From contig NZ_JPON01000001.1 of the NCBI RefSeq assembly GCF_000733935.1, forward strand, positions 496,001-560,000: 64,000 nucleotides of DNA. Reading direction: 5' to 3'. A model generated the notes under the pieces. That model was given only the letters and a program-made list of their open reading frames with translations. It had not been told where the DNA came from and made no database searches. Both the position numbers and the translations under genes were made by a program. This document shows positions 1 to 64,000 of this stretch, one piece after another. Origin of the DNA: Methylomarinum vadi. GTDB lineage: Bacteria; Pseudomonadota; Gammaproteobacteria; Methylococcales; Methylomonadaceae. Position 1 is the stretch's first letter; each line of letters starts with the position of its first letter.

Positions 1-749
1 CTTGGGAACACGAAGACATCGGCGGCGGCGAGATGTTGAGACAAGAGATGGTTGTCTACATAGCCCGTAAAGGTGACTTCCGGAAATTTTTCCTTTAATT
101 CTTGTAACTGTGGCCCGTCGCCGACGACATATTTACTGCCGGGCAGGTCCAATTCGAGAAAGGACTGGATATTTTTTTCCACCGCGACGCGTCCGATGTA
201 CATGAATACAGGGCGTTCGGTATTGAGGAATTTCTTGTCGCCTTGACAAAATAAGTCAGTGTCGACGCCGCGCGTCCAAACCTTCAGGTTTTTCAATCCC
301 CAGCCGCTTAGGTGCTCATGCATGGATTCCGTGGTCACCAGGGTGTAGACGGCTCCGCCATGGAACCAGCGCATAAAGGCATAACTGACGCTCAGGGGTA
401 CGGGCGCGCGCAATCGGATATATTCGGGAAATTGGGTATGGTAGGCGGTGGTGAAACGTAATTTGTATTTCTTGCAATAGCGTCGCGCGGCCAGGCCTAA
501 AGGTCCCTCGGTGGCGATATGCACGACTTGCGGCCGGATTTCATCGATCATTTTTTCCAATTTACGAAAAGGAAAAAGCGATAAGCGTATTTCGGGATAA
601 GTAGGGGTAGGCACCGTCTTAAAAAATTGCGGGGTGATGAAGCGCACTTCATGTCCCTTCGATTCGATAACCTTTGCGGTATGTTTCAATGTGTTGATAA
701 CACCGTTGACCTGCGGCTCCCAGGCGTCGGTGACAATGACAATTTTCAT
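1..749 (-). CDS. Glycosyltransferase family 4 (GT-B), 3' end outside window
   Basis: Reading on the minus strand from the ATG at 749, the protein begins MKIVIVTDAWEPQVNGV, the usual opening of GT4 glycosyltransferases related to GDP-mannose-dependent alpha-mannosyltransferases. About 249 residues are visible. The N-terminal Rossmann half carries the VHIATEGPLGLAAR motif near residue 80, and the start of the C-terminal nucleotide-sugar domain shows YIGRVAVEKN and VVGDGP. The C-terminal donor-binding E-x7-E region lies off the left edge. It probably transfers a sugar to a lipid or glycan at the cytoplasmic membrane; acceptor and donor cannot be read from this. Family certain, substrate unknown. 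Confidence 0.85.
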   Translation of the reverse strand, partial: MKIVIVTDAWEPQVNGVINTLKHTAKVIESKGHEVRFITPQFFKTVPTPTYPEIRLSLFPFRKLEKMIDEIRPQVVHIATEGPLGLAARRYCKKYKLRFTTAYHTQFPEYIRLRAPVPLSVSYAFMRWFHGGAVYTLVTTESMHEHLSGWGLKNLKVWTRGVDTDLFCQGDKKFLNTERPVFMYIGRVAVEKNIQSFLELDLPGSKYVVGDGPQLQELKEKFPEVTFTGYVDNHLLSQHLAAADVFVFP

Positions 750-896
750 GATTCGATACTCCGTCAAAGGTTGTCTGTGTGAATTCTGTCATCGAATCCA
801 CAGTAATCCGGGAGTTTAACGAAAATATATGAAAATTATGTGAAAAGGAGGATACTTGGTTCTTAACTCCGCGAAGGCTACGTTTTATGGCGAAGT

Positions 897-1661
897 ATGA
901 TCGCTCATGATAGCCCTGAGGCAGCTGTTTTTCATGATTTTGTCATAATGGGATATTACTCTGCACTATTCCGTGATACAGCCACAAAATCTATGAACGT
1001 CAAAAATTCCGACTTTTCTGCTTCTCGCTCATTGGAAACAATTTTTAGAGAACATCTCGAAAATACCGTCAATTGCGGTGATGCGCTTGATCAGCTATTC
1101 AGAAATCTTCCCGATCCTGAGACGCACATTAACCAAGTAAAACATCTGGAGGAAATAGGGGATAAATTGACCGCCGAGGCTTATCGTGCCTTGGAGTTGC
1201 TCAATTATTCAGAGCAAATTCGGATTACCGAGGAATTGGTTAAGCGATTAGATGATATTATCGATGGAATCAACAATACCGCAAGATTGATCGATATATG
1301 CCAACCCAGGCAAATAGAAAATGCCGCGCATGATATTTTATCAAACTTAATTTCCATGATAATCCGACTGCAACAAGAGTTCGCCCGCTACCCGGACAAT
1401 GATTCGGCCAACCTGAGAATATGTTGTAAGGAACTCAAGAAAAACGAGGAATACGCGGACCTCGTCTATCATGAGTGGCGAAAAAAACAACGTAGAGTGT
1501 TGGTGTTGTCTTTAATCGAAGAAAATAATTGGACCGAGATCTTGGGCGTTCTCGAGCAAACGACCGATTCGGTTTATCATGCGGCCTTATTACTCGAGCG
1601 ACTCGTTAGATACCGGCACAATAATGAAAAAAATGGAAACTTTATAGCGCATGATTGCTGA
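897..1661 (+). CDS. DUF47 / PhoU-like helical protein
   Basis: The 254-residue product is almost all helical and charged. It has the pattern of DUF47 (TIGR00153) proteins: an EHLENTVNCGDALDQLF helix, then a KHLEEIGDKLTAEAYRAL segment, then a KRLDDIIDGINNTARL segment. Members of this family resemble PhoU and often accompany Pit-type phosphate transporters, but no transporter gene is in view. The start is uncertain: the ATG at 897 has no clear ribosome-binding site, and an in-frame ATG at 948 or 993 may be used, since the family normally begins only about 20 residues before the first helix. It is divergent from the glycosyltransferase. Confidence 0.7.
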   Translation: MIAHDSPEAAVFHDFVIMGYYSALFRDTATKSMNVKNSDFSASRSLETIFREHLENTVNCGDALDQLFRNLPDPETHINQVKHLEEIGDKLTAEAYRALELLNYSEQIRITEELVKRLDDIIDGINNTARLIDICQPRQIENAAHDILSNLISMIIRLQQEFARYPDNDSANLRICCKELKKNEEYADLVYHEWRKKQRRVLVLSLIEENNWTEILGVLEQTTDSVYHAALLLERLVRYRHNNEKNGNFIAHDC

Positions 1662-1856
1662 TAATGTCGTCAATCTTTACCGCGCATTCAAAAATGCGAT
1701 TCGCTATTCAACAGAGCTAAATTTGTAGGTTTGTCCTAAATATGATAATGGTTGACTTCAACAAATTCCGTTTATTCACCGCCTGCTAAATAATTTCCGA
1801 TAGCGTAAACGGTAAATTGCATTTATAACAATAAGCTGGCTTATGGAGGGCTGAAC

Positions 1857-2048
1857 ATGTTCACATCATCTTTTTTCCCCAGGTTGATCCTTTGCTTTAT
1901 CGTATTGTTGATATTGATTGTGTTGCACATCATTCCTCTGCCTATTCTGGAAGTGTTGATTTTATATGTCATGATATTTCGCCCTATCTGGTTCAAAAAC
2001 CTGGTTGATCAAATTTATAGCCGAGAGAACACCGACCCCTCGTCATGA
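1857..2048 (+). CDS. Small hydrophobic membrane protein, unknown function
   Basis: A 63-residue ORF begins with ATG behind a strong GGAGGG ribosome-binding site (tatggagggctgaac). It contains a long hydrophobic stretch (residues about 8-40, one hairpin or two short membrane segments) and a polar tail with a WFKNLVDQIY helix. I do not recognise the family. A second small hydrophobic ORF follows at 2061 and runs into the insertion sequence. Confidence 0.55.
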   Translation: MFTSSFFPRLILCFIVLLILIVLHIIPLPILEVLILYVMIFRPIWFKNLVDQIYSRENTDPSS

Positions 2049-2060
2049 GGCCGTTATTTA

Positions 2061-2201
2061 ATGGCATTGCCGCTTGTGGCAAATGGTTGCATCGGCTGGA
2101 CGCTAATTGCTTTTTCCATCGTTAAGCCCTGGATTTATTTAAATAAACGGTTGTCCCAGGTCCGTTTATACTGTTCGCACTTCAAATTTCGGTTCTTTTG
2201 A
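2061..2201 (+). pseudogene. Possible small membrane ORF interrupted by IS1182-type element
   Basis: ATG at 2061 opens a 46-codon frame with a plausible membrane helix (GWTLIAFSIVKPWIYL). It continues for about eight codons into the left terminal repeat of the insertion sequence before stopping. It sits 12 bp after the preceding small membrane gene. It may be the 5' end of a gene cut by the insertion, or just an open frame; I cannot find its continuation beyond 4009. Confidence 0.25.
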
Positions 2202-4009
2202 TGCCCTCATCCAGCCTTCTCCCGAAGGAGGCTGTCGTAAAAGCCCCCCAACCAGCTACATACGGTAAAATAACCCTATCCAAACCTATTAGAAATAGAT
2301 CAATGGCAGCCGAAGTAAACATTAGACCCGTCAGGACATTGTATAGCGCCAAGCAATATTCGCTATTCGATGAATGCGAGGTTGAACCGTTACCTGAGTT
2401 GATCGCTCAATCGATCTCGAGCGAACCGATGGCCCATTTTGAAGCGCCCGACCCGCGCGGCTTATCGATCAACGGTAAACCGCTCGGCGAACATCTGGAG
2501 CACGCCGGCTTAACCATCCCGTTGAAATTGCGCCCCTTCCTGCAATCGCTATCCTTCGCCGAGTTCGAAGCCCGTTATCGGCCCGGCGGGCGTCCGCCGT
2601 ATGCGCCACGTGCGATGGTGGGGATTATTCTCTACGGCCTGTTACAAGGCATCAGCAGCCTGCGCGACTTGGAGCGTTTAGCTCGAGCCGATGTGGGGTG
2701 TTGGTGGCTAAGTGGCGGTATCATGCCGGATCACTCAGTCATTGGCCGTTTCGTCCATCAGCATGCCGAATCATTGACGACCGAATTTTTCGATCAACTG
2801 GCGCGTCGTACTTTGAAAGTCACAGGCTCAGGCACGACGACGTTGGCGGGCGACGGTACCGTGATCGAAGCCATGTCCTCCCGGTTTCAATTGATGAAGG
2901 AAGAAGCGCTCAAGCAAGCCTTGGCGCAAGCGCAGGAAGCCGCGCAAGCCAAACCCGACGATGCAGCGGCAAGCAAGCGGTTGAACCTATTGGAACAAGC
3001 CCAAGCCGAGCTAAAGTCTCGCCAGCAAAAACAAGCCGCCAAAGGCAAAGATCCGGCCAAGACCCAAGTACAAAGCAACGAGCCGGAGGCGGTATTACAG
3101 CCGCAAAAGAACTCCAAAGACTTTCGCGGCAGTTATAAACCGTCGGTATTGGCGAACGACAATCGAGTGATCGTGGCTTGCGACGTTCATCCTTCCAGCG
3201 AAACCGAGGTGGTGCCGGGCTTACTGGATCGCGCCCAAGCCATGGGAGGCGTCGAAACAGCTCTGTTCGATGCTGGCTATTTCAGCAATGGCGTCTTGGA
3301 TACTGCTGAGCAACACAACATCGAATTGCTTTGTCCGGAAGGCCAAAGTGAAGGAGACGATTGGAACAAACAATCCAACAAACAAATCCCCAAAAGCCGC
3401 TTTATTTATCAGGCCGACGACGACACCTATCGCTGTCCGGGGCAACAACGCTTGACTCGCCGTCACACCTGCAAAGGCGGTAAAAGTGGCCGCGCTTATA
3501 CCGTCTACGCCTGCGATGCCTGTTCAGACTGCCCGCTGAAATCCCAATGCACGCGTAGCGAGAGTGGTCGCACCCTCAAACGCTATGACAGCGATACACA
3601 AAAAGAAGCCCTGCGCCTGAAAATGGACCAGCCCGAACCTCGGCAACGCTATCGACAGCGGCAGGCCATGGTGGAGCCCGTCTTCAGTCAGCTACGCGGT
3701 CGCCAAGGTTTGAATCGCTTTCGCCGTAAAGGTTTGGCGGGTGTCAAAGTAGAGTTCGCCTTGCACGCCATGGCTTACAATCTGAGCCGCGCCTTAGTGG
3801 CAGCTCTTTTTCGTGCTTTATATCATTGGCTTAGCCGGTTTATGAGCTCGTTTGACCGAATGGTCGACATTTGGCTGAGTTACACTACTGACTTGCCAAC
3901 TTCGCCGACCGTGGAAAATACGGCCGGTTTCCAGTGGTAAATCAAAGAAATTGGGGTTTTACGACGCCCTCCGAAGGGCGAAGGAATTAAGGTGCCGAAA
4001 TTTGAAGTG
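2178..4009 (+). mobile_element. IS1182-type insertion sequence with 15-bp terminal inverted repeats
   Basis: The left end cacttcaaatttcgg (2178-2192) is repeated as an exact reverse complement at 3995-4009, giving a 1832-bp element around one transposase gene. Just inside, both ends carry a further related segment: gtcgtaaaa followed by a C run, and a hairpin (acgccctccgaagggcg on the right, an imperfect one on the left). I see no convincing target-site duplication. A 13-bp match to the terminal repeat occurs alone at 35702-35714. Confidence 0.75.
2303..3940 (+). CDS. IS1182-family DDE transposase
   Basis: From the ATG at 2303 (MAAEVNIRPVRTLYS) the protein has 545 residues. The N-terminal part has the DUF772/InsH-like domain (RPGGRPPYAPRAMVGIILYG, then ISSLRDLERLARADVGCWWL). 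A charged Ala/Gln/Lys-rich linker follows. The DDE catalytic domain shows D in LAGDGTVIEA, D in LFDAGYFSNG and E in MVEPVFSQLRG. A Cys-rich zinc-binding segment (C-x2-C-x2-C-x5-C near CDACSDCPLKSQC) lies before the last acidic residue, as in this family. The frame is also open upstream to a TTG at 2198, inside the terminal repeat, but the later ATG gives the usual protein start. It appears intact. Confidence 0.9.
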   Translation: MAAEVNIRPVRTLYSAKQYSLFDECEVEPLPELIAQSISSEPMAHFEAPDPRGLSINGKPLGEHLEHAGLTIPLKLRPFLQSLSFAEFEARYRPGGRPPYAPRAMVGIILYGLLQGISSLRDLERLARADVGCWWLSGGIMPDHSVIGRFVHQHAESLTTEFFDQLARRTLKVTGSGTTTLAGDGTVIEAMSSRFQLMKEEALKQALAQAQEAAQAKPDDAAASKRLNLLEQAQAELKSRQQKQAAKGKDPAKTQVQSNEPEAVLQPQKNSKDFRGSYKPSVLANDNRVIVACDVHPSSETEVVPGLLDRAQAMGGVETALFDAGYFSNGVLDTAEQHNIELLCPEGQSEGDDWNKQSNKQIPKSRFIYQADDDTYRCPGQQRLTRRHTCKGGKSGRAYTVYACDACSDCPLKSQCTRSESGRTLKRYDSDTQKEALRLKMDQPEPRQRYRQRQAMVEPVFSQLRGRQGLNRFRRKGLAGVKVEFALHAMAYNLSRALVAALFRALYHWLSRFMSSFDRMVDIWLSYTTDLPTSPTVENTAGFQW

Positions 4010-4233
4010 TGATGACTATATTTAATCGTCATTCGGGAAGGACCTGAAAAACAGTTAACATTCGTGCTGGAATAGTCGGTTCTTAACTGGACCTGAAATC
4101 CTTTTCAGCCCTTTAAATTTTTCTATCACCACGTTCTTTGATGGAAGAAATGTCCTCGCTCATCAAACGAGGAGTACACTATGCCAACTGGAACCAGCAA
4201 ATTGTGACATTTACGATATAGAGGCGACCCAAT

Positions 4234-6465
4234 ATGGATAAGCACCCCCACATTACATTAGGCGACGATTCAATCAAAATCACGGAGGCACGTCATCATG
4301 ACCCCTTTGCCGTTTTGGGGCGCCATCACCAGGGCGGACACGTTAAAGTTAGGCTGTATATGCCTTACGCCGAAACAGTCAGTTTTGCCGATGGAGGTCC
4401 GCAGATTCCGCGTTTGACCGGCACCGACTTCTTCGAGTATGTGGCCAAGGGTAAGGAATTGCCTCGACATTACCGACTGGCCTGGATCGATAAGGATGGC
4501 GGCGAACATACCGATTACGACCCATACGATTTTCCTGTCCAGTTGCCGGAATTCGACCGTCATCTGTTCGCCGAAGGCAAACATTGGCACGCCTACCGAA
4601 AGATGGGATCGAATTTGCATACGGTAGACGGCATCGACGGAGTATTGTTTACGGTCTGGGCGCCTAATGCGGGTAGGGTCAGCGTCGTAGGCGATTTTAA
4701 TCGCTGGGATGGCCGTTGCCACCCCATGCGCACTTTGGGCGGAAGCGGTATCTGGGAGCTTTTTATACCGGGCTTGAAGGACGGTTCTCTGTATAAATTC
4801 GAAATCATGAACCGCCATAGCGGACAAATCCTGGTCAAGACCGATCCTTACGGCCGCCAATTCGAAGTTAGGCCCAATACCTCGTCCATCGTCGTACGGG
4901 ACGATACCTATGAATGGCAGGATCAGACATGGATGGAAAAACGTGGCGGCCATGATTGGTTGCATGAGCCCATGTCGATTTACGAAGTCCACCTCGGTTC
5001 ATGGAGACGGGACGAACAGGGTAATTTGCTCAATTATCGCGAGCTGGCCGATCAATTGGTCGCATACGTCAAGGATTTGGGCTTTACCCATATCGAATTG
5101 CTGCCGATCACCGAACACCCGCTGGATGCCTCCTGGGGCTATCAAACCACGGGATATTTCGCGCCCACCAGCCGCTTCGGCACTCCCGACGATTTCCGCT
5201 ACTTCGTCGATACCCTTCATCAGAACAATATCGGCATCATTCTGGATTGGGTGCCGGCCCATTTTCCCAAAGACGATTTCGCCCTGGCCCGTTTCGACGG
5301 CACGGCGCTGTATGAACACGAAGATCCGCGCAAAGGCGAACACCGTGACTGGGGGACCTTGATCTACAACTATGGCCGCAACGAAGTGAAAAACTTTTTA
5401 CTGTCGAGCGCCATTTATTGGCTGGAAGAATTTCATCTCGACGGCTTGCGGGTGGATGCCGTGGCCTCGATGCTGTATCTGGATTATTCGCGCGAAGAAG
5501 GGGAATGGCTTCCGAACGAATACGGCGGCAACGAAAATATCGAGGCGATCGACTTTTTCCGGGAATTGAATGCGGTGACGCATCAGCAGCACCCGGGGAC
5601 CGTGATGATGGCCGAAGAGTCGACCGCCTGGGGCGGCGTGACGCGCCCCACCTATGTCGGCGGCCTGGGTTTTTCGATGAAATGGAACATGGGTTGGATG
5701 AACGACATTCTAGAATACATGGAGGAAGATCCCGTTCATCGAAAATACCATCACGATAAATTAACCTTCGGCATGCTGTACGCCTTTACCGAAAACTTTA
5801 CCTTGCCTTTTTCCCATGACGAGGTCGTCCACGGCAAGGGATCGATGGTGGAAAAAATGCCGGGGGACGAGTGGCAGCGCTTCGCCAATCTGCGCGCGCT
5901 GTACACGATGATGTTCACCTATCCCGGGAAAAAACTGTTATTCATGGGCTGTGAATTCGGGCAGGGCACGCAGTGGAATTTCAATCAGGCGTTGGACTGG
6001 TACGTATTGGATTACGCTCATCATCGCGGCGTTCAAACCTTGTTGAAGGACTTGAACAATCTGTATAAGGGGCAGCCTTGCTTGTTTAAGCACGATTTCG
6101 ATCATCTCGGTTTTGAATGGATAGATTGCCACGATGCCGAACAATCTGTCATCAGCTATCGTCGGAAAAACGAGGATCAGGAATTGATTGTCGTGCTCAA
6201 TTTTACCCCCGTGGTCAGGGACAATTACCGTATCGGCGTGCCGGTAGCGGGACGCTATCAAGAAGTTATCAATTCGGATTCGAGCGTGTACGACGGCAGT
6301 AACGTCACCAATGGCGCGGTCACGTCCGAACCGGTAGCCTGGATGAACCTGCCGCATTCGGTCAGTCTGACCTTACCGCCATTGGCCGGGGTCATTCTAA
6401 AACTCGAGGAACAGAAAAAACCGCGCCAAACGCGCCGAGCGAAATCCAAGAAAGCCGAAAAATAG
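4234..6465 (+). CDS. glgB: 1,4-alpha-glucan branching enzyme, intact copy
   Basis: The 743-residue protein has the full length and domain order of GlgB: N1 domain (about 20-115), CBM48 (about 130-215, [10 protein letters not shown]), GH13 catalytic barrel (about 250-600) and an all-beta C-terminal domain. The four GH13 motifs are visible: DWVPAHFP (about 338), [10 protein letters not shown] with the nucleophile Asp (about 408), MAEEST with the acid/base Glu (about 461) and FSHDEVVH (about 529). It makes alpha-1,6 branches in glycogen in the cytoplasm. A basic Lys/Arg-rich tail (last 20 residues) is unusual. The ribosome-binding site is gaggcgaccc upstream of ATG. A terminator follows at 6485. 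Confidence 0.97.
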
Positions 6466-6484
6466 GTTTAACATTCCACTCGAA

Positions 6485-6520
6485 CGCTCTCCTTCGTGGT
6501 CGAGGGAGAGCGAAGTTTTT
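6485..6520 (+). terminator. Rho-independent terminator after glgB
   Basis: An 8-bp perfect stem CGCTCTCC / GGAGAGCG (6485-6492 and 6505-6512) is followed by aagttttt. It lies 19 bp after the glgB stop and separates the two convergent branching-enzyme genes. Confidence 0.75.
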
Positions 6521-6524
6521 GGAT

Positions 6525-8453
6525 TCAGATTTCGGGAGCGCCTGGCTTCAACAGCAGGGCGGTCAAGGCCGGTAACTTGCCGATGCGGATCGAGAACTCC
6601 TGTCCATGCCACGGAGTGTCTTCCATGGCATAGGTTTTGGCCGGCGCCGACCGGCTAAATCCGCCGTATTCCTCGCTATTGCTGTTGAATATTTCGCTAT
6701 AGGAAGTCGGGTAGGGGACGCCAATGCGGTAATCGAAGCGTGAAATGGCCGAAAAATTGATGACGATGATCAGCGCGATTCGCGGGTCCTTCGCTTTTCG
6801 GCTAAACACAATAATACTTTGTTCGTGGTTGTTGGAATCAATCCAGGAAAAACCGGCGGGCCGGCAATCCATTTCGTGCAAGACCGGTTCGTTGCGGTAA
6901 AGGAAATTCAAGCTTTTAAAATACAATTGCAAGCGCTGGTTCATGTCGTTGTCCAGCTGTTGCCACGCTAATTCGGCGGATTCGTTCCACTCCTGTTGTT
7001 GGCCAAATTCCGCGCCCATGAAATTCAACTTCTTGCCCGGATGGGTCGCCATAAAGAAAAACAACAACCGCAGATTGGCGAATTTTTCCCATGCGTTGCC
7101 CGGCATCTTGGTATAAAGCGATCCTTTCATGTGGACCACTTCGTCATGCGACAGGGATAAAATGAAATTTTCCTCGAAGGCATAGTGGAAGATGAATCCC
7201 AGGCGGTTGTGATGATATTGGCGGAATTCGGGCGGGGTTTGCAGATAATTGAGAATATCGTGCATCCAGCCCATATTCCATTTGAAGCCGAAACCGAGGC
7301 CGCCGGCGTCGGTCGGGCGTGTCACGCCGGCCCAGGCGGTCGATTCTTCCGCGATCATCATGACGCCGGGAAAACGGCCATGAACGATGTAATTGGTATG
7401 TTTCAGAAACTCGATCGCCTCCAGGTTTTCATTGCCGCCGTAGATATTCGGTATCCATTCGCCTTGCTTGCGCGAATAATCCAGATACAGCATCGAGGCG
7501 ACCGCATCGACCCTGAGGCCGTCGAAATGGTAATGCTCCAACCAGAACAAGGCGTTGGCGATCAGAAAGTTTTCGACTTCGTGGCGGCCGTAATTGAAGA
7601 TCAACGTTCCCCAATCCTTGTGCTCGCCCTTGCGCGGATCTTCGTGTTCATACAGCGCCGTGCCGTCGAAACGGGCCAGGGCATGGGCGTCTTTGGGGAA
7701 ATGGCCCGCCACCCAGTCGAGCAAGACGCCGATTCCGTTTTGGTGGCATTGGTCGATAAAGGCCATAAGCTCTTCGGGCTTGCCCAGGCGAGACGTCGGC
7801 GCATAAAAATTCGACACCTGGTAGCCCCAGGACGGTTCATAAGGGTGTTCGGCGACCGGTAGAATTTCGATATGGGTAAAGCCCATCTCCTTGACGTAAC
7901 GAATCAGTTTTTCCGCGATTTCCTTGTAATTCAGCAGGCGGTTGCCCGGGCCGCGCCGCCACGATCCCAAATGCACTTCGTATATCGTGATCGGCGTTCG
8001 CCAAACGTTGGTTCGGCGGCGCTTTTGCAGCCATTCGTCGTCATGCCATTGATAAATATTGTCGATGCTGTAAACCACACTTTCGGTATCCGGCGCGGTT
8101 TTCATATAGAAGGCATAAGGATCCGATTTAAGGCAGGGATCGCCATGGCGAGGAAAAATCTGGTATTGATAATGCTCGCCGTTGCCGATATTCGGAACGA
8201 ACAATTCCCAGATGCCGGAAGCGCTATGAAAACGCATGGGATGGCCGCTGCCGTCCCAATCGTTAAAATCGCCAACCACATTGATGGCCACGGCATTCGG
8301 CGCCCAGACGGCAAAATTGATGCCGGCGATATCTCGATAAGTTTGCGGATGAGCGCCTAAGACCTGGTAAATGTGGTAATGATTGCCTGCGCCGAATAAC
8401 TGCCTGTCGTGATCGCTGATAAAGGAAACATCCAGCGCATAAGTATCGATTAA
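6525..8453 (-). pseudogene. glgB: 3' part of a tandem GlgB fusion gene (complete second branching-enzyme unit), cut by IS200-like element
   Basis: This frame encodes a normal GlgB catalytic unit: CBM48 (VVGDFNDWDG), [26 protein letters not shown] and LSHDEVVH, ending after the C-terminal beta domain. It has no start codon of its own at the right place. The frame remains open upstream of the first GTG (8291) for 54 codons, reading TYALDVSFISDHDRQLFGAG, and hits a TAA at 8454-8456 at the junction with the insertion. That 5' segment matches the linker that joins N1 and CBM48 in GlgB; the N1 domain preceding it is found on the other side of the insertion. A shortened protein from the GTG at 8291 would lack half of the CBM48 domain. 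Confidence 0.85.
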
Positions 8454-8460
8454 TTATCCA

Positions 8461-9036
8461 TCATAAGGTTTAAACCACCGGCTTTAGCCGGTCAGCTTTA
8501 GCTGCGATAATTTGCCCAAGGAGGTGGCGATGGACTATAGATACGGCAGCCATACGGTTTACCAAATTGAGTATCATTTTGTTTGGGTTACGAAGTATCG
8601 TTATAAAGTGCTGAAGGATGAAATAGCCGAACGAGTGAGAGACTTGGTGCGGCAGACATGCGAAGCCTTTGAGATACGGATTATCAAAGGTGTCGTGAGC
8701 AAAGATCATGTGCACATTTTGGTGAGTGCGCCGCCGACTATGGCCCCAAGCGAAATCATGAGGCGAATCAAGGGACGAACTTCGAGCTATCTGTTCGAAG
8801 AGTTCCCGCACTTGAAAAAGCGATATTGGGGTCGACATTTTTGAGCCCGCGGTTATTTTTGCGCCACAGTGGGGCAAATGACTGATGAGATGATAAAGCA
8901 ATATTTGGAGCATCACTTTGAACCTAATCCAAACGATAATTTCAAGATGGAGCCCGACTAAGACGCGTCGTTTAGTCGACGCGTATCCGGACTTTCAGTC
9001 CGTTATTGGAACCCACCCGCTTGAGCGGGTGGTTGT
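8461..9036 (+). mobile_element. IS200/IS605-type element inserted in the second glgB
   Basis: Between the two halves of the branching-enzyme gene lies about 0.58 kb with a single Y1 transposase gene. A hairpin stands near each end: ACCGGC-ttta-GCCGGT (8477-8492) on the left and CCACCCGC-ttga-GCGGGTGG (9013-9032) on the right. Subterminal hairpins, a lone tnpA and the absence of inverted repeats or a target duplication are typical of IS200-like elements. Ends are approximate, plus or minus about 10 bp. Confidence 0.8.
8530..8961 (+). pseudogene. tnpA: IS200-like Y1 transposase tnpA with internal stop
   Basis: ATG at 8530, behind ggaggtggc, begins MDYRYGSHTVYQIEYHFVWV, the standard opening of IS200 TnpA. 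The HUH metal-binding motif is present (KDHVHILV). At 8842-8844 the frame has TGA where the family has Trp (WGRHF then W). Reading through, the same frame continues with ARGYFCATVG and EMIKQYLEHHFEPNP to a TAA at 8959. The catalytic Tyr of this family lies in that last helix (probably the Tyr of QYLEHH), so the truncated product should be inactive. A TGG to TGA change explains it. Confidence 0.85.
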
Positions 9037-10596
9037 TTAGTCCTTATGCCGGCCGTCAGTATCTAACATTTGCAGGCGATAATCTCGCTCCGCCATGGCA
9101 TAAGGAATAATGGCCTGCCATAGATTCGTGCGACCTAGTTGTTCCATTTCGTAGCGGACAGTCGCTTGCTCGGGGAAATAGACGTAAGCGCGCCGGGCCT
9201 TGGGGAGTATGGCGCGTATCGTCGCGCATTTGTTGGCCGGATGACGATGCGGGCCCAAAATTGAGTGGGGATTATCGAGGCGACGATGTTGAAGCAGGTC
9301 TTCAAGCGCGTCTTTGTTCAGGGTAACCGGCGCATCGACGTCCTGAACCAGCCAAAGAACGCTGTCATTCTCTTGGTTGCAAGAGGCGATCAAATCCCGA
9401 TAAAAATCGAGGTATTCGCTGTTTAAACGAAAACCGTCGATATGGTAATTTCCCTGCCAGAAGCGGACGAAAGAGAACAGGTAATTTCTGACACCAGGAT
9501 GGTTTTTGGCAAAGTGGAAATCTACTGCCGTTTGTTTTTCCTGCCCTTCATACAAAGGTTTGCCGTCAAAGTAAATTAGGTTTTTCGGAGTTTTCGTTAA
9601 GGATAACGGGATGACATCGACGATGACGCCTAGGCCATGGCTGTGACAGCGGTCGACCAATGCTTGGATATGCTGCGGCGAACCGATGCGGGGGCTGGGG
9701 GTGAAAAAAGCGGCGATTTCGCTGTTAACATCGATAAATGTGGGGATTTCCAAGTGGGTATAACCTTGCCTGGCCAATTTTTCCAGCTCAGATTCGCCTA
9801 GTGTCAATCTTTTCGGGGCACTTTGTTTGTCGGGCTGGGAAAGTTGAAAAACGGCAATATTTCGCGGCCTGGCGGCATTTTGCCAGGCGCTGTCTTGCCA
9901 TTGGTGAGCCTGCGCCAGATCACAGACTATTGCCGCGGCCTCCGGCGATTCCTCGATGCAAACAGCGTAGGGATCGGTTTTCAGGAAAACATCGCCTTGC
10001 TGGGACCTAATCTCGAATTTATAAAAATCGCCGTCCGATACCCCGGGAATAAACAGTTCCCATAAGCCGACGGCGCTGATTTTTTGCATAGGGTGGTAAC
10101 GGCCGTCCCAGCGATTGAAACTACCGACGACCGAAACCCGTTGCGCATTGGGCGCCCAAACGCCAAAGCGCACACCGGCCACCGAATTTCTGGTTTCCGG
10201 GTGAGCGCCGCAGCGTTCGAATAAACGGTCGTATCGGCCCCGTAGAAACCGCTTTTCTTCATCGGCAGCAAGGTCGGCAACGGTAAAATTGTAAGGGTCG
10301 CGAATGACGGCTTGATGTTTGCCGGCATCGGTTACCCGCAGGACATAATCCAATCGATCAGAGCCTTCGCTTATCACCACATCGGTACAGAACAGGCCAT
10401 CGGGGTCGACTTGCTCCATTTTGACGATTTTTTTGCTGGGGTGCTTAATGAAAACGGTGACTTCCAGCGCATGGGGGATGAAGACACGAATGACAAACTG
10501 GCGGCCTTCGTTTGTCGAGCGCTTGCGCTGCGGACCAAGAACTTCAAATGGCCGCTCGTGGCGTGATTCAACGATTTTTTTCAGGTCGTCGTTCAT
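9037..10596 (-). pseudogene. 5' part of a tandem GlgB fusion gene: catalytically degenerate branching-enzyme-like unit plus second N1 domain
   Basis: The 519-residue frame opens as a GlgB N1 domain (SRHERPFEVLGPQ), then a CBM48 (VWAPNAQRVSVVGSFNRWDG), then a short, degenerate GH13-like stretch. Its motif equivalents are VIVDVIPLS (for DWVPxH), IDGFRLNSEY (nucleophile Asp replaced by Asn) and LVQDVDAP (acid/base Glu lost); motif IV is absent. From about residue 430 another N1 domain begins (RRLDNPHSILGPHRHP), ending TDGRHKD at the insertion. Its continuation is the frame at 8453. The original gene would have encoded about 1160 residues. The first unit may have been a glucan-binding or regulatory module. 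As it stands the product ends at a TAA supplied by the insertion. Confidence 0.75.
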
Positions 10597-11052
10597 ATTT
10601 ATCGTTCCGGGTGATGTGTTAACACGGTTTACTTGCGGTAATGGCGCCTAACACAGATGACGGAAAGCGGAAACGGCTTTTGCTCGAAGAGCGCAGAAGT
10701 TCAGACGAATCCGACGAGTAGCAATTTTAACCGATTTTCCTTGCATGGCTTCTCGGATAATAGTCGTAATTGCTTTACCGACAAGAAAATCTTTGTTTCC
10801 CGATGATGATGGCAAAATCCAGCATGAAGAATAATGATAATAATTTCTCTATTAATGCCAAAGTGGAGGTGGCGACATGGCTAATGGGTAGAGGGAACTG
10901 CAAAGAAACGGATTATGGATTGGCGGAGGTTAAAGAGGTTTTTTGATTAAACAAAATGGATTGTATTCAAAAGGACAGTCTTATTGGCTTTCGATTTCGT
11001 ATATCTTCTTCAATGGCTACGATTTTACGAATATCGGCTGCAAGAAATGGTT
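10597..11052. other. Intergenic region without recognisable gene
   Basis: This 456-bp AT-richer stretch precedes the fused branching-enzyme gene and follows the end of the minus-strand RND operon. It should hold the promoter of the minus-strand glgB fusion. I see no convincing ORF, RNA gene or strong terminator. Confidence 0.4.
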
Positions 11053-14000
11053 TCAGACTCTCCTAGTGGTGGAAAAAATTTTCAGTAGGGCGGGGAGTAG
11101 AATCAGCACTAACGGGATCTGCACCATCAATCCCGAAACGATGGCGATGGCCAACGGTTGCAGCATTTCGGAACCGGCGCCGATTCCCATCGCCAGCGGC
11201 ATTAGCGCCAGGATCGCGGCAATCGTGGTCATCGCGATCGGGCGCATGCGATTGTTGCCGGCGGTAATCATGCGTTGAATCGGTGCATGCGATTCAGGCA
11301 GGCTTTGATATTCCGAATAATAAAAGATGCTGACTTCGGTGACGATGCCGATGACCATGGTCATGCCCATCATCGCGGTGATATTCAACTCGATCCCGGT
11401 CAACCACAAGCCGACGAAAACAGCGGCTACTGCCGACAAGGTCGTCAACATCATTGCCAGGGCGACATGAAAGCGTTCGTATAGATACAGCAACAAGGCG
11501 AAAACCAGCGCCACCGCGGCGATGAAGACGATCAGCAGGTCATGAAAGGCGATGCGCTGCTGTTCGTACAAACCGCCCAGGACATAATAAACGTCATGCG
11601 GCAACATGCCGGGACTTTCCAGCGCATGGATGACATCGGCGATGGTGGAGCCCATGTCCCGGCCGCTGATTCGGGCGGTGACGGCGATCATGCGTTTCAG
11701 ATTGTCGCGGGTGATCTGCGCCTGGCCGTTTTCCGGGCTGATTTGCGCCACGCGCTTAAGCGGCACCCAATGGCCGTCCGGCGAGCGAATGCGCAGACGA
11801 TCCAGCGCTCGCAACGAACCGCGTTCATTGGCCGGGATCCAGACCCGCAGATTGAGCATTTTTGGGCCTTCCTGTAGTTGCGTGGTCACGATGCCGCTCA
11901 GGTAGGCGTTCAATGTCTGTTTGACCGTATCAGGGCTGAGGCCTTCCAGCGCCGCTTTATCGCGCAGGACCTGAATATTGTAAGCGTCGCCGGCCGGAAT
12001 GACGCCGTTGTTGAGGTCGACGACCCCGGTAATTTTTTCCAGCGCCGCGGCCACCTTGTTCGCCAATTCCTTCAATAACTTTCCGTCGTCGGCATACAAT
12101 TTTACTTCGATCGGTTGCGGAACCGCGGTCAAGTCGCCGATCAGGTCTTCCATCAGTTTGGCCAGCTCGATGTCCAGTCCGGGCACGTTATGGCTAATCT
12201 GCTCCCGGAGCCCATCCATCACGTCGTCCAAGCTGCGACGGGGTAACGGTTTCAGGCGGACAAAGAAATCGCCCTCGTTGGCTTCGGTAATGAATCCTCC
12301 CAGGCTGTTACCGGTGCGGCGCGAATAAGTCTCCACTTCCGGCGTTTCGCGTAGAATTCGTTCGACCTGCCGCAGCAAGCGGTCCGTTTCCGATACCGAG
12401 GTGCCGGGTGCGGCGCGGTAATCGAGAATGAACCCGCCTTCGTCCATCGACGGCATGAAGCCGGAACCGGTTTGTTGCCAGCCGATAAACCCGGCGGCCA
12501 ACAGCGGAAGCAGGGCCGACAACAGCAACCAGGGTTTGGACAGCAGGATTTGCAACAAGTGTCGATAATGCCTGTGAAACCAGCCCGTCAACGGGCCGTT
12601 CTCCTCCTGTTCGGTATCGTTCTGCGTCAAGGTGTGCTCGGCCAGCAACGGGACGGCCAGCCAGGCGACGATAAAGGAGATGAACAATGCCGATGCCATC
12701 GTGATCGACAAGGCCTTGAAAAAACTGCCGCTGACGCCGGTGATAAACGCCAAGGGGGCGAAAATGATGATCGTCGACGCCGAAGAACCGGCCAGCGGTT
12801 TACTGAATTCGCTTGCGGCCAGATGAATTCTGTTTAGATAAGTGCCCGTTGCTTCGCGCATGCGCCGGATAATATGCTCGATCATGACGATCGCGTCGTC
12901 GATAATCAAGGCGACGGCGGCGGCCATACCGCCCAGCGTCATAATATTGAAGCCTAGCCCGAATAAGTGGATGATCAGCACGGTGGCCGATAGCGCCATG
13001 GGCACGGTAATGGCCGCAATCAAAGTCACCTTGATATTGCGCAGGAATAGCAACAGGGTCAGGATAGCCAATCCCAGGCCGATCAGCAACGCCTCTTTGA
13101 CGCTGAGCGCGGAGGCGACGATCAGGTCGCTTTGATCGTACCATTTGGCGATTTGGACGTCGGCGGGCAGCTTTTTGCGGATTAGCTGCAATTGCGTCTG
13201 CGCGTTTCGGGCAATGTCCACGGTGCTGCTGCCGGGTTGTTGATTGATCTGAAACAGCACCGCATCCCGGCCTTCGGCGGTGATTCGTTGCCATTGCGGT
13301 GCGGTCGTTTTGATCACTTGGGCGACATCTTCCAGAAATACCAGCCCGTTCTGGCCGCTGCGCAAAATCGTCTGCCCGATCTGCTGCGAATTTTGCAATT
13401 GGGTGTTGGCCAGTAATAGGTACAACTTGTAATGTTGTTCCAGCCGGCCTACTGCCTGGATCACGTTGGCAGCCGATAACGCGTTGGCGACGTCGTTCAG
13501 GTTCAGGTTCAGGGCATTGATGCGTGCCGGATCCACCAGAACCTGGTATTCCGCGACGGCCCCGCCCAATACGTCGACTTTCGCGACGCCGGGAATGGCC
13601 GACAGGATAGGCCTGATTTGATAAAGAGCCATATCCCGAAGCTCGACCAGACTGTGTGCCGGCGACGTCAGGCTGTAGCCGAGTACCGGGAAGACCGTGG
13701 GGTCCATGCGTCTGACGCCGAATGCCAGCGTGGCGGGCAAGGTCGAACGGATCTGATTGATGGCCGACTCCACTTGCAGCATGGCCGACACCATATCCAT
13801 GCCCCAGTCAAAATTCACGGCGATATCGGCACTGCCGCGGCTGGTGGCCGAACGCACCGTCAACACCCCCGGCACGGCCCTTACCGCCTCTTCCACCGGC
13901 CAGGTCACCTGTACCGCCATGCGTTCCGCCGGCATGTCGCCGGCATCGAGATTGATGACTACCCGCGGGAAGGTGACCTGAGGGAACAGGCTGACCGGCG

Positions 14001-14094
14001 TCCGATAGATGGCGAAACCGCCTGCGGCGGCGAACAAGACCAACACAAACAGGATAGAGCGTCGGTGGCGGTGCGCCCATTGCGTAATGCTCAT
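11053..14094 (-). CDS. RND efflux pump, inner-membrane subunit
   Basis: The 1013-residue protein has the RND layout: first membrane helix at 13-30, large periplasmic loop, helices 2-6 around 335-490, second periplasmic loop, helices 8-12 at the C-terminus. The TM4 motif reads ALIIDDAIVMIEH (about 395-407), with two Asp as in proton-coupled HAE-type pumps, and differs from the DFG-x3-DGAVV signature of heavy-metal HME1 pumps. It is the last gene of an operon, overlapping the adaptor gene by 4 bp. Substrate is not determined; regulation by the neighbouring two-component system is likely from position. Confidence 0.92.
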   Translation of the reverse strand: MSITQWAHRHRRSILFVLVLFAAAGGFAIYRTPVSLFPQVTFPRVVINLDAGDMPAERMAVQVTWPVEEAVRAVPGVLTVRSATSRGSADIAVNFDWGMDMVSAMLQVESAINQIRSTLPATLAFGVRRMDPTVFPVLGYSLTSPAHSLVELRDMALYQIRPILSAIPGVAKVDVLGGAVAEYQVLVDPARINALNLNLNDVANALSAANVIQAVGRLEQHYKLYLLLANTQLQNSQQIGQTILRSGQNGLVFLEDVAQVIKTTAPQWQRITAEGRDAVLFQINQQPGSSTVDIARNAQTQLQLIRKKLPADVQIAKWYDQSDLIVASALSVKEALLIGLGLAILTLLLFLRNIKVTLIAAITVPMALSATVLIIHLFGLGFNIMTLGGMAAAVALIIDDAIVMIEHIIRRMREATGTYLNRIHLAASEFSKPLAGSSASTIIIFAPLAFITGVSGSFFKALSITMASALFISFIVAWLAVPLLAEHTLTQNDTEQEENGPLTGWFHRHYRHLLQILLSKPWLLLSALLPLLAAGFIGWQQTGSGFMPSMDEGGFILDYRAAPGTSVSETDRLLRQVERILRETPEVETYSRRTGNSLGGFITEANEGDFFVRLKPLPRRSLDDVMDGLREQISHNVPGLDIELAKLMEDLIGDLTAVPQPIEVKLYADDGKLLKELANKVAAALEKITGVVDLNNGVIPAGDAYNIQVLRDKAALEGLSPDTVKQTLNAYLSGIVTTQLQEGPKMLNLRVWIPANERGSLRALDRLRIRSPDGHWVPLKRVAQISPENGQAQITRDNLKRMIAVTARISGRDMGSTIADVIHALESPGMLPHDVYYVLGGLYEQQRIAFHDLLIVFIAAVALVFALLLYLYERFHVALAMMLTTLSAVAAVFVGLWLTGIELNITAMMGMTMVIGIVTEVSIFYYSEYQSLPESHAPIQRMITAGNNRMRPIAMTTIAAILALMPLAMGIGAGSEMLQPLAIAIVSGLMVQIPLVLILLPALLKIFSTTRRV

Positions 14095-15200
14095 TGTTGC
14101 TGGCCACTCCCTTCGCTTGGCGTGACGGCAACCGCCATGCCCGGTTCGAGTTCGTAATTGCCCAACACCACAACGTCGTCGCCGACGTTTAAATCGTCGG
14201 CGATCACTTCGATTTGCGCCCCGTTTTCCAGACCGACCTTGACGTCATGTTTGACGGCCCGGCCGTCGACGACGGTGAACAGACTGTAACCACCGTCGTC
14301 CGGCAATACCGCTTGTCGCGGGACCACGAGCGTTTCGTTGTTGGAAATGATGATTCGGCCTTCGACGAAATCGTTGATCAGCAGAGTCCGGTTTAACTCC
14401 GGCCTGATGAAAACATTAACCATGCGTGTGCTGGGATCGATCTGATGGGTGATGATTTCGATGTGGCCTTTGACCGGCTGAGCGACCGGGGTGTTGACCG
14501 GCGTGATCAGGACCGGCTGATTCAGTTGTATATGAGCATAATCCTCGGTTTCGATGCCCAAACGCACCACCCATTGGCTATTGTCGACCAATTGCAATAG
14601 CGGCGTGCCGGCGGCGACAATTTGGCCCTGTTGCACGTTGACCAAAAAAATGATGCCGCTGCTTTCGGCGTGGATTTGTTGTTCCTTGCCGATACCGCGG
14701 TCGGCCAGATTTTTCAACATGATCTTGGCCTGCTCCACGCGCAAGCTCGAGGTCAGCAAATCCTGCTGGGTCGCCAGTTTCAGGCGGATACGTTCGCGTA
14801 GCAATTGATTATTCCGCAATGCCGCGCGCAGTTCTCTTTGCGCTTGTTCCAATTGCAGAACCGCATCCGCGCCGGGTTTCAGCGTGATCAGCAGATCGCC
14901 TTCCTGTACCGTTTGTCCCTGGTTGACCTGTATTTTGTCGATTCGGCTGGTATAGGGGACGCTGATTGTTTTCAGCTTGTCCGGTAGCGGTAAAACCGCG
15001 CCATAGGCGGTCAAGGTCTCTTCGATCTGACCTTTATGCAGTTTAATGGCTTCAACTTCGGCGATTGGTTCGGTTGCCGACGAGGCAGTGTCTTCGTTGG
15101 CGGCCTGGTTGGGGTCTGTCGACAGGTAAAGTAGGAGCGACACGACGGCGAGAAGCGGCAGTAGAATAAGGACTAAGGATGATGCAGCGGGGAATCTCAT
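14091..15200 (-). CDS. RND periplasmic adaptor (membrane fusion protein)
   Basis: The 369-residue protein starts with a membrane anchor (residues 8-26). It has a split biotinyl-lipoyl domain (VNQGQTVQEGDLLITL and, after the hairpin, VQQGQIVAAGTPLLQLVD), an alpha-hairpin between them, and a beta-barrel and membrane-proximal domain ending VVVLGNYELEPGMAV. It bridges the outer-membrane channel and the pump. Its start overlaps the stop of the upstream channel gene by 4 bp and its stop overlaps the pump start by 4 bp, so the three are translated together. Confidence 0.92.
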   Translation of the reverse strand: MRFPAASSLVLILLPLLAVVSLLLYLSTDPNQAANEDTASSATEPIAEVEAIKLHKGQIEETLTAYGAVLPLPDKLKTISVPYTSRIDKIQVNQGQTVQEGDLLITLKPGADAVLQLEQAQRELRAALRNNQLLRERIRLKLATQQDLLTSSLRVEQAKIMLKNLADRGIGKEQQIHAESSGIIFLVNVQQGQIVAAGTPLLQLVDNSQWVVRLGIETEDYAHIQLNQPVLITPVNTPVAQPVKGHIEIITHQIDPSTRMVNVFIRPELNRTLLINDFVEGRIIISNNETLVVPRQAVLPDDGGYSLFTVVDGRAVKHDVKVGLENGAQIEVIADDLNVGDDVVVLGNYELEPGMAVAVTPSEGSGQQQ

Positions 15201-16666
15201 AACATATTGCTCCGATTATCCGATGGCAAGCGATAGCGTCCGCTCGCCACTTCCAATGCGATACCCGCCTGTATCAACTGCAACTTCAGATTCAATAATG
15301 CAATTTTTTTGTTGGTCAAATTGTTCCACGACGTATAGTAATTCAACACATCGGCTTGGCCGATTTCGATCGCTGCGCGATAGGCTTTGACCAAATTGGC
15401 CAATTCCGGAAGGGCAGCGCGGACGGAATGAATTTGTTTGTTGATCCAGGCGATGGTGACCAGCAATTCGGCGATATCGGCGCGGGCTTGATAAACGCGG
15501 TCGCTATATTGATCGAACAGTTGCCGGCGTGTCGCGCGGGCGATGGCGATTTGGCCGCGGTTGCGATTGAATATTGGCAATGTCATCGAGACGCCAAAAC
15601 CGACGGTATAAAGGTTACTGTTGTCACGCGCATGGTCGAAGCCGATGCTGATGCGCGGAAATTGCTGCAACACGGCCACATGCAGTTTTTCCTCTTGGCT
15701 CTCGTAACCTCGTTTCAATGCCATCAAGTCCAATCTTCGTTGTTCGATGTTTTGGATCAATCCATCGTAAGTCGGAACCTTCAGCTCATCGAGTAGTGCG
15801 ATTCCCTGTTGCAACTTTACGATATCATGAGGTTTAAGGCCCATGGCCCGGTTGAGGCGTTGTTGTTGCTGTTTGATTTGTTGTTCGAGAGCCAGCAAAC
15901 GGATGTCGACCAGGTTTTTGGCGGAAACGGCGGCAACGCGTTCGAGTTCGGTCACCAGGCCCGCGTCGGCGGCCTGTTGCAGTCGTTGCCGGTTGTTTTC
16001 CAAGCGCTGGGCCATTTCGGCGAGCAAGGTGTGTTGCCTGCGATAGACGAGCAAATGATAAACCGCCAGTTTGGCTGCCTGTGCGATTTGCCATTCCTGC
16101 CAGGCGATTTGCAGGTCTATGTCCGCTCGTTGTTTTTCGGCCGCGGCGATTTTATTTTCACGCCAGATCAGTGCCGTGACTTGCCAGTTCAGCCCGAAAC
16201 CGAAAGCGTTATTCATACCCAGATCGGTACCGCCGGAAGGGGCGGAAAAACTGTAGGAAACCTGCGGGTCGGGCAACAATCCTGCTTGTAACAGCTGGGC
16301 ATTGGCGATAGCGTGTTTATCCCTGATGCCGCGTAATGTTGGGTTGCGCAATACTGCCAAGACGGCCGCTTCGTCGGGCGACAAGCCATCCTCGATGTCG
16401 AAGGCAATGGGTTCGAGTAGCGGGTGTTTTATGGCGGCGGCCTGAATACGAAGCTGTTCGTTCGACGGCGTTTGCAGTTGTCGTTGAACGGCTTCCCGGG
16501 TTAATGGCTGTGCTTGATAACGTGCGCAGGCCGTTAAGATGAGTAGATTGATTAAAATGGGCAAGGACCGGAATAATTGGCGCACCAAGTAACGCGCAGG
16601 TCCCGGCTGCTGTTCCGCTTCATATTGGTTGGCGATCGAAAAAGTCATGTTGAAAAGCATGGACAA
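15197..16666 (-). CDS. TolC-family outer-membrane efflux lipoprotein
   Basis: The 489-residue protein has two OEP repeats with long coiled-coil helices and the conserved turn PIFNRNRGQIAIARATR. The N-terminus has a hydrophobic stretch ending LLILTACAR, a plausible lipobox, after a rather long polar leader. The actual start may therefore be a later codon than 16666; MTFSIANQ is an alternative. First gene of the channel-adaptor-pump operon, divergent from the response regulator with a 90-bp gap containing a palindrome. Confidence 0.88.
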   Translation of the reverse strand: MSMLFNMTFSIANQYEAEQQPGPARYLVRQLFRSLPILINLLILTACARYQAQPLTREAVQRQLQTPSNEQLRIQAAAIKHPLLEPIAFDIEDGLSPDEAAVLAVLRNPTLRGIRDKHAIANAQLLQAGLLPDPQVSYSFSAPSGGTDLGMNNAFGFGLNWQVTALIWRENKIAAAEKQRADIDLQIAWQEWQIAQAAKLAVYHLLVYRRQHTLLAEMAQRLENNRQRLQQAADAGLVTELERVAAVSAKNLVDIRLLALEQQIKQQQQRLNRAMGLKPHDIVKLQQGIALLDELKVPTYDGLIQNIEQRRLDLMALKRGYESQEEKLHVAVLQQFPRISIGFDHARDNSNLYTVGFGVSMTLPIFNRNRGQIAIARATRRQLFDQYSDRVYQARADIAELLVTIAWINKQIHSVRAALPELANLVKAYRAAIEIGQADVLNYYTSWNNLTNKKIALLNLKLQLIQAGIALEVASGRYRLPSDNRSNML

Positions 16667-16703
16667 ATCTTAACAAAAGTGTCTTGCCAAAACCTTTCCG
16701 GGT

Positions 16704-16721
16704 CATTACCAAATGGTAATG
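16704..16721. promoter_or_regulatory. Palindromic operator candidate between RND operon and response regulator
   Basis: CATTACC-AAAT-GGTAATG is an inverted repeat with 7-bp perfect arms. It lies in the 90-bp divergent gap between the RND operon (start 16666) and the OmpR-family regulator gene (start 16756). Position and symmetry suit a binding site of that regulator, controlling both directions. Role inferred from position only. Confidence 0.55.
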
Positions 16722-16755
16722 TATTCGTTTGGGGAAAGCCGTTATCATTGGCGCC

Positions 16756-17433
16756 ATGAGAATTCTTTTAGTCGAAGACGACGAGCAGGCGGCTGCCTAT
16801 CTGGTCAAAGGATTGAACGAAAGCGGGCACAACGTCGACCATGCCGCCGACGGACAGGTGGGATTGGATTTGGCGGTGAGCGGACACTACGATGTGCTGG
16901 TAGTCGATCGCATGCTGCCGAAAAGGGACGGCTTATCGCTGGTACGCATGCTGAGGGCCGATGGTAACATAACCCCGATTCTATTGCTGAGTGCGTTAGG
17001 GGAGGTCGACGACCGGGTCGAAGGCTTGCGCTCGGGCGGCGACGATTATCTGGTCAAGCCCTACGCGTTTGCCGAATTGCTGGCCCGACTCGATGTGCTG
17101 ATGCGAAGGAACCAGGACAAGCCGGCGGACCGCCGTTTGCATATTGCCGACCTCGAGCTGAATCTGCTCAATCACAAAGTTTCCCGCGCCGGGCGCTTAT
17201 TGCGCTTGCAGCCGATGGAGCTGCGCCTGCTCGAGTTTCTAATGCGGCATACCGGGCAGATCGTGACCCGGACCATGTTGCTGGAACAGGTTTGGGATTT
17301 GCATTTCGATCCGCAAACCAATGTCATCGATACCCAGATCAGTCGCTTGCGGGCCAAAATAGACAAGGATTTCGACAAACCCTTATTGCACACCTTGCGC
17401 GGCATCGGCTACAAGCTGGATGAAAACCCGTAG
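16756..17433 (+). CDS. OmpR/PhoB-family response regulator
   Basis: From the ATG at 16756 (MRILLVEDDEQAAAYLVKGL) the protein has 225 residues. The receiver domain has the acidic pair EDD (7-9), phospho-acceptor Asp in VVDRMLPKRDG (about 51), Ser/Thr in LLLSALGEVDDR and Lys in YLVKPYAF. The C-terminal winged helix contains LRLQPMELRLLEFLM and VIDTQISRLRAKID. The frame is open 9 codons further upstream, but family alignment supports MRIL. It overlaps the sensor kinase gene by 14 bp. It probably controls one or both flanking efflux operons. Confidence 0.93.
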   Translation: MRILLVEDDEQAAAYLVKGLNESGHNVDHAADGQVGLDLAVSGHYDVLVVDRMLPKRDGLSLVRMLRADGNITPILLLSALGEVDDRVEGLRSGGDDYLVKPYAFAELLARLDVLMRRNQDKPADRRLHIADLELNLLNHKVSRAGRLLRLQPMELRLLEFLMRHTGQIVTRTMLLEQVWDLHFDPQTNVIDTQISRLRAKIDKDFDKPLLHTLRGIGYKLDENP

Positions 17434-18811
17434 GCTGCTCCACACTTCCGCCATGCGGATCGCCTTGCGTTACGCCGGCATTAATGCCGTGTTGTTAATG
17501 CTGGGATTAGGTTTGTTGTTTTGGGCGGGTAGCCGTTATGTGGACGAACAAATCAGCACCGGTTTGAAACAACGGGCCAACGAGCTTGTGCGTATCGAGC
17601 AGGCGAAAGGACGCAATGCGCTGATCGAAACGTTAAATGCCCAGCAGACCATCGATGTTAAATACCGCCGCCATTTTTTATTAATTTCCGCGGATGGCCA
17701 AATCCTGGCCGGCGATCTCCTGGCATGGCCGTCGGCTCTGGATCATTACGGCCAAGTGACCAATATCTGGATCGACGGCAGGATCGTCAAATACCCCGGA
17801 GAATCCGTGGACGGCTATTGGCCGATGATCGCCGCATACCTGCCCGATGGTGGCCGTCTGTTGTTGGCGCAGGGACTGGAGCAGGCCGAGGAACTTCAGG
17901 AAATCATGCTGTCGACGATTATTACGATTCTGTTGGTTTCGGTAGGCTTGGCCCTGGCGATGGGCTGGTTCATCGGTCGGACATTACTGGCGCGGATCGA
18001 TAAAATCAACGCGACGGCCATGGCCATCACCAGCGGCGACCTGTCGCGGCGGGTACCGCTTGCCGACAGGCATGACGAGTTCGATGAATTGGCGGCGCAT
18101 CTCAATTCCATGTTGTTGCGCATCGAACAATTAATGAACGGCATGCGTCAAGTAACCGATAACGTTGCCCATGACTTGCGCAAACCGCTGTCGCGGCTGC
18201 GGAACCGTTTGGAAATCACCCTATTGGAAAAACGCGAACCGGTCGAGTATCGCCAGGTTATCGGTGAAACCATAGAAGATGCCGACGATTTAATCCGCAC
18301 CTTCAATGCGCTGTTGGAAATCGCGCAGACGGAAGCCGGAAGTTTTCGCGGCGAATGGAAAAATATCGAGTTAAGTTCGTTGTTGTACGAGTTAGGCCAG
18401 CTCTACCGTGAGCTGGCCGAAACCGAAAACAAAACATTGTCGATTCGCGTGCAGGGCGGGCTTCATGTTGCCGGTAACCGCCATTTGCTGGCGCAGGCTG
18501 TCAGCAACCTGCTGGACAACGCGATCAAATTCAGCCCCCCGGCCGGCAAGATCGTACTTGAGGCGTGGCAGCGGGAGGATGGTGTCACCGTGCAAATCAG
18601 CGATAACGGTCCGGGTATTCCGGCCGACCGCTATGCTTATGCCATGGAGCGTTTTTCTCGCCTGGACACTGCCCGGAGTACTTCGGGTAGTGGGCTGGGG
18701 CTCAGTCTGGTCAAGGCAGTAATGGAATTACACAGAGCTGATTTGAGCATGGCCGACAATCGGCCCGGTTTGAAGGTGAAGATTAAATTTGCCTGTCACT
18801 ATGCAGTATAA
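17420..18811 (+). CDS. Sensor histidine kinase, membrane-bound
   Basis: The 463-residue kinase has a first membrane helix (about 20-40), a periplasmic sensing domain of about 120 residues, a second helix (about 160-185), a HAMP domain, the H-box VTDNVAHDLRKPLSRLRNRL with His about residue 252, then N-box (NLLDNAIKFSPP), G1 (DNGPGIP) and G2 (GSGLGLSLVKAV). It partners with the overlapping upstream regulator. The ligand is unknown; the setting between two RND systems and a His-rich protein suggests a metal or an envelope stress signal. Confidence 0.93.
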   Translation: MKTRRLLHTSAMRIALRYAGINAVLLMLGLGLLFWAGSRYVDEQISTGLKQRANELVRIEQAKGRNALIETLNAQQTIDVKYRRHFLLISADGQILAGDLLAWPSALDHYGQVTNIWIDGRIVKYPGESVDGYWPMIAAYLPDGGRLLLAQGLEQAEELQEIMLSTIITILLVSVGLALAMGWFIGRTLLARIDKINATAMAITSGDLSRRVPLADRHDEFDELAAHLNSMLLRIEQLMNGMRQVTDNVAHDLRKPLSRLRNRLEITLLEKREPVEYRQVIGETIEDADDLIRTFNALLEIAQTEAGSFRGEWKNIELSSLLYELGQLYRELAETENKTLSIRVQGGLHVAGNRHLLAQAVSNLLDNAIKFSPPAGKIVLEAWQREDGVTVQISDNGPGIPADRYAYAMERFSRLDTARSTSGSGLGLSLVKAVMELHRADLSMADNRPGLKVKIKFACHYAV

Positions 18812-18975
18812 AAATACTTCCCCTATCAATTGCTTACAATTCATTATATTACTGCGATTGTGACAACGACATATTTGTACCGCCTTTTCAGTTAATATGA
18901 AACTTGATCATATTGGGCCATTGGTGAAACAATAAAAACCACTTAACGCGGTTTAGTTGATTATTTGTTAGTGGA

Positions 18976-19497
18976 ATGATAATTCCGGACCATCACAAAC
19001 TCTCCCAAATCATTTCAGGTTGGGTGTTGGTAGCCTTGCTCTTCAATCTGCTCAGCGGCTATGGTGAGTTTACCTCGTTCGTATTGTGTATCGGCCAGCA
19101 TGGCCATGTCGCCGTGGAAAAAGCCGGACACGATCATGGGCGCGACAGGCTTTCCATTTCCGGCAACCAAACCCATGCCTTCCATTCCGAAGCCCGATAC
19201 GGGATGGAGAACGGCCAATCAGCGCACTCATTGCATCGGAATTCATTGGATGGCCATGCGTTCCTTCAGGTTGAATCTTGTCTGGATGTTCCGATCGGGC
19301 AGGGAGATCAAGCCAGGGATTCGATACTGGAAAGCATTCTGCAAAACCTGATAGCGGTCGGCTGCACCTTGTATGTAGTCGTCCTATGTCTGATCGCCGT
19401 CGTTCAACTACCCGCTTTATCGCATCCTCGGTTTTTTGAAACCAACCCTATTTCATCGACCCCCCTCTTACGGCGTTCCACCGTCCTGCTGATTTAA
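18976..19497 (+). CDS. His-rich membrane-associated protein preceding Czc-like operon
   Basis: The 173-residue product has an N-terminal hydrophobic segment (about 12-35), a middle part rich in His (GQHGHVAVEKAGHDHGRD and further His to about residue 105) and a second hydrophobic segment (about 122-145). His-rich proteins of this plan often precede metal RND operons and are thought to bind divalent metal in the periplasm. I do not recognise a named family. It lies between the sensor kinase and the czcC-like gene, on the same strand. Confidence 0.6.
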   Translation: MIIPDHHKLSQIISGWVLVALLFNLLSGYGEFTSFVLCIGQHGHVAVEKAGHDHGRDRLSISGNQTHAFHSEARYGMENGQSAHSLHRNSLDGHAFLQVESCLDVPIGQGDQARDSILESILQNLIAVGCTLYVVVLCLIAVVQLPALSHPRFFETNPISSTPLLRRSTVLLI

Positions 19498-19501
19498 GCG
19501 C

Positions 19502-19583
19502 ATTCCCAAAATCCTAGCCCTGAACGACAAGGGAGTGTTTTCCGCGACCGCATCGCGGAAGCGTTTTACGATTTTTTGGGAAT
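19502..19583 (+). promoter_or_regulatory. Nested hairpin covering the czcC-like ribosome-binding region
   Basis: A 10-bp inverted repeat ATTCCCAAAA (19502-19511) / TTTTGGGAAT (19574-19583) encloses a second perfect stem TCCGCGA-ccgca-TCGCGGA (19541-19559). The 3' arm of the outer stem contains the only purine-rich stretch (gggaa) in front of the ATG at 19588. In RNA, this could hide the translation start. Structure is seen directly; the regulatory role is inferred. Confidence 0.5.
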
Positions 19584-19587
19584 TCTT

Positions 19588-20906
19588 ATGTATATTTTTT
19601 CTAATAACCTAACCGTTATTCCACGGTTATGGGCGATGTTGTCATTTTGCGTTCTGCCGTTGTGCGTGTTTTCGGAACCAAGCCATCCGGAGAAACCGGC
19701 GGAATCCGTAATATCGCCGGCGACGATCGGCGACAGCCTGACGTTACCGCAGGTACTGGCGTTGACATTAACCAACAATCCGGCCCTGATTGCCTTTTCC
19801 GAGGAAATTCGCGCCCGCGAAGCGTTGACCCTGCAAGCGGGGCTGTTACCAAATCCGGTGTTGAATGCCAATGCCGGAAATTTTGCCAACGCCACCGCTA
19901 AAGGGTTCGACGGCGATGCCGTGACCCTGCAACTCAGCCAGTTGATCGAACTGGGCGGGAAACGCGCGGCCCGGATCGAGGCGGCGGCGGCCCGACGGGA
20001 AGTCGCCGATTGGGATTATGAGACCCAGCGCGTTACGATATTGGCTCGCGCCACACAAGCCTTCATCGACGTGCTGGGGGCACAAGCGCATGCCGAACTG
20101 GCCGAACGGTCTTTGCAACTGGCGCAAACAGTTGTCGAAACCGTCGCCAATCAGGTCAAGGCCGGCAAGGTGTCGCCGGTCGAACAAACACGCGTCAATG
20201 TGACGCTGGCGACCGCACAAAGCGAAAAACTGCGCGCCGAACGCGAATGGGCGGCCAGCAAACAAACACTGGCGGCATTTTGGGGCGGGTCTGCCACCGA
20301 ATTTTCCACTGTCCGCGGCGATCTCGAGCATATCAGGCCGTTGCCGCCGCTCGAATCGTTGAACGTCAGGCTTAAGCAAAGTCCGACACTTCGCCGCTGG
20401 CTCTCGGAACTTTCGCGGCGGCAAGCCTTGCTGCAATCGGAACAGGCCAAGGCCGTTCCGGATTTGACCGTGAAACTGGGCGGCACGCATTTTCTCCAAA
20501 ACCAGGACTATGTCGCCAATGTCGGCATTTCCATGCCTTTACCGGTTTTCGATCGCAACCAGGGCGGTATTGCAGCGGCCGAACGACGCCTCGACAAAAC
20601 CGACGCCGAATTACGCGCCGTTCGTTTCCGGGTCGACAGCGAATTCAGTGCCACGTATCAGAGGCTGGATGCGACGCAAACCGAAATCGAAAACTACCGA
20701 CTTACGATATTACCGTCGGCGCAAAGCGCCTATCGGTCGGTGCAGAAAGGTTATCGCCTGGGAAAATTCGCGCTGCTGGACGTGCTCGACACGCAACGCA
20801 CGCTATTCAATGCCAAGGCCCAATATCTGCGCGCTCTGACCGCTTATCATCAATGCCTGGCCGATCTGGAACGACTGATCGGCGGCGCCGTCAACGAGGA
20901 TTCCCA

Positions 20907-20910
<4 letters not shown>
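19588..20910 (+). CDS. CzcC-like outer-membrane channel of a metal RND system
   Basis: From ATG 19588 the protein has 440 residues, with a signal peptide (hydrophobic about 11-28). Two OEP repeats include LTLTNNPALIAFSEEIRAR and the turn PVFDRNQGGIAAAERR typical of the CzcC/CusC branch, then a second helix pair ending AYHQCLADLERLIGG. A TTG at 19576 is in frame but the ATG fits better. Its stop overlaps the start of the adaptor gene (ATGA). It exports substrate across the outer membrane together with the next two gene products. Confidence 0.88.
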
Positions 20911-25546
<4,636 letters not shown>

Positions 25547-25799
25547 ACATCGAATAAGGGATAAAGGCATTCTGCGGCCAAAATATTATCAAGGCCGCCA
25601 CTAAACCGATTTGAAAGCCCGTTATTAAACACGTTTATTTATTGACATCTTTTTTGCCAGCGAATAACCTCAATCGGTAGCGACATATAAATAAAGGCCA
25701 CCACAAGCGACGCAATACATTTTCGCCTTTTTGAACTTTCCGATTGCACGTTACGACCTTGATTGTTTTATTTTAACGAATACGAATAAGGGGAATACA

Positions 25800-25981
25800 A
25801 TGGATTTAACAAGTATTGGCAGTGCATTGCTTCTCATTGTTGACATTTATGCAATCGTGATGATTATGCAAAGTTATGCAAAAACGCCGAAAAAATACTC
25901 TGGTCCGTTCTTGTGATTTTGCTGCCTTTGATCGGCGTGATCATTTGGTATTTAAAGGGGCCGGGAAAGAAACCCTTTTAG
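25800..25981 (+). pseudogene. PLDc_N-type small membrane protein with a -1 frameshift at an A6 run
   Basis: ATG at 25800, behind aaggggaat, gives MDLTSIGSALLLIVDIYAIV, then MQSYAKTPKK. After the run of six A (about 25885-25890) the zero frame soon stops. Stepping back one base gives ILWSVLVILLPLIGVIIWYL and KGPGKKPF-stop. Joined, the 60-residue product has the two-helix plan and LLPLIGVIIWYLKGP end of phospholipase-D N-terminal-domain (PLDc_N) membrane peptides. One A is missing, or ribosomes slip here, or the base was miscalled. Confidence 0.65.
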
Positions 25982-25984
25982 CTC

Positions 25985-26062
25985 GCGTAGCTCCGATTAG
26001 CGTTAGCGCAATCGGAGGAATGTTGACTTCGAAATGTGCGATTACGCAAGCTAATCGCATGT
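25985..26062. repeat. Paired palindromes (REP/MITE-like) between convergent genes
   Basis: Two hairpins occur in a row: CTCCGATT ... AATCGGAG (about 25991-26017) and TGCGATT ... AATCGCA (about 26037-26059). Both share the core GATTA/TAATC. The arrangement resembles the short interspersed repeats with a CGATTAGCG core found in many bacteria. It sits after the PLDc_N gene and just beyond the end of the convergent kinase gene and could stop transcription from both sides. I did not see a second full copy in the window. Confidence 0.5.
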
Positions 26063-26117
26063 TTTGACGGCAGCTTGCTTGCCGTTTATTGCCATTGCCA
26101 CCTAAGCCCTATAAAGT

Positions 26118-27077
26118 TCATAACGATCGGATTGCAATTTTCGACATCATCTCTTGTTGCAATTTTTGTTCGAACTTACCGGGCTCGCGGGAATATAGAT
26201 TGGCCACGCCGCAGGCGATGGAAGTTTTTACGGTATTTTCCAGACTTTCACCGTTGCGTGTCGCTACCGCGAGTCCCGCGACCATGGCATCGCCGCAACC
26301 GATATGGGTCAGGATTCGGGAAGGCGTATCGACTATATTTGCTGCCATTGCCACCCGTCGTCCAACCACTACCACCCCTTGCGCGCCACGGGAAACATAG
26401 ATCCAGTGGATACCTTGTTCGACCAGGCCTCGCGCGGCCGAGACTATTTCCGCTTCATTCTTGAGGGGCGCGCCTACGATTTGTTCCAGTTCCTGCTGGT
26501 TGGGTTTGATTAAATACGGTTTTGCGGCAAGACCATTGTTCATGGCGTTGCCGCTGCTGTCTAGTAGAGCTGTGGCGCGTTTGCCGCGGCACAGTTCGAT
26601 CATTTCCGCGTACCAATCTGGGGCCATGCCGGGGGGCAGACTGCCGGACAACACGACAATATCGTTTGGCGTCAACAGGGCCGCCAATTTGTCCTTCAGA
26701 TGGCGGCAATCTTCGGCATTGACGGTGTAGCCTTTGGTGCGAATATGCGTTTCCCGGTTATCGGTCCGGTCGAAAAGGGTGATATTGGTTCGCGTTTTGC
26801 CTTCTACCGCGGTGAAGTCGGTTTGTATAAATTCGGAATCCAATGCTTCGAACGTAGGCAACGATTGTTGGCCGACAAATCCCAGGCAAGTGACCGCTAT
26901 CGACAAGGACGCAACCCCTCTGGCGACGTTGACGCCTTTACCGCATGCAAACTCGGTATTGCTCTGGGCCACGATATTGTCATTGTGTGCCAAACCTTCG
27001 ATCTCAATATACAGATCGAGTGCGGTATTTACGGTGATGGTGATTATTTTACCTTTATCTGAATCATTTTTATGCAT
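26118..27077 (-). CDS. PfkB-family sugar kinase (1-phosphofructokinase type)
   Basis: The 319-residue protein has the PfkB fold: TVNTALDLYIEIEGL at the N-terminus, the GKGVNVARGVASL motif (PfkB signature 1, about 46-58), LSGSLPPGM in the middle and the C-terminal ATP site with the catalytic Asp in IGCGDAMVAGLAVA (about 271-284). The family norm there is GAGDS/T; here Ala is replaced by Cys and Ser by Ala, while the catalytic Asp is kept. It resembles FruK/LacC, which phosphorylate fructose-1-phosphate or tagatose-6-phosphate, but no PTS or aldolase gene is nearby, so the substrate is open. Confidence 0.82.
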   Translation of the reverse strand: MHKNDSDKGKIITITVNTALDLYIEIEGLAHNDNIVAQSNTEFACGKGVNVARGVASLSIAVTCLGFVGQQSLPTFEALDSEFIQTDFTAVEGKTRTNITLFDRTDNRETHIRTKGYTVNAEDCRHLKDKLAALLTPNDIVVLSGSLPPGMAPDWYAEMIELCRGKRATALLDSSGNAMNNGLAAKPYLIKPNQQELEQIVGAPLKNEAEIVSAARGLVEQGIHWIYVSRGAQGVVVVGRRVAMAANIVDTPSRILTHIGCGDAMVAGLAVATRNGESLENTVKTSIACGVANLYSREPGKFEQKLQQEMMSKIAIRSL

Positions 27078-27228
27078 GGCTGACGGGTTAGGACATTTTA
27101 AAAATATTGCCGGGCTGTTATAGTCGAAAACGTGTCGATTAACACGTAAAAGTCTGTGAGTCAGGAATTTTATCCGTCACCGGACCTCAATAAGTTTTAA
27201 AGCTTAGCAATATAGCGGGAGGTGGAAA

Positions 27229-28134
27229 ATGCGAAAATATTTATTGTTACTGTGCTGTCTATTCGTCAGTCCATCTCTATTCGCGGTTTGTCAGAAGGAA
27301 AGGGTTCAACTGCAAATTCTTGGGTCGGGTGGACCCGAATTGACCGATCGTCGCGCCTCGACCTCGTACTTGCTGAGTTTGGACGGAAACGCGCTGGCGT
27401 TGATCGATACGGGTTCCGGCAGCGCGCTCAATTTTGAAAAAAGCGGCGCCAGGCTTAACGATTTGAAATTCGTGCTGTTTTCCCATCTGCATGTCGACCA
27501 TAGCGCCGATTTTGTCGCCTTTCTAAAGGCGTTTTATTTCAGTCGCCGCGATAACGACTTATTCGTTTACGGCCCGGAAGGAAATCAAGCGATGCCGGGG
27601 ACGATTGAATTTATAAACGGTTTGGCCGGCTCAGAGGGTATCTACCGTTATCTCGCCGAATATGTCGATAAGCGCACGCCCAGTCGCTTTAAGGTTCTTC
27701 CGAAGAATATTGCTATCGATGAAAAAACTAGCAAAGAGGTTTATCGGGACAAACAAGTTTCCTTGTCGGCTACTCCGGTACATCATGGCCCGATTCCGAC
27801 CTTGGCGTGGCGAATCGAGCTGGCGGGGTGTGCCGTGACTTTTTCCGGCGATATGAATAATCAGTACCGCACGTTGAATCGGTTGGCGAAATATTCCGAT
27901 ATATTGGTGGCGCACAATGCCATTCCCGAAACGTTGGTCGGAGTAGGGCGGCAATTACACATGCCGCCGTCGGAAATCGGTAAAATCGCGGTGCAAGCAC
28001 AGGTCAAAAAATTGATCTTATCTCATCGCATGATGCGGACCCTGGGCGATGAAAACAAGACGATGCGCATTATCCGTCAGTACTATCAGGGACCTATCGA
28101 ATTTGCCGATGACCTGGATCGCTTTAGTCCATAA
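27229..28134 (+). CDS. Secreted metallo-beta-lactamase-fold hydrolase
   Basis: The 301-residue protein starts with a signal peptide (MRKYLLLLCCLFVSPSLFA). The metal site is visible: HLHVDHSAD (about 87-95, H-x-H-x-D-H), His in SATPVHHGPIP, Asp in VTFSGDMN and a final His in LILSHRM. The layout resembles RNase Z/arylsulfatase-like members, here exported to the periplasm. The ribosome-binding site is gcgggaggtgg. Divergent from the PfkB kinase. Natural substrate unknown. Confidence 0.85.
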   Translation: MRKYLLLLCCLFVSPSLFAVCQKERVQLQILGSGGPELTDRRASTSYLLSLDGNALALIDTGSGSALNFEKSGARLNDLKFVLFSHLHVDHSADFVAFLKAFYFSRRDNDLFVYGPEGNQAMPGTIEFINGLAGSEGIYRYLAEYVDKRTPSRFKVLPKNIAIDEKTSKEVYRDKQVSLSATPVHHGPIPTLAWRIELAGCAVTFSGDMNNQYRTLNRLAKYSDILVAHNAIPETLVGVGRQLHMPPSEIGKIAVQAQVKKLILSHRMMRTLGDENKTMRIIRQYYQGPIEFADDLDRFSP

Positions 28135-28339
28135 GGTACTCGCATTAGCCCTTTCAGCAGGAAATATCATAGCGACTCGCGTTTCCCGAACACGTACTCC
28201 CTGCCAAAAAAATTATAATAATCTTGTGTTTATACAAGACAAAGGAGATACTTACCCTCTAACTTTTATTAAATGATAGGTTAGGCTTAGAGTGTAAATA
28301 TAACTACTATAATAATTGGATGATTAAGAGGAGGTCGTT

Positions 28340-29554
28340 ATGATCAACTTAGAAATCTTAATTACACTGGTAGCCATGTTAGTGGCCTTCTTCATGGTCG
28401 TTTACATGCTGCAGAAAGGGAGCTCCTGGAAAAAACGCGTCAAGCGCGATTACGAAACCCTGGAGTTGGCTAAACAACTGAAGTGTGATACCAGCAAAAC
28501 CGAGAACCTGAAAGCCCTGGGGCTGAAACCCCTATATATCAAAGCCGAGAAACCGAATACGATCAAAACGCAATGCAGGACCGCGATTGTATTCGGTTTG
28601 ATTATCTTTTGCGCCTTTTTAGGTTGGTCCTACTACTTGATGACGTTGCCATTGGTCAAGCCGGCCGCGTTGACGATGGGATACGCCTTAACTTGTGTGT
28701 TAGCGCTGCTTTATGCTCGAAACAAGATCGAGAAAAGCAAGGGCGAACGCGAGCAATTACGCGAAGCCGTGGCGCAATATGAAAAAGAGTTGGCGCAACC
28801 AGCCGTGACGCAAGCGGTCGCACCGCAACGCGGCACTAGAGTAAGATTGTCCGATGCTGGATTCAATCCCCTGGAAGTTCTTTACGATCTGGCCCGCGGC
28901 TTTACTTGCGTACCGCAAGACTCCAGCCTGAAACGCCATTATTTGTCAAAATTAATGGCGGAAGTCGAGTCATCTTTCGGTCCCCGGCCGACCGATTCGG
29001 CTTTGAAACGCCACCATGACACAATGCTAAAAGCCGAGTTTGTCCGGCGTTTGGAAGGGGTGTCCGCCGAACCCGCAGCTAAGCCGACGGCGGTCGTTGC
29101 AAAAGCGGCCGAAGCGGTTGCCGCGCAATCCCCGGTTATGGCAATTCCGGAAGACTCGATGTTGCGGCGGCATTTTCTTAGCCAATTACGCCGTGAAATA
29201 GAGGATGGTTTTGGCGACAGGCCTACCGATTCGACGCTGAAACGGCATTACGACGCGATGGTCGATACCGAATACGAAGCGCAAATAGGGGCTTTGTCCA
29301 TGCTGTCATTCAAAGCTGCGGAACGTTCGCAAATAATCGCCGCCCCTCAAAAACAGGCAATCATCGGTAACGAAAAGGAAACATTCGGCCATGTGCCCGA
29401 AGATGCCACGTTGCGGCGACATTTTTTAAGCGAATTGAGAGCTAAAATTGTCGCCAAATTACCGCCCAAACCGACCGATTTCAATTTGCTGCGCCACTAC
29501 AATGCGTTGGTTCAGGCGGCTTTGGAACGGGAACTGGAGGAACACTATCAGTAA
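28340..29554 (+). CDS. Membrane protein with three cytoplasmic 'PTDxxLxRHY' repeats, unknown function
   Basis: The 404-residue protein has one membrane helix at the N-terminus (about 5-25) and two more at about 78-95 and 103-120, then a soluble region. That region holds three homologous units of about 45 residues (starting near residues 191, 271 and 350). Each has a first half of the form (V/I)P(Q/E)D-x2-L(K/R)RH(Y/F)LS-L and a second half of the form P-PTD-x2-L-RH-(Y/H)-(D/N). They are separated by Ala/Lys-rich linkers. I do not recognise the family. The ribosome-binding site is gaggaggtcg. A terminator follows at 29574. Confidence 0.65.
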   Translation: MINLEILITLVAMLVAFFMVVYMLQKGSSWKKRVKRDYETLELAKQLKCDTSKTENLKALGLKPLYIKAEKPNTIKTQCRTAIVFGLIIFCAFLGWSYYLMTLPLVKPAALTMGYALTCVLALLYARNKIEKSKGEREQLREAVAQYEKELAQPAVTQAVAPQRGTRVRLSDAGFNPLEVLYDLARGFTCVPQDSSLKRHYLSKLMAEVESSFGPRPTDSALKRHHDTMLKAEFVRRLEGVSAEPAAKPTAVVAKAAEAVAAQSPVMAIPEDSMLRRHFLSQLRREIEDGFGDRPTDSTLKRHYDAMVDTEYEAQIGALSMLSFKAAERSQIIAAPQKQAIIGNEKETFGHVPEDATLRRHFLSELRAKIVAKLPPKPTDFNLLRHYNALVQAALERELEEHYQ

Positions 29555-29573
29555 AATTTTCCTTGATTCGCGC

Positions 29574-29602
29574 GTTGGCGGCGATCTTGCCGCCAACTTT
29601 TC
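29574..29602 (+). terminator. Rho-independent terminator
   Basis: A perfect 9-bp stem GTTGGCGGC / GCCGCCAAC with a 6-base loop is followed by TTTT, 20 bp after the stop of the triple-repeat membrane protein gene. Confidence 0.8.
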
Positions 29603-29637
29603 TCGCTCAGGGTTTGGTTGATTTCTGCACTGCATCG

Positions 29638-30214
29638 TTAGCTTTTGTCTTGAACAAAGTAATAACGAGTCGTACGCATGATGATGCTTTGATGCAGCTC
29701 GACAATGAGCTTGACGATGTCCAACCCAAGCCCGCTGTAGCCTTTTTCCACAGTGCGGTTATTGTCGAGTTGATAGAAGCGGTCGAAGATATGGGGCAAT
29801 TCCGATGGCGAAATGCTTCTGCCATTATCATTGCTTCGAGACGTATTTGTTCATGATCCGCGCTTAGCGAGATCCTGATGATGCCTTCCTCGATGACGAA
29901 ACGCAGGGCATTTTCCAACACCCGTTCACGGCATAGCGCTTAATCGGTTCGACATCGACCGATTTTCGATGCCGGCGCGGAAAAGGCTAGAATCCCCCCT
30001 TGTATGGTCGAGCAGTTAAATTTCCTGGCTCGGGTTCAACACCATCAAAGAATGAAACAAAGGCCGCAGGGCCGTTCTGCATGACTTCCTGGCGATACAG
30101 ATGAGTCGTCACCAGCGTGAGCGAAACGCCGAACACGCCGAGCAAAATGAAAATCAGCAGCAGCGCCAGGGTCAGTTTTGCCAATACCGTCTTGAAGATG
30201 GTCTTGGTCTTCAT
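29638..30214 (-). pseudogene. Decayed sensor histidine kinase, internally deleted and frameshifted
   Basis: The start MKTKTIFKTVLAKLTLALLL (ATG at 30214) gives a first membrane helix and the beginning of a periplasmic region up to about 29990. The rest of the sensor, HAMP and H-box are missing. The frame then resumes in the kinase ATPase domain (LENALRFVIEEG, SADHEQIRLEA). A one-base shift is needed to continue with NDNGRSISPSELPHIFDRFY and the G2 box GYSGLGLDIVKLIVELH. Its start overlaps the stop of the decayed response regulator (ATGA), as in a normal operon. About 60 percent of the expected coding length is gone, so it is surely inactive. Confidence 0.8.
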
Positions 30215-30901
30215 TCCTCGGCGCATTTATAATCGACGCCCCAAACCATCTGGATATAGACGGGCTGTTTCGGATCGTCCTCGATCTTGACGCGGAGCCG
30301 GTTGATATGGAAGTTGACGGTGTGCTCGTAGCCGTCATGGCCAGCTCTCAAATCCTGTCGAGCAATTCGTTGCGGGAGAACGCTCGGCCGGGTTGGTGGG
30401 CGAAGAGTTCGGAAATACTGAACGGCCTGTTAACGTAATCGTCCGCCCCCTGTTTCCAGGCCCAGTACGCGGTCGAATTCGGAGGTCTTGGCCGTCATCA
30501 GTATAGGCGGATAGTTATTGCCGGAGCGGATCGACTTGCAAATGGGCAAAACCCATCGCAACCGGGCAGCATCGGGTCGAGGATGACCAGATCGTAGTGC
30601 TGAGCACAATCCCGTATTGCCGTCGAAGCTCAGGTCGACATGGTGCTGAAGATCGCGCAGATGCAAGGCAGCAATTCTCAGTTTGAGCGTTTTAGGGGTG
30701 TTTAGGGCCTGGGGAGTGCCTGTCGAGGAACGCCGTAAACCCGTCCTTGGGGCTTGACGGCGGCATCCCTGCCACCGACATCCTCGCCAAACACCCCTCA
30801 AGCCTTCTTTGTTACCCAAATTGGGAATTGCTGAGATGCAAGGCCATTAGTTGCGCCAGTTCATCGTTCTCTTCGATGATCAAAATATTCTTGGCCGGCA
30901 T
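30211..30901 (-). pseudogene. Decayed OmpR-family response regulator with MITE insertion
   Basis: The receiver begins MPAKNILIIEENDELAQLMA (ATG at 30901). After LALHL a 165-bp insertion with stops follows. Beyond it the reading resumes as LHLRDLQHHVDLSFDGNTG, then several shifted frames with the remains of the phospho-acceptor and ILMTAKTSEFDRVLGLETG regions. The C-terminal winged helix is recognisable (FSISELFAHQPGRAFSRNEL, then HTVNFHINRLRVKIEDDPK and VWGVDYKCAEE-stop) but broken by another stop and shift. Partner of the decayed kinase. Confidence 0.8.
30669..30833. mobile_element. 165-bp MITE with terminal inverted repeats and 10-bp target duplication
   Basis: The ends are inverted repeats: cagcaattctcagtttgag at the left and, read from the right on the other strand, cagcaattcccaatttggg (15 of the first 19 positions or more agree). 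The element is flanked by an exact 10-bp direct repeat AGATGCAAGG at 30659-30668 and 30834-30843. Joining the flanks restores the reading frame region of the response regulator. Just inside, AGGGGTGTTT and its complement AAACACCCCT form a second inverted repeat. It is too short to encode a transposase. Confidence 0.8.
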
Positions 30902-30999
30902 TGGATAAACCCAATCAGGTTGGCAATGGCTGGATTATAAAACCTAATTATCACAAAATTATCGAGACGGTAATTTTTACCGAATCAGCGGCTATTTAC

Positions 31000-32742
31000 A
31001 TGGATATCATCTTTAAAGAATACGGTCGGGTCATCTGGCGAAAAAAATGGTATTTCCTGCTTTGCCTGATCGGCATGACGAGCGGGACGGTGTTGGATTT
31101 CAACGTGCCTTTGCTGTACAAAAACATCGCTAATGGCCTGGCGAAGCCTTATTCCGATGCGACGCAGGAACTGTTGCTGCACAACTTGTCGCTGGTCGCC
31201 TTGTTCTATGCCGGCATCTGGTTGTCCTGGCGGGTACTGGAAATTGGCATCATCCCCGTCGAGGGCGGTGGCATTAATCTACTGGAAAAACGTTGTTTCG
31301 ACGTGTTGAAACAGCAAAAATACATCTTCTTCGAGAACAGCTTTTCCGGCAGTTTGATCAAACAGGCCAATCGTTTTTCCAGATCTTTCGAAATCATTAT
31401 GGACTGGGTGTTCTTTCAGCTCTATCTGAATACCCTGGCGATCTCGCTGGCATTCGTCATCTTCTATCAACAACAACCGCGTTTCGCGCTGTATTTCCTG
31501 GCTTGGGTGGCGGTCTATTTGACCTGGAACATCGGTTTTTCGATTTGGAAACTGAAATTCGACGAAGCGGTGGCAAAGGCCGATTCGAGAGTGGGCGGGG
31601 TTTATTCCGACGCCATCAGCAACATTTTCATCGTTAAATGCTTCGGGCTGGAAAAGGCGGAACAACGACGCGTCGATAAGGCGTCCGATCTAGTCTACCG
31701 GCGCAAAATCATCGCCTGGATTCTGATGTTCACGTCTTTTGCGGTTCAAGGCCTGCTGATCTTCTGTATCGAACTGTTGCTGGTCTATTTGATGATCGAT
31801 AAATGGCGCACGGGCAATTTTCAGGTCGGAGAATTCGTCCTGTTTCAATCCATCATGTTGATGCTGATTCAACGCCTATGGGAGTTCGGCCGCAATCTAC
31901 GCAATTTTTTCACCGCCTTGGCCGACGCCAAGGAAATGACCGAAGTGTTCAGAAACCAGGACCTGGAAAGCGATTGCCCCGACGCAAAAGATCACCGAAT
32001 CGACCTAGGAGAAATCCGTTTCGACGCCATCGATTTTACTTATGACCGTGATCGAGCGCTTTTTCGGGATTTCTCCCTGCGCATCGAAGCCGGGGAAAAA
32101 ATCGCGCTGGTCGGTCATTCCGGGTCCGGCAAGACATCGCTGACCAAACTGCTGTTTCGTTTCGTCGAACCGCAAGGCGGTGCGATTTTATTCGACGGCG
32201 TCAATAGCCGGGCGTTTACCTTGGCGTCGCTACGCAGGCAGATTTCGTTGATTCCGCAGCAGCCGGAACTGTTTCATCGTTCGGTGCGCGAAAATATCAC
32301 GTTGGGCGCGGAGGTGTCCGAACGGCAATTGCTGGACGTAGCCGCCAAGGCGCAGTGCCTGGAATTCATCCAACAATTGCCCCATCAATTCGAGACCCAG
32401 GTCGGCGAGCGCGGCGTCAAGCTTTCCGGCGGCGAAAAACAGCGCATCGCCATTGCCCGCGCCTTTCTCGAGGATGCTCCGGTCGTGGTTCTGGACGAAG
32501 CGACCAGCGCGCTCGACTCGCTGACCGAACAGCAAATTCAGGTGGCCGTCTTCGAATTGTTGAAAAACAAAACCGCCATCGTGATCGCCCACCGTCTGTC
32601 TACGATTTTGCAAATGGATAGAATTATCGTGTTGGAACAAGGGCGGATCATAGAGCAAGGCAGCCACCGGCAGTTGTTGGAACAACAGGGCCGCTATTAC
32701 CAAATGTGGCGGCATCAAAAAGGGGATTTTTTGGGCGAGTGA
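31000..32742 (+). CDS. ABC transporter, fused permease and ATPase (exporter type)
   Basis: From the ATG at 31000 (MDIIFKEYGRVIWRKKW) the protein has 580 residues. Six membrane helices lie in the first 320 residues. The ATPase domain has Walker A GHSGSGKTSL, Q-loop LIPQQPELF, signature KLSGGEKQRIAIARA, Walker B VVVLDEATSALDS and H-loop IAHRLST. This is the B/C-subfamily half-exporter (MsbA/ATM1-like) plan, working as a homodimer. The frame is open to a TTG at 30901, but that would start inside the decayed regulator's start codon. No substrate clue nearby. Confidence 0.9.
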   Translation: MDIIFKEYGRVIWRKKWYFLLCLIGMTSGTVLDFNVPLLYKNIANGLAKPYSDATQELLLHNLSLVALFYAGIWLSWRVLEIGIIPVEGGGINLLEKRCFDVLKQQKYIFFENSFSGSLIKQANRFSRSFEIIMDWVFFQLYLNTLAISLAFVIFYQQQPRFALYFLAWVAVYLTWNIGFSIWKLKFDEAVAKADSRVGGVYSDAISNIFIVKCFGLEKAEQRRVDKASDLVYRRKIIAWILMFTSFAVQGLLIFCIELLLVYLMIDKWRTGNFQVGEFVLFQSIMLMLIQRLWEFGRNLRNFFTALADAKEMTEVFRNQDLESDCPDAKDHRIDLGEIRFDAIDFTYDRDRALFRDFSLRIEAGEKIALVGHSGSGKTSLTKLLFRFVEPQGGAILFDGVNSRAFTLASLRRQISLIPQQPELFHRSVRENITLGAEVSERQLLDVAAKAQCLEFIQQLPHQFETQVGERGVKLSGGEKQRIAIARAFLEDAPVVVLDEATSALDSLTEQQIQVAVFELLKNKTAIVIAHRLSTILQMDRIIVLEQGRIIEQGSHRQLLEQQGRYYQMWRHQKGDFLGE

Positions 32743-32860
32743 CATTTGGCAGTGTTCACCCGCGCTTCAGGGCTTCTGCATAATTCGTCGATAGATTGTT
32801 ATGGATTAGTTCTGAAGAATGTTGCAGAATCATTGCAATTGAAAACCAAAGGAGGCAAAT

Positions 32861-33298
32861 ATGTCTGTTGCAGAAATATGTATTCGCGACGTCATCATAA
32901 TGCGGCGTGACGAGACCGTTTTGGAGGCTTCCAAGTTGATGCGCAAACATAATGTCGGTAGCGTCGTCGTGGTTGATGAACAAGTGGGAAGGCGCGTGCC
33001 GGTCGGCATCGTGACCGATCGCGACCTTGTCGTGGAAATCATTGCCATGGAGGCCGACCCCATGGCGATTATGGTTGGCGATGTGGTTGTATCGGAATTG
33101 GTCACTGTTCAGGGAAAATGCGGCGTGTTCGAGACGATGCAATATATGCGTAACAAAGGGGTTCGGCGTTTACCGGTGGTCGATGATCGCGGAGATTTGC
33201 TCGGTATCGTCACTCTGGATGACTTGTTGAGCTTGCTGGCTGATGAACTGGGCGCTTTGGCCCGGTTGGTCGAGCATGAACGTAAAAATGTTCCGTGA
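32861..33298 (+). CDS. Two-CBS-domain protein
   Basis: The 145-residue protein is a pair of CBS domains (ICIRDVIIMRRDETVLEASK ... GIVTDRDLVVEI; then VVVSELVTVQGKCGVFETMQ ... LPVVDDRGDLLGIVTLDDLL). Such stand-alone pairs bind adenine nucleotides and act as energy or redox sensors for a partner. The ribosome-binding site is aaaggaggc. It is followed 30 bp later by a small membrane protein gene and may be in an operon with it. Confidence 0.88.
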   Translation: MSVAEICIRDVIIMRRDETVLEASKLMRKHNVGSVVVVDEQVGRRVPVGIVTDRDLVVEIIAMEADPMAIMVGDVVVSELVTVQGKCGVFETMQYMRNKGVRRLPVVDDRGDLLGIVTLDDLLSLLADELGALARLVEHERKNVP

Positions 33299-33328
33299 TT
33301 GTCGCGCCTTTTTAGGGGAGTTGCCAGC

Positions 33329-33754
33329 ATGACGGGGCGTTTTAAATTGTTTTTAGTCTGGTTTTTTGGCTATGCCGGCTCGTTATTGATTTTGTCGCTG
33401 TATTGTTTTACTCGTTTGACTGTCGACGACATCAATGCCGTTCTGGGATCGGCCTTGGTCGATCTTACCGGCGTGTTTGCGCCTTATTTGACGCCTATCG
33501 TGGCCTTCTGGTTTGCCAAGGAAGTCATTCAAAAGGCGGCGCCGTTGCCTCAAGGGCCGTATCAAGTTGCATTTATTTGTTCTCTGTTTTATAACGCGAC
33601 GATCATTCTGCTGATGTGCGCGCTGTTCATATTAAATGCTTCTTCTCCAGACTATGCGGTTAACCAAATTTTAGAGCTTGCCAGCACGCTTTCTTCCGGT
33701 TTGGCGTTCTTGGTTGGGCCGGCGATCGGTTTCTATTTTGGGAAAACGGATTGA
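33329..33754 (+). CDS. Four-helix membrane protein, unknown function
   Basis: ATG at 33329, behind tttttaggggag, gives 141 residues with about four membrane helices (12-32, 47-67, 85-107, 118-138). The TTG at 33299 is in frame but follows the CBS gene stop with no ribosome-binding site. I see no named domain. Linked by position to the CBS-domain gene. Confidence 0.6.
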   Translation: MTGRFKLFLVWFFGYAGSLLILSLYCFTRLTVDDINAVLGSALVDLTGVFAPYLTPIVAFWFAKEVIQKAAPLPQGPYQVAFICSLFYNATIILLMCALFILNASSPDYAVNQILELASTLSSGLAFLVGPAIGFYFGKTD

Positions 33755-33802
33755 GGAATTAGAATAATAAACGCATGATTACACACAACAACAAATAATG
33801 AG

Positions 33803-34036
33803 ATGCTCGACAATATAAAACAGAATCAAACGATTAATAAATTAAAAAACGACCATCCGAATGTTAATGCGGTTGTGATCGTGTTGGGAATCATAATGCT
33901 GTGGCGCGGTGTTTGGGGATTATTGGATCAATATCTGTTTCCGGGGTCTCCAACCTTGAGTTACTTGGCCTCCTTGGGATTGGGGATATTAGTGCTTTAT
34001 TTGGACGATTTCAGTTTAAATGATCTAAAACGATAA
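33803..34036 (+). CDS. Small membrane protein, unknown function
   Basis: A 77-residue ORF with a polar N-terminus and two hydrophobic segments (VNAVVIVLGIIMLWRGVWGL and LSYLASLGLGILVLYL). It resembles short uncharacterised two-helix proteins common in proteobacteria. The ribosome-binding site is weak (aataatgag). Confidence 0.55.
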   Translation: MLDNIKQNQTINKLKNDHPNVNAVVIVLGIIMLWRGVWGLLDQYLFPGSPTLSYLASLGLGILVLYLDDFSLNDLKR

Positions 34037-34352
34037 GATTTCGGTAGATTATTATTTTATCCGCTAACATCAGCATACCTTTAACGATAAATAACCATTG
34101 CTAGCCTCTCCTAGAGGTAATTTGTAAAAATGTTGTAGGATTTAGGCGGCTTCTAAAAAATAACGTTATGCGAATTTGGCCATCCAACATTTTCAATAAC
34201 TTACACACATCAAAATAGCTAAATTCTGAATTAATTAGAGGCTGCCTTTAGGATTTATTTAAAATAATAATTTAAGCTCCTAAATTCTTTGCACTTTTTT
34301 CAAAACACTTGCTTCGGCTTTCTTTTCCAGTTTCTAAATTTATGGCCCCGAT
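34037..34352. other. AT-rich intergenic region
   Basis: 316 bp of AT-rich sequence precede the beta-barrel protein gene and should contain its promoter. I see no ORF with a ribosome-binding site and no clear hairpin. Confidence 0.35.
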
Positions 34353-35633
34353 ATGAATGTAAAATTATTCAAGACCAAGATGGCAGTGCTGGTTCGGTTG
34401 CTCTCTTCCGTGTTATATACAGACCAATCCGTAGCCAATTCCAATTTTGATGCACTGGACTCGGCTTTATTTGATGCCTGCGGAAGTGTTATTAATGATG
34501 ATGTGGTTTATACAGACTTTCAAAGCTTCCGCGAGAATCGCAGTTTGCCCGCGGGTCAAGTTATTAATGATGATGTGGTTTATACAGACTTTCAAAGTGA
34601 CTGTATTAACGCACTTTTTTCTGGCGACGAGGCACTGGGCGCATTAACTCCCGATGAAATATTCTCCCTCAACACCAATATTACCAGCGGTGCGCTAGAT
34701 GACATGTTCAAGCGTTTGGCAACATTGCGTCAAATAGGAGGCGGAGCCGGCGCCGACTCGATTGTCAGCCGTTTCGATGTTTATGTAAACGGCCATTCGT
34801 CGTGGCAGGAATACGATCAACATTTGTTGAACCCAGGCTTTAATCTGGTCGATAGCAAGGTCATGATCGGCGCCGATTATCGTTTCAGCGATAATTTTAT
34901 CGTTGGCTTATCCAGCAGTTACCTCAGTTCAGATGCAACCTTAAAGCAAGGAGCAGGGGATATCGACACCAACGGTTATTCATTTTCCGCGTATTCGTCC
35001 TTCTATCTCGACGACCGGTTTTTCATCGACGGCACGTTCTCTTACTCCGATCAACGCCATCGGACCCTACGCAACATTTCCTATACCGGCGTCAATCAAG
35101 TGGCAAAGGCCAAAGTGGATTCAGATACGTATGCCGCCGGCCTGGTGACCGGTTACAACTTTTTCTTCGACGGCTGGACATTCACGCCGACCGCGCGCTG
35201 GATGTACCGCAATATTCAACTTGACGGTTATAGCGAATCACTCTCTGATCCGACAGGTCCGGGCGGAACATTGGGGCTTGCTATCGGCGAGCAGGAATAT
35301 GAATCGGTGACAGGTAATTTCGGCGCCCAACTCAGTTATGCCTGGAGTCAGCCGTGGGGCGTATTGATTCCAACGCTTTCAGGGGAATATGTACATGAAT
35401 TTTCCGATAATTCCCAGAGCGTCAACGTCACTTTTGTCAATACCCCGACGGGAACCGGCGGGTTCATTATCCGCAACAGCGAGCGGGATAAAGATTATGC
35501 CGTCATCAATGCCGGCCTGTCGGCCCAATTCGCAGGCGGTTTTTCCGCTTTCGTAACCTATGAAAAACTATTGGATTTAAGCACCGTAACCAGCGATTCC
35601 TTGTCGATGGGTTTGCGCCTGGAGCTCGATTAA
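34353..35633 (+). CDS. Autotransporter-type outer-membrane beta-barrel protein
   Basis: The 426-residue protein has a short N-terminal leader with no strong signal-peptide core visible, an N-terminal region of about 120 residues containing an internal repeat, and a C-terminal autotransporter-like barrel from about residue 140. Alternating aromatic/polar strands are seen, e.g. KVMIGADYRFSDNFIVGLSS, DRFFIDGTFSYSDQRHRTLR and FSAFVTYEKLLDL. The passenger is almost absent, so it may be a barrel-only protein. The last residues (GLRLELD) lack the usual terminal aromatic. Function unknown. Confidence 0.7.
   Translation: MNVKLFKTKMAVLVRLLSSVLYTDQSVANSNFDALDSALFDACGSVINDDVVYTDFQSFRENRSLPAGQVINDDVVYTDFQSDCINALFSGDEALGALTPDEIFSLNTNITSGALDDMFKRLATLRQIGGGAGADSIVSRFDVYVNGHSSWQEYDQHLLNPGFNLVDSKVMIGADYRFSDNFIVGLSSSYLSSDATLKQGAGDIDTNGYSFSAYSSFYLDDRFFIDGTFSYSDQRHRTLRNISYTGVNQVAKAKVDSDTYAAGLVTGYNFFFDGWTFTPTARWMYRNIQLDGYSESLSDPTGPGGTLGLAIGEQEYESVTGNFGAQLSYAWSQPWGVLIPTLSGEYVHEFSDNSQSVNVTFVNTPTGTGGFIIRNSERDKDYAVINAGLSAQFAGGFSAFVTYEKLLDLSTVTSDSLSMGLRLELD
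34488..34597 (+). repeat. In-frame 38-bp direct repeat in the barrel protein gene
   Basis: The 38 bp at 34488-34525 recur exactly at 34560-34597, 72 bp (24 codons) apart, so the peptide VINDDVVYTDFQS appears twice in the same frame. The exact identity suggests a recent duplication inside the N-terminal region of the protein. Confidence 0.85.
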
Positions 35634-35648
35634 TCGCAGTATTCAATT

Positions 35649-35688
35649 ATCGGCATAGGCCATATTATGGCTGATGGTTTATGCCGAT
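35649..35688. terminator. Hairpin after beta-barrel gene
   Basis: A 9-bp inverted repeat ATCGGCATA / TATGCCGAT with a 22-base loop lies 16 bp after the stop. There is no T run after it, so termination is only a suggestion. Confidence 0.35.
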
Positions 35689-35791
35689 TATACTTATCCC
35701 CCTTCAAATTTCGGAAGTACCCTGGCAGAGGCGCCGGCATCTTCTGACAGGCATTCCGATGCCTATTTTGATCTACGAAGTATAACCCATT

Positions 35792-38026
35792 TCAATCACC
35801 GTAAACCGCATATAGCCGCAACGCGATATCCTCGGCCGGCAAACAACGCTGACTATCGCACGCTTGCAGGGTTAACTGTACGGTCAATGGCTTGAAATGC
35901 TCCGTGGCATCGTTTGGTAAAACGACCAGCCTGATTTCATAACCGCCTTCACTGCGTTGCAGTTCGTTGATTTGCCGAATCTCCCAATCTTGTTGATCGC
36001 CAAGGGTAATACTAGGATCTCCGTTAAAATGCCATTCGCTTTCATGGCAATGCAAACGTATTAAAGCTTCGTAGCGGCCTTCTACTGAGTGGCTAAGTTT
36101 ACCGCTGACTTTGATGCTGCCATCGGCGATATATTGGCAATCGCCGATTTCCCCCAGATTCAGCTCATCGAGTTGCGCCAACATATAGGCATAGGCGATC
36201 GGATGTCGGTTCATCTGCCCGGCATAAAAACGCAGAATATTGCGAGCATGCTCCAAATAAGCGCCTTCTCCCGTGCGGCGGAAGAGGCGGGTTAAGACCC
36301 TGACTGCCACGGCGTTGCCAGAGGGCAGAGCGCCATCGTAACTGTCCTTGGGTTGCGTGAATAAGAGCCTCTCATTGCCCATGTCAAGCACTCCGCTGGA
36401 GTTATCGAGAAATTGATCGAGCATTTCGTCAACCAATTGCCGGGCCCGCAGTAAATAATCTTGCGAGTCGGTCACATCGTACAAGGCCAACATTGCCTCG
36501 GCAAAATGGGCATAATCATCTTGCCTGGCGCAAATCGATACTTTTCCTCGTAGATTGACCCGCCAAAGACTATTTTCCAGGCGTTGCGTTTGCCATAAAG
36601 TCTTTGCCGCGCATTCTACAGCTTCGATATAGTCGTTGACTTGTAAAAAATGGCCGGCTTCGGCAAAGGCCGTGATCATCATGCCATTCCACGCGACCAG
36701 AATTTTGTCGTCCGTCAACGGGGGAACGCGCAGACGGCGATGTTCTCTTAACTTCTCGAGCAAGGGGTCTAAGCGCAAACACAACTGTTTTAGCGTCTGT
36801 CCTTGCTCCTGGCTGACGATTGCCAGTGAACGGGGAAGAAACAGTATATTTTTCCCTTCGAAGTTTCCTTGCGGCGTCACGCCGAATAAATCGATGATGA
36901 ACTGGGCATCGTTTTCTGGCAATAAATTGCGGATTTCCTCGATACGCCAGACAAAATAGGTTCCCTCGTGGCCTTCGCTATCGGCATCGGTGGCTGAATA
37001 AAACAAGCCGCGCTCATCGCTCATTTCTCTGAGCACATAGTCCAGCGTTTGCCTGACGACCCGGCGAAATAAAGAACTACCGGTCAACAGAAAGGCCTGC
37101 AGGTAGACTCTGGCCAGATAGGCTTGGTTGTACAACATCTTCTCGAAATGCGGCACCAACCAGTATTGGTCGACGGCATAACGGTGAAAACCGCCGCCAA
37201 CCTGGTCGTAGATGCCGCCTTGGGCCATCGCCTGCAAAGTATGTTGCAGCGCCGCCGATAAAGACGTTTGCGGTTTGCGCTGTAATATTTGAACGATCAG
37301 CAATAGTAACGGTTCGTGCGGAAATTTCGGCGCCGAACTAAAGCCGCCATGGCGCGAATCGTAACTGGATAGAATGCTTTCGATGGCACGGGAAGGCAAA
37401 TTCTGATCCAGTTCCGCTATTTGGTTCGCGACTGAAGAACTTTGTTCGACCGCATCGGCCAATTGTTCCGCTTGATTGATTAATATCTCGCGCCGTTCCC
37501 GCCAAGCCCGGTTAATCTGCGTCAATACATCGATAAAATTGGCTTGGGGAAAGTAGGTGCCGCCGAAAAAAGGCTTGCCGTCCGGACACAGAAACGACGA
37601 CATCGGCCAACCGCCATGACCGCTGAATAAGGTCACCGCCGCCATATACGTTGCATCGATATCGGGATGTTGTTCCCTGTCGACTTTGATGCTGATGAAA
37701 TGTTCGTTTAACACTTCGGCGACGGCAGGGCTTTCAAAACTTTGTTCTTCCATCACATGGCACCAATGGCAAGTGGCATAACCGATCGATAGAAATACCG
37801 GCTTGTCTTGCTCGCGCGCGGCGTCGAATGCCTCTTCCCCCCAAGGATACCAATCGACGGGGTTGTGCGCATGTTGCAGCAGATAAGGCGAATCTTCGAA
37901 AATCAATCGATTGATGTAAAGCGGTTGTCCATCGGCCCGCAAATGTCGGGTTCGGGGCCGATAATCGGTTCCTTTATTGGCCAAAGCATCGAGTAAGCGT
38001 TGTTGCAATTGCGGTGAATAGGACAT
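35792..38026 (-). CDS. DUF255 thioredoxin-domain / six-hairpin protein (YyaL/SPATA20 family)
   Basis: The 744-residue protein opens with a DUF255 thioredoxin-like domain: [20 protein letters not shown] then [18 protein letters not shown], with the C-x2-C active-site pair. The rest is an (alpha/alpha)6-barrel resembling glycosidases and epimerases ([34 protein letters not shown]). This family is widespread and its function is unclear. Family length is typically 670-750, so it is complete. Convergent with the barrel protein. Confidence 0.9.
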
Positions 38027-38174
38027 GACGTTATATACCTGATCAAATTCCTTTCATCATAAGGCATCTAGCGAAAAACTCCATTTCTAATTGCATGATT
38101 TATTCGCTATACTCGGGAGGAATTAACTAAAATTTTTCGTGTTGGATCAATAACTGACAAAGCGGGGTAGAGCA

Positions 38175-38435
38175 ATGAGTTTACAAGACGATATTCAGGA
38201 AATGATGGAATCGCTAAAAAAACAACGTGATGAGATTGCTTTAAAGGTACATCTCGCTAGCCTGGAGGCTAAGGACGAATGGGAAAAAGCCGAAAAAAAT
38301 TGGGATAAGTTTAGCGTCAAGGCCGGTGAAATTTACGACGATGCCGTCGAAACAACCGAAGAAATGGTGGATGGCGCAAAGGTGATTGGCGAGGAATTGG
38401 CCCAAGCCTATCGACGCATTAAACAGCGTTTATGA
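38175..38435 (+). CDS. Small coiled-coil protein, unknown function
   Basis: An 86-residue, highly charged helical protein (MSLQDDIQEMMESLKKQRDE...) with an acidic, heptad-like pattern and no Cys or membrane segment. Similar small proteins occur beside stress genes in proteobacteria, but I cannot name a family. Preceded by agcggggtagagca. Confidence 0.55.
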   Translation: MSLQDDIQEMMESLKKQRDEIALKVHLASLEAKDEWEKAEKNWDKFSVKAGEIYDDAVETTEEMVDGAKVIGEELAQAYRRIKQRL

Positions 38436-38880
38436 ACTAATGCAACGCTAAGTATACCCGCAGTTCGCATTTAGCTCTCATTAGCGGGAATATGAGGCCT
38501 TGCCCAACTGCATCTCGTTAAATCGGCAAAGCGTGCGTTCTATAGCCGCAATCTTATCGTGTGATTATCAGGCCTATTTGCCACAGCAATCTATAGGCTG
38601 TGGCAATTCCCGCCATGCCTAGTGAACTAAAAGTTTCTTGAATAGAATTCGATTTTGAAATCTTCTTTTAAAACTCCGCACTTAATAACCCTCTTCCAAG
38701 CGAATTATCCGCTCATTCATCCAAATAACCGTTTTTTCCATTATTTCGGACCATAGGCTAGGAATTGATTTTCCGTTCAAGCAAAGATTGACAGTCGAAA
38801 AAGAATGGATGGACAATCGATAGCAGAATCGAGTAACAATTTTTAGATCATTTTCACTCTTAATTATTAGCGGACCCCGT
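38436..38880. other. Intergenic region with one strong hairpin (38578-38606)
   Basis: 445 bp without a convincing gene. It holds a perfect 10-bp inverted repeat TTGCCACAGC / GCTGTGGCAA with a 9-base loop at 38578-38606, not followed by a T run on the plus strand. A minus-strand 76-codon frame (38682-38912) overlaps the next gene and lacks a ribosome-binding site, so I do not call it. Confidence 0.4.
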
Positions 38881-39486
38881 ATGAACGAAGATAAAAAAAC
38901 TCCATGGAACATGGATAATGCGTTAAGGTATATTTATATCAATGAAATTATTTTTATCGCCTTGATATTTGTCTGTTTTCTCGGTGAATTATTAGCGGAA
39001 GTCACCGAACGAGTCGCGTTTTTTTATTGGCTTCTGGTTACGCCGTTCTTTTATTACTGTTCTTATTTGAGTGAGAAAGCGAAAGCGATAAGTACCGGTG
39101 TTGAAAATGCCCAATTGATCCGTTACCAGCTTTATTATTGGGGCAGTGCTTTTATAGCGGTCGTTCTGGTTTTTTTGATGTGGCATGCCGATATGATCAA
39201 AGCCGGAGGCGCGGCCATGAGTATTCATATCATTTTAGCCCATACCATGTTTTTAAGCGGCATAGTCTTGGGTTTGCATTATTACTTGATTGGCGCCATT
39301 TTGTTTCTGACGGCCGCTTTGAACATATTGGTTAGCGGAACGTTCGGGCTGGATTTGATGCTAGCCATTCCATTGATATGGCTGGGATTCTATCTTGAGG
39401 ACACTGTAATTTTTCCCACCTTGAAACGTAAAAATGATTTCGTTAGAGAACTCGAATCGGAAAGACGCAACGTAAATAAACCTTAG
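38881..39486 (+). CDS. Integral membrane protein, unknown function
   Basis: The 201-residue protein has about five to six membrane helices (20-40, 44-62, 81-100, 111-130, 134-150, 155-175) and a basic C-terminal tail. No named domain recognised. The start lies 2 bp after ccccgt, with little ribosome-binding signal. The frame and hydrophobic pattern support it as a real gene. Confidence 0.6.
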   Translation: MNEDKKTPWNMDNALRYIYINEIIFIALIFVCFLGELLAEVTERVAFFYWLLVTPFFYYCSYLSEKAKAISTGVENAQLIRYQLYYWGSAFIAVVLVFLMWHADMIKAGGAAMSIHIILAHTMFLSGIVLGLHYYLIGAILFLTAALNILVSGTFGLDLMLAIPLIWLGFYLEDTVIFPTLKRKNDFVRELESERRNVNKP

Positions 39487-39561
39487 AAAGTAGTGGATGA
39501 TCAACATTCACTCAATGAAAGGTACAATAAACATAAACTCCTAAAATCATGACGTATAACC

Positions 39562-39951
39562 ATGTTTAGTAAGCTCAAATACAAAATCGAAATTATCATT
39601 GTGGCAATAGCGATAAGCGCCTTGGTACTTTTCTTGATGTTTTCTCCCAATGAGTTTCCGGAAAACCCATCTGAAAAACCACCTTTTATCACAGAAGCCT
39701 TGCTAAAGGTGCTGAAGGAAGATAATGCCGATAAACGATTGGAATACGCCGAATCCCAGCCGATTATCAAGTCCATGACCAAACATTTGCGTCAATTCGA
39801 CTCATTGATGCAAATAGATCCCGAAAGAGCTCGGGCACCATTACTCATCGTTGAACGAAGGCTTCTCTATCTGAAAGCCAAAGGTCTGGAAATTGATAAT
39901 GCGAAAAAAATATTAAGAGACCAAGTCATAAACTACATCGCAAAAGAATAG
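39562..39951 (+). CDS. Single-pass membrane-anchored protein, unknown function
   Basis: A 129-residue protein with one N-terminal membrane helix (about 8-29) and a helical soluble part rich in Lys and Glu. It is convergent with nifQ. No family recognised. Confidence 0.5.
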   Translation: MFSKLKYKIEIIIVAIAISALVLFLMFSPNEFPENPSEKPPFITEALLKVLKEDNADKRLEYAESQPIIKSMTKHLRQFDSLMQIDPERARAPLLIVERRLLYLKAKGLEIDNAKKILRDQVINYIAKE

Positions 39952-40015
39952 CCTCTGAAAATAACGTAATTTCGGACAGGGAAGTGCCTGCTGGTAACAT
40001 CCTAAACAGAGACTG

Positions 40016-40597
40016 TCAATCTTCCTCCGGTCCAAAGCAGTGGGTATAGTCGTTACAAACCTCGCAGGAAGGGGCGCGGCACAGGTACAGGCCCTCGGCT
40101 TCGCACAATTGTTTGTAAAGAAACTTTTTCCACTTCATATCTTTATGGTTGCGTTCGGCCAACACAGGGAAGTTATAGGCCAGAAGCGCCGATAATTCGG
40201 CGCGTCGCCATAAGCCTAGGTCCTGCCATAGATGGTCGCTGCCCAGGCAGGCCGACACGATCAGGCCGATGATCCATTCGTTTTCCATGTCTTGCCTTCG
40301 GCTGAATTTCCTTAGCAGTCGGATGAGATCTTCCTTTTCCAGCATGCGATTGAAGTCCAGTTCGATGCCGGAGGCCGCTTTCGTGGGAATATCGATATGA
40401 GCAAACCAATTCTCTATTAACGAAGTAAATTGCGCCGGCTCCAGCCCCAGGTAATCGGGCAACACGCTATGTCCGCTCAACCAACTGGCGAGAATTTGCG
40501 CCAGCCAATGCCTGTTCGGATTATCGCTGGTTTCGCGCAACAGCGAACAATATAGCTGTTCCCGGTCGAATGACAATGACTGCAGCGCGGCGTTCAT
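40016..40597 (-). CDS. nifQ: NifQ, molybdenum donor for FeMo-cofactor
   Basis: From the ATG at 40597 (MNAALQSLSF) the protein has 193 residues. The C-terminal Cys motif C-x4-C-x2-C-x5-C (CRAPSCEVCNDYTHC) is the NifQ signature and binds a Mo-Fe-S cluster in the characterised homologues. The middle has MLEKEDLIRLLRKFSRRQDME typical of the family. The frame is open further upstream into the ferredoxin gene, but the ATG 3 bp downstream of that gene's stop is the natural coupled start. It is the last gene of the nifB operon. Confidence 0.9.
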   Translation of the reverse strand: MNAALQSLSFDREQLYCSLLRETSDNPNRHWLAQILASWLSGHSVLPDYLGLEPAQFTSLIENWFAHIDIPTKAASGIELDFNRMLEKEDLIRLLRKFSRRQDMENEWIIGLIVSACLGSDHLWQDLGLWRRAELSALLAYNFPVLAERNHKDMKWKKFLYKQLCEAEGLYLCRAPSCEVCNDYTHCFGPEED

Positions 40598-40599
40598 GG

Positions 40600-40947
40600 T
40601 TAATACTCGACGCGAATATCTTCGTCGCGCACGATCACCTGACATGCCAGTCGCCAGAGACTGGGTAAGTCGTCTACGATCATTTGCTCCATTTCTTCGC
40701 GGCTTAGCTTGCCCATCTCCTGCAATATTTTTTTCTCCTTTTCGGTCAACGGGCCGCCCATGCGTTCTTTATTGTCCAAACTGGTAATTTTGACCAGGCA
40801 GGTGCCGCATTCGCCGTCCTCGCATTCGAACTGGATCGGGATTTTGTTTTCCTGAGCCAATTTTAAGATAGTCTGTGTGTGGCTGCCGGCCACCGCATAG
40901 ACCGTTTTATCCCGGTATTCCGGGCTCGTGAATGTCACTGTTGCCAT
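40600..40947 (-). CDS. [2Fe-2S] ferredoxin of the nif operon (first of two)
   Basis: The 115-residue protein has a plant-type ferredoxin fold with C-x4-C-x2-C (CEDGECGTC) and a distant fourth Cys (LACQVIV). Between them is a long charged insertion (KERMGGPLTEKEKKILQEMG), unlike classical ferredoxins and like nif-linked ones. It may feed electrons to nitrogenase or to cofactor assembly. It lies 22 bp after the other [2Fe-2S] ferredoxin gene. Confidence 0.85.
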   Translation of the reverse strand: MATVTFTSPEYRDKTVYAVAGSHTQTILKLAQENKIPIQFECEDGECGTCLVKITSLDNKERMGGPLTEKEKKILQEMGKLSREEMEQMIVDDLPSLWRLACQVIVRDEDIRVEY

Positions 40948-40969
40948 GTTTTACCTAAATCGTTAATAA

Positions 40970-41272
<303 letters not shown>

Positions 41273-41282
41273 TCAGTAACCA

Positions 41283-42557
41283 CTAGGATGAGGTAAGTTC
41301 AGCGAAATCGATGACTCTTGCCTCGCGTAAACCCAATAATTCTTGCGCCAACTCGCGACCGAAACGGTGGCATTGTTCTAGTTCTTCCTCGGTCGGAATC
41401 AATTTCACGCGTAGACCCTGAATAGGAACCCGCAGCTTGAGCCCGCGCAAACGGTCTTCCACCAATCTGACCGCTTCGCCGCTCCAGCCATATGAGCCGA
41501 ATACGCCGCCCAGTTTGTTTTTCAGGTTGACTACGGTCAGTGACGACAACAAGTCCCAGACCGGTTTTACGGCATCGCCATTGATGGTTGGGGTGCCGAA
41601 TAACAAACCGTCGGCATCTTCGATCAAATCGACGAAAGGCGACACTTCGCCGCCTTCCAGGTCGTAAAGGGAAACCCGGACGCCAGCCACACTCATGACG
41701 CCGGCATAGATCGCTTCGGCCATGCGCCGGGTATTGCCGTACGAACTGATATAAAAAATCAACAGGGTTCTTGCCTTGGCCTGTTTGTCGGTGCTTAGCG
41801 AAGGTTGCGACATTTCCCGGTAACGCCGAACGTAACGCTTCGGCCGGTCGCGCAAAATGGGGCCATGGGTGGGGGCGATGAGATCGAGCTGCAAGGGCTC
41901 GATCAGTTCCAATGCACGAATCACATAGTCCTTGAACGGCCGCATGATATGGGCATAGTAATATTCGAAGGAAAACCTGAAATCGCCCGCCTCATCGTTG
42001 AATAACCGGGTATCGCAGAAATGACAGCCGAAGACATCGCCGGAAAACAAGGTTTTTTCTTCCGGCACATAGGTGCATTGGGTATCCGGCCAATGAAGAT
42101 AGGGGGTATGCAGAAATTCCAGACTACGGTCGCCTAACGATACTTTGTCTCCGGTCAGTACCGGAGTAAAATTCAGCTTATCGCGCTTCAACAGCGCCTT
42201 CAGCATGGTTTGGGCTTTCTGCGAAATGAACAATTGCGCCTGAGGCGCGCGCCGCATAAGTTCCGGCAAGGCTCCGGTATGGTCCGGTTCCAGATGATTG
42301 AGGACAATGACTTTAATCTCGGCATAGTCGGCAACCGTTTCCAAGCGGGCGAAGAAATCCCCGGCAAACCCTTCCTTGACCGTATCGATGATGGCCACGC
42401 CTTCGCTGCCGCGGACCAGATAGGCGTTGTAGCTGGTGCCGTTCGCGGTTTTCAAAATAATATCGAAGCTGCGTAAATCGGGGTCGAAGGCGCCAATCCA
42501 ATAGACCCGTTCGGATAGGGCGACGGCGGCCGGAGCATTGTTATCGGAATCAACCAT
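41283..42557 (-). CDS. Flavodiiron protein (A-type flavoprotein), nif-linked
   Basis: The 424-residue protein has a metallo-beta-lactamase-like diiron domain (1-255) with HLEPDHTGALPEL and later FSGDVFGCHF and APTHGPILRD. A flavodoxin domain (about 260-405) has the FMN loop YISSYGNTRRMAEAI and FGSYGWSGEAV. Such proteins reduce O2 or NO to water or N2O; inside a nif operon an oxygen-scavenging role near nitrogenase is likely, with the adjacent ferredoxins as possible electron donors (inference). Overlaps the upstream gene's stop by 8 bp. Confidence 0.92.
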   Translation of the reverse strand: MVDSDNNAPAAVALSERVYWIGAFDPDLRSFDIILKTANGTSYNAYLVRGSEGVAIIDTVKEGFAGDFFARLETVADYAEIKVIVLNHLEPDHTGALPELMRRAPQAQLFISQKAQTMLKALLKRDKLNFTPVLTGDKVSLGDRSLEFLHTPYLHWPDTQCTYVPEEKTLFSGDVFGCHFCDTRLFNDEAGDFRFSFEYYYAHIMRPFKDYVIRALELIEPLQLDLIAPTHGPILRDRPKRYVRRYREMSQPSLSTDKQAKARTLLIFYISSYGNTRRMAEAIYAGVMSVAGVRVSLYDLEGGEVSPFVDLIEDADGLLFGTPTINGDAVKPVWDLLSSLTVVNLKNKLGGVFGSYGWSGEAVRLVEDRLRGLKLRVPIQGLRVKLIPTEEELEQCHRFGRELAQELLGLREARVIDFAELTSS

Positions 42558-42969
42558 GACAGCTTTCCGCTTTTCGGGTTTTGGGACAAATCTTCAAATC
42601 CTTTTCCGGTTCGTCTAATCCGATCCAGGCGCAGATTTTTTCCTCATCGAAACCGGCCATTTTTGTTTGACCGACTTGCATCAAGGGTCGCCGGATCAGC
42701 AGGGGATCGGTCAGCATCAAGCCGATGGCCTGATCGTCTTCCAACGTGTCGGGGTTGACAAGTCCTTGTTTGATCGAAGGCGCGCCGCGGTTGAACCAGG
42801 CGGAAACCGGAGATCCGGCGAAAAACTCGCGTAATCGCTCTGGTTCGACAGACCAATCTTCGGCGAGCAGATTTTTCGCGACCACCGTATGACCGGATTG
42901 CCGCAACAATTGTTTTTGGCGCCGATTATTGATACAGCCCGGTTTTTCATAGAAGATGATTTGCGCCAT
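42550..42969 (-). CDS. nifO: Nitrogenase-associated ArsC/Spx-family protein (NifO-like)
   Basis: From the ATG at 42969 (MAQIIFYEKPGCINNRRQKQ) the protein has 139 residues with the ArsC/Spx fold: the usual C-x2-C is reduced to a single Cys (PGCINN), LIRRPLMQVG is conserved. This matches the nitrogenase-associated family (TIGR01616) which in Azotobacter is NifO. The longer frame upstream overlaps the ferredoxin gene and is not needed. Likely helps molybdenum handling in nitrogen fixation; the exact reaction is not settled. Confidence 0.85.
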   Translation of the reverse strand: MAQIIFYEKPGCINNRRQKQLLRQSGHTVVAKNLLAEDWSVEPERLREFFAGSPVSAWFNRGAPSIKQGLVNPDTLEDDQAIGLMLTDPLLIRRPLMQVGQTKMAGFDEEKICAWIGLDEPEKDLKICPKTRKAESCHG

Positions 42970-42983
42970 GCTTGTCAACCCGC

Positions 42984-43262
42984 TTAATGAGCCTGCAGTT
43001 CGGCCATCGCCTCGGCCATTTTTTCCGGTGGAATTCCGGTCAGGGAGCCTGGCGGGTTGATCGGCACGCCGAAGGCGTCGAGAATGGCGCCTTCGATCGG
43101 ACAAATGCTCGCGCATTGCGGATCGGCATGATCCCCCTCGCATTCGCTGCATTTTTTACTGTCGATCAGAAAATGCGGTTTCGCTTCGTAAATCGCGTTG
43201 CTGGGGCACAGCGGTTCGCAAGCATAGCAATTGACGCAAGACTCGATAATCTTTAAAGCCAT
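42984..43262 (-). CDS. fdxN: 2[4Fe-4S] ferredoxin, FdxN-like
   Basis: The 92-residue protein has two cluster motifs: CVNCYACEPLCPSNA (C-x2-C-x2-C-x3-C) and a wider C-x2-C-x8-C-x3-C (CSECEGDHADPQCASICP). The insertion in the second motif is typical of FdxN/FdxB-type ferredoxins next to nifB. In Azotobacter the FdxN at this position supplies electrons for NifB-cofactor synthesis. It is 11 bp downstream of nifB. Confidence 0.85.
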   Translation of the reverse strand: MALKIIESCVNCYACEPLCPSNAIYEAKPHFLIDSKKCSECEGDHADPQCASICPIEGAILDAFGVPINPPGSLTGIPPEKMAEAMAELQAH

Positions 43263-43272
43263 CTCGACCTCC

Positions 43273-44763
43273 CTAGGCGTTGACCCGTTGCTGTTCGTCG
43301 GTTTCTTCTAGCTTGCCGGATTCGGCTAGTTCTCTATAAACCGCCATGACCGCTTCCTTGATGCTTTCCATGGCATGTTCGCCGTTCGGTTGAATGCCGG
43401 CCGCTTCCAACTGTTCCCAAGGTTCGTAGCCGATTTTCGAACAAAGCACGACTTCGCAGCCTTCCAGGGTGCGGATATTGCGTTGCAGGGCTGTTTCCGC
43501 CTCGCCGCAAGTGCTATCGCCGCTGCAGTACAAATCGGTTTTACGGTGACTGATGAAGCGCACGCCGTCGGGAGATGCCTCGTAGATCAGAAATTCCTTG
43601 GCATGGCCGAAGTGGACGTTCATGACGCCTTGTCCGCCGGTCGCGACTGCCATCAGTACCGGGCGAGTGGAAAGCTTGGGCAGCGTTTGCCGTTCTTGAG
43701 CGATTTGGGTTTTAGCGACGCGTTTCTCATCCATTTCCAAGGCGATCGCATCATGGATGACCTTACGTTTTTCCATCGCCGCTTGATAATCGATTTCCAT
43801 TTCCTCGATTTTGTCCATCGTGAACTCATCGCCGCGGTCTTCGCCCAATAACCCGACCGCATCGGCGCGGCACTGACGGCAATGCCGCATCATGTTCATA
43901 TCGCCGGCGCATTGATCCTGCAATTCCTGTAATTCCGCCGCCGTCGGCCCCCGTTGCCCCATGACGCCATAGAAAGTACCGTGTTCGGCCTCGGCGATCA
44001 GCGGCATGACATTGTGCAAAAACGCACCTTTTTCCTTGACAATCCTGCTGACTTCGGATAGATGTTTGTCATTGATGCCGGGAATCATAACCGAATTGAC
44101 TTTGACCAAGATCCCTTTGGCTACCAGCATTTCCAGACCTTTTTGCTGTTGTTCGATCAGGATTTTCGCGCCTTTCTTTCCCTTGATGCGGCGATTGTTC
44201 CAGAACACCCAGGGATAGATCTTGGCGCCGATCTCCGGATCGACACAATTGATCGTAATGGTGACATGGTCGATATTGTGCTGGGACAGCTCCTCGACCG
44301 ACTGCGGCAAAGCTAGTCCGTTAGTCGAGACGCAGAGTTTGATGTCGGGGGCTTGCTCGCTCAGTGCCCTGAAAGTGGCGAAGGTGCGTTCCGGATTGGC
44401 TAACGGGTCGCCGGGCCCGGCGATACCCAATACGGTCATTTGCGGAATGTTGGCGGCGACCGCCATGGTCTTCTTGACCGCTTGTTCGGGAGTCAGCAGT
44501 TCGGAAACGACACCGGGCCTTGATTCGTTGGCGCAATCGTATTTGCGGTTGCAATAATGGCACTGAATATTGCAAGCCGGTGCGACCGCCACATCCATGC
44601 GGGCGAAATAATGATGGGCATCTTCCGAATAGCAGGGGTGGTTTTGCACTTTTTCCCGAATATCGTCGGTTAAATGGCTCAGTTGATCGTCGGTCGAGCC
44701 GCAAGAGCCGGCCGAGCAACCGCCTTTAGTTGTCGGTTGGTCATTGAGTATTGGCAGTTCCAT
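43273..44763 (-). CDS. nifB: NifB, radical-SAM FeMo-cofactor maturase
   Basis: The 496-residue protein has the radical-SAM motif C-x3-C-x2-C (ACNIQCHYCNRKYDC, about 65-72) and further conserved Cys before it (HPCYSED) and in RHCRQCRADAVG, which bind the K1/K2 clusters. A C-terminal NifX-like domain follows (about 375-475; VMNVHFGHAKEFLIYE). It makes NifB-co, the 8Fe-9S-C core of all nitrogenase cofactors. First gene of the operon running to nifQ; the start ATG has the ribosome-binding site acgaggt and lies 25 bp after the predicted sigma-54 transcription start. Confidence 0.97.
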   Translation of the reverse strand: MELPILNDQPTTKGGCSAGSCGSTDDQLSHLTDDIREKVQNHPCYSEDAHHYFARMDVAVAPACNIQCHYCNRKYDCANESRPGVVSELLTPEQAVKKTMAVAANIPQMTVLGIAGPGDPLANPERTFATFRALSEQAPDIKLCVSTNGLALPQSVEELSQHNIDHVTITINCVDPEIGAKIYPWVFWNNRRIKGKKGAKILIEQQQKGLEMLVAKGILVKVNSVMIPGINDKHLSEVSRIVKEKGAFLHNVMPLIAEAEHGTFYGVMGQRGPTAAELQELQDQCAGDMNMMRHCRQCRADAVGLLGEDRGDEFTMDKIEEMEIDYQAAMEKRKVIHDAIALEMDEKRVAKTQIAQERQTLPKLSTRPVLMAVATGGQGVMNVHFGHAKEFLIYEASPDGVRFISHRKTDLYCSGDSTCGEAETALQRNIRTLEGCEVVLCSKIGYEPWEQLEAAGIQPNGEHAMESIKEAVMAVYRELAESGKLEETDEQQRVNA

Positions 44764-44798
44764 GAGTCATACCTCGTAAATGTGTTTGCCGAGGTATT

Positions 44799-44816
44799 AA
44801 GCATGCCTTGTGCCAA
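44799..44816 (-). promoter_or_regulatory. Sigma-54 (-24/-12) promoter of nifB operon
   Basis: On the minus strand the sequence reads TTGGCACAAGGCATGCTT: the TGGCAC box, then GG-N10-GC spacing exactly as needed, with GC at -12. It ends 36 bp upstream of the nifB start codon. Confidence 0.8.
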
Positions 44817-44879
44817 TCTTTGTGTTTTTTATAAGTTATTGAAATAATGGATAATTAAATTTTTTACAGAGAAAGGGAA

Positions 44880-44895
44880 TGTTAGAAAAGTAACA
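44880..44895. promoter_or_regulatory. NifA upstream activator site 1 (TGT-N10-ACA)
   Basis: The site is TGT-tagaaaagta-ACA. It lies 64 bp upstream of the nifB -24 box and about 140 bp upstream of the opposite sigma-54 site at 45037. Confidence 0.65.
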
Positions 44896-44912
44896 ATCTG
44901 CTTGTCGGCTTT

Positions 44913-44928
44913 TGTGAGGATAAATACA
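44913..44928. promoter_or_regulatory. NifA upstream activator site 2 (TGT-N10-ACA)
   Basis: The site is TGT-gaggataaat-ACA, 33 bp (three helical turns) from site 1. It could serve nifB on one side and the divergent transcript at 45037 on the other. Confidence 0.65.
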
Positions 44929-45036
44929 AAAATAGAGATTACGACTCTGAATGATCACCTTAAAAAGTTCAATTTTTTTACGTTACATGGGAACTAATAG
45001 GATATTATAGAGACTAATGTTATTTACTAGATAATT

Positions 45037-45052
45037 TGGCCTGAACATTGCA
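45037..45052 (+). promoter_or_regulatory. Sigma-54 promoter reading away from nifB
   Basis: On the plus strand, TGGCCTGAACATTGCA has both invariant dinucleotides at the correct GG-N10-GC spacing and the TTGCA -12 box. The two NifA sites are 109-157 bp upstream, the usual distance. No annotated protein lies directly downstream; the predicted transcript (from about 45064) would carry the hairpins at 45098-45211 and the 34-codon ORF at 45328. Confidence 0.65.
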
Positions 45053-45097
45053 TTAAAGAATTGACAACATCGAATAATCCTTGCTATTCATCGTTTT

Positions 45098-45211
45098 CAG
45101 GACAGGCCTGACGAGGGGGCTCGGATTAAATTCGCCGGGAATCCGGCAAGCCTACAGGAATAATAAATGACGCCCAATGAAGGCGTTAACAGCTATGAAG
45201 CGGAGTAGCTG
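45098..45211 (+). ncRNA. Candidate structured leader RNA between nifB and nifA
   Basis: Four helices follow one another: CAGG-acagg-CCTG (45098-45110); GGCT ... AGCC (45118-45121/45149-45152) enclosing GCCGG-gaat-CCGGC (45134-45147); TGACGCC-caatgaa-GGCGTTA (45168-45188); and CAGCTA-tgaagcggag-TAGCTG (45190-45211). The region is GC-richer than its AT-rich flanks and lies downstream of a sigma-54 site. I could not match it to a riboswitch class I know. It may be a leader of the small ORF at 45328 or an independent nif-coexpressed RNA. Confidence 0.45.
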
Positions 45212-45327
45212 AGTCGCGGAAAAACTTTCAACCATGTTGTATTGGTTTTTACCTGGAGGGATAGAGAGGCTGTTTCTTACCGTCATGGTGAGGAACGGTA
45301 TTGATCTGACATTAAAATATGGAGTGA

Positions 45328-45432
45328 ATGATGCACAAACAAGATTTTCGTAAAGACTTAAAAGATTGGTTGAAAATATTATTCTTACAATTTCTTCTGG
45401 TATTTGTGTTGGTCGCGGTAAAGTTCATCTAG
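45328..45432 (+). CDS. 34-residue basic membrane peptide between nifB and nifA
   Basis: ATG at 45328 (or 45331) follows a ribosome-binding site ggag at close spacing (atatggagtgaatgatg). The peptide starts MMHKQDFRKDLKDWLKIL, then a hydrophobic stretch of about 17 residues (LFLQFLLVFVLVAVKFI) to the stop. A charged amphipathic start plus one membrane helix suggests a small inner-membrane protein. It would be expressed from the sigma-54 site at 45037, thus probably under NifA. Not a family I know; it might also be a chance ORF. Confidence 0.5.
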   Translation: MMHKQDFRKDLKDWLKILFLQFLLVFVLVAVKFI

Positions 45433-45480
45433 CAGGCTGAAGGCGATGGCGGAAGATTCGATGAACTAGCTTGCATTAGG

Positions 45481-47007
45481 CTAAATTTGTTTGAGATTTA
45501 TATTCAGGGTTTGGATGCGGTAAGCGATTTGCCTGGGCGTCATATTCAGCAGACGGGCGGCTTTGGCCTGGACCCAGCCGCTTTGTTCCAAGGCGGCGAT
45601 GACTTTTTCACGCTCATCCAGGTTTTCGTCGTGAAGATCGATTTTGATCGATGGCTGAGGGGCGGGCAAAATACCAATTTCTTCCTCCAAGCCTGTATTG
45701 ATGATGACGTCGCGATCGATAATTCCATCGTTACTCATGATGGCGGCGCGCTCCAATCGGTTTTCCAGTTCCCGAACATTGCCGGGCCAACTGTATTTCA
45801 TGAGAATGCGCAGGGCGCTTTCCTTGATTTCCAGCAGTCGGCCGCCTTGCTGCCGGGACAGTCGCTTTAGTAAGAAATTCGCCAGTTCGGGAATATCGCC
45901 AAGACGTTCGCGTAACGGCGGCATGAAAATCGGCATCACGTTCAGGCGGTAATAAAGATCCTCGCGGAAGCGGCCTTCGGCGACATCTTCTTCCAGATTG
46001 CGGTTGGTGGCGGCGATGACGCGAACATTGACGCTCAAGGTCTTGCTGCCCCCGACCCGCTCGAATTCGCCTTCCTGCAATACCCTCAGCAATTTGGACT
46101 GAAACGAGGCGGAGATTTCGCCGATTTCGTCTAGAAAAATGGTGCCGTTATCGGCCAGTTCAAAGCGGCCTTTGCGTTGGCCGATGGCGCCGCTGAAAGC
46201 GCCTTTTTCATGACCGAACAATTCCGATTCCAACAGGTTGTCGGGCAGGGCGGCGCAGTTGAGCTTCAGAAACGGGCCGTTGCTGCAGCTGGAATTGTAA
46301 TGAATGGCGTTGGCGACGACCTCTTTACCGGTTCCTGATTCACCGCGTATCAACACGGTGGTGTTCCATTTCGCGACCTGACGGATAATGTCGAACACTT
46401 TCAACATGGGCTCCGAGTGACCGATGATATTTTCGAAGCGGTAGTTTTTGACTAGCGCTTGTTTCAAACTGTCGCGTTCATGCAGCAGTTCCTGTTGTTT
46501 TTTCTCCATCGCGCGCAGGTTCTTGACGCTTTGCGCGATTAGATTGGCGACCATTTCCAGAAAGCGGGCTTTTTCACCGAGAAATTCCCTATTGTGCGGT
46601 TGCGTGGTCAATACTCCGACAATTTCACTGCTACCCATCAAAATCGGGGCGCCGATAAAGGGCAGCTTCGGATCGTACAGGCCGAGCCGGCTAATGAAAC
46701 GGGGCTCGTCGGCCAAGCGTTCGACGACGATAGTGCTGCCCGCGTCCAAGATGGTTCCGACCAAGCCTTCTCCGGGGTTGTAACGAACCGATTTATCGAT
46801 CTCATCACCATACACCTCGCATACACTTAAACTGTCGTCTTCGTGGCTACGCAAGGCAATCATTCCGGAATACATGCGTAAACGACGGTGCAAGATTTCC
46901 AGTATGTTGTTGAGTTTATTATGTAAGTCGGTATTCGTATTAAGCGACTTGCTGACTTGATATAAAGTCTCCAGTTCCGACTCGACTAATTCATTGCAAT
47001 GGATCAT
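45481..47007 (-). CDS. nifA: NifA, sigma-54-dependent activator of nif genes
   Basis: The 508-residue protein has a GAF domain (about 20-165), an AAA+ domain (about 190-430) with Walker [11 protein letters not shown], the sigma-54 contact loop GAFSGA (usually GAFTGA), Walker [12 protein letters not shown] and R-finger region, and a C-terminal Fis-type helix-turn-helix ([20 protein letters not shown]). It lacks the Cys-rich interdomain linker of alpha-proteobacterial NifA, in keeping with control by NifL. The start overlaps the nifL stop by 4 bp. It should bind the TGT-N10-ACA sites upstream of nifB and rnfA. Confidence 0.96.
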
Positions 47008-48647
47008 TCATCAAACCTATCGTAGTCATTTTCGTTAATCATCGGGAAACCGACGATGAAGCGGCATCCATCCTGATATTCGGAATCTATTTCGATCGTA
47101 CCGTTGAATTGATGCGCGATTTCCTTCGCCATGACCAAACCCATACCGGCCTGGACGCCTCCCATTTTTTGCGTGGTAAAGAAGGGTTGAAAGACTTTAC
47201 TATGCTGCTGTTTCGGGATGCCTGGACCGGTATCGCTGATACTTACGATGACCCGGTCATTGTGCAATTTCGTCGCAATCATAATATTTCGATCCGGTTG
47301 ATGGCCTTGATTGAGCGCGGTGATGGCATTGTCGATCAATTGCTTGAACATCATTCGCAGTTTATTTTCCGCGCCCAGTATATTGGGCAAAGTCGGGCTG
47401 GGCGCCCAATCCACGACAATGCCGTTGCTAAGAAACTTTTTGTTACTCAGTTTCATGACTTCCTGCAGAATGTGGTTCAGATTGATCGAGGTAATCGCTG
47501 TCGGGGCGATTTCGGGGATGCAGTGATTCAAGGTCGATACCGTTTGCTGACAACTGTCTTCCAGTTGCTTCAGCAAATCGAGTAGCGCGCCTTGCTGCTT
47601 TTTTTGTTGCATCAAATGAATGGCGGCCTGAATTTGATTCAATGGCTGGCTCACTTGATGAATGGTGCCCAACAAGGTTTCGCGAATGCTGCGGATTTGT
47701 TCCTCTTCGGCCAGCATGGCCTTGAGCGATTGCAGATAAATTTCCTCCTGATGCTGACGTTGTTTGGTAATGTTGGAAATACTCAACAAGACATAATTTT
47801 CACTCGACTCTTCAAAAAAACCGGTAGCTTCGGCATTTTTTTCCTGAAAGATTTTCGCTGAACAGGCAAACCATAACGGATGATGTTTCGCGGCACTGTC
47901 GATGCGCACTTCATAGTTATTGAAACCAGCCGGATTTTGCGCCAGGTAGGTACGAATATCGCCTAATTCGCTGGACAATATTTCCAGAAACAAACGGATC
48001 GGTTCCGCATGATCCAGATCGCTGAACAGGGTTTTATATTGCAGATTATCCAGCACCACTTGGTCGTTTTGATCCAGCACCACCATCGCAACCGACGAAG
48101 CATTGATGACCGACTCGATCAGTAACTTTTGGTTTTGCAGTTTTTTTTCCACCCGAAACTTGTCGCTGATATCGCGGTGCATGCCCAGGTAATGGGTGAT
48201 GTTTTTCAACGAGTCCTGCATTGGCGCCACGGTCAGGTCGGCCAGGTATGGGTCGCCATTTTTATGCCGGTTGATCAGTCGGCCGTACCAAGTCTTATTT
48301 CTACTGATATTGTGCCAGAGATCGTAATAGACATGTCGCGGAGTGGCCTTATAGGACAGCATCGATTCGTTTTTGCCGATGATCTCGGCAATACTGTAAC
48401 CGGTGACGTCGCTGAATGCCTGGTTGGCGTACAGAATATTGGCTTTTTTATCGGTAATGGAAATCGCCACCGGCGCCTGTTCGACCGCTTCGACGAACAA
48501 CCAGGCCGGCAGTAATTCCCTGCGTTTGCCGTTCAAAATATCGATAAATTTTCCTTGTTCCCGATCGAGCAAGGCAGGGTTTAATTGATTGATGACCTTT
48601 TCGATGTCCGTATGCATTTGTAGATATTTTAGTGTTGTTTTTTCCAT
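47004..48647 (-). CDS. nifL: NifL, redox- and nitrogen-sensing anti-activator of NifA
   Basis: The 547-residue protein has a first PAS domain (about 50-150, VEAVEQAPVAISITDKKANI with the FAD-binding pattern), a second PAS-like region (about 185-300), then a histidine-kinase-like part with TIHQVSQPLNQIQAAIHLMQ and an ATPase domain (ISDTGPGIPKQQHSKVFQPF, GMGLVMAKEIAHQF). This is the NifL plan of Azotobacter and methanotrophs, where FAD oxidation or nitrogen excess makes NifL bind and silence NifA. Operon with nifA, overlapping by 4 bp. Confidence 0.95.
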   Translation of the reverse strand: MEKTTLKYLQMHTDIEKVINQLNPALLDREQGKFIDILNGKRRELLPAWLFVEAVEQAPVAISITDKKANILYANQAFSDVTGYSIAEIIGKNESMLSYKATPRHVYYDLWHNISRNKTWYGRLINRHKNGDPYLADLTVAPMQDSLKNITHYLGMHRDISDKFRVEKKLQNQKLLIESVINASSVAMVVLDQNDQVVLDNLQYKTLFSDLDHAEPIRLFLEILSSELGDIRTYLAQNPAGFNNYEVRIDSAAKHHPLWFACSAKIFQEKNAEATGFFEESSENYVLLSISNITKQRQHQEEIYLQSLKAMLAEEEQIRSIRETLLGTIHQVSQPLNQIQAAIHLMQQKKQQGALLDLLKQLEDSCQQTVSTLNHCIPEIAPTAITSINLNHILQEVMKLSNKKFLSNGIVVDWAPSPTLPNILGAENKLRMMFKQLIDNAITALNQGHQPDRNIMIATKLHNDRVIVSISDTGPGIPKQQHSKVFQPFFTTQKMGGVQAGMGLVMAKEIAHQFNGTIEIDSEYQDGCRFIVGFPMINENDYDRFDE

Positions 48648-48884
48648 TAGCCTTTAAACCTCTTATGCCCTGAGACGGCATAAATATGCCTGATGGATTG
48701 CCCGTATAGCGGGCTTGTGTATAGGAATGCGAATCGCCTAGTCATGTAATGGAATAACGGTAGAAATTATGTGTAAAAAGATTAGCAAATATAAGGCCAA
48801 GGTTTTTTGGCTGAGGAATTTCTTATGCTCAAAGAAAAAATGCCCTGGCAGGCAAGGCGGCAAGCAGGGTGAGGGAAACGCAAT
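48648..48884. other. nifL upstream region with two small hairpins
   Basis: The first part of the 413-bp gap between nifL and rnfA. It holds TATGCC-ctgagac-GGCATA (about 48664-48682) and GCCCG-tatag-CGGGC (about 48699-48713), which would lie in the nifL leader. I see no sigma-54 site directed at nifL, so a sigma-70 type promoter is assumed. Confidence 0.35.
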
Positions 48885-48900
48885 TGTCGCATTTACGACA
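48885..48900. promoter_or_regulatory. NifA upstream activator site for rnf (distal)
   Basis: The site is TGT-cgcatttacg-ACA, 107 bp upstream of the sigma-54 site at 49007. Confidence 0.65.
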
Positions 48901-48925
48901 AACGATTCGTCTTGATGGAGAGTGA

Positions 48926-48941
48926 TGTGTTTTTTGCGACA
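48926..48941. promoter_or_regulatory. NifA upstream activator site for rnf (proximal)
   Basis: The site is TGT-gttttttgcg-ACA, 41 bp from the distal site and 66 bp upstream of the sigma-54 site. Confidence 0.6.
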
Positions 48942-49006
48942 GCAATTCGCACACAAATGGTACGGGAATGCACTGAAATAGTGGAAGATGCGCAGTAATC
49001 GTTATT

Positions 49007-49022
49007 TGGCATGGTTGATGCT
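49007..49022 (+). promoter_or_regulatory. Sigma-54 promoter of rnf operon
   Basis: TGGCATGGTTGATGCT has GG-N10-GC spacing and a good -24 box. It lies 39 bp upstream of the rnfA GTG start, with two NifA sites upstream, so the rnf operon is probably nif-coregulated. Confidence 0.75.
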
Positions 49023-49060
49023 GACAGTTATGCAGAGTCCACAACGCTAGGTTGTATACC

Positions 49061-49638
49061 GTGACCGACTATTTACTACTTATTTTAGGAACCGCGCTGG
49101 TCAATAACGTGGTGCTGGTGAAATTTCTCGGCTTATGTCCGTTCATGGGGGTTTCCAACAAGCTGGATACCGCCTTGGGGATGGGGCTGGCCACGACTTT
49201 TGTGCTGACGCTGGCCGCCGCAGCTAGTTGGTTGCTGGAGCATTGGATTTTGCTGCCCCTGCAGATCGGTTTTCTCCGCATCCTGGGTTTCATTTTGGTG
49301 ATTGCCGCAGTGGTGCAATTTACCGAAATGGTGATTCATAAGACCAGTCCGGTGCTGTATCAGGTCTTGGGTATTTTCTTACCCCTGATCACGACCAACC
49401 CGCGGTATTAGGGGTTGCCTTATTGAATATCCAAGAACAATACAGTTTTGCCGAAAGTTTGTTTTTCGGTTTCGGGGCGGCTCTGGGGTTTACTCTGGTC
49501 ATGGTGATGTTCGCCGGCCTGCGCGAGCGCCTGGCCTTGATGACCGTGCCTGAAACATTTGCCGGCACACCGATTGCCTTTATCACCGCCGGTATTCTGT
49601 CCCTGGCTTTCATGGGGTTTGCCGGTCTTTACAAATAG
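49061..49638 (+). pseudogene. rnfA: RnfA, membrane subunit of the Rnf complex, with one-base deletion
   Basis: The GTG at 49061 gives the canonical RnfA opening [20 protein letters not shown]. The frame is normal to [10 protein letters not shown], where the family continues [10 protein letters not shown]. Here one base is missing (accaacccgcggtatta): the zero frame stops at 49411, while the shifted frame reads [20 protein letters not shown] and goes on correctly to FMGFAGLYK-stop at 49638. The total would be the usual 193 residues with six membrane helices. Either the gene is broken exactly at the conserved Asn-Cys or a base was lost in sequencing. Confidence 0.85.
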
Positions 49639-49644
49639 AGAGCG

Positions 49645-50202
49645 ATGACCATGTATGTAATTTCCGCCATTGTCAGTTTGACTTCCTTAGGGTTTTGTTT
49701 GGGCTTGTTGTTAGCCGTCGCGGCCCGTTATCTGAAAGTGGAAAGCAGTCCTGTCGTCGATGAACTGGAAGCTTTGATGCCCGGTTCGCAATGCGGACAA
49801 TGCGGCTATCCCGGCTGCCGCCCTGCAGCTGAAGCATTGGTGGCGGGTGATGCGCCAGTCACGCTCTGTCCGCCGGGGGGTACCACCTTGGCGGAACAAA
49901 TCGCCAGAATTCTCGGTGTCGAGATCGATTTAAGCGCGGTTGAGGAACCGGAACTCCAGGTGGCGAGAGTCAGCGAGGATACGTGTACCGGTTGCACCCG
50001 CTGCTTCAAGGTTTGTCCTACCGATGCCATCGTCGGCGCGCCGAAACAGATCCATGCCGTCGTGGCCGATGCCTGTATCGCCTGTCGTAAATGCGTCGAT
50101 GTGTGTCCGACAGAATGTTTGCAAATGCATCCGGTTGAAGTCACCTTGAAAAATTGGCGCTGGCATAAACCCGATACTGCGATAGTTGGAGCGTCCGCAT
50201 GA
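49645..50202 (+). CDS. rnfB: RnfB, iron-sulfur subunit of the Rnf complex
   Basis: The 185-residue protein has an N-terminal membrane helix, an Fe-S domain with CGQCGYPGC and a nearby Cys (TLCPPGG), and two 4Fe-4S motifs CTGCTRCFKVCPTDA and CIACRKCVDVCPTEC. It takes electrons from the complex and delivers them to ferredoxin; in diazotrophs Rnf drives ferredoxin reduction for nitrogenase. Its stop overlaps the rnfC start by 4 bp. Confidence 0.93.
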   Translation: MTMYVISAIVSLTSLGFCLGLLLAVAARYLKVESSPVVDELEALMPGSQCGQCGYPGCRPAAEALVAGDAPVTLCPPGGTTLAEQIARILGVEIDLSAVEEPELQVARVSEDTCTGCTRCFKVCPTDAIVGAPKQIHAVVADACIACRKCVDVCPTECLQMHPVEVTLKNWRWHKPDTAIVGASA

Positions 50203-51142
50203 TTAATTTAAAACGGATAATGCGCGTACGCGGCGGCGTCCATGCCGAGGAACGTAAAAGTAACACGTCGCAATTGCCGATAGTGACCGATTTGCCGCTC
50301 GCTAAAAAACTCTATATTCCATTGCAACAGCATGTCGGCAAGGCGGCCGAGCCGGTGGTCAAAGTGGGCGAACGGGTGTTGAAAGGGCAGTTACTGGCGC
50401 ATAGTCAGGGCCTGATTTCAGCGCCGGTTCATGCGCCCAGTTCCGGCATCGTCGGCGACATCCACCTTTATCCGGCGCCGCATCCGTCGGCACTGCCGAT
50501 ACGCACAATCGTCATAGAAACGGACGGCAAGGACGAATGGACACCGTTAAGCCCGGTCTCCGATCCATTTTCCAGGGACCCGGAAGAAGTATCGGTCAGA
50601 GTCGCCGCCGCGGGTGTCGTCGGCATGGGCGGGGCGACCTTTCCCGCAGCCGTCAAACTCAATCTGGGGCGTAAGAACCGCATTCATACCTTATTGATCA
50701 ACGGCGGCGAATGCGAGCCCTATTTGACCTGCGACGACCGCTTGATGCAGGAACGCGCCGAAGCCATCATCGATGGCATCCGCATCATGCTGCACGGCAT
50801 GGCAACGCCGCAAGCGATTGTTGGCATCGAAGACAACAAACCCGATGCGATCAAACGGATGCAACGGGCCGCTTTGCCGTTCGCCAATATCAAGGTGGTT
50901 AAAGTGCCGACCCGTTACCCGATGGGCTGGGATAGGCAATTGATCCGTTATTTGACGGGCAGGGAAGTGCCGGCTGGATCTCGAGCGACCGATGTCGGCG
51001 TGCTGATGCATAACGTCGCGACGGCCTACGCCATTCATAAAGCGATAAGGGATGGCGAACCATTGCTTAGCCGAATCGTTACCGTTTCCGGCGGCGCGGT
51101 GACGTGGCCGATGAATATCGAGGTGCCTATCGGTACTTTGAT
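50199..51142 (+). pseudogene. rnfC: RnfC, N-terminal two thirds, truncated by IS1380-type element
   Basis: The start MINLKRIMRVRGGVHAEERK is typical, followed by the lipoyl-like segment, the NADH/FMN site GVVGMGGATFPAAVK, LLINGGECEPYLTCDDRLM and VPTRYPMGWDRQLIRYLTGR. The host sequence stops after EVPIGTLI at 51142; the frame enters the element and ends at 51170. The part carrying the two 4Fe-4S clusters is missing and is not found beyond the element, nor are rnfD, rnfG or rnfE. The complex from this locus cannot be functional as drawn. Confidence 0.9.
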
Positions 51143-52730
51143 TAGCCCGGATATTTCATCAGTCCCTTGAAACCCTATCGAAACCCTCGTTTGTTTTAAA
51201 ACATGCGATCGTAAGGAGAAATTGAGCGGTCAAAAAGGGAATTAAGCATTGATTTCCGTTTTTCAGGCGCAACTTCCCCTTACCCCATTGTTTATCAGCG
51301 TGCCGGGCACAGCACTCTGTTTGTACTAATCAGGGCACAGGCGCTGACAAACGGATTTAAACAGGGATTGAAACGGATACTGACTGCTGAACAGCAGTCG
51401 AATACGACGGGTGTTACGAATGATGACGGCACCGATTTTAAACAATTTCAGGCGAATGGTGGCGCAAGTGGCTGTCGCTAGTTCGGTGTTGTTGAGGGCG
51501 ATTCGGCGAATCGCCTGGATCAGGGTATAGGCCAAGGTGGATAACAGCAAACGAAACTGATTCGGCCACCACAGGCTGCAACTGGTGCGGTCGGCAAACA
51601 GATCCAATTGTTGCTCTTTAATCCGGTTTTCCATGTCGCCTCGCGCACAGTAAACGGTTTCATAGAGTGTTTGTGCATCGCCGTCCAGATTGGTGACGAC
51701 ATAGCGGGGATTACTCCCTTGGCTCATGTGTTCGGCCTTAAGAATGACACGGCGTCGGCGTTTCCAGGTGCCGGCTTTATAGTGGAAATCGGTAAAGAGA
51801 CGCTGTTTCTGCTGTTCGCTTTGGAACTGTTGCCGGGCTTGTTCAATCCAGGGTTGGCTTAAGCGCGTTAAGCGTTTATTTTTGGCCAACCCGACAATAT
51901 AGTGAACGCGATGCCGCTCGCACCAACTCAGCATCTTATGGCGACAAAAACCGCCATCGCCGCGAAACGTGATGTCAACGTCCGGCCAAGCCTGACGCAA
52001 GCGCCTGACCAGCAACGCCAGAATCGCCCAGCTGTGCTTGGCGCCATCAATATTGCTGGGACGTAGATAACTGACCAAGCAATGATGGCCGCAAAAGACA
52101 TACAACGGCAGGAAACAATAGTGCCGATAGTAGCCATGAAAAAAACGTCCGTCCTGTTCGCCATGAACCGGATCGTCGGTGGCGTCGAAGTCCAGGACCA
52201 ACGATTTCGGCGGTGTCTCATACGAAGCGATAAACTGCGCCACCAGTTCCTCATGAACGCGCCACATCAAGGCGCGATCCGCCTGCTGCTCAAACCGGCA
52301 CAAGGTGGATCGGCTGCCCAATGTCTGATCCTTTTCCACCGCCGTCTGAAAGGCGATATCATTTCTGAGCGTGTCATGATCATTCAAATCCTCATACCCA
52401 CACGCCAAGCCATAAACCCGTTGACGGAGCAGGTTGATCACAGAGTGTTGCACGCGGTCAGGGGCTCTGGCGTCAGGAATCTGCGCCGCTATCCGTTCGG
52501 TTAATCCTAATTGCTGGTCAATCGCTCTTAACAACAGCACACCGCCATCACTGGTGATCGCTCCACCACTGAATTGGGCGTCTATTTTACGGCGTTTTAA
52601 GGGAGGAAATTCTATCTGAGCTGGAGTACAATTTGTCATGGGCAAGTTGTTGGTTAAATTCAATCTAAGTAACTGAATTTTATCAAATATCAACAAACTT
52701 GCCCGCCTCTATCATGAAATATTCGGGCTA
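51143..52730 (-). mobile_element. IS1380-family insertion sequence
   Basis: The ends are inverted repeats: TAGCCCGGATATTTCAT at 51143 and, on the other strand from 52730, TAGCCCGAATATTTCAT, one mismatch in 17. The element is 1588 bp and carries one transposase. The flanks share only GAT directly next to the ends, shorter than the usual 4-bp duplication, and the sequences on the two sides are unrelated. This suggests a rearrangement at the element rather than a simple insertion. Confidence 0.85.
51326..52639 (-). CDS. IS1380-family DDE transposase
   Basis: ATG at 52639 (MTNCTPAQIEFPPLKRRKID) gives 437 residues. Family features are ITSDGGVLLLRAIDQQLGL, the catalytic Asp in SLVLDFDATDDPVHGEQ, Asp in ITFRGDGGFCRHKMLSW and the Glu in YCARGDMENRIKEQQLDL. 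The longer frame to 52696 extends into the terminal region. Apparently intact. Confidence 0.93.
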   Translation of the reverse strand: MTNCTPAQIEFPPLKRRKIDAQFSGGAITSDGGVLLLRAIDQQLGLTERIAAQIPDARAPDRVQHSVINLLRQRVYGLACGYEDLNDHDTLRNDIAFQTAVEKDQTLGSRSTLCRFEQQADRALMWRVHEELVAQFIASYETPPKSLVLDFDATDDPVHGEQDGRFFHGYYRHYCFLPLYVFCGHHCLVSYLRPSNIDGAKHSWAILALLVRRLRQAWPDVDITFRGDGGFCRHKMLSWCERHRVHYIVGLAKNKRLTRLSQPWIEQARQQFQSEQQKQRLFTDFHYKAGTWKRRRRVILKAEHMSQGSNPRYVVTNLDGDAQTLYETVYCARGDMENRIKEQQLDLFADRTSCSLWWPNQFRLLLSTLAYTLIQAIRRIALNNTELATATCATIRLKLFKIGAVIIRNTRRIRLLFSSQYPFQSLFKSVCQRLCPD

Positions 52731-52867
52731 GATTGAAGCATTGATCGACCTCCTCAAAAAGGCGACCCCAATGGCCGCCGCGGAAAACAATCATGAAATC
52801 TTATGTGCAGTTCTCAAAGGTTAACGGAAAAAAACTGATACTTGGCCGCTATACTCAACATAACTTC

Positions 52868-53454
52868 CTACTTGTCATAATACCTGACAGTGCTTTCAAG
52901 TTTGGTATGACCAAGTAATAGCTGGACAGCTCGTAAATTTTTCGTTTTTCGATAGACAAGCGTAGCTTTTGTTCTTCGCATGCTATGCGTTCCATACTCC
53001 GCAGGATCAAGTCCAATTGATGTTACCCATCGTTCAACAATCCTAGCATATTGTCGGGTAGACAGATGAGGGGATTGATGAATCCGGCTTGGAAAAAGAT
53101 ACTGATCAGATTTAAGCCCTGCTTCGTTAATCCAGATTTAAGTGCGTTTCTGGTTTGTTCGGTGATCTCGAATTGAACCGGACGATGTGTTTTCTGTTGC
53201 ATAATTGTTGCTCGCTTCGACACATGGTTGCCTTGGGCAACATCACATACTCGAAGCTTTACTAAATCACATCCGCGCAACTTGCTATCGATGGCTAAAT
53301 TGAACAAAGCTAATTCTCGGATTTTGTCGGCCATTTGCAACCGAATACGAATGGCCCATATCTCCTTCAATTTGAGCGGCAACTTCTGACCGATCAATTT
53401 ACCTTTATTCCATGGAATGCATCCGTCGTTTTGGTTTGTAATTTTTGTTTGCAT
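52868..53454 (-). pseudogene. Small tyrosine recombinase (integrase) with a one-base deletion
   Basis: The first part (MQTKITNQNDGCIPWNKGKL ... IDSKLRGCDLVKLRVCDVAQ) holds the catalytic Arg (LRGCDLV) and runs to about 53135. One base lost in an A run (gcacttaaatctgg) shifts the frame. The other frame continues WINEAGLKSDQYLFPSRIHQ, then THSMRRTKATL (His-x2-Arg) and LLGHTKLESTVRYYDK with the catalytic His and Tyr, ending at 52868. Total about 195 residues, a short integrase without the N-terminal arm-binding domain. Marks the beginning of a mobile island. Confidence 0.8.
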
Positions 53455-53614
53455 AACAAACTCCTAACATTTGTGGAAGGAGACTTATTGTCATGCTAAT
53501 CAGTCTGTATCTAATGGCCGGGTGTTGTCTGTTAATCAGCTTAAGAAAACTTATAAGCAAATTATGTTAGCTGCTAATGTACGTTTTCGTCCCTTGGATT
53601 TAAGACCCCCCAGA

Positions 53615-53908
53615 TTAGGCTGGATCGGCATGCAGATGAATACCTAGTGCCTTTATTACCTTAAGAATCGTATCAAAACTGGGAATGTGCTCGCCATCCA
53701 GGGATCGATACAGGCTTTCGCGGGAAAGTCCGGTGTCTTTGGCAATCTGCGACATGCCGCGTGCACGGGCAATATCGCCAAGCGCCTTGGCTATGAAAGC
53801 TGCATCGCCGTCGGCCTCCTCGATACAGGCGTCCAAATAGGCCGCCATTTCTTCGGTGGTTCTCAAATGCTCCGCCACATCGTAGCGGCTGGTGATAGTT
53901 TTTGTCAT
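53615..53908 (-). CDS. HigA-like antitoxin, XRE-type
   Basis: The 97-residue protein starts MTKTITSRYDVAEHLRTTEE and has a helix-turn-helix (MSQIAKDTGLSRESLYRSLD) and the SFDTILKVIKALGIHLHA end of the addiction-module antidote family (TIGR02684). It lies 9 bp after the toxin gene, the usual order for HigBA. It neutralises the toxin and probably represses the operon through the palindrome at 54217. Confidence 0.9.
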   Translation of the reverse strand: MTKTITSRYDVAEHLRTTEEMAAYLDACIEEADGDAAFIAKALGDIARARGMSQIAKDTGLSRESLYRSLDGEHIPSFDTILKVIKALGIHLHADPA

Positions 53909-53917
53909 TGCGTTATC

Positions 53918-54208
53918 CTATAGGTTACGGGCAAGACTTTGAGCGGTTTTGATATCGGCATCCTGAGTGCTTTTATCGCCACCTGCCAATAAGATGATGA
54001 TTTCGTTGCCGCGTCGCGTGAAATACACCCGATATCCGGGGCCATAGTCGATGCGCATTTCCGATACGCTTTCGCCAACGGATTTAACATCACCTGGATT
54101 GCCAGCGGCCATACGTTCGACCCTGGCCAAAACTCGGGCGCGAGCGCGAATGTCACGAAGATTGTCGAGCCATCGGGCATAAACATCGGTTTTCTTTATC
54201 TCAACCAT
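53918..54208 (-). CDS. HigB/RelE-superfamily toxin
   Basis: The 96-residue protein matches the addiction-module killer family (TIGR02683): KTDVYARWLDNLRDIRARAR, VGESVSEMRIDYGPGYRVYF and EIIILLAGGDKSTQDADIKTA. Members are RelE-fold mRNA interferases. First gene of the toxin-antitoxin operon. Confidence 0.9.
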   Translation of the reverse strand: MVEIKKTDVYARWLDNLRDIRARARVLARVERMAAGNPGDVKSVGESVSEMRIDYGPGYRVYFTRRGNEIIILLAGGDKSTQDADIKTAQSLARNL

Positions 54209-54216
54209 GCCTTTAG

Positions 54217-54234
54217 TGTAGCCGGAAAGCTACA
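54217..54234. promoter_or_regulatory. Operator candidate of the toxin-antitoxin operon
   Basis: The perfect inverted repeat TGTAGC-cggaaa-GCTACA lies 9 bp upstream of the toxin start codon, where antitoxin autorepression sites are usually found. Confidence 0.55.
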
Positions 54235-54249
54235 TTTGTCAAGAGACAG

Positions 54250-54430
54250 ACTGGTAACCGTTCTTTGCGCCAGGAAAGCCTGGAGAAGGGGGAAATAATG
54301 TAGAAGGAAGACATAATGGAAACCTTCAGAGTAACCTGACAGGTGAAAGTCCTGTCCGGCCAAGATTGGCCATCAGCCGGAACCGAGTGTTGCGTATCCC
54401 GTAGGTGACTTGGGTTTTCATTACTTTGTT
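54250..54430 (+). ncRNA. Fragment resembling the 5' part of a group II intron
   Basis: The stretch contains CTGACAGGTGAAAGTCCTGT, then CCGGCCAAGATTGGCCATCA-GCCGG and GTATCCCGTAGGTGACTTGG. These resemble domain I of bacterial group II introns (the ggtgaaagtcc element and the following stems). No reverse transcriptase gene or domain V is found before the recombinase gene, so it would be a truncated relic. Recognition is by memory of the pattern only. Confidence 0.4.
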
Positions 54431-54519
54431 AATTTTACTTGTTTTATTACTACTTTTAGTAGTAAATTTCAGTAAAACTCAGGAGTTTCATAAACGATCG
54501 TTCTTGAAACGGGAGGAAG

Positions 54520-55137
54520 ATGCTAATCGGCTACGCCAGAGTCTCTAAAGCGGACGGATCACAAATGCTGAATTTGCAAATCGATGCGTTGCTGGGGGCT
54601 GGGGTCGAGAAAAATCATATCTATACCGATCACGCTTCCGGAACCAAAGAGGACCGGCCAGGATTGCAGGCCTGTTTGAAAGCGCTGAGGTCGGGTGATA
54701 CGTTGATTGTTTGGAAGCTCGATCGATTGGGTAGGAATTTAAAACACCTGGTCACGACCACTCACGAGCTATCCAACCAGGATATCGGTTTTCGTGTATT
54801 AGCGGGGCAGGGCGCTAATATCGACACCACAACGACAAACGGAAAATTGATTTTCGGCATCTTTGCAGTGCTGGCAGAGTTCGAGCGGGACTTGATCAGC
54901 GAACGCACGAAGGCAGGACTGGCTGCGGCTAGGGCCAGGGGACGGAAAGGCGGAGCCAAGCCCTCGTTGACAAAAGCGCAAATCAGACAGGCACAGGCCT
55001 CGATGGGGAAGCGCGAAACCGTGGTCTCGGAACTTTGTAAGGAACTAGGTATCACCAAGCCTACTTTGTATCGCTATGTCGGTCCTGACGGCTCCTTGCG
55101 GGAATTTGGCAAAAAAGTGTTGGGGATTAAGCAATAA
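54520..55137 (+). CDS. Serine recombinase (resolvase/invertase family)
   Basis: The 205-residue protein begins MLIGYARVSKADGSQMLNLQ with the catalytic Ser in ARVS, followed by the resolvase core (DTLIVWKLDRLGRNLKHLV; AVLAEFERDLISERTKAGLA) and a C-terminal helix-turn-helix (VVSELCKELGITKPTLYRYV). The ribosome-binding site is acgggagga. It is complete and lies directly before the relaxase gene. Confidence 0.92.
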   Translation: MLIGYARVSKADGSQMLNLQIDALLGAGVEKNHIYTDHASGTKEDRPGLQACLKALRSGDTLIVWKLDRLGRNLKHLVTTTHELSNQDIGFRVLAGQGANIDTTTTNGKLIFGIFAVLAEFERDLISERTKAGLAAARARGRKGGAKPSLTKAQIRQAQASMGKRETVVSELCKELGITKPTLYRYVGPDGSLREFGKKVLGIKQ

Positions 55138-55138
55138 C

Positions 55139-57061
55139 ATGTTGAATATTAGCTGGTTGAAAAAAGACAAGGCTAAATCCGAAGCGGTACCGCCGGATAT
55201 TCCCGGAATTTTGTCGATTCGAAGTGTCGACGATTTGTTGTCTCCTCATCGAGGAATGATGGTGCAAATCGATGAATTGGCCGGTTTATCGGAACGCAAT
55301 TTCAACCGTTACTATCTTCACGCCATTCGGAATTTCACGCGATTCGTGCAATTGCTTCCAGCCTCGGAAGTGCATCACCACGCTGGCCCCGGAGGAATGC
55401 TAACACATACCTTGGAAGTCTGTGTGAATGCGTTGAAGATCCGACGATCTTATTTATTGTCCGAAAGCGGCGGAGCCGAGGAGATAGCCGCCAAACAGGA
55501 TTTATGGACTTACGCTGTTTTTCTGGCTGCACTATCACACGACTTGGCCAAAGTCGCCGTCGATCAATCGGTGACGGTTTACGATGCCGATCGCAAGGCA
55601 ATACCCTGGTCGCCTTGGGATTCGTTTTTGGACGAGCAGGGTGTATGGTACAGCACGGAGTTCCAACGCGGACGGAAATACCGCCTGCATGAGAAAGCCT
55701 CGCTGCTGTTAATCCATCGAATCATTCCGTCATACGCATTAAACTGGTTATCCGGCGATCGACACATTTTTGAGCAATGGCTGGCTTGCGTGTCGGGTGA
55801 TATCGAAAATGCCTCATCGATCGGTGAGATTGTTGGCTCTGCCGATAGCAAATCCGTAGCCACGAACCTGGGCGCAGATTCCAGCCGAATGTCAACCGTC
55901 CGAACGAAACCATTGCACGAAAAGATGTTGACCGCTTTGCGCCATTTATTGAACGAAGGAGATTTGCCGTTAAACAGAAATGGCGCGGCCGGTTGGGTTA
56001 GCGGCGACGACTGTTGGCTGGTGAGCAAGCGAACCGTGGATGCAATCAGGGATCAATTAACCCAAGAAGGGCACTCCGGCATACCAACGAAAAACGGCCG
56101 TATGTTCGACATACTCCAAGAGCATGGCGTACTGATCCCGTATGGCGACAAAGCGATCTGGCCAGCCGTCGTCGAAGGGGAAGGGTGGCGTAATGAATTG
56201 ACCATGATCCGGATTGCGGTTGCGAAAATTTGGACGAATCCAGACAATCGGCCGGATGAGTTTGGTGGTCGGATTGTACCAGCTGAAATGGAATCAGTGG
56301 CCGACGATGAAGTTCGACCGATTGCCGAGAACAATACGGATATTCGAACCAATGTCACCGCGAACGAATCGGCAAGTGACTCGGAATCGGTTAACGAAGA
56401 GACACCTCCTACGGTAGCCGATGAGTCTTCTTCGGATTCGCAAGGCGCTGTGGCTTATTTCGATTTAGCGGAGTTTCTTCCATCAGATACGGATTCTCTG
56501 GGTGACGGCCACGGGGTTGATTCGCAACACATGCAAGAAAGCAAATCCAAGGACACCGAGCCAGGCTCCACTCCACAAAACCCAAGGGTAGATACAACGC
56601 AAAAAAAAGCGGATGGCGTCCAAGTACCTCAGTTCATGAACCAATCTACCGACGACCAATCGGCTAGTTTTAAAACTGATTCAGAAAAGGATACCAACGA
56701 CCCGGTTGAGCAATTTTTTTCATGGTTGAGCTCAGGAATTCATAAAGGTGAGATCAAGACCAATCGGCCTAGAGCGAGGGTTCATGTCGTCAAGGAAGGC
56801 GTTGCACTGATCACGCCAGGAATATTTCAGGATTATGTGCTATCACAAAAATTAGATAAATCTGAATGGACCTCATTCCAGAAAAAGGTGTTGAAAAAGA
56901 ATTGGCATATGAAGGACGGGCGAGGTTTGAATGTGATCAGTTACCAAGTCGTAGGAAGCAACAAATCAGCTAAGGTCAATGTGATTCTATTTCCGAATAC
57001 TTCTCAGGTATTTGGTAAAAATGAACCACCAAAAGTGAATCCGCATTTGATTCAGGAATGA
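55139..57061 (+). CDS. MobH-type relaxase (TraI_2 domain)
   Basis: ATG at 55139, directly after the recombinase stop, gives 640 residues. The N-terminal third is the TraI_2/DUF1528 relaxase core with an HD-type metal motif: HHHAGPGGMLTHTLEV and ALSHDLAKVAVD. The middle is a winged-helix-like region (WVSGDDCWLVSKRTVDAIRD). A low-complexity acidic linker (about 395-530) and a conserved C-terminal domain (PRARVHVVKEGVALITPGIF ... WTSFQKKVLKKNW) follow. Relaxases of this kind start conjugative transfer of ICEs and plasmids; here it shows that the island was once mobilisable. No other transfer genes are in the window. Confidence 0.85.
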   Translation: MLNISWLKKDKAKSEAVPPDIPGILSIRSVDDLLSPHRGMMVQIDELAGLSERNFNRYYLHAIRNFTRFVQLLPASEVHHHAGPGGMLTHTLEVCVNALKIRRSYLLSESGGAEEIAAKQDLWTYAVFLAALSHDLAKVAVDQSVTVYDADRKAIPWSPWDSFLDEQGVWYSTEFQRGRKYRLHEKASLLLIHRIIPSYALNWLSGDRHIFEQWLACVSGDIENASSIGEIVGSADSKSVATNLGADSSRMSTVRTKPLHEKMLTALRHLLNEGDLPLNRNGAAGWVSGDDCWLVSKRTVDAIRDQLTQEGHSGIPTKNGRMFDILQEHGVLIPYGDKAIWPAVVEGEGWRNELTMIRIAVAKIWTNPDNRPDEFGGRIVPAEMESVADDEVRPIAENNTDIRTNVTANESASDSESVNEETPPTVADESSSDSQGAVAYFDLAEFLPSDTDSLGDGHGVDSQHMQESKSKDTEPGSTPQNPRVDTTQKKADGVQVPQFMNQSTDDQSASFKTDSEKDTNDPVEQFFSWLSSGIHKGEIKTNRPRARVHVVKEGVALITPGIFQDYVLSQKLDKSEWTSFQKKVLKKNWHMKDGRGLNVISYQVVGSNKSAKVNVILFPNTSQVFGKNEPPKVNPHLIQE

Positions 57062-57175
57062 GAAGTCGTCAATATTTTGATACTCTACACTATTTTCTTT
57101 AGGTGTCGGGTACGATATTGTGGAAACTGATAAAAACCCAAATGTCCGTGAAGGCATTTGGGCCGACTCCAAATA

Positions 57176-57323
57176 TATGAAGGACGTAAGCCGACGGTTA
57201 AAACGTGTTTTGAATTGATCGAAAAAGGAATGACGAGGCAAGCGATAGCTGAAAAATTGGGAATCAGAGCCCCCCAGTGTCTATCGAATATTGTGCGTTC
57301 ATTTCAAATATTTAAATAAATGA
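57176..57323 (+). pseudogene. C-terminal remnant of a resolvase (helix-turn-helix)
   Basis: The frame YEGRKPTVKTCFELIEKGMT then RQAIAEKLGIRAP matches the end of serine resolvases. After a run of six C one base must be skipped to read SVYRILCVHFKYLNK-stop. No catalytic domain precedes it. It occupies the otherwise gene-free stretch between the relaxase and methyltransferase genes. Confidence 0.55.
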
Positions 57324-57418
57324 CAATTACTTACTGATCGATCTGGAATGATGAAATGACCCACCAAGGAATATCGACCGAATGAAATGGACAACATCCA
57401 CGCATTGAAGCCGTCGAT

Positions 57419-58450
57419 TTGTTTTGTGGCGCAGGCGGTTTGACGCGTGGTTTGGAAAATTCCGGTATCGAAGTCAAATTGGGCGTGGATATAGACCCGG
57501 CTTGTGCTTATCCCTATACGGAAAACAACGCCGCTCGTTTTCTGCTCAAATCCGTCGAGGAAATGAGAGGGGATGAAGTGGTCGATACGTTCGCCGGGGC
57601 GAACTTGAAACTGTTGGCTGGTTGCGCGCCTTGTCAGACATTTTCATCCTACAATCAAAAAGCGAATTCGACCGATAGACGGTGGTGGTTGCTGCTCGAG
57701 TTCGGACGTTTTGTTCGTGAAACATGTCCGGAATTGGTGACGATGGAAAACGTTCCAGGCCTCGTGGAACAAAACGTTTTCCGAGATTTCGTCGACGATC
57801 TAAAAAACCGAGGATATGAAGTCGATTATCGAGTGGTCAATTGTGCCGATTACGGATTGCCCCAGCAAAGAAGCCGATTGGTGTTGCTCGCATCGAGGCT
57901 CGGGGAGATCGAACTCATACCACCAACTCATTCGGAAAGCGAGAGGCGAACCGTCCATCACGCCATCGGAGACCTTCCTCCCTTGAAAGCGGGAGAAGTA
58001 GATTCTCGGGATCCCCTTCATCAGAGTGCGACACTTTCACCGATAAATCTCAAAAGAATCCTCGCTTCTCGCCCCGGAGGTTCTTGGCGGGATTGGCCTA
58101 GAGAACTCGTCGCCGATTGTCACAAAAAAGATTCAGGGAAAACGTATCCGAGCGTATATGGGCGGATGAGTTGGAAAGAACCGGCGCCGACCATGACGAC
58201 ACAGTTTTACGGATTCGGTAATGGCCGATTCGGTCATCCGGAGCAAAACCGAGCGATTTCGTTACGTGAAGGAGCGATATTGCAAAGCTTTCCTGATGGA
58301 TACAAATTCACGCCTCCTGGAGAGCCGATCAGCAAGAAAACTATCGGTCGTCTCATCGGCAATGCCGTGCCGGTGATACTTGGCGAGGTCATCGGGCGAA
58401 GCATCCAGGATCACGTGAACCGCCTCGATAGACGAACAGACAAGAATTGA
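57419..58450 (+). CDS. DNA (cytosine-5) methyltransferase
   Basis: The 343-residue frame has all main C5-MTase motifs: I FCGAGGLTRGLENSGI, IV GCAPCQTFSSYNQK with catalytic Cys, VI MENVPGLVEQN, VIII QQRSRLVLLAS, and X GNAVPVILGEVIGRSI. The target-recognition region lies around 195-265. The start is a problem: the family begins a few residues earlier (IEAVDLFCGAGG is in frame from 57404), but no ATG or GTG exists between that and a TGA just upstream. The ATG at 57387 (atggacaac) is one base out of frame. TTG at 57419 is a formal start that would lose part of motif I. Leads a likely defence cluster. Confidence 0.85.
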   Translation: MFCGAGGLTRGLENSGIEVKLGVDIDPACAYPYTENNAARFLLKSVEEMRGDEVVDTFAGANLKLLAGCAPCQTFSSYNQKANSTDRRWWLLLEFGRFVRETCPELVTMENVPGLVEQNVFRDFVDDLKNRGYEVDYRVVNCADYGLPQQRSRLVLLASRLGEIELIPPTHSESERRTVHHAIGDLPPLKAGEVDSRDPLHQSATLSPINLKRILASRPGGSWRDWPRELVADCHKKDSGKTYPSVYGRMSWKEPAPTMTTQFYGFGNGRFGHPEQNRAISLREGAILQSFPDGYKFTPPGEPISKKTIGRLIGNAVPVILGEVIGRSIQDHVNRLDRRTDKN

Positions 58451-58489
58451 AGCCCCATTATTTCAATCACATAAAGGGAAGACCGACTT

Positions 58490-59335
58490 ATGGACGAACT
58501 GTACCAAACTTCATCGAATCACTTTATTACGTCCGTACCTGAACCCGGACAACTCGTCGAAGTCAGAAGACGTCAATGGGTCGTCAGCGACGTTCAGGGA
58601 CAATCTTTCGAAGCCAACGGAGAGCAACATGTCGTGACCCTGTCCTCCTTGGACGAGGACGCTTTGGGTGAAGAGCTCCAAGTGGTATGGCAGATAGAAC
58701 CCGGAGCCCAGGTTCTCGAAAAGGCCGGAATGCCTCGTATAACCGGCATCGATTCCGAGGATAAATCGGACGCCTTTCTGGATGCCGTCCGTTGGGGTGC
58801 GGTGACCAATGCCGACAGGTCCTTCCTGCAGGCTCCCTTCCGCAGCGGAATCACCATCGAAGATTACCAGCTCGACCCATTGGTACGTGCCATAGACATG
58901 GCCCGAGTCAACCTGCTGATTGCGGACGACGTCGGTTTGGGTAAGACCATCGAAGCGGGGCTTGTCGTGCAGGAACTGCTTGTCCGTCATCGTGCGAGAA
59001 CGGTCTTCATAGTCTGTCCGGCTTCGCTGCAGGTCAAGTGGCAGGTCGAGATGTGGGAAAAGTTCGGATTGGAATTCCGGATTGTCGATACCGATTACAT
59101 CAAGCGTCTGCGACGTGAACGAGGCATACATGCCAACCCATGGACTTCGTTCCCGCGACTCATCACTTCCATGGACTGGATGAAAAGCGGTGAAGGTCTC
59201 CGGCTTGTCAAAGATTGCCTTCCTCCGACCATTACTTATCCGAGAAAGTTCGACATTCTGATCATCGATGAAGCACACAATGTCGCACCGTCGACTGCCT
59301 CCAAGTACGCTCTGGAAAGTCAGAGAATCGGTTGA
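58490..59335 (+). CDS. DrmD-like SNF2 helicase, N-terminal part (frameshift-split)
   Basis: The 281-residue frame has an N-terminal beta domain (VPEPGQLVEVRRRQWVVSDV), then the SNF2 ATPase lobe: Q-like region ITIEDYQLDPLVRA, Walker A IADDVGLGKTIEAGLV, FIVCPASLQVKWQ and Walker B ILIIDEAHNVAPS. It stops at SQRIG-stop just before the SATP motif. The rest of the enzyme continues in the overlapping frame at 59332. Domain order and a joint length of about 1055 residues agree with DrmD, the SNF2-like helicase of class 1 DISARM. The ribosome-binding site is aaagggaag. Confidence 0.8.
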   Translation: MDELYQTSSNHFITSVPEPGQLVEVRRRQWVVSDVQGQSFEANGEQHVVTLSSLDEDALGEELQVVWQIEPGAQVLEKAGMPRITGIDSEDKSDAFLDAVRWGAVTNADRSFLQAPFRSGITIEDYQLDPLVRAIDMARVNLLIADDVGLGKTIEAGLVVQELLVRHRARTVFIVCPASLQVKWQVEMWEKFGLEFRIVDTDYIKRLRRERGIHANPWTSFPRLITSMDWMKSGEGLRLVKDCLPPTITYPRKFDILIIDEAHNVAPSTASKYALESQRIG

Positions 59336-61656
59336 TCAGAACAATCGCTCCGCATTTCGAACACCGGCTTTTTCTGAGTGCCACGCCGCACAACGGGTAT
59401 CAGGAGTCCTTCACCTCGTTGCTGGAATTGCTGGATGACCAGCGGTTCGCCCGATCCGTCATGCCCGACGAGAAACAGCTGCAACGTGTGATGGTCAGAC
59501 GGCTCAAGACGGATCTGGTCGATGCAGACGGAAACCCTTTGTATCCGAAAAGAAGGCTGATGCCTCTCGAGGTCGATTACTCGGCTGAGGAACGTGAGAT
59601 ACACGACCTCCTGAAACAATTCACGGCTGCCCGTGCAAAGAGCGTCAAGGGCAGTTCCTTCGAATACGGCTCCGACTTCGTCCACAAACTCTTGAAAAAG
59701 AGACTTTTCTCTTCCCCAATGGCTTTTGCGGGAACGCTGGCCAAACACCGGGAGAGTTTGGAGCGTCCCAGACCGAAACAAAAGGCCGGGGCCATGGACG
59801 ACAAGATCCTTAAAAAAGCCATCCTGAAGGCGGAAGAGGATTTTGCCAACGACCAGCTCTACGAAGATGCCCAGTACGAAGCGGTGGAAGCTGCCGGTGA
59901 ATTGTCGGTCCCTCTCGATCAGGATCAACGGCAGATGCTCGACAAGTTGACCGCATGGGCCGAAAAATCGAAAAACCGGGTGGACGCCAAAGCGTCGGCC
60001 ATCGTCGACTGGCTCGAAGCGCATTTGAAGACCGATGGCGAATGGAACGGTAAGCGAGTGATTCTCTTTACCGAGTTCCGCGCCACCCATGTATGGATGG
60101 AACAAATTCTGACCACCTACGGCTTCGGCGGCGAGCGCATGATGCTGATGCATGGTGGTGTCGACCAGAACGATCGTGAAAAGATCAAGTCGGCATTTCA
60201 GGCTCATCCGGATATTTCACCCGTCAGAATACTGTTGGCCACCGATGCGGCCTCCGAAGGTATCGACCTGCAGAACTACTGTAACCACATGATCCATATC
60301 GAGATTCCGTGGAATCCGAACGTCATGGAACAGAGGAACGGTCGTATCGACCGACACGGCCAGAAGGAATCCGAAGTCTTCATCTGGCATCCAGTGGGAA
60401 AAGGGTTCGAGTCGAACGAATCCATCCACTCGAAAAAGGTCGGCCAGATAGAAGGAGACCATGAATACCTGATGAGAGCGGTACTCAAGATCGACACCAT
60501 CCGAGAAGATCTCGGGAGTGTAGGCCCGGTTATCGCCCAGCAAATCGAAGAAGCCATGCTGGGCAAGAGAACGGTTCTCGATACCGCCGACGCCGAAGGC
60601 AAAGCCGCGAAGGCCAGAAAATATGTGTCCGCCGAGCGTCGCCTTCAGGAAAAGATAGACAAGTTGCATGAAAGGCTCATGGAGGCCAAGACCGACTTCC
60701 ATCTTTCGGCAGATCATATACACAGAGCCGTCTCCATCGCTCTGGAACTGGCAGAAAAACCATCTTTGAAACCAGTCTCTTTACCGGGAGCACCGGAAGG
60801 CAGCGTGTTCGAGGTGCCTGTACTTCCCGGCTCGTGGGGCCGTGCGACTGCCGGGCTCGAACATCCCCATACCGGTGAAAGAAGACCGATCACTTTCGAT
60901 CACGAGGTGGCGAAGGGTCGTGACGATGTCGTCTTGGCCCACTTGAACCATCGACTCGTCCAGATGTGCCTGCGGCTTTTGCGGGAAGAACTCTGGAAGC
61001 TGGATGACGTGAAAAAACTGCACCGTGTGAGTGTCAAGACCGTTCCCGACAGTGAAATTTCGACACCCGCCGTGCTTGTCTGGTCCCGGCTGGTCATCAC
61101 CGGGGGCGACCATCACCGCCTTCACGAAGAGATAACGATCTCCGGCGGCGAGCTCAAACACACCGGATTTTCGAGAATACCGCAGCAAGGCCGATTGCAG
61201 GAATTACTGACCAAGGCAGCCTCCTTCGATCCGAAAGGCGGTCTTCTGGATATCCTTACCGAGCGGTTCGAAAAACAGGAGAGCTCCATTCGTTCCACCA
61301 TGGAAGCCCGTTCGAAAGACAGGCTTCGCTTCCTCGAAAACACGCTGGCACGTCGGAAGGATGGCGAGATAACCGATTTGACGAACGTCCTCGATGAACT
61401 CGAAAAAACGATAAAGGGCGAGCTGAAGGAGGATGCCCTCCCGAAACAGATGGTTCTTCCCGGATTCGAACCCGAGGAACGCAACCAGATTCGCAAGGAT
61501 ATCGAAGCCCTGAAAATGCGACTGGCCAGAATTCCCGAAGAGCGGGAAATGGAAAAGGCGGCGATAGAGAAACGCTACGCAGGATTGACCGATAGAACCT
61601 TCCCGGTGGCCTTGGTCTTTCTCGTACCTGAGTCACAAAAGGGAGGCATTTCATGA
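59332..61656 (+). CDS. DrmD-like SNF2 helicase, C-terminal part (frameshift-split)
   Basis: The frame starts formally at TTG 59332 but is in fact open before it (SENRLIRTIAPHFEHRLFLS), so it continues the preceding gene after a one-base shift near 59318-59330. It has motif III LFLSATPHNGYQESF, then helicase lobe 2 with ILFTEFRATHVWME, LLATDAASEGIDLQNY and motif VI QRNGRIDRHGQKESEVF. A long C-terminal domain follows with coiled coils and a DRTFPVALVFLVPE end. The TTGA overlap could allow re-initiation, but a true or technical frameshift is more likely. Stop overlaps the next start by 4 bp. Confidence 0.8.
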   Translation: MIRTIAPHFEHRLFLSATPHNGYQESFTSLLELLDDQRFARSVMPDEKQLQRVMVRRLKTDLVDADGNPLYPKRRLMPLEVDYSAEEREIHDLLKQFTAARAKSVKGSSFEYGSDFVHKLLKKRLFSSPMAFAGTLAKHRESLERPRPKQKAGAMDDKILKKAILKAEEDFANDQLYEDAQYEAVEAAGELSVPLDQDQRQMLDKLTAWAEKSKNRVDAKASAIVDWLEAHLKTDGEWNGKRVILFTEFRATHVWMEQILTTYGFGGERMMLMHGGVDQNDREKIKSAFQAHPDISPVRILLATDAASEGIDLQNYCNHMIHIEIPWNPNVMEQRNGRIDRHGQKESEVFIWHPVGKGFESNESIHSKKVGQIEGDHEYLMRAVLKIDTIREDLGSVGPVIAQQIEEAMLGKRTVLDTADAEGKAAKARKYVSAERRLQEKIDKLHERLMEAKTDFHLSADHIHRAVSIALELAEKPSLKPVSLPGAPEGSVFEVPVLPGSWGRATAGLEHPHTGERRPITFDHEVAKGRDDVVLAHLNHRLVQMCLRLLREELWKLDDVKKLHRVSVKTVPDSEISTPAVLVWSRLVITGGDHHRLHEEITISGGELKHTGFSRIPQQGRLQELLTKAASFDPKGGLLDILTERFEKQESSIRSTMEARSKDRLRFLENTLARRKDGEITDLTNVLDELEKTIKGELKEDALPKQMVLPGFEPEERNQIRKDIEALKMRLARIPEEREMEKAAIEKRYAGLTDRTFPVALVFLVPESQKGGIS

Positions 61657-63683
61657 AGGCAGGGTATTCTTCAACCGTAAAGGAGTTCCTGGATTGTAAC
61701 CCAGACACTGTAGTTGGTGTACTTTCGCAAAAGATAGCCTCATCGGGTATCAGTCAACAACATAGCAAGCAAATCAACGTTTGGAATCAACAGGTTGAGG
61801 TTCTTAAAAACACCTTCAACGAGATAGCTCAATCAATCAGCCATGTTGGCGATTGGACCCTTGTTTTGGAGTATCCAATCCCAAGGCGTCAGAAGCGACC
61901 AGATGCTCTCGTATTGACTGACAACATGGTTTTTGTCATTGAGTTCAAGTTCGGAGCTACTGAGTATGATGCGGCATCCAGATGGCAGGCTGAGGATTAC
62001 GCTCTCAATTTGAGAGATTTTCATGCAGAAAGTTCTGGTAGAGTCATCGTCCCTGTTTTATGTGCCACAGACGCTCGACCCATTGATGAGCATGTCTATC
62101 GCCTGAATGGAAGTCTTGTTGCCCCGCTGTTTAGGGCGAATGCTGCAACCCGTGGAACAACTTTGGGGACGAGTTATCGTATTTTGAAAGAGAGTTGCAA
62201 CACTGAAAAATTGGATGCAAGCACATGGCTTTCTTCAGTTTATCGTCCTACCCTGACGATCATAGAGGCTGCAGAAACTCTTTACGAAAATCATAGTGTC
62301 CGTGACATCTCACACAACTACGCTGAAAACTTATCGGCAACGACCGATATGGTGGCTCAAGCAATTCTTTCAGCCAAAGCTGAAAAAAAGAGAACATTGA
62401 TTCTGATTACCGGTGTGCCTGGTGCAGGTAAGACGTTGACCGGTTTGAATGTCGTCCACGATCCATCCATTCGTTCCAAGCAAGGTCCATCGGGAATCTT
62501 TCTTTCAGGAAATGGACCACTGGTAAAAGTCGTGCGAGAAGCTCTCGTGCTCAATGAACAAAAAGCAGGGCGCCGGAGAAACGAGGCCGAACACGAAGTT
62601 TCGACTTTCATTCAGAATGTCCACCAGTTTCTTCGTTACCATCGAGAAAATTGCGGGGCTGTTCCACACGAGCATGTCGTCGTTTTTGACGAATCCCAGC
62701 GTGCCTGGGACAGGCGCCAAATGAAACGGAAACAAGCCGTCGATTATTCCGAGCCGTTCGAACTACTGTCCGTCATGGAAAGAACACCTGACTGGTCCGT
62801 CGTCATCGGCCTCGTTGGGGGAGGTCAGGAAATATTTCTTGGCGAAGCTGGGCTTGGGGAGTGGGGAAGAGCTCTACAAGAAACGACATGCAATTGGAAT
62901 GTGATAGCCTCACCGGAAGTGATTTCGGGTGGTTCAAGCGTGGCAGGACATCGCTTGTTCGAACATGGAGTTCCAACAGAGCTTGCTTTCACTTCCGAAC
63001 CCCTGGCCCACTTGACCGTGAGTGTACGTAGCCATCGAGCCCAAAAAATTACCGATTGGGTCAACCAATTGTTGGAGCCGAATTCTGCCGCCGCCTGTAA
63101 GAGTTTTCCAGTTACCAAGGAGTTTCCATTATTCGTGACGAGAAGCCTGAGTGATGCACGTGAATGGTTGAGGTTGAGAAGTGGCGGGGATCTCCACAAG
63201 CGGTGTGGATTGGTTTGTGGCTCGGAAGACCAACGGCTGAGAGCTTATGGGTTGGAGAATTCAACTTCGTTTCGTAGCGGATACGCTTTCGAAAAATGGT
63301 TTCTCTCTTCTCCAGATGATGTTCGATCCAGTTATACACTTGAGGTGCCTGCAACTGAATTTGAATGTCAAGGTTTAGAGTTAGATTGGGTTGGTCTTTG
63401 TTGGGGCGGAGACCTCACGCTAGATGAAAAACGAAGTTCTTGGGTATACCGTAAATTTCGTGGTTCCAAATGGCAATACTGTCATTCGGAAGTAGAGAAG
63501 GGCTATGTTCGTAATAGATATAGAGTGTTACTGACGCGCGCTCGTGCGGGCATGGTCATTTGGGTTCCGCTTGGTTGCAATGAAGATTCCACTCGGCCAC
63601 CGGAATGGTTCGATAGGATATACGAGCATTTACGGAATGCTGGCGTGCCCAAATTATCTACGTTCAAGGAAAAGGTTCTATGA
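61653..63683 (+). CDS. Nuclease-like / DUF2075 helicase protein
   Basis: The 676-residue protein has an N-terminal part with a PD-(D/E)xK-like pattern (KRPDALVLTDNMVFVIEFKF, about 82-101) and a DUF2075 superfamily-1 helicase domain: Walker A LITGVPGAGKTLTGLN (about 255-270), Walker B HEHVVVFDESQRAWDR and the late motifs VPATEFECQGLELDW and YRVLLTRARAGMVIW. The nuclease signature plus DUF2075 is found in defence islands. The gene overlaps DrmD by 4 bp and the next gene by 4 bp, so it belongs to the same operon. Activity is inferred from motifs. Confidence 0.85.
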   Translation: MKAGYSSTVKEFLDCNPDTVVGVLSQKIASSGISQQHSKQINVWNQQVEVLKNTFNEIAQSISHVGDWTLVLEYPIPRRQKRPDALVLTDNMVFVIEFKFGATEYDAASRWQAEDYALNLRDFHAESSGRVIVPVLCATDARPIDEHVYRLNGSLVAPLFRANAATRGTTLGTSYRILKESCNTEKLDASTWLSSVYRPTLTIIEAAETLYENHSVRDISHNYAENLSATTDMVAQAILSAKAEKKRTLILITGVPGAGKTLTGLNVVHDPSIRSKQGPSGIFLSGNGPLVKVVREALVLNEQKAGRRRNEAEHEVSTFIQNVHQFLRYHRENCGAVPHEHVVVFDESQRAWDRRQMKRKQAVDYSEPFELLSVMERTPDWSVVIGLVGGGQEIFLGEAGLGEWGRALQETTCNWNVIASPEVISGGSSVAGHRLFEHGVPTELAFTSEPLAHLTVSVRSHRAQKITDWVNQLLEPNSAAACKSFPVTKEFPLFVTRSLSDAREWLRLRSGGDLHKRCGLVCGSEDQRLRAYGLENSTSFRSGYAFEKWFLSSPDDVRSSYTLEVPATEFECQGLELDWVGLCWGGDLTLDEKRSSWVYRKFRGSKWQYCHSEVEKGYVRNRYRVLLTRARAGMVIWVPLGCNEDSTRPPEWFDRIYEHLRNAGVPKLSTFKEKVL

Positions 63684-64000
63684 CAAGACAGATGTCTCAA
63701 CATACCGAGTGGCTCTCGATGATCGAAGTGTCCGGTCCTTTTCTGGCCGTGGCCGTGCTGGAGAAGATTTTTCCGCAGGGACTGGAGTCGTTGGACACCT
63801 ATGGGAAGAAACGTATCCGCTCCGCATACGAGGAATGGCGTGAGGCGGTGGAAGAAGACGATCCGCAGCTTCTCGAAATGCACCGGGCTTGGATAGAGCT
63901 TGTACTCAAAGAACTGTTGGAATACGAGGGCTTGGCGCTGATACTGGCGACGGACGACTTCACCTACAAGTCTCCGGATGGCGATGGCAGATTCAAGCCC
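63680..64000 (+). CDS. Start of a further defence-operon gene, possibly DISARM adenine methylase (DrmMI), cut by window end
   Basis: ATG at 63680 overlaps the preceding stop. The 107 visible residues (MTRQMSQHTEWLSMIEVSGP ... LELVLKELLEYEG-like) are helical with an acidic stretch and no catalytic motif yet. From position after DrmD and from the opening WLSMIEVSGPFL, which I associate with large Eco57I/DrmMI-type N6-adenine methylases, this is the most likely identity, but the methylase motifs lie beyond the window. Confidence 0.5.
   Translation, partial: MTRQMSQHTEWLSMIEVSGPFLAVAVLEKIFPQGLESLDTYGKKRIRSAYEEWREAVEEDDPQLLEMHRAWIELVLKELLEYEGLALILATDDFTYKSPDGDGRFKP

Follow-up and report, generated by a model that had tools for sequence, protein, structure and literature searches.

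Methylomarinum vadi carries a predicted divergent sigma-54 promoter, structured leader and 34-residue membrane peptide opposite nifB in an apparently decaying nif regulon

In Klebsiella pneumoniae, sigma-54 promoters for nifF and nifLA stand back to back with activator sites between them, and both sides read into established nif operons. These divergent promoters were reportedly described by Minchin, Austin and Dixon in 1988. The spacer between nifA and nifB of M. vadi resembles that arrangement in having two apparent sigma-54 promoters back to back within a nif cluster, again with activator sites between them. It differs in that one side appears to read into an orphan gene and in that sharing of the sites is a prediction here.

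Small RNAs and small proteins tied to nitrogen status provide further comparisons. NfiS and NfiR, two RNAs of Pseudomonas stutzeri, act on the mRNAs of nifK and nifD (PMC9170634). The RNA predicted here would share their tie to nitrogen-fixing conditions, but neither of those two genes was detected in the M. vadi genome, and the RNA expected from the promoter at 45036 lacks an Rfam match and carries an open reading frame (ORF). Membrane proteins of fewer than 50 residues are a recognised class that includes the stress-induced, 27-residue YohP (PMC12719787). On the features given there, the predicted peptide is like YohP and the membrane-acting type I toxins in being shorter than 50 residues, with one hydrophobic segment and a basic flank, and unlike them in its predicted control by NifA and sigma-54. 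Methanosarcina mazei has small proteins with a comparable tie to nitrogen status, one of which inhibits ammonium transport (PMC10714827); M. mazei is an archaeon, and the likeness is one of description. Among the open-access literature titles listed, none concerned a small membrane protein driven by NifA from opposite nifB, which is no proof of novelty.

The window analysed here is a 64-kb stretch of a one-contig genome (4,335,162 bases; listed completeness 100; examined stretches free of N). Its gene order is nifL, nifA, a 717-bp spacer and nifB, with all three genes on the - strand and the divergent feature read from the + strand of the spacer (Table 1). We propose, at roughly even chances, that a divergent NifA/sigma-54 promoter in this spacer drives a structured mRNA, specific to this lineage, that encodes a membrane peptide of 34 residues within a decaying nif regulon. 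The spacer would then be a two-sided sigma-54 promoter region: the side that holds both NifA sites serves as the nifB promoter throughout the family, and the other is a newer promoter at 45036. Active NifA, predicted to bind both sites, would contact sigma-54 polymerase on either side, and the geometry allows the two promoters to share the sites. Transcription would yield nifB mRNA in one direction and, in the other, a short mRNA from near 45063, with a folded leader of ~265 nt and one translated ORF, ending close to the 3' terminus of nifA or within it. The peptide would insert in the membrane by a single pass. The leader would most likely set the stability or translation of the short mRNA, rather than act as a conserved RNA regulator. 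Because the nitrogenase structural genes were not found and the Rnf genes beside nifL are broken, the peptide, if functional at all, would most likely be a small membrane protein of nitrogen starvation, or it may lie idle in a decaying regulon.

Table 1. Coordinates of features in and around the nifA-nifB spacer, numbered from the first base of the window
Feature	Position	Strand	Remarks
nifB	43273..44763	-	496 aa; TIGR01290, 647 bits, over cut-off; Radical_SAM and Nitro_FeMo-Co domains
Sigma-54 site facing nifB, TTGGCACAAGGCATGCT	44800-44816	-	Score at least 20; conserved
NifA-type activator site 1, TGT-N10-ACA	44880-44895	+	Position upstream of nifB conserved
NifA-type activator site 2, TGT-N10-ACA	44913-44928	+	33 bp from site 1, start to start
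Divergent sigma-54 site, TTGGCCTGAACATTGCA	45036-45052	+	Exact TTGGC-N7-TTGCW; score at least 20
Predicted stems	45075-45128, 45134-45147, 45168-45188, 45190-45211	+	From folding
13-codon ORF across two hairpins	45167-45208	+	SD-like motif; leader peptide or chance
Strongest predicted stem	45269-45299	+	13 bp, four G-U pairs, 5-nt loop
34-codon ORF, MMHKQDFRKDLKDWLKILFLQFLLVFVLVAVKFI	45328-45432	+	GGAG 3 nt before first ATG
Inverted repeat, 8 bp, perfect, 30-nt loop	45422-45467		Weak terminator candidate without T-run
nifA	45481..47007	-	508 aa; TIGR01817, 659 bits, over cut-off
nifL	47004-48647	-	Over NCBIfam cut-off
rnfA	49052-51170 and 51326-52696 (jointly with rnfC and the IS1380 gene)		Beside nifL; model positions 2-105 of 174, then another frame
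rnfC	As for rnfA		Truncated: model positions 2-308 of 435, then IS1380 transposase gene

The nifB enhancer and the sigma-54 site behind it

A first-pass annotation of this stretch had described two TGT-N10-ACA sites 33 bp apart, flanked by sigma-54 sites facing away from each other, and all of these elements are present. TGT-N10-ACA as such occurs in the window at chance frequency (10 found, 9.73 expected). Its position and spacing upstream of nifB are nevertheless conserved across 80 relatives, which were read alongside the window and come from 129 other genomes with nifB. Their selection was manual and drew mostly on the highest-ranking nifB matches; every fetched row was kept, and two of the stretches (L074 and L077) end at contig edges. 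Within this hand-picked set a sigma-54 site scoring at least 19 faces nifB in all 81 loci, window included, and an activator pair less than 60 bp apart is found in 72 of the 80 relatives (73/81 counting the window), with a spacing of exactly 33 bp in 54 (55/81). Such conservation marks the two sites as part of what appears to be an old, family-wide nifB enhancer. IHF-like sites amounted to two matches, each with one mismatch.

The far side of this enhancer is far more variable. A sigma-54 site scoring at least 19 within 300 bp on that side occurs in three of the 80 relatives: in G221 it faces a protein resembling NifE of the window's genome, in G218 one resembling NifN, and in G076 no ORF longer than 36 residues lies ahead of it. 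In G084, the sole other nifB carrier of the genus, the best far-side score is 15. The divergent promoter thus looks newer than the nifB side and lineage-specific in the window's genome. Because genes like nifE or nifN stand opposite nifB in two relatives, a divergent gene on the nifB enhancer has precedents, if rare ones. In most of the 80 relatives the activator pair persists without a strong divergent site, so nifB alone can explain the pair, and the activator sites near 45036 are to be expected for the sake of nifB even without a second promoter. Among relatives the nifA-nifB spacer varies, in some with further inserts. An 86-residue ORF (MTILYVQHDYAVFGFGET...) upstream of nifB is whole in 7 of 81 loci (L081, L082, L083, L085, L087, L253 and L266) and partial in three more; it is absent from the window's nifA-nifB spacer.

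As a promoter, the 45036 element has much to recommend it. Its GG and GC elements are correctly spaced, and the activator sites lie at enhancer distance, with their starts 123 and 156 bp upstream; a transcript would be expected to start near 45063. By a score that is our own weighting of a consensus, fixed after this site was known, three sites reach at least 20 on both strands of the 64-kb window, namely those facing nifB and rnfA and the one at 45036; the nifL site scores 19, as do four further sites. The exact motif TTGGC-N7-TTGCW has two occurrences in the window, one at 45036 (+) and a second, which faces nifL, at 48784 (-). Genome-wide the motif occurs 75 times versus 31 for a backward control pattern, so that many of the 75 must be chance occurrences. 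Among the 30 of these 75 whose loci were covered, two TGT-N10-ACA sites within 300 bp upstream are found at 45036 and nifL only. A single such site precedes a homocitrate synthase gene (L096; Pfam), L098 (273 bp away) and the paired loci L099 and L100, where it reads TGTGA-N6-TCACA, presumably a CRP-like palindrome. Taken together, these comparisons make it unlikely that the 45036 element is a chance occurrence.

L099 and L100 (C1:761802 and 766095) are near-identical copies ~4.3 kb apart, each with an exact sigma-54 site; neither has an ATG ORF of 90 codons just downstream, and a transposase-like frame lies alongside. A second divergent arrangement occupies window positions 48647-49052, where sigma-54 sites face nifL (48784) and rnfA (49006) and two TGT-N10-ACA sites (48885 and 48926) lie between them.

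The predicted leader and the 34-codon ORF

Of the hairpin cluster that had been placed at 45098-45211, the substance holds, with + strand stems predicted across 45075-45211, but the strongest stem, at 45269-45299, was missing from that list and had been overlooked. Because four of its pairs are G-U, this stem would form on the + strand and hardly on the - strand, a modelled bias that speaks for a + strand RNA. Predicted folding energies are -20.4 kcal/mol on the + strand versus -7.7 on the - strand for 45251-45310, and -29.3 versus -13.3 for 45217-45330.

Measured as overall stability, the leader is only modestly unusual for the window, with z-scores from -2.0 to -2.9. One of 200 shuffles of 45064-45330 folds as well or better (z -2.9), as do 3 of 200 for 45064-45250 (z -2.1); pieces of the leader give z -2.66, -2.05 and -2.38. 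For comparison, 5% of 213 tiles of 150 nt along the window's + strand reach z -2.36, and 10% reach -1.81. The local hairpin count is more telling: three or more non-overlapping hairpins of at least 7 bp arose in 9 of 2000 shuffles of 45064-45330, and a stem of at least 13 bp arose in 10 of 2000. The leader also contains two short reading frames, the 13-codon ORF of Table 1 and a 39-codon ORF without an SD-like motif, both less supported than the 34-codon ORF.

The 34-codon ORF had likewise been noted with its ribosome-binding site, and we find both, together with a predicted membrane segment. A second ATG at 45331 has the GGAG 6 nt ahead of it. The N-terminal half of the predicted peptide is basic, and its one hydrophobic segment has a mean hydropathy of 2.76 over 17 residues. 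An SD-like motif combined with such a segment occurs in 3 of the 447 window ATG ORFs of 25-70 codons, this one included, whereas none of 1000 shuffles of 45053-45480 yielded an ATG ORF of 30-70 codons with both. Scored against host codon usage, the ORF has a log-likelihood of +0.8 in frame, and the two alternative frames score -24 and -17. The ORF and the hairpins are non-random, by tests which, like those on the promoter, postdate the choice of this spot by the first-pass annotation. The inverted repeat at 45422-45467 lies where the ORF and nifA run toward each other. Elsewhere, another small ORF, of 63 codons at window position 1857 (+), pairs an SD-like motif with a segment of very high hydrophobicity (mean hydropathy 3.55).

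A search for relatives of the RNA by covariance modelling had been suggested. Our leader model was built from one sequence, entered twice, with search filters that may drop weak matches; it returned 12 matches at E 0.088-0.85 per genome and no credible RNA relative in 236 other family genomes. Rfam gave no match at gathering score in the window, and at E<=10 across 44770-45500 it gave SNORD57 and P11 alone, far below their own cut-offs. Neither the 236 family genomes nor Rfam thus supplied homologues with compensatory changes of the kind that define a conserved structured RNA family. At the DNA level, 120 other family genomes gave nine weak matches, three of which (L003, L005 and L006) were inspected and showed no kinship by eye. 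Across 310 other genomes of the order there were nine matches in eight genomes at E 0.002-0.008, somewhat more than the two or three predicted by the E-values. We rejected these as relatives: each spans 21-32 bases inside a 192-640-codon frame of another gene, and four fall in one same kind of gene. Plasmids and phages gave no match to the divergent-side sequence. Comparison also ruled out the spacer being a copy of another genome stretch or of the nifL-rnfA spacer, and the leader is not a remnant of a lost nifH leader, as 30 nifH loci share no sequence with it.

The peptide has fared no better in such searches. No Pfam or NCBIfam model matches it, and plasmids gave no match. In 310 other genomes of the order, 11 of which match at E<=0.5, no match is credible and no homologue of the kind expected for a conserved small protein emerged; the best (E 0.011 per genome, 38% over 29 residues) contains an internal stop. 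Eleven loci inspected among 17 other matches included none that by eye was an ORF of like kind; in one of them, in G084 of the same genus (E 0.25-0.29), the matched stretch opens a larger, membrane-like frame 169 codons long. The 34-residue peptide therefore appears to be lineage-specific, an orphan. Lack of peptide conservation was one of three outcomes that the first-pass annotation had named as refuting its proposal, and it is the outcome found in these 310 genomes.

Losses from the nif and rnf genes

The first-pass annotation treated the organism as a working nitrogen fixer, an assumption its genome speaks against. A usual minimum gene set for predicting diazotrophy is nifHDKENB (PMC8399215). 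In the window's own genome, PF00148 at E 0.001 finds NifE and two pieces of NifN, with no NifD or NifK, and TIGR01287 (nifH) at E 1e-60 has no match, whereas it matches in 60 of 121 family genomes searched. With PF00142 there are six weak matches, five of which pass its cut-off and the best of which scores 37.5 bits, but the model also passes that cut-off in 13 of 14 control genomes, so the six are no evidence of NifH. At strict thresholds, nifH is found in two, nifB in two and nifA in one of six genomes of the genus.

What remains in the genome is nifLA, nifB, nifE, the homocitrate synthase gene and a NifX/NifY-type gene with a Nitro_FeMo-Co domain. The nifE gene has its own sigma-54 site and activator site, and nifN is split by an IS200-type element (L274:12436-15803). 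Beside nifL, rnfA is broken by a frame change and rnfC is truncated (Table 1). Although nifHDK may reside on a plasmid outside the assembly, nitrogen fixation has probably been lost, or is being lost, in the strain as sequenced. A small protein acting on nitrogenase or on Rnf had been proposed; with nifHDK not detected and the Rnf genes beside nifL broken, a peptide serving nitrogenase or this Rnf is unlikely in the strain as sequenced. The original observation is therefore confirmed and its interpretation partly supported, with the roles proposed for the products mostly undercut.

Weighing the readings of the divergent side

In favor of a divergent promoter driving a structured mRNA for the peptide are the rank of 45036 among the three top-scoring sites in the window, an ORF beyond what shuffles produce and hairpins biased to the + strand; the nifL/rnfA divergent pair, 4 kb away, is a further point on this side. 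Counting against it are the lack of any credible RNA or peptide relative in the genomes compared, the weak far side of G084, the sufficiency of nifB as an account of the activator sites, modest folding z-scores and a decaying regulon, which favours relics. If the divergent side is transcribed, an orphan gene would have been put under a nif enhancer by the gain of one sigma-54 site, and the nif regulon would seem to outlive the nitrogenase it served. Two questions could then be tested in a single strain: how enhancers recruit genes, and what keeps nifA, nifL and nifB open after nitrogenase is gone. If it is not transcribed, the locus would show cleanly how promoters can linger as relics while a regulon decays.

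That last outcome, a + side that is a relic whose sigma-54 site once served another gene and whose ORF and hairpins are functionless, is the chief rival, doubtful in our estimate but a serious contender. The losses from nif and rnf genes fit it, as do the nifE- or nifN-like genes found divergent in G221 and G218 and the varied inserts in relatives' spacers. Yet nifE has sigma-54 and activator sites of its own and so did not simply leave the 45036 promoter behind. The nifH leaders of 30 loci, with sigma-54 sites 59-86 bases before nifH, are short and unlike the 45036 leader. An ORF joining an SD motif to a hydrophobic segment, beyond 1000 shuffles, would also be unexpected in leftover sequence.

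A bolder version of the divergent-mRNA proposal holds that NifA, its nitrogenase lost, keeps working on a new target, namely a small membrane protein whose leader is RNA-controlled. The nifB enhancer would have captured a gene by gaining one sigma-54 site, and the old switch for nitrogen fixation would now drive a different response to nitrogen starvation. We consider this unlikely.

It is decidedly unlikely, in our view, that the peptide is a type I toxin-like membrane protein switched on by nitrogen starvation and perhaps held in check by antisense RNA. Its sequence features are those of such systems: a short hydrophobic peptide with a basic flank follows a long, structured leader, and a strong hairpin stands just ahead of the ribosome-binding motif. 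A promoter-like sequence at 45189-45160 (-) could yield an antisense RNA. Promoter-like sequences, however, occur at chance level (3 found, 2.4 expected), and the protein family models that went unmatched count against a toxin as well.

Less probable still is that the hairpins form the 3' end of the nifLA transcript on the - strand, as a terminator or stability element, with no + strand transcript at all. A terminator-like hairpin with a T-rich tail does lie on the - strand at 45186-45170 (one found, 0.4 expected), and the hairpins of 45134-45211 pair on that strand too. That terminator-like hairpin, however, is ~300 nt beyond the nifA stop, folding strongly favours the + strand both for the strongest hairpin and for the leader's second half, and neither the sigma-54 site nor the ORF is explained. 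Least probable of all is a + transcript serving as an antisense regulator of nifA, for although a scan of 44700-45560 found no + strand terminator and the stop codons of the 34-codon ORF and nifA are 48 bp apart, this geometry implies only a 3' overlap.

When 30 NifA loci, from the window and 29 relatives, were read with 1500 bp of flanking DNA, nifB was found beside nifA in that of the window alone. Two relatives, G065 and G126, each gave two nifA matches, those of G126 possibly being contig pieces.
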